Positions 1 to 49,144 of a stretch of 49,144 bases of DNA are shown here, in pieces. The position numbers were made by a program, and so were the translations under genes. The first letter of the stretch is position 1. Each line of letters opens with the position of its first letter. A model generated the notes under the pieces. The model saw only the letters and a list, made by a program, of their open reading frames with translations. It was not told the origin of the DNA and ran no database searches. The stretch is from Lachnospiraceae bacterium (GTDB lineage Bacteria; Bacillota; Clostridia; Lachnospirales; Lachnospiraceae): positions 1 through 49,144 of the forward strand of contig JAJPWX010000094.1 in NCBI GenBank assembly GCA_021205755.1, written 5' to 3'.

Positions 1-7
1 AAAAATC

Positions 8-41
8 CTCAGTCTGCCGGGACTATATAGTCCGGCAGATT
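8..41. repeat. near-perfect palindrome at the break of the nuclease fragment
   Basis: The arms AGTCTGCCGG and CCGGCAGATT flank the perfect palindrome GACTATATAGTC, so almost the whole stretch is self-complementary with one unpaired base. It lies immediately before the point where homology to the DUF1016 nuclease begins. It could be the end of a small mobile element, a deletion scar, or a terminator of an upstream gene. Nothing in the window decides between these. Confidence 0.5.
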
Positions 42-351
42 GGGAAACTTATATTACATTCTGAAATGTTTTGTGCTGATAGATCTCAAAACAGAGGATT
101 TGACGCATCAGGACATTGGACAGATGCAGATGTATGTTAATTACTACACGCGGGAAATGATGAACGAAGGCGATAACCCGCCTATAGGGATTCTTCTCTG
201 CGCGGATAAGAGTGATACTCTGGTACGGTATACCCTTCCGGAGGATAACACGCAAATTTACGCCGCAAAGTATATGGCGTATATGCCGACAGAGGAAGAA
301 CTCAAGCGGGAATTGAATCTTGATGAATTTGAAAAGTTGGATGATAAGTAA
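40..351 (+). pseudogene. 5'-truncated DUF1016/YhcG-type PDDEXK nuclease, C-terminal part
   Basis: The frame reads YYILKCFVLIDLK, then LTHQDIGQMQMYVNYY and IGILLCADKSDTLVRYTLP, which is the conserved C-terminal end of the DUF1016 (YhcG) nuclease family. In that family these residues include the last part of the PD-(D/E)xK core (the I-D-L-K stretch). Only about 100 of the usual 330-380 residues remain, and the frame opens with a non-credible TTG after a palindrome, so the N-terminal DNA-binding part is missing. It precedes a broken hsdM gene, a common neighbourhood for this family. The protein is almost certainly non-functional. The upstream sequence lies outside the window or was deleted. Confidence 0.75.
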
Positions 352-508
352 GCGAGATGTGAAACCGTATCGCCTTTGAAAATGTTAAAATGCTTCTGAT
401 TAAAAGATTATGGGCGATTTCGTCCTGTGAGATGGTTAAGGTCTATAGGGTACGGTTAGGAAAAGTGTTGGAATAACCATTATTATAAAAACAGTGGAGT
501 AAACTTAC

Positions 509-2012
509 ATGGCAGAGAAGAACAGTGCCAACATTGGCTTTGAAAAACAGATATGGGATGCGGCTTGTGTCCTGTGGGGACACATCCCGGCGGCAGAATA
601 CAGGAAGGTTATCATTGGACTTATCTTTCTGTGTTATAATCGAGCGCTTTTGAAAAACGATACGATGAACTTGTAGCCAAGGGGGATGGCTTTGAGGATG
701 ATCCCGACGCATATCTGGAGGAGAATATTTTCTTTGTCCCGGAGAAAGCACGTTGGAGTAAGATTGCCTCTGCTGCACACACTCCTGAAATCGGTACTAT
801 CATTGATGACGCAATGAGAGCCATCGAAGATGATAATAAAAAACTAAAAAAATTCCTGCCAAAGAACTACGCTAGCCCAGATTTGGACAAGCGAGTCTTG
901 GGTGAGGTTGTTGATCTCTTTACAAATATGGATATGGGCAGCACCGAGGAAAGTAAGGATTTGCTCGGAAGAACCTACGAATACTGTATTGCCCAGTTTG
1001 CTGCATATGAAAGCGTCAAGGGCGGCGAGTTCTATACACCTGCCAGTATCGTAAAAACCATTGTAGCAATACTGAAGCCGCTTGCCAACTGCCGTGTATA
1101 TGATCCCTGTTGTGGTTCTGGGGGTATGTTCGTACAGAGTGCCGGTTTGTACAAGCTCACAGCAACAATCACGGTGTTGTTTCAGTATATGGTCAAGAGT
1201 CTAATGCTGATACATGGAAAATGGCAAAGATGAACATGGCAATCCGTGGCATCGACGCAGACCTCGGTCCGTATCAGGCGGACACTTTTTTCAATGATTT
1301 ACATCCTACCCTGAAAGCGGATTTTATTATGGCAAATCCGCCATTCAACCTCTCAAACTGGGGACAGGACAAGCTGAAGGAAGACAAACGCTGGAAGTAT
1401 GGAACTCCTCCAGCCGGGAATGCCAACTATGCATGGATTTAGCACATGATTCACCATCTAGCACCGAACGGAAAACTCGGTTTGGTGCTTGCCACCGGAG
1501 CACTGTCTACGCAGTCCTCCGGTGAGGGCGTAATCAGAAAGGATATTATTGAAGTCGACTTGGTTGAGGGTATCGTTGCGATGCCGACGCAGCTTTTCTA
1601 TAGCGTGACCATTCCCGTAACGCTTTGGTTCATTACGAAGGGCAAAAAACAGAAAGGTAAGACGCTGTTTATTGATGCTCGTAAGATGGGATATATGGTG
1701 GATAGAAAGCACCGTGACTTTACCGATGAGGATATAGCGAAAATTGCGGATACCTTTACCGCTTTTCAAAATGGCACTCTGGAAAATGTGAAAGGCTTTT
1801 GCGCAGTAGCAACTACGCAGGATATTGCAAAGCAGGATTACATTCTGACACCTGGACGTTATGTTGGCATTGAGGAGCAGGAGGACGATGGCGAGCCGTT
1901 CGAGGAGAAAATGACACGGCTTACATCGGAGCTTTCTGAGATGTTTGCAAAGTCGCATGAGTTGGAGGATGAAATAAGGAAGAAGTTGGGGGCGATTGGG
2001 TATGAAATATAA
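509..2012 (+). pseudogene. hsdM: type I restriction-modification methyltransferase subunit HsdM, disrupted
   Basis: Joined across frames, this matches a full-length HsdM of about 500 residues, the N6-adenine methyltransferase subunit of type I systems. The start ATG at 509 follows GGAG at 495, and the protein begins MAEKNSANIGFEKQIWDAA. A one-base deletion near 640 brings a stop at 674. A second one-base deletion near 1146 shifts frame after GMFVQSA. A CAG-to-TAG nonsense codon lies at 1441. The SAM motif ([10 protein letters not shown], about 1099-1130) and the catalytic NPPF motif (about 1346) are still readable in separate frames. No hsdS or hsdR is seen. The last 11 bases overlap the nucleotidyltransferase gene. 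The lesions were inferred against the remembered family sequence. Confidence 0.88.
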
Positions 2013-2292
2013 TATTCCTGACAAAGTTCGAAGAGACATTTGCCGATTTGCCAAGCAACGTGCTGTCAAAAAGGTTATACTTTTTGGCTCGCGGGCAAGA
2101 GGTACACATACAGAAAGAAGTGACATCGATATTGCAGTCAGCGGCGGTGATGTGACAGGATTATATTTAGATCTAGAGGAGTGCTCCCATACGCTGCTTA
2201 TGTTCGATATCATAGACCTTGATAGAGGAATAAGCGAAGAATTAGGGCGTGAAATTGAAAGGGATGGGGTTTTGATTTATGAAGAAGCTTGA
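2002..2292 (+). CDS. MNT-type nucleotidyltransferase (MntA-like antitoxin)
   Basis: A protein of 96 residues with the minimal nucleotidyltransferase signature: GSRARG at residues 29-34 and the metal-binding pair D41/D43 in SDIDI. In the MntA/HepT family this enzyme adds nucleotides to a tyrosine of the partner HEPN toxin and neutralises it. The start at ATG 2002 was chosen because GAAGTTGGGGG lies just upstream. A TTG six bases earlier is less likely. It overlaps the dying hsdM gene by 11 bases and overlaps the next gene by 14 bases, the usual toxin-antitoxin arrangement. The frame is intact although the surrounding genes have decayed. Confidence 0.85.
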   Translation: MKYNIPDKVRRDICRFAKQRAVKKVILFGSRARGTHTERSDIDIAVSGGDVTGLYLDLEECSHTLLMFDIIDLDRGISEELGREIERDGVLIYEEA

Positions 2293-2683
2293 TAATTTTT
2301 CGAATTGCTTAAGTGATTTGAAAGAAGCTAATTTTACGATGGCTGATAATGATGTCATATATAGAACGGGAGTTATCGGCCTATTTAACTTATCTTTTGA
2401 ACTTGCGTGGAAAGCCTTGCAAGCAGCATTAAGGCTGCATGGTGTGGAAAGTGCAGAAACGGGTTCACCACGCGAAATCCTGCAGCTGGGTTATAAGACT
2501 GGGTTTGTCAATGACGACAGTGTGTGGCTTACGATGTTAAAGAAGCGCAACATGATTGCTCAAGTATATGATGAAGACGAGGCAAGCGAAATGCTGCTTC
2601 TAATTCGTGACAGCTTTATCCCGGCTTTGAGTGATTTGGAGAAGACTTTGTATGAAAAGGTTAGAGGAGTTGAGGATGAGTAA
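2279..2683 (+). CDS. HEPN-domain nucleotidyltransferase-binding protein (HepT-like, TIGR01987 type)
   Basis: A protein of 134 residues, helical and of the HI0074 type, paired with the MNT gene by a 14-base overlap. Members act as an RNase toxin or as the substrate-binding partner of the MNT enzyme. The family motif is R-x4-H-x-Y. Here it reads RNMIAQVYDE, with R90, N91 and Y97 kept but Gln95 (CAA) at the histidine position. Loss of that histidine predicts loss of RNase activity while tyrosine modification may remain possible. The frame is otherwise complete with normal length, so this is a substituted rather than truncated gene. The family call is firm, and the functional consequence is inferred. 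Confidence 0.82.
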   Translation: MKKLDNFSNCLSDLKEANFTMADNDVIYRTGVIGLFNLSFELAWKALQAALRLHGVESAETGSPREILQLGYKTGFVNDDSVWLTMLKKRNMIAQVYDEDEASEMLLLIRDSFIPALSDLEKTLYEKVRGVEDE

Positions 2684-2814
2684 GATTTATGAGGGATGGC
2701 TTATAAGCTGTATCGCTAGAATATCTCTTGACAAATGAACGTCATTATAATGAAGTATATCGTAATGAAGTGTTTTGAAACGGTGTTTGTGTCCCCAGGA
2801 AAGTCATAGGAGGC

Positions 2815-2928
2815 ATGGAATGTTTATTGACCACTGTTTATGGGTGGTGGAGAGTAGGTAAAACGACATTAATTAACGAATTTTGTAAAGACAAGAGAAC
2901 TGTATTTTTTGCGACAATGGAATATTGA
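2815..2928 (+). pseudogene. remnant of a P-loop ATPase (archaeal-ATPase/DUF234 type), internally deleted
   Basis: A short frame encodes YGWWRVGKTTLINEFCKDK and ends at a stop at 2926. This matches the Walker A region of the AAA ATPases that normally read YGRRRVGKT. A second frame starting at ATG 2819 behind AGGAGG (2807-2812) begins MFID, the usual first residues of the same family. The family start and its Walker A segment are therefore fused across a deletion of about 20-25 codons, with frame lost. The rest of the ATPase is absent. The interval 2684-3024 holds nothing else I can support. Confidence 0.6.
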
Positions 2929-3024
2929 TTAGTGACAAACGATACAATATTGCCATTTGTGGACGACTTTCATAAATGGCATATACACACGCATGGACAG
3001 AATGAAAAAATTAGGGAGATAGTT

Positions 3025-4575
3025 ATGAACGTATTAATTTTAAACGGTTCCCCAAAGGGAAAAAACAGCGTTACCTTACAAACCTGTCTGTATTTACAGA
3101 AGCAATTTCCAGTGCATTCGTATGAAATACTGGATGTTGGTCAGAAAATTCGCTCTTTCGAGAAAGATATGTCATCGGCGGTGAAAACTCTGGAGTGGGC
3201 GGATCTGATTGTGTTTTGCTATCCGGTGTATACGTTTTTGGCTCCGGCACAGCTGCATCGTTTTATCAGGCTGATGAAGGAGAGCGGATGCGATGTCTCC
3301 GGAAAGTTTGCGACGCAGATTACGACTTCTAAGCACTTTTTTGATGTGACAGCGCATCGTTTTATCCAGGACAACTGTGCGGACTTTGGCCTTAAATACA
3401 TTAAGGGATTGTCGGCGGATATGGAAGATCTGCCGACAAAACAGGGACAGCGGGATGCGAGAAGGTTCTGGAAGTATGTGGAATATTGTGTGCAACATGA
3501 TCTTTATGAGCCTGCCTCGGTTCCTGCTATTTCAGAAAAAACGATGGGAAGTTCTGCTCTATCGGGAGAAGAGCAAAAAGCTGCCGCTGTAAATACATAT
3601 ACAAACAGCGACCAGGTGATGGATGAGCCGGAAGACCGACTTTCAGATGCGGATACTGAGAAGAAAAGCGTGGAAGCTCCCTGGCAGATGAAGAAACAGA
3701 CCGTAGAAAAACAGGACGAACGAGGGACAAAGAAAACCGCAGCAATAAAGAAAACCGCAGCAATAAAGAAAACAAGAAAGGGAAGGACAGGGAGAAAAGC
3801 AGGAACCAGAAATAAGGATATCGTGATTGTAGCTTCTATAAAACCGGGCGATTCCGTTCTTGCTGCGATGATTGCTGATTTTCAGTCTGTCTGTCCGTAT
3901 CCTGCCCGTGTTATTAATATAGAGGAGTTTCCGTTTCAGGGAGGGTGCATCAGTTGTTTTCATTGTGCGGTGGATGGCACTTGCATCTATAAGGATGGAT
4001 TTGCCGAAATGCTGCGGGAACAGATTCAAAGTGCGGACGCGATTGTTTATGCGTTTACGATTCAGGATCATTCGATGGGGGCTCGCTTTAAGCTTTATGA
4101 TGACCGGCAGTTCTGTAATGGACATCGCACGGTTACGATGGGGATGCCGATGGGGTATCTGATTGCCGGTAACCTGGAAGCAGAGGATAATCTGCGCATG
4201 GTGATTGAGGCGCGCTGTGAGGTTGGTCACAATTTTCTTTGCGGTATGGCTGCTAATTCAGAGGAAATTAAAAAGATGAATGCGCGGCTGCTTTACGCAC
4301 TGCGCCATGCGTATGTCCAGCCGCAGAACTTTTACGGTGTGGGCGGCATGAAAATATTCCGTGATCTGATTTATGTCATGCGCGGTTTTATGAAAGCGGA
4401 TCACCAGTTTTATAAAAAGCACGGCATTTATGATTTCCCGCAGAAGAAGAAGGGACAGATTCTTCTGATGATGCTGGTGGGTGCTCTGATGAACAATCCA
4501 AAGCTGCGCGCCAAAGCAGGAAAGCAGATGACGGAAGGTATGGTCGCACCTTATAAGAAGGTTCTGGAGGAGTAA
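3025..4575 (+). CDS. two-domain flavoprotein: tandem NAD(P)H-dependent FMN reductase-like domains
   Basis: A protein of 516 residues. The first 180 residues form a flavodoxin-like fold with the FMN-phosphate loop LNGSPKGKN near residue 6. A lysine-rich linker of about 100 residues contains the duplicated KKTAAI unit. The second flavodoxin-like domain (from about 265) contains the cysteine cluster GGCISCFHCAVDGTC, typical of iron-sulfur or NADPH-dependent flavin reductases. The start ATG 3025 follows GGGAG at 3014. An upstream in-frame GTG at 2932 lacks a binding site. The likely role is a soluble redox enzyme using FMN, with substrate unknown. It stands alone between a decayed island and a convergent ATPase gene. 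Confidence 0.75.
   Translation: MNVLILNGSPKGKNSVTLQTCLYLQKQFPVHSYEILDVGQKIRSFEKDMSSAVKTLEWADLIVFCYPVYTFLAPAQLHRFIRLMKESGCDVSGKFATQITTSKHFFDVTAHRFIQDNCADFGLKYIKGLSADMEDLPTKQGQRDARRFWKYVEYCVQHDLYEPASVPAISEKTMGSSALSGEEQKAAAVNTYTNSDQVMDEPEDRLSDADTEKKSVEAPWQMKKQTVEKQDERGTKKTAAIKKTAAIKKTRKGRTGRKAGTRNKDIVIVASIKPGDSVLAAMIADFQSVCPYPARVINIEEFPFQGGCISCFHCAVDGTCIYKDGFAEMLREQIQSADAIVYAFTIQDHSMGARFKLYDDRQFCNGHRTVTMGMPMGYLIAGNLEAEDNLRMVIEARCEVGHNFLCGMAANSEEIKKMNARLLYALRHAYVQPQNFYGVGGMKIFRDLIYVMRGFMKADHQFYKKHGIYDFPQKKKGQILLMMLVGALMNNPKLRAKAGKQMTEGMVAPYKKVLEE
3734..3775 (+). repeat. 18-bp tandem duplication in the flavoprotein linker
   Basis: The unit AAAACCGCAGCAATAAAG is present twice in direct succession and encodes KTAAIK twice in the lysine-rich linker. 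The period is a multiple of three, so the frame is kept. It looks like a recent slippage event in an unstructured linker. Confidence 0.75.
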
Positions 4576-4596
4576 ATAATTAGCAATACCTGATTT

Positions 4597-5823
4597 TCAG
4601 AACATTTCACACGACGCCATGTGGTCAATCAGATTAATGTGCCGGATGCCATTGCGCTTCTGCAACATATAATCTGTTGTTCCTACATATTTAGTATAGT
4701 TGTCCCGAATTTCTTCCAGTGGACGATATTCCCTATCTTCCGTTTCCTGGCTGAGCAGGATTGTATAGGCCACTTGCATATAGGAATAGTCCCCGGCAGG
4801 ACTCCGGAAGATAAAATCGCACTCAAGTTTGCCGATTCGTCCTACACTGATGGCGTAGTCCAGACTGCGGGCATAGAGATAGACAATGTTTTCTAACGCA
4901 GGACCGTAATTGATCCGATTGTCCGTGTTCCGGGAGAAATACAGGCTCAGATCGGCCAGATAATACTTTATCGCGCCGGCCAGAGATTTTTTGGACTTCA
5001 TGTCGAAACGATTGCATTCATAAAGAATTTTAGCGTCCGTCAGAGCCTGGACATATTTGGATACTGTGGCTCGGGTGGTTTTGATTCCGTTTTTAACTAA
5101 CGCATCTGTCAGACTTTTAATGCTGGTGGTTGCACCGAAATTGTTGATTAGATAATCTCTTACAGCATCAAAGGTCGCGATGTCCTTAACTTTAATTCGT
5201 CGTCTGATGTCTTTCTCAAAAATTTCCTGAATGACTCCTGCAACATAGGTTTGTTTTGCACGGTCATCGTCGATGGCAATCATTCTGGGAAATCCTCCTT
5301 CCAGAATATACCGGTTGAATTCCATGGTCGGATTTGGAAGGATTGGTTTCTGATAAAACTGCTTGAACTGCAAGTATTCATCATAGCTTAGTGTGAACAG
5401 TTCAAATTCCAGATAGCGTCCGGTGAGTTTAGTAATCAGTTCACCGCTGAGCAGGTAAGAATTGGAACCGGTGATGAAAATGGAGAATCCGCCGTCAGTG
5501 CGGAAACCGTTGATTACTTCTTCGAATCCAAGTACATTCTGTACTTCATCAATGAATAGGTAATTGCGGCCATTGTTTTTGATGAGACTTTCAATTAGCG
5601 TTTCCAACTGATCGGCGGTTTTGACTTTTCTGTATTTCCTGCTGTCAAGGTCAAGATAAATAATATTGTCCGGATTAACTCCACGGGCCAGCAGTTCCTC
5701 CGCAACTGTTTGCATTAAGCTGGACTTCCCGCACCGACGGATACCGGTAATTACCTTGATAATATCCTCGGCATCAAAAAAGGGACGAATTCTCTTTAAA
5801 TATTTTTCGCGTTTAAATAGCAT
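4597..5823 (-). CDS. AAA-family ATPase with DUF4143 C-terminal domain
   Basis: A protein of 408 residues. The Walker A motif is GIRRCGKSS (residues 27-35) and Walker B is YLFIDEVQN (D92, E93). These are followed by ITGSNSYLL, a sensor-like strand typical of the AAA_14 family. The C-terminal half from about residue 200 matches the DUF4143 arrangement, with a winged-helix-like stretch (TRATVSKYVQAL). The start codon (5821-5823) has AGGAAGG upstream on the minus strand. Members are widespread in Clostridia and have no settled function. It is convergent with the flavoprotein and not in an operon. A hairpin sequence lies just upstream of the start. Confidence 0.82.
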   Translation of the reverse strand: MLFKREKYLKRIRPFFDAEDIIKVITGIRRCGKSSLMQTVAEELLARGVNPDNIIYLDLDSRKYRKVKTADQLETLIESLIKNNGRNYLFIDEVQNVLGFEEVINGFRTDGGFSIFITGSNSYLLSGELITKLTGRYLEFELFTLSYDEYLQFKQFYQKPILPNPTMEFNRYILEGGFPRMIAIDDDRAKQTYVAGVIQEIFEKDIRRRIKVKDIATFDAVRDYLINNFGATTSIKSLTDALVKNGIKTTRATVSKYVQALTDAKILYECNRFDMKSKKSLAGAIKYYLADLSLYFSRNTDNRINYGPALENIVYLYARSLDYAISVGRIGKLECDFIFRSPAGDYSYMQVAYTILLSQETEDREYRPLEEIRDNYTKYVGTTDYMLQKRNGIRHINLIDHMASCEMF

Positions 5824-5884
5824 TTTTCATGACCTTCCTGACTGTTGGCTGCTGTCAGTATACTCCGATTCAGTGGAAAAAGCA

Positions 5885-5933
5885 AGTTATCGCGTCACTT
5901 TTTTGCTTTTTTGAAAAAAGTGATGCGATAACT
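5885..5933. repeat. long inverted repeat with A/T core between divergent genes
   Basis: AGTTATCGCGTCACTTTTTT is matched by AAAAAAGTGATGCGATAACT with one mismatch, around a 9-base loop. A transcript from either strand would form a stem of about 20 base pairs. It lies between the start of the minus-strand ATPase and the plus-strand GTPase, so it does not follow either gene as a normal terminator would. It could be an operator for the ATPase gene, an insulator or a mobile remnant. Confidence 0.7.
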
Positions 5934-6076
5934 GAGACTATGAGTGAGATGATCTTGCGGTTGAAGGAAGAAAAAGAGTTCGATTTCTATCTTGCTATTA
6001 ACTGCTAAAAAATGTATCATAAATGAAGAAAGATGGAAAGCAAAATGATGGAATATAAGGCGGTGGAAATGACGGT

Positions 6077-7030
6077 ATGATAAAGATTGATCTGATTACA
6101 GGATTTTTGGGTGCAGGCAAGACGACTTTTCTGAAGAAGTATGCGGATTTCCTGATAAGAAAAGGAATGAATATCGGCATTCTGGAGAATGACTATGGCG
6201 CGGTGAATGTGGATATGATGCTGCTGCAGGATCTTATGGGAGATCATTGTGAGCTGGAGATGGTGGCCGGTGGATGTCATCGGGACTGCCATCGGCGTCG
6301 TTTTAAGTCGAAGCTGATTGCGATGGGGATGTGCGGCTATGACCGTGTGCTGGTGGAGCCATCCGGGATTTATGATGTGGATGAGTTTTTTGATGTGCTT
6401 CATGAGGAGCCGCTGGATCAGTGGTATGAGATTGGAAATGTGATTGCGATTGTGGATGCGAAGCTGGAAGCGGATTTGTCGGAGGAGGCGGAGTATCTTC
6501 TGGCGTCGGAGGTCGCTGATGCAGGCTGTGTGGTGATGAGTAAAAGTCAAGAAGCTTCGGAAGCAGAGATTGCGGAGACGATACGACATTTGAATCGTGC
6601 GATGGAGACGGCGCGGTGCAGCCGTCGGTTTGGCTCTGACGTGATAGTGGGCGACTGGAATCTGTTTACAGAATCGGACTTTGCGAGATTTTTTTCCTGC
6701 GGATATCGGAATGAGAGTTTTCAGAAAAGAAGCGCGGAGGATGAGCGTTTTTCATCGGTATATTTTATGAATGTACGTATGTCTGAGGATGAACTGCGCA
6801 CGGCGGTCGGGCGGATTTTTATGGATGAAGCCTGTGGCAATGTGTTTCGCATAAAAGGATTTCTGCGCGTGCCGGGCGCGGATGCACACAAGGAGGACAC
6901 GTGGGTGCAATTGAACGCGACCCGCAGCGAGATCACGCTCAGCCCAATTCAGGTAGGGCAGGAGGTCCTGATTGTGATCGGCGAGAGTTTGAACGAAAAG
7001 GCAATTCAGGCGCAATTGAGCATTTTATGA
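6077..7030 (+). CDS. COG0523 (CobW/YjiA-like) GTPase, atypical
   Basis: A protein of 317 residues. It has Walker A GFLGAGKTT (9-17), a switch-like segment LENDYGAVNVD (36-46), and the Walker B region VLVEPSGI. A C-terminal CobW-like domain runs from about 220. The family couples GTP hydrolysis to metal or cofactor insertion. Two hallmarks differ here. The metal motif GCxCC is replaced by GGCHRDCHRR (C67, C71), and the guanine-recognition NKxD is replaced by SKSQ. The start ATG 6077 overlaps by four bases a tiny frame (6045-6080), and GGCGG at 6060 may serve as the binding site. Substrate and metal cannot be read from context. Confidence 0.78.
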   Translation: MIKIDLITGFLGAGKTTFLKKYADFLIRKGMNIGILENDYGAVNVDMMLLQDLMGDHCELEMVAGGCHRDCHRRRFKSKLIAMGMCGYDRVLVEPSGIYDVDEFFDVLHEEPLDQWYEIGNVIAIVDAKLEADLSEEAEYLLASEVADAGCVVMSKSQEASEAEIAETIRHLNRAMETARCSRRFGSDVIVGDWNLFTESDFARFFSCGYRNESFQKRSAEDERFSSVYFMNVRMSEDELRTAVGRIFMDEACGNVFRIKGFLRVPGADAHKEDTWVQLNATRSEITLSPIQVGQEVLIVIGESLNEKAIQAQLSIL

Positions 7031-7316
7031 TAAAAACGTGCCCGGGAAAGACATCTTAGACGCCTGAATTTGCGTCATTGTAGTATAGTATATTGTAAGA
7101 ATGTAAATGATGGCTTTTGCATAGCGCCAGTTTTTTGGATGCTGTAGGAAATCCAAGCACAACTTGGATGACAGGAAGCATTTTTCCGTGTATAATCATT
7201 TTGCTGGAAATACGGGAAGCAGGATGAGTGAGATTACCGTGTATATTTTTCATGCTAATGTATGTACTTGCGAAAAATAATTGGTAGTATACATAGAAAG
7301 TGAGAGAATCGGCAAA

Positions 7317-7604
7317 ATGGTTTATGATTCGAAGTCAGACTTGGGACGGCTTTTTGACGAGAGATACTTGTCAGAAGAAGTGTGTTTTCCTCAGACGAGT
7401 GAGTTTCAGGATATTCTGGAACTGTGCGATACGGCTGAGGAGGAACTGCGCGCACAGCTTTCTGTTGGGGCAGCGGATTTGTTTGACGCTTATAAGGATT
7501 ATTCGGAAAAAATTACAGAACAAAAATGCAGAGAGAGCTGGATACAGGGGATGGCTCAGGGAGTACGCATGACGGCAGAAGCGTTTCTGACGGGAGACAG
7601 GTAA
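7317..7604 (+). CDS. small DUF6809-like protein
   Basis: A protein of 95 residues that is acidic and predicted helical. The pattern 'LCDTAEEELRAQLSVGAADLF' (shown in part: LCDTAEEELRAQL then LFDAYKD, then a C-terminal glycine/Met-rich helix WIQGMAQGVRM) resembles the small DUF6809 proteins common in Clostridia. Those have no known function and often lie near accessory DNA. The start ATG 7317 was chosen over an upstream TTG at 7281, though the binding site is weak. A convincing terminator follows at 7717. It stands alone. The assignment is from recalled pattern only. Confidence 0.55.
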   Translation: MVYDSKSDLGRLFDERYLSEEVCFPQTSEFQDILELCDTAEEELRAQLSVGAADLFDAYKDYSEKITEQKCRESWIQGMAQGVRMTAEAFLTGDR

Positions 7605-7716
7605 CCGCAAAGAGTGCCTGTGCACTCCGGCTTTAGAAGAATACGACTCAATGAGAGAATATCCCATCCGGCGAGGAAATAATCTCACTACTATTTGGGT
7701 GGAGTATGCTACCGGC

Positions 7717-7759
7717 GGTGGCATACTACTGATTTTCAGGTAGGATGCCACCCGTTTTT
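7717..7759 (+). terminator. intrinsic terminator after the DUF6809-like gene
   Basis: GGTGGCATACTAC pairs with GTAGGATGCCACC apart from one mismatch, around a loop of about 10 bases, and is followed by GTTTTT. It lies 110 bases after the stop at 7604 and 55 bases before the end of the convergent regulator gene. Confidence 0.7.
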
Positions 7760-7813
7760 GACGCAGAATTTTCTCTTTAAGTCGGATGCGATGACAGTGT
7801 TGTTAGTCTAGCT

Positions 7814-8065
7814 TTACATTTCTGCACTTGTCTTATTTTCTGCTCTTTCCGGATAGACATAATCGTCAGCGGAAAGATCGAGCAGTCTCATGGCTTTACA
7901 GAATACTTTGAGACTTGGTATACTTTTTCCGCATTCCAGGCTTCTTACGTAGTATGAGGATACACCAAGCTTTTCGGCAAACTGACTTGTTGTCCACTGG
8001 TGTTCTTTGCGCGCTTTTTTAATCATTTCTCCGAGTCTTTTTTCTGAATCATTCATTTCATTCAT
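7814..8065 (-). CDS. XRE-family transcriptional regulator (downstream member of pair)
   Basis: A protein of 83 residues consisting almost only of a Cro/CI-type helix-turn-helix. TTSQFAEKLGVSSYYVRSLE gives the two recognition helices (about residues 25-44). The remainder, IPSLKVFCKAMRLLDLSADDYV, is the typical fourth-fifth helix region. The start (8063-8065) overlaps the stop of the preceding regulator gene by ATGA-style coupling, so the two are co-translated. It probably binds DNA as a dimer, with target unknown. No phage or plasmid genes surround the pair. Confidence 0.85.
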   Translation of the reverse strand: MNEMNDSEKRLGEMIKKARKEHQWTTSQFAEKLGVSSYYVRSLECGKSIPSLKVFCKAMRLLDLSADDYVYPERAENKTSAEM

Positions 8066-8331
8066 TTTTCCGAGTCCTTTCCTCTTTCGTTTGTCAGGCC
8101 CAAAAGGTAGTCGGCAGATACATGGAAATGCTTTGCGATTGCCCTGACTTCAAAATCACTGGCAAAGCGCTGGCCTTTTTCGATTCGCAGAACGGTTAGC
8201 TCGTTGAACTCAGATCCTTCCGTCTGTAATCTGGCAGCCAGCGTCTTTTGGGAAATTCCTTCTTCGTTTCGTAATTCCAGCAGTCTGGTTCCGATGATAT
8301 TTTTGCTGTTTCCGTCCCAATAGATTTTCAT
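8062..8331 (-). CDS. XRE-family transcriptional regulator (upstream member of pair)
   Basis: A protein of 89 residues with a helix-turn-helix of the Cro/CI type (GISQKTLAARLQ, then LTVLRIEKGQRFASDFEVRA) and the common ending AKHFHVSADYLLGL. I chose ATG 8331 because GGGAG lies 13 bases upstream. A GTG at 8349 is possible and would add six residues. Two different XRE proteins in a four-base overlap could act as a heterodimer or as a regulator and its modifier. The promoter should lie in 8350-8450, but I see no clear boxes. Confidence 0.82.
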   Translation of the reverse strand: MKIYWDGNSKNIIGTRLLELRNEEGISQKTLAARLQTEGSEFNELTVLRIEKGQRFASDFEVRAIAKHFHVSADYLLGLTNERGKDSEK

Positions 8332-8501
8332 GCCCTCTGTTTCTCCCACTTCTATAGTTGAGCTAAGGATCTATCTGTTACGAAATAACTTTTGCTGTTA
8401 TTTTCTGACAGCTCCTTATCGGAAGTATATGGATTCCATTGTACTGATTTGAAAACCTGATACACTTCTAAAGATGAAGTTTCCCCAAAAAGATTTCCTC
8501 C

Positions 8502-8530
8502 TTGTCCAACTCTGCTTATCGTGGTAAAAT
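8502..8530 (+). promoter_or_regulatory. sigma-A-type promoter for murE
   Basis: TTGTCC (8502-8507) and TAAAAT (8525-8530) are separated by exactly 17 bases. The predicted start near 8537 places the inverted repeat at 8538-8600 in the leader. The rest of the gap 8332-8500 shows nothing I can name. Confidence 0.65.
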
Positions 8531-8537
8531 GTTCTTA

Positions 8538-8600
8538 ACAGTTCAGAACAGCATCAAAATGAAAAGACTGAAAAGACTGCTGTTCAGCAACAGTTCAGAA
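8538..8600 (+). repeat. dispersed inverted repeat, copy A (murE leader)
   Basis: GTTCAGAACAGCA (8541-8553) is followed by an A-rich spacer and TGCTGTTC (8578-8585), then a second CAGTTCAGAA. The first 30 bases, from ACAGTT through CATCAAAATGAAAAG, are nearly identical to copy B at 35851. The element lies between the murE promoter and its ribosome binding site, so it would be transcribed. Confidence 0.75.
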
Positions 8601-8674
8601 ACGGCGGCATGTGACTGTGCCCGCACCTGTTTCATATTTATAATAGGGAGAAATGACAAAGGAGAACCGATGAG

Positions 8675-10171
8675 ATGAAGCTGGAAAAACTGCTTGAGCG
8701 GATGGAATATGAATGTTTGCAGGGAACAGTTGACACGGATGTGAAAAAACTGGTGAATGATTCGCGGAAGGTCGAGGAGGGTTCTCTGTTTTTTTGTATA
8801 AAGGGAGCAGTGACGGACGGCCACAAGTATGTGCCGGATGTGGTGGCGAAGGGCGCGAAGGTGCTGGTCGTGCAGGATGCGGTGGAAGCACCGGAGAATG
8901 TGACTGTAATCCAGGTGGCGGATACGCGCTATGCGATGGCTCTGATGTCGGCGGCGTATTTTGAATATCCGGCGAATGAGATGCGCATCATCGGTGTGAC
9001 CGGAACAAAAGGCAAGACGACGACGACCTATATGGTAAAGTCGATTCTGGAGTCGGCTGGTTATAAGGTTGGTCTGATCGGGACGATTGAGGCGATTATC
9101 GGGGAGGAGAAAATCCCAGCGCACAATACGACGCCGGAGTCTTATACGATTCAGGAATATTTCCGCCGCATGGCGGACGCGGGCTGCCAGGTGGTGGTGA
9201 TGGAGGTCTCTTCGCAGGGGCTGATGCTGGAGCGTACGGCTGGGATTCCGTTTGAAATTGGAATTTTTACAAATATTGAGCCGGATCACATCGGACCGGC
9301 GGAGCATGAAAGCTTTGAGGATTACCTGGAGTGTAAAAGCCGCCTGTTCAAACAGTGTAAATACGGGATTTTGAATGCGGATGACGCACATCTGGAGGAG
9401 ATTCTGAAGGGGCATACCTGTGAGGTAGAGACTTTTGGCCTGTCGGAACAGGCGGGTGTGCGCGCAGAAAACTTACAGCTGGTATCGCGGCCAGGGTATC
9501 TGGGAATCGCCTATACGGTTTCGTGGAAGGATGAGAATGTTTCGGGAGAAGCGGAGCAGACTTCTTTTGATGTTGAGATTGACATTCCGGGTAAGTTTAG
9601 TGTATATAATTCTCTGACAGCGATTGCGATCTGCCGCCATTTTAAGGTAGGGATCGAAGATATCCAGAAAGCGCTGAAGGTGGCAAAGGTGAAAGGACGT
9701 GTCGAACTGGTAAAGGTTTCTGATGCGTTCACACTGATGATTGATTATGCGCACAACGCGATGGCGCTCCAGAGCCTTTTGGAGACGCTGCGGGAGTATC
9801 ACCCGCATCGCCTGGTCAGCGTATTTGGCTGCGGGGGGAACCGCTCGAAGCTTCGCCGTTATGAGATGGGAGAGGTTTCCGGAAAGCTTGCAGATCTGAC
9901 GGTGATCACTTCTGATAATCCGCGTTATGAGGAGCCGGAGGCAATTATTGAGGATATCGTGACGGGCATAGAGAAGACGGATGGGAAGTATATCAGGATT
10001 ACTGACCGCAAGGAGGCCATTGCCTGGGCGATTCACCATGGAGAGCCGGGGGATATCATTGTTCTGGCAGGCAAAGGACACGAGGATTACCAGGAGATCT
10101 GTGGCGTGCAGTATCCGATGGATGAGCGGGTGCTGATCCGCGAGATTCTGGAGGAAGATAAAAAGGGTTAA
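8675..10171 (+). CDS. murE: UDP-N-acetylmuramoyl-tripeptide synthetase MurE
   Basis: A protein of 498 residues, the normal Mur ligase length. It adds the third residue of the peptidoglycan stem peptide in the cytoplasm with ATP. The ATP loop is VTGTKGKTTT (108-117) and the UDP-substrate region is HNTTPES. The DNPR motif (414-417) is the one associated with meso-diaminopimelate rather than lysine as substrate. The Mur C-terminal motif GKGHEDYQ is present. The start ATG 8675 follows AAAGGAG. It heads the plus-strand block and lies 51 bases before priA, away from other mur genes. Its promoter and repeat-bearing leader are at 8502-8600. Confidence 0.95.
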   Translation: MKLEKLLERMEYECLQGTVDTDVKKLVNDSRKVEEGSLFFCIKGAVTDGHKYVPDVVAKGAKVLVVQDAVEAPENVTVIQVADTRYAMALMSAAYFEYPANEMRIIGVTGTKGKTTTTYMVKSILESAGYKVGLIGTIEAIIGEEKIPAHNTTPESYTIQEYFRRMADAGCQVVVMEVSSQGLMLERTAGIPFEIGIFTNIEPDHIGPAEHESFEDYLECKSRLFKQCKYGILNADDAHLEEILKGHTCEVETFGLSEQAGVRAENLQLVSRPGYLGIAYTVSWKDENVSGEAEQTSFDVEIDIPGKFSVYNSLTAIAICRHFKVGIEDIQKALKVAKVKGRVELVKVSDAFTLMIDYAHNAMALQSLLETLREYHPHRLVSVFGCGGNRSKLRRYEMGEVSGKLADLTVITSDNPRYEEPEAIIEDIVTGIEKTDGKYIRITDRKEAIAWAIHHGEPGDIIVLAGKGHEDYQEICGVQYPMDERVLIREILEEDKKG

Positions 10172-10222
10172 AATAATAGTGATAAGAGCATCAGATTAGA
10201 ACAGTTACCGAGAGGACGGCAT

Positions 10223-12616
10223 ATGGATTTGTACGCGGATATCATCATTGATATCTCACACAGTAAACTGGATCAGACGTTTCAGTACCGGGTTCCGCCG
10301 GAACTGGCGGATGTTCTGGAGCCGGGGGATGTGGTGGAGCTTCCGTTTGGAAACGGGAATCGGCTGAAAAAGGGATATGTACTCCGCATTTCGACGAGCA
10401 TGAAGTGTCCCCCGGAAAAGATGAAGACAATTGTCAGGTGCGTGACAGAGCCTGGCGGCGCGCAGTCGAAGCTGATTACGCTGGCGCTCTGGATGCGCGA
10501 TTATTATGGCTCGACGACGGTGCAGGCGCTGCGCACGGTGCTTCCGTTTCGGGATAAGGCGGCTCCGAAAAAGAAAAAGAGCGTCAGTCTGGCGATTTGT
10601 GCGGAGGATGCGAAGCGCCAGCTGGAGGAATTGCGGAAAAAACATCAGACGGCGCGGGCGCGGCTTTTGGAGGCATTGATCGAAGAGCCGGTGCTCCCGC
10701 AGGAGGTGGTGACGGGCACACTTCGCATTACGCAGCCGGTACTGCGCGCGATGGAGCAGATGGGGCTCATCCGATGTGAGGCGGAGCAGATATATCGAAC
10801 GCCTGCGATCCTGGAGCAGTTGAGAACGCAGATGCAGGAGGAACACAATTGTACTCCGCCAAGAGTAACTGCCGGATCTGACCAGAACCATGATCAGAAT
10901 GCGTGTAATGAAAATATACAAGACGATTCGTCAATTGAGAACACGCATTCCGTTACTGGGTTTACCCTGACGCTTGAGCAACGAAAGGTAGTGGACACGA
11001 TCTGTACCTCCTTGCGTGGAAGGGAACGACATCCAGAATCCGTTTTCCAGCCTCAGCCAAACACAACTGGCTGTACGGAATTCCTGATCCATGGCGCGAC
11101 CGGCACTGGCAAGACGGCAGTCTATATGGAGCTGATTGCGGAGACGCTGCGGCAGGGAAAGCAGGCGATTCTGCTGATTCCGGAAATTTCACTGACGTAT
11201 CAGAATGTCGTTCGCTTTTACCATGCGTTTGGCGACCGGATTTCGATTTTGCATTCGCGGCTTTCGCAGGCCGAACGGTATGACCAGTTCGAGCGGGCGA
11301 AGGAGGGGGACATTGATGTGATGATCGGGCCGCGCTCCGCATTGTTTACGCCGTTTGAGCGTCTGGGTCTGATCATTATCGACGAGGAGCATGAGCCTTC
11401 TTATAAAAGTGAGACGACGCCGCGTTATGACGCGCGGGAGGTCGCGCGCAAGCGAGCCGCGCTGGAGGGAGCGGTTCTGGTGCTTGGTTCCGCTACTCCA
11501 TCTCTGGAATCTTATTACGCGGCGAAAAATGGAATGAGTACCCTGCTGGTGATGGAGCACCGTCCGACAGGCGGCCAGCTCGCGGATGTGACCATTGTAG
11601 ATATGCGCAGGGAGCTGCGGGACGGAAACAGTTCGATTTTAAGCCGTACACTGCTGGAAAAGATACGCACACACCTGGAGCAGGGACAGCAGTGTATGCT
11701 GTTTCTCAACCGCCGGGGCTATGCGGGATTTGTTTCCTGCCGCTCCTGCGGCCATGTGATGAAATGTCCGCACTGCGATGTATCTCTTTCCCTTCATCAG
11801 GGCGGACGCCTGGTCTGTCATTATTGCGGATATGAAGAACGGGCGGTGAAAAAATGCCCAGTTTGCGGCTCACCCTTTATTGGAGGGTTTAAGGCGGGAA
11901 CACAGCAGATTGAAGCTGTGGTGGCTGCCGCCTTTCCCAGAGCGCGGATTTTACGGATGGACGCGGATACGACGAGAGGGAAAGACGGACACGCGGAGAT
12001 TTTGCGGGCGTTCGGCGCTCATGAGGCGGATATTCTGATCGGCACACAGATGATTGTAAAGGGACATGACTTCCCGCAGGTGGCGCTGGTCGGCGCGCTC
12101 GCGGCGGATTTATCGCTGAATGTCAGCGATTTTCGGGCGGCAGAACGTACCTATCAGCTCTTGGCGCAGGCGGCGGGCAGGGCCGGGCGCGGAACGATTC
12201 CGGGTGAGGTAGTGATTCAGACCTATCTGCCGGAGCACTACGCGATCACCTGCTCGGCGGCGCAGACCTATGAGCCTTTTTACGAGCAGGAAATGAGCTA
12301 CCGTTCCCTTTCGGGCTACCCGCCGACGGGGAGTCTGATGGCGGTGCATTGCGCCTCGGAGGATAAGGAACGGCTGGCTGCGGCGGTTGGTTATCTGGCA
12401 CGGTTTGCCGGAGGGCTGGCGGAAAAGTATCACGCGGTCGTCATGGGACCTTCGGACGAAGCGATCGCGAAGATGAAGGATATTTACCGCATGGTTTTAT
12501 ACATTAGACACAAGGATTCCAAAGCCCTGACATCAATCAAAAATTATATGGAACAATATATTGAGATGAACAGCGGCTTTCATGATATTATGATTAATTT
12601 TGAAAGGCAGGATTAA
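10223..12616 (+). CDS. priA: primosomal helicase PriA (protein N')
   Basis: A protein of 797 residues, a 3'-5' helicase that reloads the replisome at stalled forks. The N-terminal 3'BD-like domain begins ADIIIDISHSKLDQTFQY. Walker A is GATGTGKT (291-298) and the Walker B box is DEEH (387-390). A double zinc-binding segment starts at C506 with paired CxxC motifs (CRSCGH, CPHC, CHYCGY, CPVC). The helicase motif QMIVKGHDFP is also present. A low-complexity insertion of about 60 residues (roughly 210-270) is rich in N, Q and D and is not typical. The murE-priA-def-fmt order is common in Clostridia. Confidence 0.96.
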   Translation: MDLYADIIIDISHSKLDQTFQYRVPPELADVLEPGDVVELPFGNGNRLKKGYVLRISTSMKCPPEKMKTIVRCVTEPGGAQSKLITLALWMRDYYGSTTVQALRTVLPFRDKAAPKKKKSVSLAICAEDAKRQLEELRKKHQTARARLLEALIEEPVLPQEVVTGTLRITQPVLRAMEQMGLIRCEAEQIYRTPAILEQLRTQMQEEHNCTPPRVTAGSDQNHDQNACNENIQDDSSIENTHSVTGFTLTLEQRKVVDTICTSLRGRERHPESVFQPQPNTTGCTEFLIHGATGTGKTAVYMELIAETLRQGKQAILLIPEISLTYQNVVRFYHAFGDRISILHSRLSQAERYDQFERAKEGDIDVMIGPRSALFTPFERLGLIIIDEEHEPSYKSETTPRYDAREVARKRAALEGAVLVLGSATPSLESYYAAKNGMSTLLVMEHRPTGGQLADVTIVDMRRELRDGNSSILSRTLLEKIRTHLEQGQQCMLFLNRRGYAGFVSCRSCGHVMKCPHCDVSLSLHQGGRLVCHYCGYEERAVKKCPVCGSPFIGGFKAGTQQIEAVVAAAFPRARILRMDADTTRGKDGHAEILRAFGAHEADILIGTQMIVKGHDFPQVALVGALAADLSLNVSDFRAAERTYQLLAQAAGRAGRGTIPGEVVIQTYLPEHYAITCSAAQTYEPFYEQEMSYRSLSGYPPTGSLMAVHCASEDKERLAAAVGYLARFAGGLAEKYHAVVMGPSDEAIAKMKDIYRMVLYIRHKDSKALTSIKNYMEQYIEMNSGFHDIMINFERQD

Positions 12617-12620
12617 AACA

Positions 12621-13151
12621 ATGGCTTTGAGGCAGATCAGAATTTACGGAGATGAGAAACTGGCAAAGGCGTGCCGCCCGGTGCAATATGTAAGCCCGCG
12701 CACGAAGCTGCTGATCCGGGATATGCTGGATACGATGTATGAGGCAAACGGCGTCGGACTGGCTGCGCCGCAGGTCGGGATTTTAAAGCAGATCGTAGTG
12801 ATTGATATCGGAGATGCAGGGGAAGAGGATACGGAAGATGCGAATACTAAGCCGGGAATCGGCTGCGGAGACGGCCCGCTGGTGATGATCAATCCGGAGA
12901 TTCTGGAGACATCCGGTGAGCAGACGGGGCAGGAAGGCTGCTTAAGCCTGCCGGGTCAGGCGGGAATGGTGACACGCCCGGAATATGTAAAGGTAAAAGC
13001 GTTTGATGAGGATATGAAGGAATTTGTAGTGGAAGGCAGAGGCCTTCTTGCGCGCGCAATCTGTCATGAATGTGACCATTTGCAGGGAATTATGTATGTG
13101 GAAAAAGTGGAAGGCGACCTGTTTGAGGTGACTGACGAGGAAGAAGAGTGA
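12621..13151 (+). CDS. def: peptide deformylase
   Basis: A protein of 176 residues that removes formyl from N-terminal methionine. All three family motifs are present: GVGLAAPQVG (from 44), EGCLSLPG (C107 is a metal ligand) and HECDH (149-153, ligands H149 and H153, catalytic E150). The start ATG 12621 lies 5 bases after the priA stop, with AAAGGCAGG upstream. A GTG/ATG inside priA would be longer but lacks a binding site. It lies 7 bases before fmt, the enzyme that adds the formyl group. Confidence 0.96.
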   Translation: MALRQIRIYGDEKLAKACRPVQYVSPRTKLLIRDMLDTMYEANGVGLAAPQVGILKQIVVIDIGDAGEEDTEDANTKPGIGCGDGPLVMINPEILETSGEQTGQEGCLSLPGQAGMVTRPEYVKVKAFDEDMKEFVVEGRGLLARAICHECDHLQGIMYVEKVEGDLFEVTDEEEE

Positions 13152-13158
13152 TGAAGGT

Positions 13159-14169
13159 ATGTTGAAAAATGTTGTCTTTATGGGAACGCCTGATTTCGCG
13201 GTGGGTACATTAAAGGCGCTGATTGCGTCAGAAAAGTATCAGGTACAGGCGGTTTTTTCTCAGCCGGATAAGCCCAAAGGCCGCAGCGGTGCGCTGCAGA
13301 TGCCGCCGGTGAAGGCAGTTGCGGTGGAGGCTGGGATTCCGGTTTATCAGCCGGTAAAAATCCGTGAGCCCCAGTGGCTGGAGCTTTTAGATGACCTTCG
13401 TCCCGACGTGATTGTGGTGGTGGCGTTCGGGCAGATCATTCCGCAGGCGATTCTTGATCTGCCGGAATACGGCTGTATCAATGTTCATGCGTCGCTGCTT
13501 CCGAAATACCGCGGTGCCGCGCCAATTCAGTGGGCAGTGATTAACGGCGAAAAGGAGTCTGGTGTGACCACGATGCGCATGGATGCCGGACTAGACACCG
13601 GAGATATGATTTTACGTAAAGTGGTGATGCTTGATAAGGAAGAGACGGGCGGGAGCCTGTTTGACAAGCTGAGCGAGACGGGAGCCGGATTGCTTCTGGA
13701 GACGCTGGAGGCGCTTGAAAATGGCAGCGTCCATTTTGAAAAGCAGCCGGCGGATAGTCCAACGCCTTACGCGGCGATGCTGACAAAAGCGGATGGACGT
13801 ATCGATTGGAGCATGAGCGCGCGGAAGATTGAATGCCGAATCCGCGGCCTGGATCCGTGGCCGGGCGCCTGGACCAGATTTCACGGAAAGCTGCTGAAAA
13901 TCTGGAAGGCAGAGGTTGTGGAAGAGGCCGCGAAAGGGCGGTGCCAGATCCTGGAGGGGCAATCACAGATGGAAGATGAACAGCCGCAGGCTGTGGCGCA
14001 AAACCGGGATGCTTTCGGCACCGTATGTGCGGTTACAAAAAATGCGCTCTATGTACAAACCGGAGACGGCATTCTCTCGATTCTGGAACTGCAGCCGGAA
14101 GGAAAGAAACGGATGTCTATCGATGCATTTTTGCGCGGTTATCCGGTGAAAACTGGGGAGAATATTTAA
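13159..14169 (+). CDS. fmt: methionyl-tRNA formyltransferase
   Basis: A protein of 336 residues that transfers formyl from 10-formyl-THF to initiator Met-tRNA. It starts VVFMGTPDFAVGTLKAL. The catalytic segment is INVHASLLPKYRGAAPIQWA, with the SLLPKxRG signature, and the tetrahydrofolate-site segment is MDAGLDTGDM. The C-terminal tRNA-binding domain from about 220 contains GLDPWPGAWT. A Q/E-rich insertion of about 20 residues (EGQSQMEDEQPQ) sits inside that domain. It is in an operon with def. Confidence 0.96.
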   Translation: MLKNVVFMGTPDFAVGTLKALIASEKYQVQAVFSQPDKPKGRSGALQMPPVKAVAVEAGIPVYQPVKIREPQWLELLDDLRPDVIVVVAFGQIIPQAILDLPEYGCINVHASLLPKYRGAAPIQWAVINGEKESGVTTMRMDAGLDTGDMILRKVVMLDKEETGGSLFDKLSETGAGLLLETLEALENGSVHFEKQPADSPTPYAAMLTKADGRIDWSMSARKIECRIRGLDPWPGAWTRFHGKLLKIWKAEVVEEAAKGRCQILEGQSQMEDEQPQAVAQNRDAFGTVCAVTKNALYVQTGDGILSILELQPEGKKRMSIDAFLRGYPVKTGENI

Positions 14170-14200
14170 AAAGCTTTGCTGTAATGAGGAGGAGTGCCCA

Positions 14201-14899
14201 ATGTATTATGGATATTACGGATTTGACTGGACGTATCTGCTGGTAATAATCGGGCTGGTGCTTTCTCTGGTCGCGTCGGCTCATGTGAAAAATACATTCC
14301 GAAAATATGACAATGTGCGCAGTATGCGCAACCTGACCGGAGCAATGGCGGCGCAGAAGGTGCTGCAGAGTGCCGGACTTTACGACGTGCGGATTGAGCG
14401 GGTGTCCGGTGAACTGACGGATCATTATGATCCGCGTACAAAGACGCTGCGCCTTTCAAACAGCACCTATGGCTCGAGCTCTGTTGCGGCAGTCTGCGTG
14501 GCGGCGCATGAGTGCGGGCATGCGGTGCAGGATCAAGTGGGTTACGCGCCGCTCGCGTTTCGCAGCTCGCTGGTGCCGGTGGCGAATTTTGGCTCTTCGT
14601 TGGGATGGCCGATTTTTCTGTTTGGCTGGATTTTATCCTTTCAGCCGCTGATCACAGCGGGGATTGTATTATTTACGCTGGCTGTACTGTTTCAGCTGGT
14701 GACGCTGCCGGTAGAGTTTAATGCTTCCTCCCGTGCTCTGCGGATTCTGGAAGATACACATATTTTGGGAGACCAGGAGATAGCGGCTGGCCGGAAAGTG
14801 CTCGGAGCAGCGGCATTGACGTATGTGGCCAGCCTGGCGGCTTCCCTGCTGCAGCTGCTGCGGCTGGTGCTTCTGTCAGGAGGGAGACGGCGCAAATGA
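14201..14899 (+). CDS. YugP-type membrane zinc metallopeptidase
   Basis: A protein of 232 residues. The zinc motif HECGHAVQD (about residue 104) follows one N-terminal transmembrane helix (LLVIIGLVLSLVAS, about 9-25). Two or three further hydrophobic helices follow near 125-175 and at the C-terminus. The N-terminus is glycine/tyrosine rich (YYGYYGFDWTY). The family (Zn_peptidase_2) is standard between fmt and rsmB in Clostridia. Its substrate is unknown, and membrane-protein processing is the likely role. It overlaps rsmB by four bases (ATGA). Confidence 0.9.
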   Translation: MYYGYYGFDWTYLLVIIGLVLSLVASAHVKNTFRKYDNVRSMRNLTGAMAAQKVLQSAGLYDVRIERVSGELTDHYDPRTKTLRLSNSTYGSSSVAAVCVAAHECGHAVQDQVGYAPLAFRSSLVPVANFGSSLGWPIFLFGWILSFQPLITAGIVLFTLAVLFQLVTLPVEFNASSRALRILEDTHILGDQEIAAGRKVLGAAALTYVASLAASLLQLLRLVLLSGGRRRK

Positions 14900-16248
14900 C
14901 GAAACCGGTGAATATTCGTGAGATATGTCTTGGTATGTTAATGGAAATTACCGAGGAAGAGGCTTACAGCCATGTGGTAGTGCGGGAGACACTGGAAAAA
15001 TATCAGTATCTGGAGAAAAGAGACCGCGCCTTTATCACAAGAGTTGTAGAGGGTACACTGGAGCATATGATTCAACTTGACTATATTATCGAACAGTTTT
15101 CCAACGTACCGGTATATAATATGAAGCCTCTGATCCGCAACCTGCTGCGGATGTCTGTGTACCAGCTTAAATATATGGACAGTGTGCCGGATTCTGCCGT
15201 CTGCAATGAGGCGGTCCGGCTGGCGCAGAAAAGGGGCTTTTATAATCTGAAAGGCTTTGTCAATGGCGTACTGCGCAACACTGCGCGCAGGCTTTCTCAG
15301 GTGCGCTATCCGGATCCCCAGCAGGAGCCGATGCGCTATCTTTCGGTCAAATATTCGTTTCCAGTCTGGATGATCAGTAAGTGGGTGACACAGTTTGGCT
15401 ATGAGACGACGGAGACCATGTGCCGGGATTCCCATATAGGGAAAGGTACCGTTGTGCGCTGCAATCTGGCAAAGGCATCCAAAGAGGAGATTTTGCAGGA
15501 ACTCACTGCGCAGAACATCACGGTAAAGCAGCACCCCTATCTTGATTACGCGCTGGAAATATCGGATTACAATTATATTGGCGCTGTTTCTGCATTTCGC
15601 AAGGGATGGATTCAGGTGCAGGATATCAGTTCTATGCTCGTAGCGGAAATCGCGGCGCCAAACTGGGGGGATTACTGCATTGATGTCTGCGCGGCTCCCG
15701 GCGGTAAAAGTCTGCATATTTCGGATAAACTGATGGGCAGCGGTTACGTTGAGGCACGGGATATCTCTGAACGCAAGGTGCAGATGATGCAGGAAAATAT
15801 CGAGCGGACGGAGGCAATTAACATTCGTGCGATGCGGATGGATGCGACTGTGATGGACGAGGAGTCCAGAGGAAAGGCCGATATTGTGCTGGCGGATGTC
15901 CCCTGTTCCGGCCTCGGTGTGATCCGCAAAAAACAGGATATCAAATATAAAATGTCGGAAAAACAGCAGCAGGATATTATCCGGCTGCAGCGGCGGATTC
16001 TGCAAACGGTACAGGAGTACGTGCGCCCGGGCGGGACACTGATCTACAGCACCTGTACAGTCGGAGCAGATGAGAATCAATTTAACGTCAAATGGTTTCT
16101 GGAAAACTTTCCGTTTCATCTTGAAAGCATCGACCCATATATCTGTGAAGAACTGAAAAACCGTACGACTGCGGGCGGATATATCCAGCTCTTACCGGGT
16201 GTGCACCAGTCCGACGGATTTTTTATCGCGCGCCTGAGGAGGAACTGA
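14896..16248 (+). CDS. rsmB: 16S rRNA m5C967 methyltransferase RsmB
   Basis: A protein of 450 residues. The first 140 residues form a NusB-like RNA-binding domain. The C-terminal SAM domain has motif I DVCAAPGGKS, the release cysteine in DVPCSGLG (C337) and the catalytic cysteine in STCTVG (C387). It methylates C967 of 16S rRNA. The start overlaps the YugP gene by four bases, and rlmN follows after four, so the genes are translationally coupled. Confidence 0.95.
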   Translation: MTKPVNIREICLGMLMEITEEEAYSHVVVRETLEKYQYLEKRDRAFITRVVEGTLEHMIQLDYIIEQFSNVPVYNMKPLIRNLLRMSVYQLKYMDSVPDSAVCNEAVRLAQKRGFYNLKGFVNGVLRNTARRLSQVRYPDPQQEPMRYLSVKYSFPVWMISKWVTQFGYETTETMCRDSHIGKGTVVRCNLAKASKEEILQELTAQNITVKQHPYLDYALEISDYNYIGAVSAFRKGWIQVQDISSMLVAEIAAPNWGDYCIDVCAAPGGKSLHISDKLMGSGYVEARDISERKVQMMQENIERTEAINIRAMRMDATVMDEESRGKADIVLADVPCSGLGVIRKKQDIKYKMSEKQQQDIIRLQRRILQTVQEYVRPGGTLIYSTCTVGADENQFNVKWFLENFPFHLESIDPYICEELKNRTTAGGYIQLLPGVHQSDGFFIARLRRN

Positions 16249-16251
16249 ACC

Positions 16252-17400
16252 ATGCAGGAACAAGTCAGCAAAGGGACATCGAAAGATTTGGAACCGGCAA
16301 TGAGGAATGCAGCAGTGGAGCCCAAAACGGATATAAAATCTCTGACACTGGAGGAGCTTACTGCGGAGGTAACCGCGCTGGATGAAAAACCGTTCCGCGC
16401 AAAGCAGCTGTATCAGTGGATGCATCAGAAGCTGGCACGTGATTACGATGAGATGACGAATCTGCCGAAAGCCTTTCGGGAAAAGCTGCGTGAAAAATAT
16501 ACATATACCGCACATACGCTGGTGGAACGACTCGTTTCAGAAGTAGACGGGACGGAAAAATATCTGTTTGGTCTTGCTGATGGCAATGTGATTGAAAGTG
16601 TGCTGATGCGTTATCATTTTGGAAATTCCGTCTGTATCTCCTCTCAGGTTGGCTGCCGGATGGGCTGTCGGTTTTGTGCCTCGACGCTTGGGGGGCTTAC
16701 GAGAAATCTCCTTCCATCAGAAATGTTAGATCAGGTTTACGCAATCCAGAGGCTGACCGGAGAAAGAGTTTCACACCTGGTAGTGATGGGAACCGGGGAA
16801 CCATTGGATAATTATGACAATTTGCTTCGATTTATCCGGCTTTTATCGGACGAAAATGGTTTGAATATCAGCCAGAGGAACATCACGGTATCGACCTGCG
16901 GACTTGTAGAAAAAATCCGTGAGCTGGCGGAGGAACACCTGCAGATAACGCTTGCTCTCTCTCTGCATGCTTCCTCTCAGGAAAAACGAAAAGCGCTGAT
17001 GCCGGTTGCGTATCAATACGACCTGGGCGATGTGCTCGGAGCCTGCCGGTATTATTTTGAACAGACTGGGCGGAGAATGACGTTTGAGTACAGCCTGGTG
17101 GGCGGTGTGAATGACTCGCAGGAAGACGCGGAACGTCTCGCAAAGCTTCTGGGCGGAATGAATTGTCATATCAATTTAATACCGGTCAATCCGATTAAAG
17201 AAAGAGATTACGTGCAGTCTGGCCAAAAGGTGATTGCTGCATTTAAAAATAAACTTGAAAAATACGGAATAAATGTTACTATTAGAAGAGAAATGGGGCG
17301 CGATATAAGCGGCGCCTGCGGGCAGCTCCGTAAAGGATATATGGAAAAAGAAGCGTTACATAAAGAGAACGGAGGAACGTCCGTGGGCGGAATCCTGTAG
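16252..17400 (+). CDS. rlmN: 23S rRNA/tRNA adenine-C2 methyltransferase RlmN
   Basis: A protein of 382 residues, a radical-SAM enzyme that makes 2-methyladenine at A2503 of 23S rRNA and A37 of some tRNAs. The iron-sulfur cysteines are in GCRMGCRFC (C135, C139, C142). The methyl-accepting cysteine is C356 in ISGACGQL. MGTGEPLDNYDN is the SAM-binding GEP motif. An N-terminal extension of about 25 residues before LTLEELTAEV is not conserved, so a later start is possible, but AGGAGG just upstream supports ATG 16252. Confidence 0.95.
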   Translation: MQEQVSKGTSKDLEPAMRNAAVEPKTDIKSLTLEELTAEVTALDEKPFRAKQLYQWMHQKLARDYDEMTNLPKAFREKLREKYTYTAHTLVERLVSEVDGTEKYLFGLADGNVIESVLMRYHFGNSVCISSQVGCRMGCRFCASTLGGLTRNLLPSEMLDQVYAIQRLTGERVSHLVVMGTGEPLDNYDNLLRFIRLLSDENGLNISQRNITVSTCGLVEKIRELAEEHLQITLALSLHASSQEKRKALMPVAYQYDLGDVLGACRYYFEQTGRRMTFEYSLVGGVNDSQEDAERLAKLLGGMNCHINLIPVNPIKERDYVQSGQKVIAAFKNKLEKYGINVTIRREMGRDISGACGQLRKGYMEKEALHKENGGTSVGGIL

Positions 17401-17426
17401 TGGGTTAAAAAGAAAGGACTGACACA

Positions 17427-18146
17427 ATGAAGGTTTACAGCGTCACAGACATTGGCAGGAGGCGAGCTTCCAATCAGGACTTTATCTATGCCTCAGACCA
17501 GCCGGTCGGCAATCTTCCCAACCTGATGATTGTCGCGGATGGGATGGGAGGACATAATGCGGGTGATCTGGCTTCCCGCTACACGGTAGAGTCTATGATT
17601 GAGTATCTGGGGCAGGCGCAGGAAAAACGGCCGATCCCACTGCTTTCGGAGGCGATCCATTTTGCAAACGACCGGGTCATTGAGAAAGCGTCGACAGATA
17701 AGGCATTGGAAGGAATGGGGACGACTGTGGTGGCCGCAGTGGTCAAGGATGGCTATCTATATGTGGCCAATGTCGGTGACAGCAGGCTGTATTTGATGGA
17801 TCAGGAGATTTCGCAGATTACCAGAGACCATTCGCTGGTGGAAGAGATGGTGCGGATGGGAGAACTGCAGCGCAAGGACGCGCGGTCTCATCCGGATAAA
17901 AATGTCATTACCCGGGCGATTGGGGTGAAATCGCCTGTGCGGGTTGATTTTTTTGATGTAAAGCTGGAACCGGGCGATCATATTCTGCTCTGCTCAGATG
18001 GCCTTACCAATATGGTAGAGGACGGGGAGATTCTGCAGATTGTTAAAAAATACCATTCACCAAAGGAGGCGGCGCAGCATCTGGTGAATGAAGCGAACAA
18101 AAACGGGGGAAAAGATAATATCTCTGTGGTTCTCGCTGAGGTTTAA
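17427..18146 (+). CDS. PP2C-type Ser/Thr protein phosphatase (Stp/PrpC)
   Basis: A protein of 239 residues. The metal-binding motifs are ADGMGGHNAGD (near 37), VGDSRLYL (near 116) and CSDGLTNMV (near 192), the usual PP2C set. It reverses phosphorylation by the kinase encoded 11 bases downstream. Such phosphatase/kinase pairs control cell-wall synthesis and translation in Firmicutes. The ribosome binding site AAAGGAC is upstream of ATG 17427. Confidence 0.94.
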   Translation: MKVYSVTDIGRRRASNQDFIYASDQPVGNLPNLMIVADGMGGHNAGDLASRYTVESMIEYLGQAQEKRPIPLLSEAIHFANDRVIEKASTDKALEGMGTTVVAAVVKDGYLYVANVGDSRLYLMDQEISQITRDHSLVEEMVRMGELQRKDARSHPDKNVITRAIGVKSPVRVDFFDVKLEPGDHILLCSDGLTNMVEDGEILQIVKKYHSPKEAAQHLVNEANKNGGKDNISVVLAEV

Positions 18147-18157
18147 GGGGAGAAGAT

Positions 18158-20437
18158 ATGTTAAGTGCAGGAGTGTTTATTCAGAACAGGTATGAGATCA
18201 TGTCCCGGATTGGTTCCGGCGGTATGGCCGATGTTTATAAGGCAAAGGATCATAAGCTGAACCGTTTTGTGGCTGTTAAGGTGCTGAAAAATGAGTTTCG
18301 GGACGACAAGATTCTTGTCTCTAAATTTCGGGCAGAAGCGCAGGCGGCTGCGGGTCTGGCGCATGGCAATATTGTCAATATTTATGATGTCGGGGAAGAG
18401 GCCGGGATCAACTATATTGTGATGGAGCTGGTGGAAGGCATTACTCTGAAAGAGTATATTGCAAGTAAGGGTCATCTGTCTGCAAGAGAGATGACCAGTA
18501 TTGCACTGCAGATTTCAGCCGGACTGGAAGCCGCGCACAACAATGGAATCATCCACCGGGACGTAAAACCGCAGAATATCATTATCTCTACAGACGGAAA
18601 AGTAAAGGTGGCGGATTTTGGAATTGCACGTGCGGCGAGCTCGAATACGATTACATCTACTATGATGGGCTCTGTGCATTATACATCGCCAGAGCAGGCG
18701 AGAGGCGGCTACAGTGATGAGAAGAGCGATATTTATTCGCTAGGCATTACGATGTACGAGATGCTGACCGGGCATGTCCCATTTGACGGAGATTCAGCGG
18801 TGGCCATTGCGCTGCACCATTTGCAGGATGAATTGCATGGCCCGAAGGAAGAGTTCCCGGAAATTCCGTACAGTACCAATCAGATTATATTGAAGTGTAC
18901 ACAGAAAAGCGCGGATCGCCGTTACCCGAATATGGCGGAGCTGATTCGCGATCTGCGGGAATCTCTGGTGAACCCGGAAGGCGATTTTGTGACCTGGGTG
19001 GTGCCGGATCGAACCTCACAGACGATTGTGATGTCGAAAGAGGAGATGGCGCAGATTAAGGCGGAGCAGCGCATGCCGTCCTATGATGAGACCCTGAATG
19101 TGGGCGCGGCGGCAAACATGCACGCGCCGGAGACCGGGTCGATACAGAACCGGGCCTATCAGCCTGGCAGTTATTATCAGAAAAGCCAGTATCAGGATGT
19201 CTCGCCAATGGATGGCGCTTATGATGGCACGCGCTGGAATGCGGGGTACCGGACGGACGCAGGGGATGAAGCCGGTTATTATGGTTCTTTCGACGGTGTC
19301 TACAGCGGAACGGGCGATTATGATTTAGAGGACAATGATCAGGAAGCCGGCTATGAGCTTGATGAGACATTTGAACCCTCCCGGACGCGCAGGAAAAATG
19401 AGGAGGATACAGACAGTGATCTGAATCCGAAGCTGGAGAAAGCGGTGACACTGGGCGGCATTATCATTGCAGTGATTGTCGGAATTGTATTCTTGGTTTT
19501 GCTTGCAAAAGCGTTTGGACTGATGAATTTTTCCGGCAGCAAAAAAACGGATTCGGATGGAAACGACATTGTGATAGAGACTTCTTCGGAATCGGAGACG
19601 GAGGAGCAGACAGAATCGGAGACGGAGTCTGAGACAGAATCGGAGACTTCGGCAGAATTTGTCCTGGATAACCTCAGCAATATGGAGCTCACACAGGCGC
19701 AGGCGCTTCTGATCACAAAAGGCCTGAAATACACGGTGGATCAGACGCAGTATAGTGACACTGTAGCAAGTGGTTATATTATATCGACAGATCCTGAATA
19801 CGGGGATTTGGTAAGCACAGGGGACACGATTACACTTTATGTCAGCCAGGGGCCGGAAGAGACAGAAGAGTCAGAGGAGACGGTCACAGAATATAAGACT
19901 TTGTGGAATCTGACCGGTTATACGGTAGAGCGGGCAGAGGAAGCACTGGAGATGCTGGGACTGACGGCCGCTTACGCTTACGAGGCCAGCGATACCATTA
20001 GTGCGGGCATGGTGACGCGCACGAGCGCGGAGGATACGGATAATCAGGTACCGAAGGGGAGTACGGTGACCCTTTATATCAGTACCGGTCCAGACACATC
20101 ATCCGACTCGTCGGATGATGATAATATTACGATCGAGGACAGCAGCAGCACGACCTCTTCTTCGGATTCGACAGCCAGCGGTACCTGGATGTGCAATGCA
20201 TCTTTGACTGCTCCATCCGGATACACCGGGCAGCCAGTGCGGATTACGCTTTATCAGAACGGAACAGAGACGACTGTTTTTGAGGGAACGACGACGTTTC
20301 CCTATACGCTCCAGGTAGAAGGCGCGAGCGGTGTATCTACGGGCATTGCGTATGTCTACCTGCTTGATGAGGATACTGGAGAGGTTATCAGCAAGATTGA
20401 GTATTCCGGGATTACTTTCTCGGAGGTTAGCTCGTAA
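18158..20437 (+). CDS. prkC: PASTA-domain Ser/Thr kinase PrkC (Stk)
   Basis: A protein of 759 residues. The cytoplasmic kinase domain has the Gly loop IGSGGMADVY, Lys41, HRD 133-135 and DFGIA. It is followed by a juxtamembrane stretch rich in Y/G/D, one transmembrane helix (about 430-455) and an acidic SESETE-type linker. Two extracellular PASTA repeats (about 500-568 and 578-645) follow. A serine-rich spacer leads to a last domain of about 90 residues with beta-sheet-like sequence, not a standard third PASTA. It senses muropeptides or lipid II and phosphorylates wall and translation factors. It pairs with the upstream phosphatase, and the next gene, rsgA, is a known substrate in relatives. 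Confidence 0.95.
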   Translation: MLSAGVFIQNRYEIMSRIGSGGMADVYKAKDHKLNRFVAVKVLKNEFRDDKILVSKFRAEAQAAAGLAHGNIVNIYDVGEEAGINYIVMELVEGITLKEYIASKGHLSAREMTSIALQISAGLEAAHNNGIIHRDVKPQNIIISTDGKVKVADFGIARAASSNTITSTMMGSVHYTSPEQARGGYSDEKSDIYSLGITMYEMLTGHVPFDGDSAVAIALHHLQDELHGPKEEFPEIPYSTNQIILKCTQKSADRRYPNMAELIRDLRESLVNPEGDFVTWVVPDRTSQTIVMSKEEMAQIKAEQRMPSYDETLNVGAAANMHAPETGSIQNRAYQPGSYYQKSQYQDVSPMDGAYDGTRWNAGYRTDAGDEAGYYGSFDGVYSGTGDYDLEDNDQEAGYELDETFEPSRTRRKNEEDTDSDLNPKLEKAVTLGGIIIAVIVGIVFLVLLAKAFGLMNFSGSKKTDSDGNDIVIETSSESETEEQTESETESETESETSAEFVLDNLSNMELTQAQALLITKGLKYTVDQTQYSDTVASGYIISTDPEYGDLVSTGDTITLYVSQGPEETEESEETVTEYKTLWNLTGYTVERAEEALEMLGLTAAYAYEASDTISAGMVTRTSAEDTDNQVPKGSTVTLYISTGPDTSSDSSDDDNITIEDSSSTTSSSDSTASGTWMCNASLTAPSGYTGQPVRITLYQNGTETTVFEGTTTFPYTLQVEGASGVSTGIAYVYLLDEDTGEVISKIEYSGITFSEVSS

Positions 20438-20471
20438 GGGCAGGGCAAATATGATGGCGGAAGATGACTTG

Positions 20472-20492
20472 CAGGGGTGAGAAGTACCCCTG
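20472..20492 (+). other. hairpin between prkC and rsgA
   Basis: CAGGGGT and ACCCCTG pair around a 7-base loop in the 80-base gap. No T-run follows, so it is not a standard terminator. It may be an mRNA processing or stability element affecting rsgA. A nine-codon frame (MMAEDDLQG) ends inside the stem. Confidence 0.4.
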
Positions 20493-20517
20493 GGATTGAA
20501 AATCCGGCGGAGGATGA

Positions 20518-21462
20518 ATGCGTGGAAAGATAATCAGAGGAGTCGGCGGTTTTTATTACGTACACGCCGAGGACGGAGGCGTTTATGAGTGCAGGGCGAA
20601 AGGGATTTTCCGGAAAGAAAAGGTGAAGCCTCTCGTCGGCGACGACGTCGAGATATCCATATTGGATGAAAAGGAACGGACAGGAAATGTGGACAGCCTG
20701 CTGCCGCGAAAAAATATGCTGATCCGCCCGGCCGCTGCGAACGTTGACCAGGCGATGGTGGTATTTGCACTGACTCATCCCAAGCCCAACCTGAATCTGC
20801 TGGATCGTTTTCTGATTCTCATGAACCGTCAGGAGATCCCGGTTATTATCTGTTTCAATAAGACGGATCTGGCTGACGAGGGGCAGGCGCGGGAGCTGGG
20901 ACAGATTTACCGCGGATGCGGCTGTGAGGTACGTTTTGTGAGCGCTGCGCAGAAGGAAGGCCTGGATGAAATCCGCGCCCTTCTGGAGGCGAAGACGACC
21001 GTGCTGGCAGGGCCTTCCGGAGTCGGTAAATCCTCTCTGACGAATTGCTTTTTGCCGGAAGAGCGTATGGAAGTCGGAGAGATCAGCCGGAAAATTGACC
21101 GTGGAAAACACACGACCCGCCATACGGAGCTTCTGGTATTGAAACCATACGGGAGGATAGAAGCGCAGGGGGATACGGATATATGCCAGCAGGAGGGAGG
21201 TCTTCCAGCCAACAGCAGTTATATCCTGGATACTCCCGGCTTTAGTTCCTTATATTTACAGGATATTGAATACGAAGAATTGAAGGAGTATTTTCACGAA
21301 TTTACACCTTATGAGCCATACTGCCGGTTTCAGGGCTGTATGCACCTGAAGGAGCCGGACTGTGCTGTGAAGGAAGCCGTAGAAAGAGGAGAAATCCACC
21401 GTGCAAGATATGAGAGCTATGAACTGCTGGCGGAGGAGTTGAGAAACAGGCGGAAGTATTAG
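20518..21462 (+). CDS. rsgA: ribosome small-subunit GTPase RsgA (YloQ)
   Basis: A protein of 314 residues, a circularly permuted GTPase that assists 30S maturation. The OB-fold N-terminus comes first, then G4 FNKTDL, G1 GPSGVGKSS (165-173) and G3 DTPGFSS. The C-terminal zinc knuckle is C-x4-C-x-H-x5-C (CRFQGCMHLKEPDC). The motif order confirms permutation. ATG 20518 follows GGCGGAGG. An ATG four bases earlier is out of frame. Confidence 0.95.
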   Translation: MRGKIIRGVGGFYYVHAEDGGVYECRAKGIFRKEKVKPLVGDDVEISILDEKERTGNVDSLLPRKNMLIRPAAANVDQAMVVFALTHPKPNLNLLDRFLILMNRQEIPVIICFNKTDLADEGQARELGQIYRGCGCEVRFVSAAQKEGLDEIRALLEAKTTVLAGPSGVGKSSLTNCFLPEERMEVGEISRKIDRGKHTTRHTELLVLKPYGRIEAQGDTDICQQEGGLPANSSYILDTPGFSSLYLQDIEYEELKEYFHEFTPYEPYCRFQGCMHLKEPDCAVKEAVERGEIHRARYESYELLAEELRNRRKY

Positions 21463-21549
21463 AGCGCAGGGTACAAAAATTGCTATAGATAATTGTTATT
21501 GGTGAACAGCGATGGGGAACGACCAAGATAAGATACAGGGAGAACAAAC

Positions 21550-22230
21550 ATGGAGCGGAAAAATATACTGGCGCCGTCTATTCTGGCGGCTGATTTTAAG
21601 CATCTGGGCAATGAAGTAGAGACCGTGGCAAAGGCTGGCGCCAGCTATCTGCATATCGATGTGATGGATGGGGTCTTTGTGCCGAGCATTTCTTTTGGTA
21701 TGCCTGTGATCTCTTCGATCCGAAGCGTGACTGACAGTGTTTTTGATGTCCATCTGATGATTACTGAGCCGGAGAAATACATAGCGGATTTCGCCACCTG
21801 CGGCGCAGACAGCATTACTGTACACGCAGAGACTGCGAGGCATCTGCAGCGGGTTCTTCATGATATCAAAAGTCTTGGCCTGCGCGCGGGGGTGGCGCTG
21901 AATCCGGCTACCCCGCTGAATGTTCTTGACTATGTGCTCCCGTACACCGATATGGTGCTGATTATGACAGTAAATCCAGGCTATGGCGGGCAGGCCTACA
22001 TCCCGGAGATGACTGGGAAAATCCGCGCCCTTCGCCGCAAAGCCCTTGAACTGGGGCTTCCGCTTGATATTGAGGTGGACGGGGGCATCAATGACAAGAC
22101 CCTGCGGACGGTTCTCGAAGCCGGGGCGAATGTCTGCGTGGCCGGCTCCGCGGTGTTTGGCGGCGACCGCGCCGCGAATGTGGAGAAGATGCTGGGTGTG
22201 ATGTCAGAATATAAGAAATACGAAGAATGA
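21550..22230 (+). CDS. rpe: ribulose-phosphate 3-epimerase
   Basis: A protein of 226 residues, a TIM barrel interconverting ribulose-5-P and xylulose-5-P in the pentose phosphate pathway. The motifs are LAADF, HIDVMDGVFVP (metal ligands), HLMI, VNPGYGGQ and EVDGGI. It follows rsgA, as in many Firmicutes, although the thiamine pyrophosphokinase gene often found next is absent. ATG 21550 follows AGGGAG. A terminator closes the block at 22309. Confidence 0.95.
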   Translation: MERKNILAPSILAADFKHLGNEVETVAKAGASYLHIDVMDGVFVPSISFGMPVISSIRSVTDSVFDVHLMITEPEKYIADFATCGADSITVHAETARHLQRVLHDIKSLGLRAGVALNPATPLNVLDYVLPYTDMVLIMTVNPGYGGQAYIPEMTGKIRALRRKALELGLPLDIEVDGGINDKTLRTVLEAGANVCVAGSAVFGGDRAANVEKMLGVMSEYKKYEE

Positions 22231-22308
22231 TTGTAATGATTCCGGACGGTATTTCGCACTTGTTGCGAAGTACGTATGAAAACATACGAATGATTTATGG
22301 AACAGAAA

Positions 22309-22336
22309 AGCAGCCGTTTCCGGCTGCTTTTTGGCG
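22309..22336 (+). terminator. intrinsic terminator after rpe
   Basis: GCAGCCG and CGGCTGC form a stem around TTTC and are followed by TTTTT. It ends the murE-to-rpe block and lies just before the end of the convergent fprA gene. A second, smaller hairpin (TTCGC...GCGAA) precedes it near 22251. Confidence 0.8.
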
Positions 22337-22356
22337 CACATGGGCGATAATGTGTT

Positions 22357-23586
22357 TTACAGCAGTGCGTCTGCCAGTGCTTCCAGCTGTGAGAGACTTT
22401 CCGCGCTGAGTGCAGAGCGGATGGTTACGACGGGTTCGACCTCGGTCATATTTTTCATTCCGGCGATATGAGCCTTCATAAGCTTTGCGGAAGCCGGAAC
22501 CCAGGAACCGTTCTGGATGTAGCCGACCTTGCGGTTCTGGAAGTTCTTGATCTTGAGGTGATACAAGAAATCCTCCATAGCCGGGAAAAGCGACGCGTCG
22601 TAGGTGACAGAAGCAAGTACAAGGCGGTCATAGCGGTATGCGTACTCAATGGCTACAGACATATCGTCGCGGTTTAAGTCAAATACAGCGATGTTTTCTA
22701 CGCCCTTCTGCCGGAGTATTTCTTCAAAGCGGCGCACCGCTTTTGCCGTGTTGCCGTGCAGGGAGGCGTAGGCGATTACGATGCCTTCCTCCTCTGGCGT
22801 ATAACTGCTCCAGGTGAGGTATTTATCAATGTAATAACCAAGGTTTTCCTTCAGAACAGGGCCATGCAGCGGGAGAATCGCGGCGATGGAAAGCCCGGAA
22901 GCTTTTTTTAAGAGGGTCTGGACCTGCGGGCCGTATTTTCCGACGATGTTGATATAATAGCGTCTGGCCTCTGTGATCCAGTCAACGTCGGAGCTTAACG
23001 CGCCGAATGTGCCGAATCCATCTGCGGAGAACAGCAGCTTTTCCGTCTGTTCATATGTAACCATAACTTCCGGCCAGTGCACGAATGGCGCCATGAAAAA
23101 CTGGAGTGTATGGCTGCCAAGCGAGAGCGTACTGCCCTCAGCGACGGTAAGTGTCTTTACAGACTGGATGGCTGCTTCAGGTGTGCCTGAAGCGTCGGCG
23201 GACGAATCGGAAGCGTCGGCGGACACAACTGCAAGCTTTATTTCGAAAAACTGCTCAATCATAGGAAAGGTCTTCTGGTTCCCTACCAGGGTAACTTCCG
23301 GATATTCTTCTATAAAGCGGCGGATACTGCCGGCATGATCTGGTTCCAGATGCTGTACAACAAGGTAATCCGGCCTGCGCCCGTTAAGAGCCGCGCGCAC
23401 GTTGGCCAGCCATTCGTCTGTGCCGCGCGGGTCTACCGTGTCCATGACAGCAATTTTTTCATCAAAAATGATATACGAATTGTAAGAAACACCATAGGGT
23501 ATTTTGTACTGACTCTCGAACAGGTCGAGTGTGGTGTCATCCACACCGACATAAGCGACAGAGTCGGAAACGTGCATGTCTTTCAT
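22357..23586 (-). CDS. fprA: flavodiiron protein (FprA-type A flavoprotein)
   Basis: A protein of 409 residues. The N-terminal metallo-beta-lactamase-like domain has diiron ligands in HLEPDHAG (H79, E81, D83, H84). The C-terminal flavodoxin domain from about 260 starts IVIAYASLHGNTAKAV. The family reduces oxygen or NO using electrons from rubredoxin, protecting anaerobes. The start (23584-23586, minus) has GGAGGAG upstream. The frame extends 46 codons further but overlaps the DUF4364 gene and lacks a site. A 20-residue Ser/Ala/Asp insertion (SADASDSSADASG) lies near 140. It is co-transcribed with the DUF4364 gene through a four-base overlap. Confidence 0.93.
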   Translation of the reverse strand: MKDMHVSDSVAYVGVDDTTLDLFESQYKIPYGVSYNSYIIFDEKIAVMDTVDPRGTDEWLANVRAALNGRRPDYLVVQHLEPDHAGSIRRFIEEYPEVTLVGNQKTFPMIEQFFEIKLAVVSADASDSSADASGTPEAAIQSVKTLTVAEGSTLSLGSHTLQFFMAPFVHWPEVMVTYEQTEKLLFSADGFGTFGALSSDVDWITEARRYYINIVGKYGPQVQTLLKKASGLSIAAILPLHGPVLKENLGYYIDKYLTWSSYTPEEEGIVIAYASLHGNTAKAVRRFEEILRQKGVENIAVFDLNRDDMSVAIEYAYRYDRLVLASVTYDASLFPAMEDFLYHLKIKNFQNRKVGYIQNGSWVPASAKLMKAHIAGMKNMTEVEPVVTIRSALSAESLSQLEALADALL

Positions 23587-24095
23587 AATAACTCCTCCAT
23601 AATAAATTGATAAATGCGCTGACTGTGTTCGCGCCAGCTGCGGCAGGCGGTTTTTGCCTGACTCTCCGTCGCGACCGTGATGGTCAGGTCGATTGGATTG
23701 GAGAATTTTTCTTTTACCAGACAACGAACAGAATAGTCCCCGCTTGTCGTTTTATAATAATCTGCGAGTACAGAGACTTCATCGCGCATCCGCACTTTGT
23801 TTTCTGACATGTACCGGTCTATTTCCTGACAGATGGAAGGCGAGATGCGGTGACGGAAAAACTTCAGCGCTTCTGTGCCAGGGTCTTTGATGGAATAGTA
23901 TACGCAGTCCTGGATGGTATCGCTATGGATCATCTGAGTGTCCTCCAGGTCACCGAGCACCGAATGAAGTGTAAAATAATCGGTATAGCCCTGAGTCAGG
24001 ATAAAATCAGAGATCTGCGTGTCCGTCAGCGGAAAATCCGCTTTATCCAGCATATACAAAATGATCAGTTTGTAGAGTGTAACGGGTTCAGACAT
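23583..24095 (-). CDS. DUF4364 family protein
   Basis: A protein of 170 residues. The N-terminal winged-helix-like segment begins PVTLYKLIILYMLDKADFPLTDTQISDFIL. The rest is mixed alpha/beta. The family is common in Clostridia and is thought to be regulatory because of the N-terminal fold. No target is known. It is the first gene of a two-gene minus operon with fprA. The promoter is at 24140-24168 and the binding site AGAGGTGA lies before the start. Confidence 0.85.
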   Translation of the reverse strand: MSEPVTLYKLIILYMLDKADFPLTDTQISDFILTQGYTDYFTLHSVLGDLEDTQMIHSDTIQDCVYYSIKDPGTEALKFFRHRISPSICQEIDRYMSENKVRMRDEVSVLADYYKTTSGDYSVRCLVKEKFSNPIDLTITVATESQAKTACRSWREHSQRIYQFIMEELL

Positions 24096-24139
24096 CAGGA
24101 ATCACCTCTCTATATGTGTTGCCATGCCGCGTAAAAATA

Positions 24140-24168
24140 AGTATACCATTGGAAATGATTTTCGTAAA
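24140..24168 (-). promoter_or_regulatory. promoter of the DUF4364-fprA operon
   Basis: On the minus strand TTTACG (24163-24168) and TATACT (24140-24145) are separated by 17 bases. It lies between the tandem terminators and the gene start, so transcription of this operon begins after those hairpins. Confidence 0.65.
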
Positions 24169-24174
24169 GAAAAA

Positions 24175-24308
24175 ACTCAGCCTTTCGCAGGTGAACCTGC
24201 CAGGCTGGTTTTTCTGTTGAATGCTGTGAGAAAGTTCCGAACAGCAGACTCAGCCTTTTGCAGGTAAACCTGCACAGGCTGGTTTTTCTGTTCGATGCTG
24301 TTCGGAAT
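24175..24308. repeat. tandem duplicated bidirectional terminator hairpins inside a larger inverted repeat
   Basis: Two direct copies of about 53 bases (24175-24227 and 24248-24302) each contain CAGCCTTT, GCAGGT, ACCTGC, AGGCTG and then GTTTTTCTGTT. Each copy can form a nested hairpin with a T-run on + and, for the first copy, a T-run on - (TTTTTT at 24169-24176). The second copy is enclosed by GTTCCGAACAGCA-like arms (24235-24246 and 24296-24307), which resemble the dispersed repeat core. The gap 24096-24502 holds this element plus the two promoters. Confidence 0.8.
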
Positions 24309-24344
24309 TTGTGTAAAAAATAAGAGAAAAATAAGATTGGCTCG

Positions 24345-24373
24345 TTGAAACGAAGCCGATGTCATGGTATACT
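24345..24373 (+). promoter_or_regulatory. promoter for the acidic membrane-protein genes
   Basis: TTGAAA (24345-24350) and TATACT (24368-24373) are spaced 17 bases apart. Transcription should start near 24380 and give a 120-base leader before the gene at 24503. Confidence 0.7.
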
Positions 24374-24502
24374 AACTAATTGAACTGGATTGTTGCGGAG
24401 CCTGCCAGAGAAATGTAAATGGCGGAAGGCTCATACTCATAAGAGAAAAGAATTCAGGCTGTGGAGAGATGGTCTGCAGATTTATTGGAATGGAGAAAAG
24501 AC

Positions 24503-25063
24503 ATGGATGAACAAAAGAAGACGCTTGGGCGTTCCCGTGTCTATACGGGGAGCTCGAACGGCAATGAGCCTGGAGAGATACCGGAATCAGGCAGACGCGA
24601 CAGACGCGCGCAGCCGATCGGAACGGCGCCGAAGGAGCATCTCTCTGAATCATCCGGACGCAGACGCAGGGATGAAGAGACGGATGCAAAGATGCGTCTG
24701 CTCTGGGGAATTTTGCTTGCACTGATTGTGGTACTGGTTGTCGCGATTTTTTATGAAATCGTGCTGGGGTATGGCAGTCTGGAGACCGGGTCAGAGCGTA
24801 TGGGGACGAATGTGCAGGAGACGGAGCTTTCCTCTCTTACGGAGGCGGATGACACGGAGCAGGAGAGCCAGGCGGAATCGGATTCGGAAGAGGAGACTTC
24901 TGCGCTGACGGTAAAGGAAGCTCTGGATAGCCAGAATTCCAATGCAGATCAGGAATCGGATGAGGAACTGGAGACAGTTTCCAGTCAGGATGATCAGACA
25001 GCGGACGCAGCAGAGGGAATTGTGTTATCTTCAGATTCTACACTGGCAGGAGTGGCTGAGTAA
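24503..25063 (+). CDS. single-pass membrane protein with acidic extracellular tail, unknown function
   Basis: A protein of 186 residues that I do not recognise. The N-terminal 65 residues are basic and polar (RRDRRAQP, GRRRRDEETDAK). They are followed by one strong transmembrane helix (LLWGILLALIVVLVVAIFYEIVL, about 66-88, shown in full only as a hydrophobic run) and a tail rich in E, S, D and T with no fold. The positive-inside rule puts the tail outside. ATG 24503 follows GGAG, and a longer frame to 24461 lacks support. It precedes the deacetylase-like gene, which has the same acidic style, so the two may work together at the surface. Confidence 0.7.
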   Translation: MDEQKKTLGRSRVYTGSSNGNEPGEIPESGRRDRRAQPIGTAPKEHLSESSGRRRRDEETDAKMRLLWGILLALIVVLVVAIFYEIVLGYGSLETGSERMGTNVQETELSSLTEADDTEQESQAESDSEEETSALTVKEALDSQNSNADQESDEELETVSSQDDQTADAAEGIVLSSDSTLAGVAE

Positions 25064-25155
25064 ACACAGAATAGCGGGGAGGGCTGGTTTGCTTTTCACT
25101 TCGTGACAGGCTCTTAGATGGAATAGAGGGAACTTACTTAATTAAGGAGGGGAAA

Positions 25156-26865
25156 ATGGGAGAACAGGAGAATAATCCGCAGGAGCGGCGCACGAAGCGA
25201 CGAAAGAATGAGCTGGTTATGAAATGTCTGATATCGGTGCTTGTGCTGGCTCTTGTGGTGATGGGGGCAACGCTGGCCAAAGAGGTGGTTATTCCCGAAG
25301 TGGTGAAGCTGACATCTTCAGAAGAGCAGTCACAGAGCAGTGCAAACACTGCCGAGACAGGAAGCCTGACAGATGATTCCGGTATCGTCTCAGATAGTGA
25401 AGCAGCGGGAACCGTTTTGGAGGAGACTGGGGATGAGGATACTTCAGAGGCCATCGAGACGGCTTCTGCGCAGTCTGAAGCCTCGGACGCGGACGACGGT
25501 GCGTTTACAGTTGCTGAAGAGGCGGAGATTGAAGAAGTATTGATGGAAGCCGAAAATCTGGCCGCTATGTATGATTACGACAGTGCGATTGCCTGCGTGC
25601 AGGCGTCAGAGTATTATGAGGCGAGCGAGACGCTGCAGCAGGCAGCTTCCAGTTATGAAAAGACGAAAGCAAACTGTGTTTCGTGGTCGCCCGAAGAGGT
25701 CACGCATATCTTTTTCCATACCATTATCTGGGATGCTTCCAAAGCATTTGACGGAGATCTGTATGCGGAAGGGTACAATCAGTACATGGTGACGATGGAC
25801 GAATTTGCCGCGATCATGGAGACCATGTATGAGGAAGGCTATGTCATGGTCAGCATGCATGATATGTGCGAGGTCAATGAGGATGGCACGGTGACACGCA
25901 AAGAAATCTTGTTACCGGAAGGAAAAATTCCTTTTGTGCTTTCACAGGATGATGTGAATTACTACCATTACATGGATGGAGACGGATTTGCCTCACGGCT
26001 GGTTCTCGATGAGAATGGCGATGTGAAGGCAGAGTATATTGAGGATGACGGCACGGTCTCTGTTGGTGATTACGATCTGATTCCGTGGATTGATACGTTT
26101 GTGGATTCCCATCCGGATTTCGCGTATCATGGACACAAAGGAACGATTGCGCTGACCGGTTATGAGGGTGTGCTCGGCTACCGGACGGATGAAGTTTACC
26201 TGACGCGTGATGAGGACCGGCTGACGATCTGGCAGAAAGCATACCTGGAAGAGAACCCGGATTTTGATGAAGAGGCATGGCAGGCGGAGGTGGATGCGGC
26301 TACGGCGGTTGCCGACGCGCTGAAAGCCGACGGATGGGAATTTGCGAGCCACACCTGGGGTCATATCGATCCGATGGCGAAAGGTCTGGATGGAACGATG
26401 ACGGACACGGAGCGGTGGAAGAGCAATGTCGAGACCATTGTTGGAGAAACGGATATTATTATCTTTGCGTTCGGCGCAGATATCAGTGACTGGACTGAAT
26501 ATTCGGAGGACAATGAGTATTATATCTATCTGAAAGAGCAGGGATACAATATCTTCTGCTGTGTAGATTCGACGCAGTACTGGGTACAGTTTAACGGCAC
26601 GTCCATGCGTATGGGCCGGAGAAACATTGACGGGTACCGAATGTACTATAATGCCGATTTGCTGGCCGATCTCTTTGATGTAAGTGCGGTGTGGGATGCG
26701 CTGCGGCCGGATACAGTGGCAGAGCTCTCCGAAGCGGCCGGGACGATGAGTTCGGAATACACAGCGTCTGGTTCTTCGGATGAGGACAGTGCGGAAGGCA
26801 CTTCCGACGAGGAAAGCGCAGCCGGGGAGGACAGCTCGGCCGCAGAAGAAGACACTTCAGAGTAA
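25156..26865 (+). CDS. membrane-anchored polysaccharide deacetylase-like protein
   Basis: A protein of 569 residues. A basic N-terminus is followed by one transmembrane helix (about 22-42), then an acidic linker to about 125. A NodB/CE4-like catalytic region follows. The D265-D266 pair in SQDDVNYY corresponds to the family DD. H399 and H403 in SHTWGH form the H-x3-H metal site. VFAFGAD-type strands follow. A large insertion lies between these motifs. The C-terminal 50 residues are a Ser/Glu/Asp tail. It likely deacetylates peptidoglycan or the locally made glycan. The ribosome binding site AAGGAGGGG is strong. Confidence 0.75.
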   Translation: MGEQENNPQERRTKRRKNELVMKCLISVLVLALVVMGATLAKEVVIPEVVKLTSSEEQSQSSANTAETGSLTDDSGIVSDSEAAGTVLEETGDEDTSEAIETASAQSEASDADDGAFTVAEEAEIEEVLMEAENLAAMYDYDSAIACVQASEYYEASETLQQAASSYEKTKANCVSWSPEEVTHIFFHTIIWDASKAFDGDLYAEGYNQYMVTMDEFAAIMETMYEEGYVMVSMHDMCEVNEDGTVTRKEILLPEGKIPFVLSQDDVNYYHYMDGDGFASRLVLDENGDVKAEYIEDDGTVSVGDYDLIPWIDTFVDSHPDFAYHGHKGTIALTGYEGVLGYRTDEVYLTRDEDRLTIWQKAYLEENPDFDEEAWQAEVDAATAVADALKADGWEFASHTWGHIDPMAKGLDGTMTDTERWKSNVETIVGETDIIIFAFGADISDWTEYSEDNEYYIYLKEQGYNIFCCVDSTQYWVQFNGTSMRMGRRNIDGYRMYYNADLLADLFDVSAVWDALRPDTVAELSEAAGTMSSEYTASGSSDEDSAEGTSDEESAAGEDSSAAEEDTSE

Positions 26866-26932
26866 GAGACGGGTATTTTTATGGCGGAAGTTTTCCGGAT
26901 AAATATACAGTAGAAAAAGTTGGAGGAAAATC

Positions 26933-28015
26933 ATGAGAACATACCTTGTAACAGGAGGAGCCGGATTCATCGGTTCCAATTACATTCACTACATGTTTCG
27001 CAAATATGGGGATGAGATCCGCATCATCAATGTGGATAAGCTGACCTATGCGGGGAATCTTGAAAATCTGCGTGACGTGGAGGACCGGGATAATTATACC
27101 TTTATCCGCGCCGATATCTGTGACACCGAGGCGATTAACCGGATTTTTGCGGAGAATGACATTGACCGCGTCGTCCATTTCGCGGCTGAGAGCCATGTGG
27201 ATCGCAGCATTCGTGACCCGGAGGTTTTTGTGAAGACGAATGTGTTGGGGACGCTGGTCATGCTGAATGCGGCGAAAGCGGCCTGGGAGCTTCCGGATGG
27301 CTCTTTTAAAGAGGGGAAAAAGTTTCTTCATGTTTCAACGGATGAGGTTTATGGTTCTCTGGAAAAAGAGGGGGAATATTTTTATGAGACGACACCTTAT
27401 GCGCCGCATAGCCCCTATTCCGCAAGCAAGGCATCTTCGGATATGCTGGTAAAGGCGTATATGGATACCTATCGTTTCCCAGCGAATATTACAAACTGCA
27501 GCAACAACTATGGTCCGTATCAATTCCCGGAAAAGCTGATTCCGCTGATTATCAATAATGCGCTGCAGGGCAAGCCGCTTCCGGTATACGGCGATGGCAA
27601 AAACGTCCGTGACTGGCTCTATGTGGAAGACCACGCAAAGGGCATTGATATGGTACAGGAAAAGGGCCGCCTGTTCGAGACCTATAACATTGGCGGGCAT
27701 AATGAGCGGCAGAATATCCAGATCATTCACATCATTCTGGATACGCTGCAGGAGATGCTTCCGGATGATGACCCGCGCAAGGCGCTTGTCAGTGAAAAGT
27801 TAATCACCTATGTGACTGACCGCAAAGGACATGACCGCCGCTACGCGATTGCTCCGGACAAGATTCGCGCCGAGGTAGGCTGGGAGCCGGAGACAAAGTT
27901 TGAGGATGGCATCCGCCTCACTATCCGCTGGTTCTTTGAGCACGAAGACTGGATGGCCAATGTCACCAGCGGCGATTATCAGAAATATTACGACGAAATG
28001 TACAAAGGAAGATAA
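26933..28015 (+). CDS. rfbB: dTDP-glucose 4,6-dehydratase
   Basis: A protein of 360 residues, an extended SDR enzyme making dTDP-4-keto-6-deoxyglucose for L-rhamnose. The NAD loop is VTGGAGFIGSNY. FAAESHVDRS and the catalytic triad T-DE-Y-x3-K (STDEVYG, YSASKASSD) are intact. GGHNERQN lies near the C-terminus. ATG 26933 follows TTGGAGG. rfbC is in the opposing operon 7 kb away. rfbA and rfbD are not in the window, so the pathway is completed elsewhere. Confidence 0.95.
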   Translation: MRTYLVTGGAGFIGSNYIHYMFRKYGDEIRIINVDKLTYAGNLENLRDVEDRDNYTFIRADICDTEAINRIFAENDIDRVVHFAAESHVDRSIRDPEVFVKTNVLGTLVMLNAAKAAWELPDGSFKEGKKFLHVSTDEVYGSLEKEGEYFYETTPYAPHSPYSASKASSDMLVKAYMDTYRFPANITNCSNNYGPYQFPEKLIPLIINNALQGKPLPVYGDGKNVRDWLYVEDHAKGIDMVQEKGRLFETYNIGGHNERQNIQIIHIILDTLQEMLPDDDPRKALVSEKLITYVTDRKGHDRRYAIAPDKIRAEVGWEPETKFEDGIRLTIRWFFEHEDWMANVTSGDYQKYYDEMYKGR

Positions 28016-28020
28016 GATAA

Positions 28021-28066
28021 AAAGCCTCTCGTTTCACAGACAGACGAAACGAGAGGCTTTCTTTTT
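28021..28066. terminator. bidirectional terminator between rfbB and the glycan operon
   Basis: AAAGCCTCTCGTTT and AAACGAGAGGCTTT form a perfect 14-base-pair stem around an 11-base loop. CTTTTTC follows on +, and a T-rich run (TTTTTATCTTATC) follows on -. It serves both convergent genes. Confidence 0.92.
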
Positions 28067-28067
28067 C

Positions 28068-30590
28068 TTATGTGGTTGTACCCGTCCTCTCTCCTTTCTG
28101 GCGGATGCCGCAGCTTCCGTCGAGAAGAGTCAGGTGCGGGCTATAATAGGGATCCCCTGCTTCCAGAAAGTCTTTCCAGCGGCTTTGGAAGCGGCGGATT
28201 TCTTTCTGAAACCGTGCCTGTTTTTCTGGTGTGTCTTCATACCCCCGCGATTTGGATTCGTAGTGATAGAGCTCCACATTGGGATCCATCACGATCAGAT
28301 AGCCCTTTTCGCGGATACGCAGACAGAGATCCACATCATTCAGTGCCACGACAAAGTCCTCATCAAAGCCATGGATTGCTTCAAAGACAGAACGTTTCAC
28401 CATGATACAGGCGGCAGTGACCGCACTGATGTCCTGCACCGCTTTCAGACGGCCCAGATAGCCGATATCTGCACGGCTGGTGAAAGGATGGACGTGTCCG
28501 GCAAAGCCGCCGATGCCAATCACCACGCCCGCATGCTGTACCTGGCCGTCCGCGTAGTAGAGCTTTGCGCCCACTGCAGCGGTATTTTCCCGCTGGCAGA
28601 AGCCGAGCATTTCCCGGATCCAGAAAGGAGAAATGACCTCAGTGTCATTGTTGAGGAATACCAGATATTCTCCGTTTGCGTGGCGGACGCCAAAATTATT
28701 AATGGCGGAATAATTAAAGCCGCCCTCCCAGGTCACGACACGGAAATTCTCATGTTCGCGCTTCATTTTCTCATAATACGCAAAGGTTTCCGGCTCTTCG
28801 CTGTTATTTTCCACGATCAGGACTTCATAATCGCAATAATCCGTTTTGGCAAAGATGGACTGTACACAGGCATCCAGAAGCTCCCGGTGGTCTTTGTTCG
28901 GAATGATGATGCTAACCAGGGGGAGTGGCGCTTTCACTTTCAGCCGCATCCGGTACATGATAAAAATATCGGTATATTCCACCTCAGCCTCATAGCCCAA
29001 CCGCGCGAAATGTTCGGTGAGAGCCAGCTTTCCGGCGTCAATCGCGTATTGCTTGCTGTCCTGGTTGCCGGCGGTAGAGCCGCTGTAAGCACGCCAGTGG
29101 TAGAGTACCTTCGGGATATGGCCGACGCGGTCAGTCTTTTCGATGCAGCGCAGGAAAAAATCGTGATCCTGCGCGCCGTCGCATTTTTTCCGAAGAAGCC
29201 CCACATCAAAAGCCAGGGAGGTGCGCACCATGGTCAGGTGGCAGATATAGTTGATGCTCCGCAGAAAATCCGGATTGAAGTCCGGCTTGAAGCGGGGGCT
29301 GCTAAAATGCTTTGATTTCTCGTCAATCAGATCTTCATCGGTGTAGATCAGATCCAGCGTGCGGTTTTCATTCAGACACCTGACCAGCTCATAGAGAGCA
29401 TTCGGCTCTAACAGGTCATCGTGATCTGAGAATACCAGAAATTCTCCTTTTGCCATGCGGATTGCTGCGTTGGTGTTTTCGGAAATGCCGTCATTCTTTT
29501 CAAGGCGCAGCAGCCGGATTCTCGAGTCCCGGGCATAGCGTTTCCGGATCAGCGCAGCAGGCTCTGGCTGTGTGCTTCCATCTGCCAGACAGACTTCAAA
29601 ATGGGAATAGGTCTGCGCGAGAATGGAATCCAGCAGCTCCCGCAGATAGCGCTCCGGTGTGTTGTAAAGTGGTATGACGATGCTGAGCAGGGGCTCATAG
29701 GGAAAGTGTTCTTTCCGCTGCTGACGCAGTTCCGAATGGCCAAGAGGATGCTGTTTGCGCCAGCTTTCGTAGGGAACATCGGCAAGTGTGCTTGCATTCC
29801 GCAGATGCGTAAGGAATCCCTTTGGCCCTTTGCGGCGGATTTCATCCCAGATGCGCCCGGGGCTGAACCGTGTGAGCAATAGCAGGCACCGTCCGGCGCT
29901 GGTTCCCATCCATGTGAGCCGCTGCGTAGAGAGCCGGATGGATTTATCTGTATAAGGGTTCTGCATCCGGATGAACAGGGCGGAGCCGTGGAACTCCTCC
30001 TCGGGCATTGTGAAAGAAAATCCCCAGGATCGCTCCTGATAAAAATCTGGATTCAGGTGCAGCGCGTCCACCAGATCAGGCCGGATGAAACGCTTCGGCT
30101 GTACTGGAAGTGGGGTTCCGGTTTCATCCGTGATCTGCGGAAAGCACTCCCCCGTTTTGTCTACAATCCAGCCGCGGATGGTAATGACGTGATCAATGCA
30201 TCCGCAGACATCCAGAAAATACTGGATGGAGGCGTCATAATACGCTTTCTTCAGTTTTTCCGCACTTCGTGCGCAGAGAACACGGCTTGTGCCGCCCACG
30301 CACAGTGTAACCGTCAGTTTCTGGTGCTCCTCGAAAAAACGTTCGATGTCTGGCACGGTGATTTGAAAGCCCAGTTCTGCCTGCATCGGGGCGTATTCTG
30401 GATGAAGACTGACAACGTCCGGACGCGGGAGCGAAAGGCATTCTGCCTCGATCGGTGCGCCGGATTCATCGAGTACCTGAAAAATGGCTGTTTCGCCAGG
30501 ACTTGTGACTTTCCATCCGCGCAGGATGAATGTGCCGCCAGGTTCCCATCCGAAGGTCTCCTGGTCGATCTTTATTTTCTGTATACTCAT
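28068..30590 (-). CDS. double-GT2 glycosyltransferase with N-terminal extension
   Basis: A protein of about 840 residues. The first 270 residues are an uncharacterised N-terminal region. The first GT-A domain starts LLSIVIPLYNTPERYL and has metal motif SDHDD. The second starts LVSIIIPNKDHRELL and has LNNDTEV and the acceptor-side motif ALNDVDLCLR. The ending LYHYESKSRG is shared with the plus-strand protein at 35958. Such tandem GT2 proteins usually build rhamnose-containing backbones. Possible starts are ATG 30590 (ATGA overlap with the upstream gene, chosen) and ATG 30608. It is the last gene of the minus-strand operon. Confidence 0.85.
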   Translation of the reverse strand: MSIQKIKIDQETFGWEPGGTFILRGWKVTSPGETAIFQVLDESGAPIEAECLSLPRPDVVSLHPEYAPMQAELGFQITVPDIERFFEEHQKLTVTLCVGGTSRVLCARSAEKLKKAYYDASIQYFLDVCGCIDHVITIRGWIVDKTGECFPQITDETGTPLPVQPKRFIRPDLVDALHLNPDFYQERSWGFSFTMPEEEFHGSALFIRMQNPYTDKSIRLSTQRLTWMGTSAGRCLLLLTRFSPGRIWDEIRRKGPKGFLTHLRNASTLADVPYESWRKQHPLGHSELRQQRKEHFPYEPLLSIVIPLYNTPERYLRELLDSILAQTYSHFEVCLADGSTQPEPAALIRKRYARDSRIRLLRLEKNDGISENTNAAIRMAKGEFLVFSDHDDLLEPNALYELVRCLNENRTLDLIYTDEDLIDEKSKHFSSPRFKPDFNPDFLRSINYICHLTMVRTSLAFDVGLLRKKCDGAQDHDFFLRCIEKTDRVGHIPKVLYHWRAYSGSTAGNQDSKQYAIDAGKLALTEHFARLGYEAEVEYTDIFIMYRMRLKVKAPLPLVSIIIPNKDHRELLDACVQSIFAKTDYCDYEVLIVENNSEEPETFAYYEKMKREHENFRVVTWEGGFNYSAINNFGVRHANGEYLVFLNNDTEVISPFWIREMLGFCQRENTAAVGAKLYYADGQVQHAGVVIGIGGFAGHVHPFTSRADIGYLGRLKAVQDISAVTAACIMVKRSVFEAIHGFDEDFVVALNDVDLCLRIREKGYLIVMDPNVELYHYESKSRGYEDTPEKQARFQKEIRRFQSRWKDFLEAGDPYYSPHLTLLDGSCGIRQKGERTGTTT

Positions 30591-31882
30591 GGTTTTGGTT
30601 TTCTCCATAACTGATCTTTCCATCGCACCAGGCGCGAAGCCTTTAATTCCTGATAATTCCTGGCCAGCCGGCTGACCTCGTTCAGCGGAGCCTGATCTGG
30701 GCAGTAGGATTCGAATGCAATGAGGAAGCTTTTGGCGTCCGCAGGAATCTCTGTGAGGAAGATATTCGGATCTTCCTCTGAAAAATAAATCCAGTCATCG
30801 ATCGCAGTACCTTCACGCAGGAGGAAAGAAGGCTGTTCCATCTGGGAATCAAAACGAAATTCACTCAGATGAACGATGGACGCATGGTATCCCGGATCAA
30901 TCCGCATCGCTTTGACCTGGGCCGGAAGGGGAATTTCCTGCCGCAGATACCAGTGCGAGTCTTTGTGCATGCGGTAAAGCACAGAATTATCTTCGCAAAA
31001 ACCGTCTCCGTAATCGAAATAAACCTGCAGCGCTTCCGACGCAAAATGATCCTCTATCAGGGAATAGCCGTCGCTGACCGCGGAATAGAGATTCCGGATG
31101 GGGACGTGTCCCTGAAGAATATATTTCTGAAAATGCGCTTCCATTGCCGCAAAAGCAGTTTTTTCCTCTTCGGTGATTCCCATCTGTCCCATAAAATCAA
31201 AGCGCCGGAATTCTTCCCCGCGGTTTGCATTGTCTGTAAAATGCAGAATAACCCGATAGAGAAGAAAATTTACGGGGATGGGAAAATCAAAGCTCCATTC
31301 ATAGTCAATGGCAATCCAGTGCCCTTTTGAGACCAGGATGTTTTCACAGAGCAGGTCGATATCCGTGCACGGTGCGCAATCCGTGCCAGACGGAAGCGAA
31401 ACATCTCCAAAAACCCGTCGGAATTCGTCACAGGGGGCAAACTTCGCTCCGGTGTGCAGCGAGCGGAGAAAGTGCAGGCAGTCCAGGAATTCCTTTGCAC
31501 ACGCATCCGTACCCTCTGTGTGCAGGGTGAAAAGCAGCTGCTCTTCCAGAGATTCTCCCTCAATGTATTCCAGTTCGACGCCATCCTCCAGCGGGATACA
31601 GCGGTTCCAGGAGAGCTTTGTACCGTCTGTCAGGGCCGAAAGAGACTGGTAATGGCGGTAAAGTGCCTGCAGATGCTCTTTGCCCTCCGGGTAAATCGGA
31701 GTCTTGCGGACACAGCGAAGAGGAATCTTCGCTTCCGGCATGGCTGCTGCATTGCTGCATTCTGGTTCATCTGACGTCTGACCAGAGGAACTACGTGAGA
31801 TTTCTTCCTCCAGAATATCCGTGCGGATCGAAAAAAGCGGGCTTCGTTCATTGGAATATTTTGTATAAATAATGGTTTTCAT
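30587..31882 (-). CDS. kinase-like protein of the polysaccharide operon (APH/WbdD-kinase-like fold)
   Basis: A protein of 431 residues. The sequence TDIDLLCENILV followed by WIAIDYEW gives a protein-kinase or aminoglycoside-kinase-type active site: catalytic D176, Asn181 and metal-binding D193. FLDCLHFLRSLH precedes it, as in small-molecule kinases. The last 170 residues form an unrecognised beta-rich region. It lies four bases into the methyltransferase gene (ATGA) and upstream of the double GT2. In E. coli O8/O9a the methyltransferase-kinase WbdD caps the glycan. Here the two activities would be separate proteins. The fold call rests on motifs alone and the capping role is inferred. Confidence 0.6.
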   Translation of the reverse strand: MKTIIYTKYSNERSPLFSIRTDILEEEISRSSSGQTSDEPECSNAAAMPEAKIPLRCVRKTPIYPEGKEHLQALYRHYQSLSALTDGTKLSWNRCIPLEDGVELEYIEGESLEEQLLFTLHTEGTDACAKEFLDCLHFLRSLHTGAKFAPCDEFRRVFGDVSLPSGTDCAPCTDIDLLCENILVSKGHWIAIDYEWSFDFPIPVNFLLYRVILHFTDNANRGEEFRRFDFMGQMGITEEEKTAFAAMEAHFQKYILQGHVPIRNLYSAVSDGYSLIEDHFASEALQVYFDYGDGFCEDNSVLYRMHKDSHWYLRQEIPLPAQVKAMRIDPGYHASIVHLSEFRFDSQMEQPSFLLREGTAIDDWIYFSEEDPNIFLTEIPADAKSFLIAFESYCPDQAPLNEVSRLARNYQELKASRLVRWKDQLWRKPKP

Positions 31883-32817
31883 AGCTGCCCCTCCGTTTCC
31901 AGAAAAACAAAAAAGGAATTGGAAAACTGCGGGAACAGTCCGTTCTCGATGAGACTGTCGAATACTTTTCCTTCATCAAACAGCAGAAGCCGGCGGCGGT
32001 CGTAATTGTTCAGGTTATTTTTTAAATCTCCCTTGCGCGGAAGATAGCGGTCGGAGTAGATGGAAAACGGGAATTTATAGTCCGGGTAAGGGTAGTAAAA
32101 CGTGGATTTGAAATTCCCGGCTTCCTCAAAAAGTGCTTCCAGCTCCAGCTTCGAGAAGGTGCGGACGCCGGACGCAGGTGTGCGGGAATAACCCTCCAGC
32201 CCTTCAAAGAGCCTGCCGACATGGTCTTCCGTGCAGCCTGCCCAGTATTTGAGACCCAGCCGGTTTTCGATGGCGATCAGAATTTTCCCGCCAGGGGCCA
32301 GATGGCGCGCGATGGCAGTGAGCATGCTGGCAAAGGGATTTTTCTCTTTAGTATAGAGGGCAGCGTACTCGAAAACGCCGATCAGCGTGATATAGTCGTA
32401 GGTTTCCGTGAGACGTTTTTCCACATCCTCGAACGCCCCTAGCAGGATGGTAATGTTGTCATAGTCGCGATGCCGCCAGGCATTGACAAGACTGCGCTGC
32501 CGGGAAAGCTCGATACAGGTGACGCTTCTGGCTTTTTGGGCGAGCGCGCCGGTGACAGCTCCGCAGCCAGAGCCAATCTCCAGGACAGTATCCTTTTTTG
32601 TGATGGGCACCCAGGAGAGAAGATTGTGGCGGATGTGAGAAAAATGGTACATGACAGGCCAGCTTTTTTTCTCTGCAATCACCGCATTGTAGTCTGCCTC
32701 ATTTTTGCAGCTTTTTGCAATGTCAAGCAGCTCGAGCTCGATGGCGCCGTCACTGTAGCGGTCTTCACCGGGGTAGCAGGTATCGTCAAGAATCACGCTG
32801 CCAATTTTTTCCTGCAT
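31879..32817 (-). CDS. SAM-dependent class I methyltransferase
   Basis: A protein of 312 residues. The SAM motif is VLEIGSGCGAVTG (about 78-90), motif II is VTCIELS, and APGGKILIAIENRLGLKYWAG is the motif IV/post-motif segment. The C-terminus contains YPYPDYKFP, typical of sugar or O-antigen methyltransferases. The start at 32815-32817 (minus) has GGAGG nine bases upstream. An ATG 11 codons earlier is weaker. It lies between the exporter ATPase and the kinase-like gene and overlaps the latter by four bases, which suggests coordinated action on the same glycan. Confidence 0.85.
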   Translation of the reverse strand: MQEKIGSVILDDTCYPGEDRYSDGAIELELLDIAKSCKNEADYNAVIAEKKSWPVMYHFSHIRHNLLSWVPITKKDTVLEIGSGCGAVTGALAQKARSVTCIELSRQRSLVNAWRHRDYDNITILLGAFEDVEKRLTETYDYITLIGVFEYAALYTKEKNPFASMLTAIARHLAPGGKILIAIENRLGLKYWAGCTEDHVGRLFEGLEGYSRTPASGVRTFSKLELEALFEEAGNFKSTFYYPYPDYKFPFSIYSDRYLPRKGDLKNNLNNYDRRRLLLFDEGKVFDSLIENGLFPQFSNSFFVFLETEGQL

Positions 32818-32911
32818 AATATCGATTCCTCCGAATTGTTTGTAAATCACCGGAGCCGCCCGAGAGGGGAGACAACTGGCGCCGGGGTGAGCCGGAAGTG
32901 AAAGAAACGTG

Positions 32912-34180
32912 TCATCTTTGAGCCTGCAAAGCAGTCGTGACAGTTACCTGTGAATTCATATCATAGAAACCAACGGTATCTTTGATGGAAATCACTGTAA
33001 TGTTGCAGGCGTCATAGAGCCGGTGAAAAACATGAAACTCACCGTCCATATAGCCGGTACAGCCGAAAGAGATCAGGTAGTTGCCGCCCTGTAGATTCAT
33101 CTCCTGGGTAAACGATACCTCAGCAATACTTCCGGCTTTGGCAGGGAGAGAAACCTTCTCATACATGGTGTTGGTACCGGTGAGTTCTGTCCCTTTCATA
33201 TCCTTGATCGTAAAAGCGGCAACCGGTTCCTGCAGATCCTCGTGGAAGAGAATGCGCATTTTGATGGTGCAGAGCTTTCCTTTTTCGACGGTATTGGTCA
33301 GCATGCCGCGGCCGTCCGTCACGGCAAAATCTATGATTTCGGCCTGTTTTTCTCCATATTCCAGCAGTTCGGGATTGACCTCAATGGACTGTTTCCAGGC
33401 TTTGGCATTCTGGTTCGCTTCGCCCTGCGGCGGCTCTCCTTCCTGGTGAACCAGGAGACGTTTGTAGAGATCCACCATGGCTTTCGGATTTCCCTCATCC
33501 AGCTTAGTCCCCTGGTTCAGTACGATCACGCGGTCACAGTATTTACTGATGCTGCTCAGATCATGACTGACAAAGAGGATGGTTTTCCCCTGCTTTTTGA
33601 ATTCTTCGAATTTATGGTAGCATTTGGCCTGAAAAAACACATCGCCGACTGAGAGCGCCTCGTCGACGATCAGGATTTCCGGGTCAATGTTGATGGCGAC
33701 GGCGAAAGCCAGACGCACAAACATCCCGCTGGAATAGGTCTTTACCGGCTGATTTACGAAGTCGCCAATGTCCGCGAAACGCAGAATTTCAGGGAGCCTC
33801 TGCTCGATTTCCTCATCTGTAAAGCCGAGCATGGAGCCGTTCAGGTAAACATTTTCAATGCCGGTGTATTCCATATTAAAGCCGGCTCCCAGCTCCAGAA
33901 GCGCGGAAATACGTCCATTCACGGTAACAGAGCCCTCTGTAGGGGTGAGGACGCCGGTGATGATTTTGAGAATGGTGGATTTCCCAGAGCCATTCACACC
34001 GATAATACCGACAGTCTCGCCTTCCTGCACAGTGAAACTCACCTGATCGAGCGCGCGGTGTTCCCGGTAGCGTTTTTTCCTGGTAAGCCCCAGCCCGTCT
34101 CTCAGGCGGTCAGATGGCTTGTTATATAGCTTATAGATTTTGCTGACCTGATCCACACGGATCGCAAACTTGTTATCCAA
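32912..34180 (-). CDS. polysaccharide ABC exporter ATPase with C-terminal carbohydrate-binding domain (Wzt-like)
   Basis: A protein of 422 residues. The NBD (1-240) has Walker A GVNGSGKST (61-69), signature YSSGMFVR (about 149-156) and Walker B ILIVDEA (D173, E174). The C-terminal 160 residues are a beta-sandwich-type Wzt_C region (EIIDFAVTDGRG ... NYLISFGCTGYMDGEF). In O-antigen exporters that domain recognises the capped chain end. The start is TTG 34180, supported by GAGAGGCGG upstream and by homology from the first residues. It pairs with the permease 24 bases upstream. Confidence 0.92.
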   Translation of the reverse strand: MDNKFAIRVDQVSKIYKLYNKPSDRLRDGLGLTRKKRYREHRALDQVSFTVQEGETVGIIGVNGSGKSTILKIITGVLTPTEGSVTVNGRISALLELGAGFNMEYTGIENVYLNGSMLGFTDEEIEQRLPEILRFADIGDFVNQPVKTYSSGMFVRLAFAVAINIDPEILIVDEALSVGDVFFQAKCYHKFEEFKKQGKTILFVSHDLSSISKYCDRVIVLNQGTKLDEGNPKAMVDLYKRLLVHQEGEPPQGEANQNAKAWKQSIEVNPELLEYGEKQAEIIDFAVTDGRGMLTNTVEKGKLCTIKMRILFHEDLQEPVAAFTIKDMKGTELTGTNTMYEKVSLPAKAGSIAEVSFTQEMNLQGGNYLISFGCTGYMDGEFHVFHRLYDACNITVISIKDTVGFYDMNSQVTVTTALQAQR

Positions 34181-34204
34181 AAAAATACCGCCTCTCTTAC
34201 TCTT

Positions 34205-35029
34205 TTACAGTACGTCTGCGAAATGCCCTTTCAGCCGGTTGAACACCCAGGTGCCGAGCGCGAAGCTTGCGGCCAGAAATACCCAGAAGTAGAGTGTCCA
34301 GAGCGGGTCTTCAAAAAACCAGCGCTTACTGATCAGGGCGTTCCGGTAGCCATGCACAACATAATAAACGGGATTCAGCTTTAAGATCTTAAGAGCCGTC
34401 GGCCCCCAGGAGTAGGAGCTGAGCATGCTTTCCTCCCACATGATCGGGGTCAGCCAGACGCCGACCTGCAGGACGATGGAGACAATCTGCGAGAGATCCC
34501 GGAAGAAAATGACCACAGAGCTGGTGATATACGCGAACGCCAGAATTAGAAGAAACAGGCAGAGTGCGTAGTAAATCAGTTCCAGATAATAAACCGACGG
34601 GAGGTAGCCGTAGCACCCGAATAAAATCATCACAAAAAGGATGAAAAAACAATGCACCACGGTCGCGGAGAGCAGCTTCACCATCGGCAGAATGTCGATA
34701 TCGAAGACTACTTTTTTCACCAAGTAGCTGTATTCGAGAAACGAATTGGTGGCGTTGGTAAGTCCTTCCTGGAAAAAAAGCCAGGGGATGATTCCCACCA
34801 CCAGATACAGTACAAAAGGGGTACCCCCTTCTGCGGAGCTTCCTCCCCGCATGGCTACACCAAACACAAAATAGTAGACCAGAATCGTCACAATGGGCTG
34901 GATGAAAGCCCAGACCGTACCGAAATAAGACCCCGCAAAGCGGTTGCGGAGGTCATTTTTGGCCATTTTGCTCAGTAAACGTCTGTTTTTATATAGATCC
35001 TTTGGCAGCTTAAAATGTTCTTTCTTCAT
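34205..35029 (-). CDS. polysaccharide ABC exporter permease (Wzm-like, ABC-2 type)
   Basis: A protein of 274 residues with about six transmembrane helices and an amphipathic start (DLRNRFAGSYFGTVWAFIQPIV). These are features of the Wzm/TagG family, which moves undecaprenyl-linked glycans to the outside. No clear ribosome binding site precedes the ATG (35027-35029). A TATAAT sequence lies directly before the start codon, which could be a -10 box giving a nearly leaderless message, or chance. Otherwise it would be translated from the rfbC transcript 36 bases upstream. Confidence 0.92.
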   Translation of the reverse strand: MKKEHFKLPKDLYKNRRLLSKMAKNDLRNRFAGSYFGTVWAFIQPIVTILVYYFVFGVAMRGGSSAEGGTPFVLYLVVGIIPWLFFQEGLTNATNSFLEYSYLVKKVVFDIDILPMVKLLSATVVHCFFILFVMILFGCYGYLPSVYYLELIYYALCLFLLILAFAYITSSVVIFFRDLSQIVSIVLQVGVWLTPIMWEESMLSSYSWGPTALKILKLNPVYYVVHGYRNALISKRWFFEDPLWTLYFWVFLAASFALGTWVFNRLKGHFADVL

Positions 35030-35065
35030 ATTATAGTAGGGTGCCTTTTCTATGTGTATATGAAA

Positions 35066-35629
35066 TCATAAACCGCGGCTAGCCGTGTACTCTGAGAAGG
35101 AGCCCCAGTTCTGGTCTTTTTCAGAGAGCGTCAGCTCCATGCCTTCCGGGATGGGCCACTTCACACCGATCTCGGGATCGTTCCAGGCGATGCCGCCCTC
35201 ATCGTTGGGATGATAAAAGTCCGTGCATTTATAGGTGAATTCCGCCTGGTCAGAGAGAACCACGAAGCCGTGCGCGAAATTCTTCGGGATAAAGAACTGC
35301 TTTTTGTTTTCTGCGGAAAGCAGCACGCCGAACCATTTCCCGTAGGTCGCAGAACCCGGACGAAGATCTACCGCCACATCAAACACTTCGCCTGCCACCA
35401 CGCGCACCAGCTTGTCCTGCGGATGGTGAATCTGAAAATGCAGGCCGCGCAATACGCCCTTACGGGAGGAAGACTGGTTATCCTGCACAAAGGTCAGGTC
35501 AATGCCCGCTGCCGCAAAGTCGTTGTAATTATAGGTTTCCATAAAATAGCCCCGCGCATCCCCGAACACAGTCGGAGTAATCACCTTCAGGCCTTCGATT
35601 TCACATGTTTCTACTGTAATCTTTCCCAT
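35066..35629 (-). CDS. rfbC: dTDP-4-dehydrorhamnose 3,5-epimerase
   Basis: A protein of 187 residues, a cupin-fold enzyme. DARGYFMETYN, LRGLHFQ (catalytic His), KLVRVVAGEVFDVAVDLR (with catalytic Asp) and FIPKNFAHGFVVLSD are all present. It makes dTDP-4-keto-L-rhamnose. It is the first gene of the minus-strand glycan operon, and AGGAGA precedes the ATG. The inverted repeat copy C lies in its leader. Confidence 0.95.
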   Translation of the reverse strand: MGKITVETCEIEGLKVITPTVFGDARGYFMETYNYNDFAAAGIDLTFVQDNQSSSRKGVLRGLHFQIHHPQDKLVRVVAGEVFDVAVDLRPGSATYGKWFGVLLSAENKKQFFIPKNFAHGFVVLSDQAEFTYKCTDFYHPNDEGGIAWNDPEIGVKWPIPEGMELTLSEKDQNWGSFSEYTASRGL

Positions 35630-35658
35630 TTTCTAATCTCCTGCGTTTAATATTTCCT

Positions 35659-35711
35659 GTAACAATTCAGACCGAAGCGCAGACCTGCGGCCTGCTGTTC
35701 TGAATAGTTAC
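35659..35711. repeat. dispersed inverted repeat, copy C (rfbC leader)
   Basis: GTAACAATTCAGA (35659-35671) pairs with TTCTGAATAGTTAC (35698-35711). The centre reads GCAGACCTGCGGCCTGCTG. Read on the minus strand it begins TTCAGAACAGCAGGCCGCAG, so in the direction of rfbC it has the same polarity as copies A and B in their leaders. It closely resembles copy D at 44434. Confidence 0.75.
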
Positions 35712-35816
35712 TAACCACGCCAGGCAGCCTCTCTTAGCCGGACGCGTTTACATCTCCTGATTCTACCATAGTCCCAAAAATCTCACAAGAGGAAATCACA
35801 GAAAGTCTTTTGCCGG

Positions 35817-35845
35817 TTTACAGCTTTTGGCGGATATGCTAAAAT
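35817..35845 (+). promoter_or_regulatory. promoter for the plus-strand glycosyltransferase block
   Basis: TTTACA (35817-35822) and TAAAAT (35840-35845) have a 17-base spacing. As at murE, the sequence from TAAAATGT onward leads directly into an inverted-repeat copy. The gap 35630-35957 holds this promoter and two repeats. Nothing else is evident. Confidence 0.7.
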
Positions 35846-35850
35846 GTAAA

Positions 35851-35906
35851 AACAGTTTAGAACAGCATCAAAATGAAAAGGCGGTCTGCGGCCTGCTGTT
35901 CTAAAC
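35851..35906 (+). repeat. dispersed inverted repeat, copy B (glycosyltransferase leader)
   Basis: GTTTAGAACAGCA (35855-35867) and TGCTGTTCTAAAC (35894-35906) are perfect 13-base arms. The inner sequence ATCAAAATGAAAAG matches copy A, and CTGCGGCCTGCTGTTC matches copy C. It lies in the leader about 50 bases before the start. Confidence 0.82.
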
Positions 35907-35957
35907 CACACCGACCGAAGCGTAGATGTGCAGATTTATCAGGACGGAGAACGAACC

Positions 35958-37799
35958 GTGTCAAATACAGCATACAGACTCATCCGAAAACTGAATTTTT
36001 ATACGATAAAGAAAGGCATTAAGTACCTTCAGCATTTTGGCCTGAAGGAGTTCCTGATCCGTCTAAGTGACCGGATTGAGCCGGAGGAGGTGCCTTATGA
36101 GCCCTGGTACGAACAGCACCGGGCGAGTGAGGCAAAGCTGGAACAGCAGAGGGGACAGAAGTGGAAGCAGCCGGAGCTGATCAGTATTGCTGTGCCGCTG
36201 TACTGGACGCCTTTGCTGTACCTGGAGCAGATGATTGATTCTGTGCGGCAGCAGTCTTATCCGCACTGGGAGCTTTGTCTGGTGAACGGCAGCCCGGAGG
36301 ATGAGGAGCTTTCACGTGCACTGTTATCCTATGCAGAGGATACGCGGATTCATGTGAAAACGCTGACGGAGAATCTGGGGATTGCGGGCAACACCAATGC
36401 GGCGCTTCAGATGGCAAAAGGAACGTATATTGGTTTCCTGGATCATGACGATCTGCTCGCGCCGGATGCGCTTTATGAGATTGCATCGGCGATCGCTCGC
36501 AGGGAGAAGAATACAGGGCGGAAGCCGGAGCTGCTCTATACAGATGAGGATAAGGTGGAGTCGGATCTGAGCCGACATTTTCAGCCGAACCTGAAGCCGG
36601 ACTTTTCACCGGATCTGCTGCGTTCCAATAATTACATCTGTCATTTTCTGGTGTTTGCGAAGAGCCTGTATGAGCGGGTTGGCGGTCTGGACGCCCGCTA
36701 TGAGGGGGCGCAGGATTATGATTTTATTCTGCGGTGTACGGAGGCGGCAGATGGGATTTGCCATGTTCCGCGCATTCTTTATCATTGGCGGATTTCCGCG
36801 CAGTCGACGGCGGACAACCCGATCAGCAAGGAGTATGCTTACGAGTCCGGGAAGCGGGCGATCGAGGCACACTTGGCGCGCGTGGGGCTTAAGGGGGAGG
36901 TTTCCCGCAAAAAAGATTTTGGCTGTTACCGCGTGAAATACCCGGTGGAAGGGAAACCACTGGTCTCCATTGTGATTCCGAATAAGGATGAAAAGGAGAC
37001 ACTGGAAAAGTGTCTGACCTCGATTTTTGAGAAGACCACCTGGAAGAATTATGAGATTATTATCGTAGAAAACAACAGCGAATCTTGTGAAATTTTTGAG
37101 TATTACAAAGAAATAGATGGACGAAATGGAGTTCATGTTGTATATTGGGACGGAGAATTTAATTATTCCGCGATCAATAATTTCGGCATCCGGCAGGCGA
37201 AAGGGGAGTACATCGTTTGCCTCAACAATGACATTGAGGTGATTTCTCCGGACTGGATGACGGAGCTTTTGGGGCATTGCCAACGCCCCGGCACTGGTGC
37301 GGCGGGTGCGCTTTTATACTATCCGGACGACACGATCCAGCACGCCGGTATCATCATCGGGATTGGCGGTGTGGCGGGCAGCGTTTTCGTAGATATGAAG
37401 CGCGGGCATACCGGTTATATGCATCGTGAGTCGCTGCAGCAGGATTTGAGTGCTGTGACGGCGGCCTGCATGATGATCACGCGGGAAGCGTTTGAGGCAG
37501 TGGGCGGTTTTGAGGAGCGGCTGGCGATTGCGTTTAATGATGTGGATTTTTGCCTGCGGTTGCGTGAGGCCGGCTACCTGATTGTGTACGATCCTTATGC
37601 GGAGCTTTATCACTATGAGTCAAAGACACGCGGCACGGAAGATACGGAGGCGAAAGCACGGCGCTTCCAGACCGAGATTGAGTATATGCGCACACGGTGG
37701 ATTCAGATTCTGAAAAAGGGAGATCCTTACTATAATCCGAATCTTTCCCTGAGCAAATGGAATTATTCGCTTCGCGGGAATGAAAGAAAAGGGAAATAA
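35958..37799 (+). CDS. double-GT2 glycosyltransferase
   Basis: A protein of 613 residues. The first GT2 domain is ISIAVPLYWTPLLYL with metal motif LDHDD. The second is LVSIVIPNKDEKETL with LNNDIEV, followed by AFNDVDFCLRLREAGYL. It aligns closely with the two catalytic domains of the minus-strand protein at 28068 (shared FNYSAINNFG, AVTAAC and LYHYESK), but lacks that protein's long N-terminal region. I chose GTG 35958 because GGAG lies nine bases upstream. GTG 35928 would add ten residues. It is probably a rhamnosyltransferase of the surface glycan. Confidence 0.88.
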   Translation: MSNTAYRLIRKLNFYTIKKGIKYLQHFGLKEFLIRLSDRIEPEEVPYEPWYEQHRASEAKLEQQRGQKWKQPELISIAVPLYWTPLLYLEQMIDSVRQQSYPHWELCLVNGSPEDEELSRALLSYAEDTRIHVKTLTENLGIAGNTNAALQMAKGTYIGFLDHDDLLAPDALYEIASAIARREKNTGRKPELLYTDEDKVESDLSRHFQPNLKPDFSPDLLRSNNYICHFLVFAKSLYERVGGLDARYEGAQDYDFILRCTEAADGICHVPRILYHWRISAQSTADNPISKEYAYESGKRAIEAHLARVGLKGEVSRKKDFGCYRVKYPVEGKPLVSIVIPNKDEKETLEKCLTSIFEKTTWKNYEIIIVENNSESCEIFEYYKEIDGRNGVHVVYWDGEFNYSAINNFGIRQAKGEYIVCLNNDIEVISPDWMTELLGHCQRPGTGAAGALLYYPDDTIQHAGIIIGIGGVAGSVFVDMKRGHTGYMHRESLQQDLSAVTAACMMITREAFEAVGGFEERLAIAFNDVDFCLRLREAGYLIVYDPYAELYHYESKTRGTEDTEAKARRFQTEIEYMRTRWIQILKKGDPYYNPNLSLSKWNYSLRGNERKGK

Positions 37800-38767
37800 T
37801 GCAGATTGCGACAATTGTGATACCGAATTATAATGGAATGTCCTATCTCGGCCCATGCCTGGAATCTCTGATGAACCAGAGCAGGCAGGATTTTTCGGTA
37901 ATCTTAATAGACAATGGTTCACAGGACGCGAGTGTGGAGTTTGTGGAAACGCATTTTCCGGAAGTGGCGATTCATCGGTTTGACCGCAATGAGGGCTTCT
38001 GCCGCGCGGTCAATGAGGGAATCCGGCAAAGCCGGACGCCCTATGTGATTCTCCTGAACAATGATACGATTTGTGACGAGTCCTTTGTGGAAGAACTGGT
38101 GCGGGCGATGGAAGCCCCCCGCGATGCGGCCGCGGCGCAGATTTTTTCCTGCGCGGCAAAGATGGTGCAGATGGGAGACCCGGATCGGATGGACAACGCG
38201 GGAGATTACTATTGTGCCCTGGGCTGGGCCTATGCGTTTGGGAAGGGAAAGACTGCTGCGCGTTATGACCAGGAGCGGGAGATTTTTTCCGCGTGTGCGG
38301 CAGCGGCCATCTACCGCAGGAAAGTTTTTGATGAGATAGGCCTGTTTGATGAGACACATTTTGCGTACCTGGAGGATACGGATATTGCATACCGGGCAAG
38401 GATTGCGGGCTACCGCAATTATTACATTCCGAAAGCGGTGGTCCGGCATGTGGGCAGCGCGACAAGCGGTTCCCCATACAACGAATTTAAGATTCGCTAT
38501 TCTTCCAGGAATAGCATTTATCTGGTTTATAAAAATATGCCCTGGCCGCAGATTGTATTGAATTTTCCGCTTCTGCTGGTCGGATTTCTGATAAAGATGC
38601 TTTTTTTTGCCCAAAAGGGGTTTCTGAAGGAGTATGTCAGGGGACTTGGCGCGGGGAGAGCGCTTTGCCGCCGGGACAAAAAAGTGAGTTTTCAGCGAAA
38701 AAATCTGAAGAATTACGGCCGGATACAGATCGAATTGTGGGTGAATCTGTTCCGAAGGCTGATGTAA
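37799..38767 (+). CDS. GT2 glycosyltransferase (rhamnosyltransferase-like)
   Basis: A protein of 322 residues. The GT-A domain has IVIPNYNG, LIDNGSQDAS and LLNNDT (metal site), and then the acceptor motif LEDTDIAYRARIAGY. The C-terminal 80 residues include a hydrophobic segment (IVLNFPLLLVGFLIKMLFF) that may sit on the membrane. This layout is usual for WbbL/RfbF-type rhamnosyltransferases. Its ATG overlaps the stop of the previous gene by one base (TAATG). Confidence 0.88.
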   Translation: MQIATIVIPNYNGMSYLGPCLESLMNQSRQDFSVILIDNGSQDASVEFVETHFPEVAIHRFDRNEGFCRAVNEGIRQSRTPYVILLNNDTICDESFVEELVRAMEAPRDAAAAQIFSCAAKMVQMGDPDRMDNAGDYYCALGWAYAFGKGKTAARYDQEREIFSACAAAAIYRRKVFDEIGLFDETHFAYLEDTDIAYRARIAGYRNYYIPKAVVRHVGSATSGSPYNEFKIRYSSRNSIYLVYKNMPWPQIVLNFPLLLVGFLIKMLFFAQKGFLKEYVRGLGAGRALCRRDKKVSFQRKNLKNYGRIQIELWVNLFRRLM

Positions 38768-38828
38768 AGCTTCCTGCCATCAATGGAAATTGTGAGGGCA
38801 GAATAAATGAAAACCGGCCATTTAAAAT

Positions 38829-38845
38829 TTCGCTTCGCGAAATGG
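38829..38845 (+). other. small perfect hairpin upstream of the initiating transferase
   Basis: ATTTCGC and GCGAAAT pair around TTC. A second imperfect pair, GTCGTC and GACGAC, follows before the ribosome binding site. A 31-codon frame (38807-38902) runs through both and overlaps the TTG start. Whether it is translated is unknown. Confidence 0.4.
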
Positions 38846-38898
38846 GCTGGTCTGCGTCGTCAATCTGCGATAGACGACATAAGGGGAGGCACTGAAGT

Positions 38899-40296
38899 TT
38901 GAAGGAAAACGAAAAAAATTTTAACCGGCTTCAGGTGATACTGGACGCGCTTGTGATGATCTTCTCGTATATGACGGGATGGTATGCCATGGTTTCCTCT
39001 TCACGGCGCGGTGGTATGGGCGTTTTGCCTCGGGAATTCTATTTTATGGCACTTGTCGCGATCGTGCCATTTTTTCTGATACTCTATTACGCATTTAATC
39101 TGTATGTGCCAAACCGCCTGGAGGGTAGGCGCCGGGAAGGCAGCAATATTATCAAAGCAAATGCAGTCGGCGGCCTGGTGGCTATGGCTGTTTTGTATCT
39201 GCTCCGGCAGATGGACGTCTCTCGTATGCTGCTTTCGGTTTTCCTGGTGCTGAATGTGTCATTGACTATTCTGGAGCGCAATCTGGTACGGATGGTGCTG
39301 ATGCGCGCCCGTTCGCTGGGGCTGAATCAGAGATACATTCTGCTTGTAGGCTACAGCCGCGCGGCGGAAGAATATATTGACCGTATTGTGCAGAATCCGC
39401 AGTGGGGTTATAAGGTGCTGGGCATCCTGAGCGATGATACAGAGGCCGGTACGAGGTATCGGGGGGTGGAGGTGCTGGGACCGATCGGCAGCCTGCACAC
39501 TCTTTTGACTTATCATACGCCGGATGAGATTGCGATTACTGTAGGTCTGAATGAGTATTACAAGCTGGAGCGGATTGTGGCAATGTGTGAGAAATCCGGG
39601 GTTCACACAAAATTTATCCCGGATTACAGCAATATTATTCCGACGAAGCCTTATACGGAGGATATCCTGGGGCTGCCGGTGATCAATATCCGGCATGTCC
39701 CGCTTTCGAATACCTTTAACGCGACGATGAAGCGGATTGTGGACGTTGTCGGCTCTGTTTTCTGCATTGTCTTGTTTTCTCCGGTTATGCTCCTGACGGC
39801 AGTGGCGATCAAAACTACTTCAAAAGGCCCCATTATTTTTTCGCAGGAGAGAGTCGGCCTGCATAATAAGCCATTTCGGATGTACAAATTCCGTTCTATG
39901 GAGCAGCAGACAGAGGCGGAGGAGCAGCGGGGATGGACGACGCGGAATGACCCCCGTGTGACCACGGTGGGGAAATTTATCCGGCGCACCAGCATTGATG
40001 AGATGCCGCAGTTTTTTAATGTACTGAAGGGAGACATGTCTCTGGTGGGACCAAGGCCGGAGCGCCCTCAGTTTGTGGAAAAGTTTCGCGAGGAAATCCC
40101 GCGGTATATGGTCAAGCATCAGGTGCGGCCCGGCATGACCGGATGGGCGCAGGTGCATGGCTACCGGGGAAACACCTCTATCCGAAAAAGAATTGATTAT
40201 GACCTTTACTATATCGAGAACTGGACAATGAGCCTGGATGTAAAAATACTGGTGATGACATTATTTAAGGGATTTGTAAATAAGAACGCGTATTAA
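38899..40296 (+). CDS. initiating undecaprenyl-phosphate sugar phosphotransferase (WbaP/WcaJ-type)
   Basis: A protein of 465 residues. About four N-terminal transmembrane helices (to residue 125) are followed by a CoA-binding-like domain (YILLVGYSRAAEEY). A further helix (about 277-298) precedes the catalytic bacterial sugar transferase domain, which contains QERVGLHNKPFRMYKFRSM and VGPRPERPQF. It transfers a sugar-1-phosphate to undecaprenyl phosphate and so starts the repeat unit. The start is TTG 38899 with GGGGAGG ten bases upstream. The short gap before it holds two small hairpins. Confidence 0.93.
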   Translation: MKENEKNFNRLQVILDALVMIFSYMTGWYAMVSSSRRGGMGVLPREFYFMALVAIVPFFLILYYAFNLYVPNRLEGRRREGSNIIKANAVGGLVAMAVLYLLRQMDVSRMLLSVFLVLNVSLTILERNLVRMVLMRARSLGLNQRYILLVGYSRAAEEYIDRIVQNPQWGYKVLGILSDDTEAGTRYRGVEVLGPIGSLHTLLTYHTPDEIAITVGLNEYYKLERIVAMCEKSGVHTKFIPDYSNIIPTKPYTEDILGLPVINIRHVPLSNTFNATMKRIVDVVGSVFCIVLFSPVMLLTAVAIKTTSKGPIIFSQERVGLHNKPFRMYKFRSMEQQTEAEEQRGWTTRNDPRVTTVGKFIRRTSIDEMPQFFNVLKGDMSLVGPRPERPQFVEKFREEIPRYMVKHQVRPGMTGWAQVHGYRGNTSIRKRIDYDLYYIENWTMSLDVKILVMTLFKGFVNKNAY

Positions 40297-40410
40297 TTTA
40301 TGCGCGCTCCGTCTCCTACTCGATTTTGGGAAGAATATGGGAAGAATTCAGGGAGGCCTGCTGTAAAAGGAAGAACATGAGGGGACAGACCAGAGAAAGG
40401 GGAGCATTTC

Positions 40411-41883
40411 ATGAAGAAGAGCAAAAGCAGGAATCAGGAGAGTGATCTGCAGAATAACTATCAGGGCGGTCAGGGATATGAAGACTGGTCGGGAAATGCA
40501 GGGGATACTTATTCGGATGAAGGACAGTATTTTGACGATCAGGACGTTTATTCGAATGAGAACCAGTATTATGGCGATCCGTATTACGGTCAGCCGGGAA
40601 GCAGTGCGAACAGCGGTCAATATTATGGCGATCCGTATTACGGTCAGCCGGGCAGTAATGCGAACAGCGGTCAATATTATGGCGACCAGTATTACGGTCA
40701 GACGAACGGCGGCCAGTATTACGGCCAGACGGAGGATACACAGCAGGGTCCCAGCTATTATGGACCGCAGGGAAATTATTATAACCAGCAGGATAACTTC
40801 CAGCGAAATTATGGACAGGGCTTTTATGGGGCGCCTGCGCCGGAAAATAGCGGAGAACGCAAGGGAAAGATGAAAAAGCAAAAGAAACAAAAGAAGAAAA
40901 AAAGAAAAATATTCTGGGTGCTTGGAATTCTGGTTCTGCTGATTGCCGCGGTTGGTCTTGCGGGATTTGGCGTGCTCGGCCAGCTGGATCGGGAAAAGCT
41001 GACGGATATTCTGGTTAACAGCGGAGTGACTTCCTCCGGCTACCGGAATATTGCAATTTTTGGCGTGGATTCCCGTGAAGGGGAGCTGGAGAGCGGTACC
41101 AGGAGTGATACGATTATTATCGCAAGTATCAATAAAAGAACCGGGGATATTAAACTGGTGTCTGTTTACCGTGATACTTATCTGGACAATACGGATGGCT
41201 CTTATCGAAAAGCGACGGAGGCGTATGCCTATGGAGGCGCGAGCCTGGCCGTCAATATGCTTAACAAGAATCTGGATCTCGATATTGAAGATTATGTGAC
41301 GGTGGACTTTGAGGCGGTGATCGAGGTAGTGGACGAGCTTGGCGGCATTGAGATTACACTGGATGATGAGGAGGTCTACTGGCTGAATGCCTATCTGGTG
41401 GAGACTTCTGAGGTGACCGGCCGCTCTTACACAGAAGTGACCTCATCGGGAACACAGACACTGACCGGCATTCAGGCGATGGCGTACTGCCGGATCCGCT
41501 ATACAACCGGCTGGGATTATAAGAGAACCGAACGTCAGAGAACGGTACTGACCCAGATTCTGGAAAAAGCGCAGCAGCAGGGTGTGACCGGATTGCTGGC
41601 GATTGTCAATAACATGATTCCATATATATCGACCAGTCTGGATAACGCAGAGCTGCTTTCTCTGGCGACAGGAATCTCAAAATATGAGATTGTAGATTCG
41701 CAGGGATTCCCATTTACGAGCGCGACAGCAAATCTGTCGGCCGGGGATTGTGTGGTGCCGCAGACGCTGGCATCGAATGTGAGCGAGCTGCACGAGCTGC
41801 TGTTTGGTACGACAGACTATACGCCGTCTTCGACTGTGCAGGAGATCAGCAGTTATATCGTGTCAGCAACAGGTATTTCGTAG
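40411..41883 (+). CDS. LCP (LytR-CpsA-Psr) family glycan ligase with repeat-rich N-terminus
   Basis: A protein of 490 residues. The cytoplasmic N-terminal region of about 150 residues is rich in Y, G, Q and N and contains 18-residue repeats, ending in a lysine cluster. One transmembrane helix (about 168-190) follows. The extracellular LCP domain contains NIAIFGVDSREG, RSDTIIIASIN, SVYRDTYLD, ILDELGGIEI-like VVDELGGIEI and RIRYTTGWDYKRTERQR. LCP proteins attach undecaprenyl-linked polymers to peptidoglycan, which fits the surrounding glycan locus. ATG 40411 follows AAAGGGGAG. Confidence 0.93.
   Translation: MKKSKSRNQESDLQNNYQGGQGYEDWSGNAGDTYSDEGQYFDDQDVYSNENQYYGDPYYGQPGSSANSGQYYGDPYYGQPGSNANSGQYYGDQYYGQTNGGQYYGQTEDTQQGPSYYGPQGNYYNQQDNFQRNYGQGFYGAPAPENSGERKGKMKKQKKQKKKKRKIFWVLGILVLLIAAVGLAGFGVLGQLDREKLTDILVNSGVTSSGYRNIAIFGVDSREGELESGTRSDTIIIASINKRTGDIKLVSVYRDTYLDNTDGSYRKATEAYAYGGASLAVNMLNKNLDLDIEDYVTVDFEAVIEVVDELGGIEITLDDEEVYWLNAYLVETSEVTGRSYTEVTSSGTQTLTGIQAMAYCRIRYTTGWDYKRTERQRTVLTQILEKAQQQGVTGLLAIVNNMIPYISTSLDNAELLSLATGISKYEIVDSQGFPFTSATANLSAGDCVVPQTLASNVSELHELLFGTTDYTPSSTVQEISSYIVSATGIS
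40567..40735 (+). repeat. 54-bp in-frame tandem repeats in the LCP gene
   Basis: A unit encoding YYGDPYYGQPGSxANSGQ is present twice (from 40567 and 40621) and is followed by two shorter degenerate copies. The period is 54 bases, so copy-number change keeps the frame. Confidence 0.85.
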
Positions 41884-41891
41884 GAGGAACT

Positions 41892-42980
41892 ATGGAGCAG
41901 AAAGGAGAGGCTGCTGTTTCTGGCCGGGAAGAAAAAACAGGTTTGACAGACGTGACAGTGGATGTGATCATTCCGATCTATAAGCCGGATGAGCGCCTGA
42001 CCGGGCTGCTTCGGATGCTGCTTTGCCAGAGTGTGCAGCCGACGCAGATTCTGCTGGTCAACACGGATCAGGAATCGCTGGATCTGCATCTGCTGGACGC
42101 CTTTACGATTACGGAGATTCCGGAGAGAGAGTCTTGCCTGGGTGAGCGGGAAAAATCTTTTAGCCCGACTGACAGACCGGAATCTGTTCTGGAAAAGGAG
42201 ACGGAGAAACAGCCGGTCATCCGGCTCTTGCATATACAGAAGGAAGCGTTTGACCATGGAGGCACCCGCCACATGGCAGCCTCCATGCTGCATGGAGACA
42301 GAATTCTTTTTCTGACGCAGGATGCTCTGCCGACGAACCGCTTTCTGATTGAACGTCTTCTGGTTCCATTTGCAAATCCGCAGGTATGTGCCGCGTATGC
42401 GCGCCAGCTGCCCAGGCAGGACTGCAAAGAGCTGGAGCGTTATTCAAGGAGTTTTAATTATCCGCCGCAAAGCCGCATTAAGACAGACGAAGATCTGCAG
42501 ACGATGGGAATCAAGGCGTTTTTCTGCTCCAATGTCTGCGCAATGTACCGCAGAAGCGCCTACGAGGAGCTCGGCGGCTTTGAACGGCACACCATTTTTA
42601 ACGAAGATATGATTTTTGCCGGGAGGCTGATTCAGTCTCAAAAAGCAATCGCTTACTGCGCGGACGCGGAGGTAATTCATTCACATAATTACAGCGGGAT
42701 ACAGCAGTTTCACCGAAATTTTGACCTGGGAGTCTCTCAGGCGGAGCATCCGGAAATTTTTTCCTGCGTTCATTCGGAGAGCGAAGGGGTGCGTCTGATT
42801 GAAAAAAGCGCAAAATATCTGGTCCGGAAACGAAAACCCTGGCTGATTATTTCTCTGGTCTGGCAGAGCGGCTGCAAATATCTCGGCTATTGTCTGGGGA
42901 AGAACTACCGCCGCCTGCCGTTGTCTCTAGTACGCAGATGTTCTATGAACAAAAATTATTGGGAACAGGGGCGAAAATAG
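41892..42980 (+). CDS. GT2 glycosyltransferase (rhamnosyltransferase-like)
   Basis: A protein of 362 residues. It opens VDVIIPIYKPDERLTGLL. The motifs FDHGGTRHMAA and LFLTQDALPT supply the nucleotide-sugar metal site, and FNEDMIFAGRL is the catalytic acidic segment. A Glu/Ser-rich insertion of about 45 residues (ERESCLGEREKSFS) interrupts the fold near residue 75. ATG 41892 follows TAGGAGG directly after the LCP stop. It is the last gene of the plus-strand glycan block. Confidence 0.88.
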   Translation: MEQKGEAAVSGREEKTGLTDVTVDVIIPIYKPDERLTGLLRMLLCQSVQPTQILLVNTDQESLDLHLLDAFTITEIPERESCLGEREKSFSPTDRPESVLEKETEKQPVIRLLHIQKEAFDHGGTRHMAASMLHGDRILFLTQDALPTNRFLIERLLVPFANPQVCAAYARQLPRQDCKELERYSRSFNYPPQSRIKTDEDLQTMGIKAFFCSNVCAMYRRSAYEELGGFERHTIFNEDMIFAGRLIQSQKAIAYCADAEVIHSHNYSGIQQFHRNFDLGVSQAEHPEIFSCVHSESEGVRLIEKSAKYLVRKRKPWLIISLVWQSGCKYLGYCLGKNYRRLPLSLVRRCSMNKNYWEQGRK

Positions 42981-43074
42981 TCGTTTCTCCATATGCACCA
43001 GGCGGTTTAATAACACAAATTCGACACATTTCTCTGTTACACTAAGCTTCAACTATGTTGTGGGAGGAATGGAC

Positions 43075-44427
43075 GTGAACGATGACAGATATCAGAAAAA
43101 TCACAATAATACCCCCTTGCTGGTTCTGATTTTTTTTCTGACTCTGATGATTCTTATCGGCGGAATTTATCTGGTTGTTGGCGCTGTGCGGTACGTCCAC
43201 GACAGAACGGGAGTGCTTGTGCAGGAGACAGAGTCGGAAGCGGCGCCGGGCGCTGCATATGACACAGAGGAAGCGGAAAATCTGCAAAGTAGCGAAGCGC
43301 TGGCGGATGGCGAACTGTCCGGGGAAGACACTGTTATCGACAGTCAGTCCGTGGAACCGTCTTCGGTAGATGTCGTGGCTGTTGTGAAGAAAGTGATGCC
43401 GTCTATTGTGGCGGTTACCAATAAATCTGTGCAGGAAGTTTCTTATATGTATCGCGGTACAGCAGAGATTGAAAGCGAGAGCAGTGGCTCTGGTTTTATT
43501 ATTGGGACAAATGACACGGAGCTTTTGATTGCCACCAATTATCATGTAATCGCGGACGCCTCGACGCTGACGGTATGTTTTTCTGTGGAGACGGAAAATG
43601 AGGAGGATGCAGTGGCTGCGGCTATGGTGAAAGGCAGTGACGAGGAGTATGATCTCGCGGTGCTTGCGGTGTCGATAGAGGATATACCAGATGAGGTGAT
43701 GGAACAGATCAGTGTTGCCCAGCTGGGATCTTCGGCCGCATTGGTGGTTGGCGAGACCGCAATTGCGATTGGCAATGCGCTGGGGTATGGACAGAGTGTC
43801 ACGCTGGGGATTGTCAGCGCGCTGAACCGTACGATTGAAGTGGATGGAGTGATGGGGGTATATATTCAGACAGACGCAGCGATCAATGCCGGAAACAGCG
43901 GCGGGACACTGCTGAATGCGAATGGGGAAGTGATCGGGATCAATACGGCAAAGGTTTCCGCCTCTGGCGTGGAAGGCATGGGTTATGCAATTCCGATCGA
44001 TGAAGCGCGGCCGATTCTGGAACAGCTGATGGAGCGGGAAACCAGAGAAAAAGTGGAAGGATCCGAACGGGCGTACCTGGGAGTATATACACAGGACATT
44101 TCTTCCGAAGCACGAGAATTGTATGACATACCGAGCGGCGTCTATATCACTTATGTAGAGAGCGGCTCTCCGGCAGAGGCCGCAGGGCTGCAGCAGGGAG
44201 ATATCATCAGTGCCATGGACGGTGTCAATGTTTCTTCTACGGAAGGATTTGAGAATCTGCTGACTTATTATCGGGCTTATGAGACGGTCGCAATGGAAAT
44301 TCTGACTTCGTCGTCGGGAACTTATTCTGCCAAGACCGTGAGCGTTACTTTTTCTGAACAGCCGGAGGAGAGCGATCGGCCGGAGGAGCGCACCGGTCCT
44401 TTTGGAGATATGGTACCATTTCGGTGA
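43075..44427 (+). CDS. htrA: HtrA/DegP-type membrane-anchored serine protease
   Basis: A protein of 450 residues. One transmembrane helix near the N-terminus (about 14-37) and an acidic linker come first. The trypsin-like domain has the triad H157 (TNYHVI), D193 (YDLAVL) and S275 (GNSGG). One PDZ domain follows (about 335-425). The family degrades or refolds misfolded exported proteins. The start is decided by spacing: GGGAGGA at 43062 is seven bases from GTG 43075 but directly abuts the in-frame ATG 43069. Confidence 0.93.
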   Translation: MNDDRYQKNHNNTPLLVLIFFLTLMILIGGIYLVVGAVRYVHDRTGVLVQETESEAAPGAAYDTEEAENLQSSEALADGELSGEDTVIDSQSVEPSSVDVVAVVKKVMPSIVAVTNKSVQEVSYMYRGTAEIESESSGSGFIIGTNDTELLIATNYHVIADASTLTVCFSVETENEEDAVAAAMVKGSDEEYDLAVLAVSIEDIPDEVMEQISVAQLGSSAALVVGETAIAIGNALGYGQSVTLGIVSALNRTIEVDGVMGVYIQTDAAINAGNSGGTLLNANGEVIGINTAKVSASGVEGMGYAIPIDEARPILEQLMERETREKVEGSERAYLGVYTQDISSEARELYDIPSGVYITYVESGSPAEAAGLQQGDIISAMDGVNVSSTEGFENLLTYYRAYETVAMEILTSSSGTYSAKTVSVTFSEQPEESDRPEERTGPFGDMVPFR

Positions 44428-44433
44428 ATTGGT

Positions 44434-44492
44434 TATAACGGTTTGAAAGCGAAGCAAGGTACAGGCTGCGGCCTGCGGCTCTGAATCGTTAC
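44434..44492. repeat. dispersed inverted repeat, copy D (between htrA and clpX)
   Basis: The right arm GCTCTGAATCGTTAC and the centre GCTGCGGCCTGC resemble copy C. The left arm (ATAACGGTTTGAAAGC) has diverged, so the pairing is imperfect. Read on the minus strand it begins GTAACGATTCAGA. Confidence 0.6.
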
Positions 44493-44531
44493 AATTTGTC
44501 AGAACAGGGATAGGGGATGCAAAGGAGAAAG

Positions 44532-46268
44532 ATGAATAACAAAAAGGATAATACAGGTGAATACGAGAAATTCTGTATGCTTTGCGGCCGCTCAGAAAGC
44601 GTCGCGGGCAAGGTAATCGAGATTCCGGGAGGTATTTGTGTCTGCCCGGATTGTATACAGAAAGCGTTTAATACCATGCAGTCCGCAGGAATTACGCAGG
44701 AGGATGCGCAACGTATGGCGGAGCAGCTGTTAAAAGGAGGATTTCAGAACAAATCCGGGAATACAGATGCTGCGGATGAACACAGGGATGCCGCGAATAA
44801 CAGCCAGCCTCAGGCAGAAGATGCGAACAAGGCCGCCTCAGATGACAAAGGTGGCAATGCCAGCAGCGATGGAGATACCGGAAGTGAGATGGATGTGATC
44901 ATTGATGCTGACGCGGGGGATGGCAATGGCGCGGGCGAGGATACGAATGAGAGCGAAACGAATGGAAAGTCCACGGGCACTGGAAACCGCAGAAACTTTC
45001 GGATGCCGACGATCAGCATGATTAACCTGGGCGATCTCTTTGGCAATTTCGGCATGCCGCGTCAGCAGCAGCAGATTAAGAAAAAACCAAAGGAAAAGCA
45101 GCCACAGAAAGAGCTTGACATCGCTCATATTCCGGCTCCGCATAAAATCAAGGCGAGCCTTGATGAGTATGTTGTAGGGCAGGAGCACGCGAAAAAAGTG
45201 ATTTCGGTGGCTGTCTACAACCATTATAAACGGATTGCTTCTTTTAAAGAACGGGAAAAGGCAGCGGAAGCGAATGAAGAAAAGGCCGGGGAAGGCAATA
45301 TTCTTACCGATGAAGAACTGTCCCAACGCTCTTTGGTTTCCTTTGATGATGTAGAAATTGAAAAATCAAACATGCTGCTGCTGGGTCCGACCGGCTGCGG
45401 CAAGACCTATCTGGTGAAAACACTGGCGCGCCTGCTGGATGTGCCGCTCGCGATCGCAGATGCGACGTCTCTGACGGAGGCGGGGTATATTGGTGATGAC
45501 ATTGAGAGCGTAGTTAGCCGTCTGCTTTCTGCGGCGGATAACGATGTGGCGCGCGCGGAGCAGGGAATCATTTTCATTGATGAGATCGATAAGATTGCGC
45601 GCAAGCAGAATGCCCACCAGCGGGATGTCAGCGGAGAAGCAGTTCAGCAGGGAATGCTGAAGCTGCTGGAGGGCAGTGAGGTAGAGGTTCCGGTGGGAGC
45701 GGCGAGCAAAAATGCGATGGTGCCGATGGCAACGGTAGATACAAGCAATATTCTGTTTATCTGCGGTGGCGCTTTCCCGGGGCTTGAGGATATCATTAAG
45801 GAACGCCTGAACAAGCAGGCGGCAATTGGCTTTTTCTCCGACCTGAAGGATAAATACGATGAAGATCCGGATTTACTGACAAAGGTAGAGGTAGAAGACC
45901 TGCGCGCTTTTGGGATGATTCCGGAATTCCTGGGAAGGCTTCCGATCATCTGTCCGCTGCAGTCTCTGACGAAGGATATGCTGGTGCGCATCCTGAAGGA
46001 GCCGCGCAATGCGATTATTCGTCAGTATCAGAAGCTGCTCGCGCTGGATGAGGTGGAACTGACTTTTGATGATGGGGCTCTGGAGGCAATCGCTGAGAGC
46101 GCATTGAAAAAGAAAACTGGTGCGCGTGCGCTGCGCGCGATTATCGAAGAGTTTATGCTGGATATTATGTATGAGATTCCGAAGGATGACAGCATTGGCA
46201 GCGTTCGAATTACGCGGGAATATATTGAGCATACCGGCGGGCCGGGAATTACGCTGCGGGAAGCCTGA
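44532..46268 (+). CDS. clpX: ClpX-family AAA+ unfoldase, divergent
   Basis: A protein of 578 residues, longer than the usual 410-430. The N-terminal zinc domain has C15, C18, C38 and C41. An acidic, Asn/Gly/Asp-rich linker of about 100 residues (70-170) follows. The AAA module has Walker A GPTGCGKT (285-292), pore loop GYIG (318-321) and Walker B with D350/E351. The ClpP-binding IGF (432-434) is present. The RKH pore loop of standard ClpX is absent, and the region reads VGAASKNAMVP (388-398). It should form a hexamer with ClpP but with altered substrate choice. No clpP is nearby. ATG 44532 follows AAAGGAG, and ATG 44517 is the alternative. Confidence 0.85.
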   Translation: MNNKKDNTGEYEKFCMLCGRSESVAGKVIEIPGGICVCPDCIQKAFNTMQSAGITQEDAQRMAEQLLKGGFQNKSGNTDAADEHRDAANNSQPQAEDANKAASDDKGGNASSDGDTGSEMDVIIDADAGDGNGAGEDTNESETNGKSTGTGNRRNFRMPTISMINLGDLFGNFGMPRQQQQIKKKPKEKQPQKELDIAHIPAPHKIKASLDEYVVGQEHAKKVISVAVYNHYKRIASFKEREKAAEANEEKAGEGNILTDEELSQRSLVSFDDVEIEKSNMLLLGPTGCGKTYLVKTLARLLDVPLAIADATSLTEAGYIGDDIESVVSRLLSAADNDVARAEQGIIFIDEIDKIARKQNAHQRDVSGEAVQQGMLKLLEGSEVEVPVGAASKNAMVPMATVDTSNILFICGGAFPGLEDIIKERLNKQAAIGFFSDLKDKYDEDPDLLTKVEVEDLRAFGMIPEFLGRLPIICPLQSLTKDMLVRILKEPRNAIIRQYQKLLALDEVELTFDDGALEAIAESALKKKTGARALRAIIEEFMLDIMYEIPKDDSIGSVRITREYIEHTGGPGITLREA

Positions 46269-46295
46269 AATTTTTCTGACAATATTTTCTTTGCA

Positions 46296-46324
46296 TTGAC
46301 ACGAAACGACAAAAATGTTATTGT
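46296..46324 (+). promoter_or_regulatory. promoter of the sigma factor gene
   Basis: TTGACA (46296-46301) and TATTGT (46319-46324) are separated by 17 bases. The leader of about 145 bases before the start includes another TTGACA at 46371 without a good -10. Confidence 0.65.
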
Positions 46325-46477
46325 AATAGAGAACGTCTGCTGAATGGCGTTTATCATTAAGAAAAACGTAGTTGACAAAGCCGTGTTGCCGTAAACAGTT
46401 TTTGTTTATGGAAGGAAAGATATGGCTTTGTTCTCAATTCGTTTTGTAAACCGGGACATACAGTGAGGAGATTGTTT

Positions 46478-47617
46478 ATGAATGAAGCACAGGAACAGTT
46501 TCTGAAAGAGCTTGAAAACCTGAAGGCATATGCCAGGTCACAGAAGAATACCGTCAAATATGACGACATTATGAACGCATTTCCGGGAGTAGAGCTTACC
46601 GAAAGCAAGATGGATATGATTCTCGAATATCTTGAGAAGAACCATATTGATGTTGTACAGGGGAAAATGCCGGATGAGGCTTCCGATGACAATGCGGATG
46701 ATCTGCTCCTTGAGCCGGAAGATGATATTCTTATGTCGGATCATGAGGAGATCGAGCTGATCAATGATGTGGATGTGCTGGAAGGAGTGAGTACAGAAGA
46801 CCCGGTCCGCATGTACCTGAAAGAAATCGGTAATGTTCCCCTTCTTTCCGGAGAGGAAGAGATTGAGCTGGCCAAAAGAGTAGAGCAGGGCGATGAAGAA
46901 GCCAAGAAAAAACTGACCGAAGCGAATCTCCGTCTTGTGGTGAGCATTGCCAAAAAGTATGTGGGCAGAGGGATGCCGTTTCTGGATTTGATCCAGGAGG
47001 GCAACATGGGCCTGATGAAGGCTGTTGACAAATTTGATTATACCAAAGGTTACAAATTCAGTACTTATGCGACCTGGTGGATTCGCCAGGCGATCACGCG
47101 AGGCATTGCAGATACGGGACGTACGATCCGGGTGCCGGTACATATGGTTGAGACGATCAATAAGACGCTGCGGATGACACGCACACTTCTGCAGGAGCTT
47201 GGCCGCGAACCGACGCCGGAGGAAGTGGCAGAACGGCTGAATGTACCGGTCAGCCGTGTGCGTGAGGTATTGAAGATATCGAGAGATCCGGTATCACTCG
47301 ACACTCCGATAGGAGAAGAGGATGATTCTCACCTTGGGGATTTCATAGAGGATGATACCGCACTTTCACCGGCGGATTCGGCTGCGTTTTCCATGCTGCG
47401 GGAGGAGCTTTCCACTGCTCTGGAATCATTGACAGAGCGAGAACGTCAGGTGGTGAAGCTGCGTTTTGGCCTGGAAGACGGCCGCGCCAGGACTCTGGAA
47501 GAGGTTGGCAAAGAGTTCAATGTCACGCGTGAACGTATTCGTCAGATTGAGGCAAAGGCACTGCGAAAGCTGCGCCATCCTTCAAGGAGCAAACGTTTAA
47601 AAGACTTTTTGAATTAA
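46478..47617 (+). CDS. rpoD: primary sigma factor SigA/RpoD
   Basis: A protein of 379 residues. Region 1.2 is [11 protein letters not shown]. Region 2 has [23 protein letters not shown] and [15 protein letters not shown] (2.3-2.4, -10 recognition). Region 3 starts RIPVHM-like IRVPVHMVE. Region 4 ends [20 protein letters not shown] (4.2, -35 recognition). Region 1.1 is short, as in clostridial SigA. ATG 46478 follows GAGGAG at eight bases, and an in-frame GTG at 46463 is weaker. dnaG, its usual upstream neighbour, is not here. It has its own promoter and terminator. Confidence 0.95.
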
Positions 47618-47629
47618 AGCAGGAAGAGG

Positions 47630-47674
47630 GCCGCGACGGAGCAGATTTTGGGGATCGGCTCCGCCGCGGCTTTT
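47630..47674 (+). terminator. intrinsic terminator after rpoD
   Basis: GCCGCGACGGAGC pairs with GCTCCGCCGCGGC with one mismatch and is followed by TTTT. Two more inverted repeats follow before the next gene: GCGCAGGCTGCGT/ACGCAGCCGCGC (47680-47730) and GTAGGAG/CTCCTAC (47735-47760). They have no T-run and are of unknown purpose. Confidence 0.85.
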
Positions 47675-47815
47675 CATATGCGCAGGCTGCGTAAGGATTT
47701 TTCTGGCTGATGCCAGACGCAGCCGCGCAGGCGAGTAGGAGCCGACAAGCTGCCTCCTACTTGATTGGAAAGCCATACATCATGTTTTTGCAGAAGAGAA
47801 GGGGAAATGGGTTTT

Positions 47816-48037
47816 ATGTTTACAAAAAAAATTCGGCTAAAGACGGTGGATGAAGTGCGGGAGTTTGTGAAAGCGGCGGATAAATGCAGCTTTCATGTGG
47901 ATATTCAGAATGGCGAGACACTGATAGATGCAAAATCAATTATGGGTGTGATGAGTCTGGATCTGACGCAGGAGCTGGTTGTTGTTTATGATGAAGCAGA
48001 TCCGGAGCTTGAGCAGGTACTTGTAAAACTTAGCTGA
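47816..48037 (+). CDS. HPr-family-like protein without the phosphorylatable His region
   Basis: A protein of 73 residues. VDEVREFVKAADKCSFHVDIQNGETLIDAKSIMGVMSLDL matches the second half of PTS phosphocarrier HPr, with the Ser46-region equivalent DAKSIMGVMSL. The first strand and the GxHARPA active-site segment are replaced by MFTKKIRLKTVDEV, so the catalytic histidine is missing. Such proteins are common in Clostridia. A regulatory rather than phosphocarrier role is likely. ATG 47816 is 11 bases after GAAGGGG. ATG 47807 is too close to it. Confidence 0.75.
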   Translation: MFTKKIRLKTVDEVREFVKAADKCSFHVDIQNGETLIDAKSIMGVMSLDLTQELVVVYDEADPELEQVLVKLS

Positions 48038-48047
48038 AAATTTTCTG

Positions 48048-48076
48048 TTGCCAGATTTTTTTCTCTTATGTATAAT
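48048..48076 (+). promoter_or_regulatory. promoter for the 50-residue protein gene
   Basis: TTGCCA (48048-48053) and TATAAT (48071-48076) have an exact 17-base spacing. This is one of the best consensus promoters in the window. Confidence 0.78.
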
Positions 48077-48153
48077 GGTGACAGGAAACTACAAAAGAAC
48101 GAATAAAAAAGAACGAAAGATAGATACCGAACTAGCGGGGAGAGGAGGGATAT

Positions 48154-48306
48154 ATGGAAGAAATGACTGACAAACAGATGGAAGTAATACTGAACCTCGT
48201 AGCAGACAAATTTGCCGGATGCAAGGATATGTCTGAGGTAAAGAAAGCAATTGAAGAAATCAGAGGACTGGCGAAAAAGGACAGACCGACTGAGAAAAAT
48301 TCCTGA
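48154..48306 (+). CDS. 50-residue protein, unknown function
   Basis: A frame of 51 codons, MEEMTDKQMEVILN to the stop at 48304, with a strong binding site (AGAGGAGGG) six bases before the ATG, a consensus promoter and its own terminator. The protein is highly charged and probably two helices (residues 5-22 and 27-41). A single cysteine and glycine (FAGCKDM) lie at the turn. I do not recognise the family. The full set of expression signals makes it a real gene. Confidence 0.75.
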   Translation: MEEMTDKQMEVILNLVADKFAGCKDMSEVKKAIEEIRGLAKKDRPTEKNS

Positions 48307-48308
48307 AA

Positions 48309-48336
48309 AATGGCCGCTTTATAAGCGGCCATTTCT
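48309..48336. terminator. bidirectional terminator between the small gene and queT
   Basis: AATGGCCGCTT and AAGCGGCCATT pair perfectly around a three-base loop. TTCT follows on +, and AAATTTTT-type A/T sequence provides a T-run on -. Confidence 0.85.
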
Positions 48337-48341
48337 ATGTA

Positions 48342-48863
48342 CTATTTTGTAACAGATGTTTGCTCCGGGAACAACTGCCGGCGGTATTTCGTGAGTGTGA
48401 AAAGCAAAACCATGCCGAAAACTCCGCAGGAGATCACTTCGCCGATGGTAACGGTTACGACAGAGAACCAGAGCGGGCGGATGCCATAGCCGTAGAGCAG
48501 TACCAGCGGCACGACGACAGCATTTGCCAGAATCGGAGGTACCGGGGCAAGCCATTTACTGTGGCGGCGGAGCAGCCAGGTGCCGAGCGCGCCGACCAGG
48601 GTGGCGATTGGCCCAAAGATGATATCAGGCAGCGCGCAGCCTGTAAGGATGTTGGCAAGCAGGCAGCCGATGTACAGCCCTGGAATGGAAGCCGGTGTGA
48701 AAAAGGGCAGGATGGTGAGCGCTTCCGAAAAACGAACCTGAATGTTGCCGTTTGCGAGACCGAGCGCATTTGCGAGAAATGTCAGTACGACATAGAGAGC
48801 GGCGATGACCGCCGCGTGCGTCAGGAACAGAACGTTCCCTGACTGGGCTCTTTGATTCTTCAT
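48342..48863 (-). CDS. queT: queuosine precursor transporter QueT
   Basis: A protein of 173 residues with about five transmembrane helices, the S component of an ECF transporter (QueT family). It starts with the segment LTHAAVIAALYVVLTFL, which matches the ECF-S pattern for contacting the T subunit. IQVRFSEALTILPFF and GPIATLVGALGTWLLRR are family-typical. It imports preQ1 or a related precursor. A preQ1-I riboswitch directly upstream confirms the ligand. The ECF module itself is not in the window. Confidence 0.93.
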   Translation of the reverse strand: MKNQRAQSGNVLFLTHAAVIAALYVVLTFLANALGLANGNIQVRFSEALTILPFFTPASIPGLYIGCLLANILTGCALPDIIFGPIATLVGALGTWLLRRHSKWLAPVPPILANAVVVPLVLLYGYGIRPLWFSVVTVTIGEVISCGVFGMVLLFTLTKYRRQLFPEQTSVTK

Positions 48864-48872
48864 TTTCTTTTT

Positions 48873-48916
48873 CTCCTTAGTTTTATTTTACGTCTGGATG
48901 GTTACGAACAGACGGA
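48873..48916 (-). promoter_or_regulatory. preQ1-I riboswitch controlling queT
   Basis: On the minus strand the stem CGTCTG/CAGACG (48909-48914 and 48891-48896) encloses a loop reading TTCGTAACCATC. It is followed by TAAAATAAAACTAA and then GGAG (48873-48876), the queT ribosome binding site. This matches the small class I preQ1 aptamer: a short stem, a C-rich loop and an A-rich tail ending ACUAA that forms a pseudoknot. Because the tail joins the binding site, ligand binding should block translation. Confidence 0.88.
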
Positions 48917-48955
48917 TGAGGTGATCGTTTAAAAAACGGTCAGGCCACTTCGCAC

Positions 48956-48983
48956 AGTTTACCAGAATATGACAGATTGTCAA
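48956..48983 (-). promoter_or_regulatory. promoter of queT
   Basis: On the minus strand TTGACA (48978-48983) is followed after 16 bases by TAAACT (48956-48961). It sits about 40 bases upstream of the riboswitch. Confidence 0.6.
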
Positions 48984-49046
48984 GAGAAGAAAATAACAGG
49001 GTTGTTTCATGAAGAAAATTTAAACTTGGGAAAAACGTAGATTTTA

Positions 49047-49113
49047 TCGAGGGTTTTGACTGCTATACAAATCTTTCAAAACCCTCGACATTTTTGTCTT
49101 GTAGAGGTATAAT
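49047..49113 (+). promoter_or_regulatory. inverted repeat overlapping a promoter at the window end
   Basis: TCGAGGGTTTTGA (49047-49059) and TCAAAACCCTCGA (49076-49088) are perfect 13-base arms. The right arm runs into TCGACA (49085-49090), which is 17 bases from TATAAT (49108-49113). A second small palindrome, GTAGA...TCTAC (49101-49119), spans the -10 box. The regulated gene lies beyond the window. The large repeat could be an upstream terminator or an operator. Confidence 0.65.
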
Positions 49114-49144
49114 ATCTACATAGTATAGGTATACTCCACCTATA

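Follow-up and report, generated by a model that had tools for sequence, protein, structure and literature searches.

The window analysed was a 49,144-nucleotide stretch of DNA from a Lachnospiraceae bacterium (contig JAJPWX010000094.1, positions 1 to 49,144, forward strand). On its minus strand, genes for a Wzm permease, a Wzt ATPase, a class I methyltransferase, a 431-residue protein and a GT2-GT2 glycosyltransferase follow one another in this order. The original prediction of an exporter-methyltransferase-kinase-like arrangement was thereby confirmed, with the ORFs at the predicted positions. The Wzm-type ABC permease gene (34205..35029) matched PF01061 (ABC2_membrane, E 2.4e-12) and, below its cut-off, an NCBIfam galactan permease model; it is located just beyond the segment 30587..34180 to which the original prediction referred. 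The Wzt-type ABC ATPase (32912..34180; PF00005, E 5.5e-24) indeed carries a C-terminal Wzt_C domain (residues 274-408; PF14524, E 3e-41, profile positions 4-143 of 143), and was 37% identical to the Citrobacter Wzt P0226 over 449 alignment columns. The SAM methyltransferase of ORF6-O7 type (31879..32850) matched PF13489 (E 2.1e-10), PF08242 and others. Its ORF overlaps by 4 bases (31879-31882) with that of the 431-aa protein (30587-31882), which, given the first ATG as start, shares 37 bases with the following gene (28068..30623). The latter encodes an 851-aa GT2-GT2 glycosyltransferase with two PF00535 matches and an additional N-terminal region.

Flanking genes included a plus-strand NAD-dependent nucleotide-sugar dehydratase (26933..28015; PF16363, PF01370), which we take to be probably a dTDP-glucose 4,6-dehydratase (RmlB), and a minus-strand dTDP-4-dehydrorhamnose 3,5-epimerase (RmlC/RfbC, 35066..35629; PF00908, E 5.1e-75). 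A Bac_transf initiating sugar-phosphate transferase (38899..40296; PF02397, E 1.2e-73) and a LytR-CpsA-Psr (LCP) protein, a candidate wall ligase (40411..41883; PF03816, E 1e-35), are encoded on the plus strand. The LCP protein, named originally as the end of this locus, was present, though its gene, like the Bac_transf gene, is on the strand opposite to the exporter, methyltransferase and kinase genes.

For the 431-aa protein, structure prediction gave a kinase rather than an unrelated fold. Residues 1-267 (31082..31882) were predicted as an aminoglycoside-phosphotransferase (APH) kinase domain. With VIA-align, the top matches of the model were APHs, and WbdD was not among the 50 matches listed; Foldseek ranked eukaryotic kinases too. 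A Pfam search at E 0.1 and a search of PDB sequences at E 10 were both without a match, and NCBIfam models were matched only far below their cut-offs. The active-site residues named originally (D176, N181 and D193) did not vary among the 53 homologues aligned (of 106 found). Together with K60 they were also conserved in 81 of 81 loci; these loci were found by patterns that covered the surroundings of D193 and a region close to the N-terminus, so that the conservation of D193 is partly selected for, and K60, D176 and N181 were not part of the patterns. D176 aligned to D443 of P0225, a single-chain Gram-negative protein with the layout of the Klebsiella pneumoniae chain terminator ORF6-O7 (source given as Pseudomonas, also Citrobacter). 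D441 is the catalytic Asp of the ORF6-O7 kinase (PMC11231755).

The kinase domain is followed by a beta-sandwich domain (residues 271-400; 30683..31072; AF2 pLDDT 91.4), which matched the equivalent P0225 region in a profile comparison (E 3.6e-10). A structural search against PDB folds returned no confident match for it. This domain is the counterpart of the ORF6-O7 'CBM' and a putative sugar binder. The protein ends in a short C-terminal helix or tail (30587..30682; helix 400-427 in the predicted model). The 42 residues after the beta-sandwich show no more than a brief heptad-like segment (score 0.35; 2% of shuffles scored at least as high). Thus the long coiled-coil ruler between terminator and polymerase is absent in the window, where the two are encoded by separate genes. 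Tails of the relatives P0006, P0008 and L092 were heptad-rich. Since the coiled coil varies in the family and is absent here, the window set was filed as a variant and not as a full member. The short tail also makes it doubtful that the window protein controls glycan length, as had been proposed for the cap.

P0225 aligned in order to all three window genes. The methyltransferase was 36% identical to it over 292 aa, and the 851-aa glycosyltransferase was 39% identical to its GT2-GT2 half over 633 alignment columns. Window residues Y32, Y68, G93, G95, E114 and Y162 align, via P0225, with Y28, Y66, G91, G93, E112 and Y158, the residues published for the SAM site of ORF6-O7 (PMC11231755), all six of which P0225 carries at identical numbers. 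The true start of the methyltransferase is likely Met12 (about 32817), the point where fused relatives begin. The GT2-GT2 protein is presumed to be the polymerase partner. Of the three modules, it shows the least specific similarity, since P0225 matched 482 plasmid records in a tblastn search, and among the 25 listed 24 covered the GT2-GT2 end only and one was P0225 itself. A distant DNA search with the Citrobacter gene found no relatives in E. coli.

Among relatives, the methyltransferase, kinase and GT2 modules occur fused, partly fused and split, and in other genomes the kinase-like protein forms fusions with the methyltransferase and with GT2 modules. The fold alone names no substrate, and the APH-fold protein might be a kinase for nucleotide-sugar precursors, small molecules or proteins, its place in the operon being incidental. 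These fusions and the conserved position after Wzt argue against such an activity, which we regard as very improbable. The fusions and the co-linearity with P0225 strongly favour a split methyltransferase-kinase pair, as predicted.

A co-occurrence of this pair with Wzt_C was seen in the locus survey: 73 of 81 loci encoded Wzt_C upstream of the pair, and the two were linked in a Fisher test that ignores shared ancestry. For 65 loci, distances between the kinase-like proteins correlated slightly better with those of Wzt_C (r 0.727) than with those of the ATPase domain (r 0.677). Exceptions were of several kinds. No Wzt was found beside the pair in four of the 81 loci (L013, L022, L033 and L070); in L070, ABC ATPases follow oligopeptide-type permeases, and the locus was counted as lacking Wzt. 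The Wzt near the pair has no Wzt_C in two genomes (L092, L094), so that recognition by Wzt_C is not universal. Pair and Wzt_C locus are on separate contigs in G035, the pair of G014 is on a short contig without Wzt, and the match in G070 was limited to the beta-sandwich part. Conversely, the pair was absent from 10 of 22 Wzt_C loci.

The four loci without Wzt, the two with a Wzt lacking Wzt_C and the missing ruler coil would fit a tailoring role, in which (methyl)phosphate is put on internal or side-chain sugars and neither stops growth nor licenses export. There is precedent in the terminal pyruvate of K. pneumoniae O1, which is dispensable for export (PMC11231755). Against this stand the linkage with Wzt_C, the distance correlations, and a module set and order as in ORF6-O7, whose chain-end methylphosphate is needed for export (PMC11231755). 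We consider tailoring unlikely.

As a control, the next two ORFs downstream of Wzt were analysed in loci without the pair. Where Wzt_C was present (10 loci), 6 of 20 proteins matched Methyltransf_11 or Methyltransf_24; the 20 also included a single CDP-glycerol transferase and a single radical SAM protein. Where Wzt_C was absent, at least 3 of 57 proteins, from 32 of 35 loci (the other three had no downstream ORF), matched the commonest methyltransferase models, counted over the 25 of 68 families listed. Other methyltransferases behind Wzt_C, and the methyl cap described for a Gram-positive (PMC2943079), would be compatible with methylation of a sugar hydroxyl, as by WsaE or the E. coli O8 WbdD, the kinase-like domain being a substrate-binding pseudokinase. 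However, all 81 loci retain the complete kinase catalytic set, and D441 is catalytic in ORF6-O7 (PMC11231755). Moreover, the SAM motif is gone in 8 of the 81 loci that retain the kinase residues, the opposite of what a methyl-only cap predicts. We consider such a cap very improbable.

We think it probable that the window set represents the methylphosphate-terminator kind in a Gram-positive and in split form, its methyltransferase, kinase/beta-sandwich and GT2-GT2 proteins being the separated modules of one polymerising and chain-terminating machine like ORF6-O7. We infer the chemistry, including the substrate sugar and position and the order of phosphate before methyl, as well as export licensing and wall attachment, as follows. 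The initiating transferase and glycosyltransferases would use a lipid carrier to assemble a glycan, which probably contains rhamnose. The APH-fold kinase would add phosphate to the non-reducing end of this glycan, and the methyltransferase would then methylate this phosphate, whereupon growth stops. The capped end would be recognised by Wzt_C, only capped chains would be exported by Wzm/Wzt, and the LCP enzyme would join the exported glycan to the wall.

Blautia and its relatives live in the gut. There is in our estimate an even chance that many Lachnospiraceae-type bacteria, including gut Blautia, make wall or surface glycans with a (methyl)phosphate end that gates ABC export. These would be the first kinase-dependent Gram-positive caps within the literature searched, with modules freely fused or split, the ruler coil dropped in some lineages, and the methyltransferase site lost in others to leave a phosphate-only cap. 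If so, an export checkpoint based on capped chain ends, as established for Gram-negative O antigens, would also apply to the surface glycans made by common Firmicutes. A testable role would then be available for perhaps thousands of proteins annotated today as 'methyltransferase' or 'hypothetical protein'. With split genes, phosphorylation, methylation and polymerisation can be removed separately, and lineages without the SAM site raise the question of whether phosphate alone suffices. More speculatively, a charged chain-end group could affect phage and immune recognition.

Full-text literature searches, which covered few subscription papers, listed no account of a Gram-positive terminator of the kinase type, and for Firmicute members neither a glycan structure nor an enzyme assay was found. 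The word 'methyltransferase' is absent from PMC6804347. Reported ORF6-O7 relatives are from alpha- and gammaproteobacteria, cyanobacteria and Methanoculleus, and the word stem 'Firmicut' is absent from the main text of the paper (PMC11231755).

Compared with known systems, the window resembles Escherichia coli O9a in that WbdD combines methyltransferase and kinase and is accompanied by a Wzt whose C-terminal domain recognises carbohydrate; cap, stop and export are the proposed sequence of events (PMC3482155). WbdD, the prototype named originally, was rejected as the family of the window pair, as PDB searches with the sequence of either protein of the pair or with family profiles (E 10, E 1, E 0.1) listed no WbdD entry. 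WsaE of Geobacillus stearothermophilus shares the Gram-positive host, a rhamnose glycan (S-layer rhamnan, against a probably rhamnose-containing glycan in the window) and upstream Wzm/Wzt genes; its N-terminal methyltransferase is fused to two glycosyltransferases, and a 2-O-methyl cap is its proposed export signal (PMC2943079). Methyl capping is thus already known in Gram-positives, contrary to the novelty first claimed; kinase-dependent capping in Gram-positives was not found in the literature searched. By description, WsaE is set apart by having no kinase, by a methyl ether instead of methylphosphate and by a glycan on S-layer protein (PMC2943079); the window, with a kinase-fold protein and separate genes, does not match this layout. 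APH(3')-Ia and other aminoglycoside phosphotransferases have the fold predicted for residues 1-267, but identity is about 11% in structural alignment and the neighbourhood differs; no resistance role is suggested.

The better prototype is ORF6-O7 of K. pneumoniae O7, assigned here via P0225 and published residue numbers. This terminator comprises methyltransferase, APH-like kinase, CBM, coiled coil and GT2-GT2, and its product is a methylphosphate at the chain end that is required for export (PMC11231755). A long coiled coil is said to mark terminators of this kind (PMC11231755). In contrast, the window modules are split over three genes of a Gram-positive host, lack the long coiled coil and have an LCP protein nearby, and the glycan and cap are putative. 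Shared are the methyltransferase, APH-like kinase, Ig-like/beta-sandwich and GT2-GT2 modules in identical order, and the catalytic Asp and SAM-site residues by way of P0225; the glycan of the O7 system is rhamnose-containing and leaves through an ABC transporter.

The genes were arranged in a minus-strand run that began with rfbC (RmlC; 35066-35629) and continued with Wzm (34205-35029), Wzt with a complete Wzt_C domain (32912-34180), a methyltransferase (31879-32850), the 431-residue kinase-like protein (30587-31882) and, last, a GT2-GT2 protein (28068-30623). An LCP protein and an initiating sugar-phosphate transferase were encoded on the opposite strand. The bacterium likely makes dTDP-rhamnose, since RmlC and a probable RmlB were encoded within the window and an RmlD-like gene was found outside it in the same genome (E 1e-89). 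The listed GTG start of the methyltransferase is probably too early because Met12 coincides with the start of fused relatives; the extra stretch is 32817-32850. A 569-residue protein beside an rfbB-like gene (25156-26865) had no Pfam match at 1e-5. Approximately 7 kb from the glycan locus, a PASTA-domain Ser/Thr protein kinase came directly after a PP2C phosphatase (17427-20437).

Methyltransferase Pfam domains were present in the same chain in 11 of 106 homologues of the 431-residue protein. With a fused relative as query, 5159 of 7994 scored candidates matched at E ≤ 1e-3, and 116 of the best 120 of these (query included) covered at least 90% of it. For comparison of gene order, the window and 80 loci from the genome collection were used, the best-scoring of 464 relatives; this set of 81 is biased toward close relatives of the window. 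Methyltransferase, kinase and glycosyltransferase (GT) were all separate in 34/81 loci. Methyltransferase and kinase were fused beside a separate GT in 23, a separate methyltransferase accompanied a kinase-GT fusion in 13, one chain held everything in 3, and the kinase was combined with a degenerate methyltransferase in 8.

A tblastn search of 72,556 plasmids with a fused relative yielded two records, one Citrobacter and one Pseudomonas gene, each with Wzm and Wzt genes directly in front of it. In P0225, the Pseudomonas protein of 1457 residues, the order was methyltransferase, kinase, sandwich, linker, GT2-GT2, and numerous Pseudomonas proteins shared its length and make-up. Identity to P0225 was 36% over 292 residues for the window methyltransferase and 39% over 633 columns for the window GT. 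Profile comparison of the window family with P0225 matched the methyltransferases at E 7.8e-59, the sandwiches at 3.6e-10 and the kinase parts at 1.6e-10; mismatched module pairs, used as control (n = 4), gave probabilities of ≤0.38%. In the kinase alignment, D176, N181 and D193 of the 431-residue protein corresponded to D443, N448 and D461 of P0225.

According to PMC11231755, ORF6-O7 phosphorylates the terminal rhamnose of the K. pneumoniae O7 glycan and methylates it in a second step, its catalytic residue is D441, the D441A exchange blocked export in vivo, and its SAM site comprises Y28, Y66, G91, G93, E112 and Y158. P0225 has these six residues under identical numbers, and their aligned counterparts in the window methyltransferase are Y32, Y68, G93, G95, E114 and Y162. 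The Y, Y, G, G and Y were common to 19/19 aligned sequences; the E112 position was E or D. The link of the window methyltransferase to ORF6-O7 is indirect, through P0225 and the published residue numbers, but such a match would hardly arise by chance.

Wzt_C was encoded immediately upstream of the methyltransferase-kinase pair in 73/81 loci; four were cut by a contig end and four had no adjoining Wzt (L013, L022, L033 and L070, the last counted here as its ABC ATPases come after oligopeptide-type permeases). A spread sample of 97 genomes of the order, including that of the window, with up to 28 candidates scored per genome, contained at least 59 Wzt loci, 22 of these 59 with Wzt_C. Adjacency was determined from fetched stretches for part of the loci and from coordinates for the remainder. 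The pair lay within approximately 6 kb of 12/22 Wzt_C loci versus 2/37 other Wzt loci (Fisher p 3.4e-5, with related genomes not independent). Among the 12, the pair preceded Wzm in G068 and an extra GT gene intervened in G023. The 13 best Wzt_C matches (≥134 bits) all fell in genomes with a kinase match, and 12 of them were adjacent to it; the 9 weaker Wzt_C matches had no adjacent pair (0/9). Across 65 loci, distances between kinase parts correlated with those of Wzt_C (r 0.727) and slightly less with those of the ATPase domain (r 0.677), the difference being 0.010 to 0.098 (2.5-97.5 percentiles of 300 random 70% subsamples). Methyltransferase distances gave no such difference (-0.042 to 0.065).

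The link between cap and Wzt_C is common but not universal, because L092 and L094 encoded adjoining methyltransferase and kinase near a Wzt without Wzt_C. Their kinase-like proteins (L092:6935-8053, L094:6564-7931) had long repetitive tails, and no sandwich domain was detected in them. In L092 an RgpF gene adjoined, and a nucleotide-sugar epimerase-like gene separated Wzt from the methyltransferase. Pair and Wzt_C were on separate contigs in G035, the pair was on a short contig without Wzt in G014, and the match in G070 was confined to the sandwich part. Among the next two genes at the 10 Wzt_C loci that had no pair beside them, other methyltransferases accounted for 6/20 proteins; after Wzt without Wzt_C, methyltransferases were at least 3/57. 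Non-pair methyltransferases directly followed Wzt in four kinase-less Wzt_C loci (L084:7610-8770, L087:6100-7251, L089:4740-7931, L090:4831-7281), and two of them were fused to GTs, a layout as described for the Geobacillus terminator WsaE.

In the eight degenerate-methyltransferase loci (L021, L032, L046, L047, L049, L052, L057, L066) the proteins were fused and the SAM-binding motif was gone: in window numbering, E91, G97 and Y162 were missing in 8/8 and G95 was retained in 1/8. Kinase residues were kept, and Wzt_C was upstream in 6/8, the other two lying at contig ends. This pattern of loss and retention points to the kinase as the activity that cannot be dispensed with and suggests that phosphate-only chain ends are possible at these loci. 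Several of them had a second Wzm/Wzt pair downstream, in which Wzt_C was not detected.

The original prediction also had the cap set glycan length, which was not supported for the window locus, where the tail of the 431-residue protein has merely 42 residues. Tails of selected proteins were tested for coiled coils by a crude heptad score against 200 shuffles. The score was matched by ≤5% of shuffles for the homologues P0006 and P0008 (0), L067 (0.005), L092 (0.02), L029 (0.035) and L016 (0.045); the short window tail also reached 0.02, yet with a low score (0.35). Above that level were L070 (0.06), the P0225 linker (0.065), L005 (0.09), L094 (0.115), L048 (0.12), L065 (0.125-0.135), L069 (0.145), L071 (0.34-0.35) and L042 (0.655). 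P0006 and P0008 (53% identity) carried heptad-rich C-terminal tails of approximately 120-140 residues, which the window protein lacks. Tail length may vary through repeat expansion.

A full-text search of open-licence literature returned no description of kinase-type termination in Gram-positives. Capping as such is not new there, because Geobacillus WsaE (PMC2943079) already provides a methyl cap in a Gram-positive with the same genetic logic.
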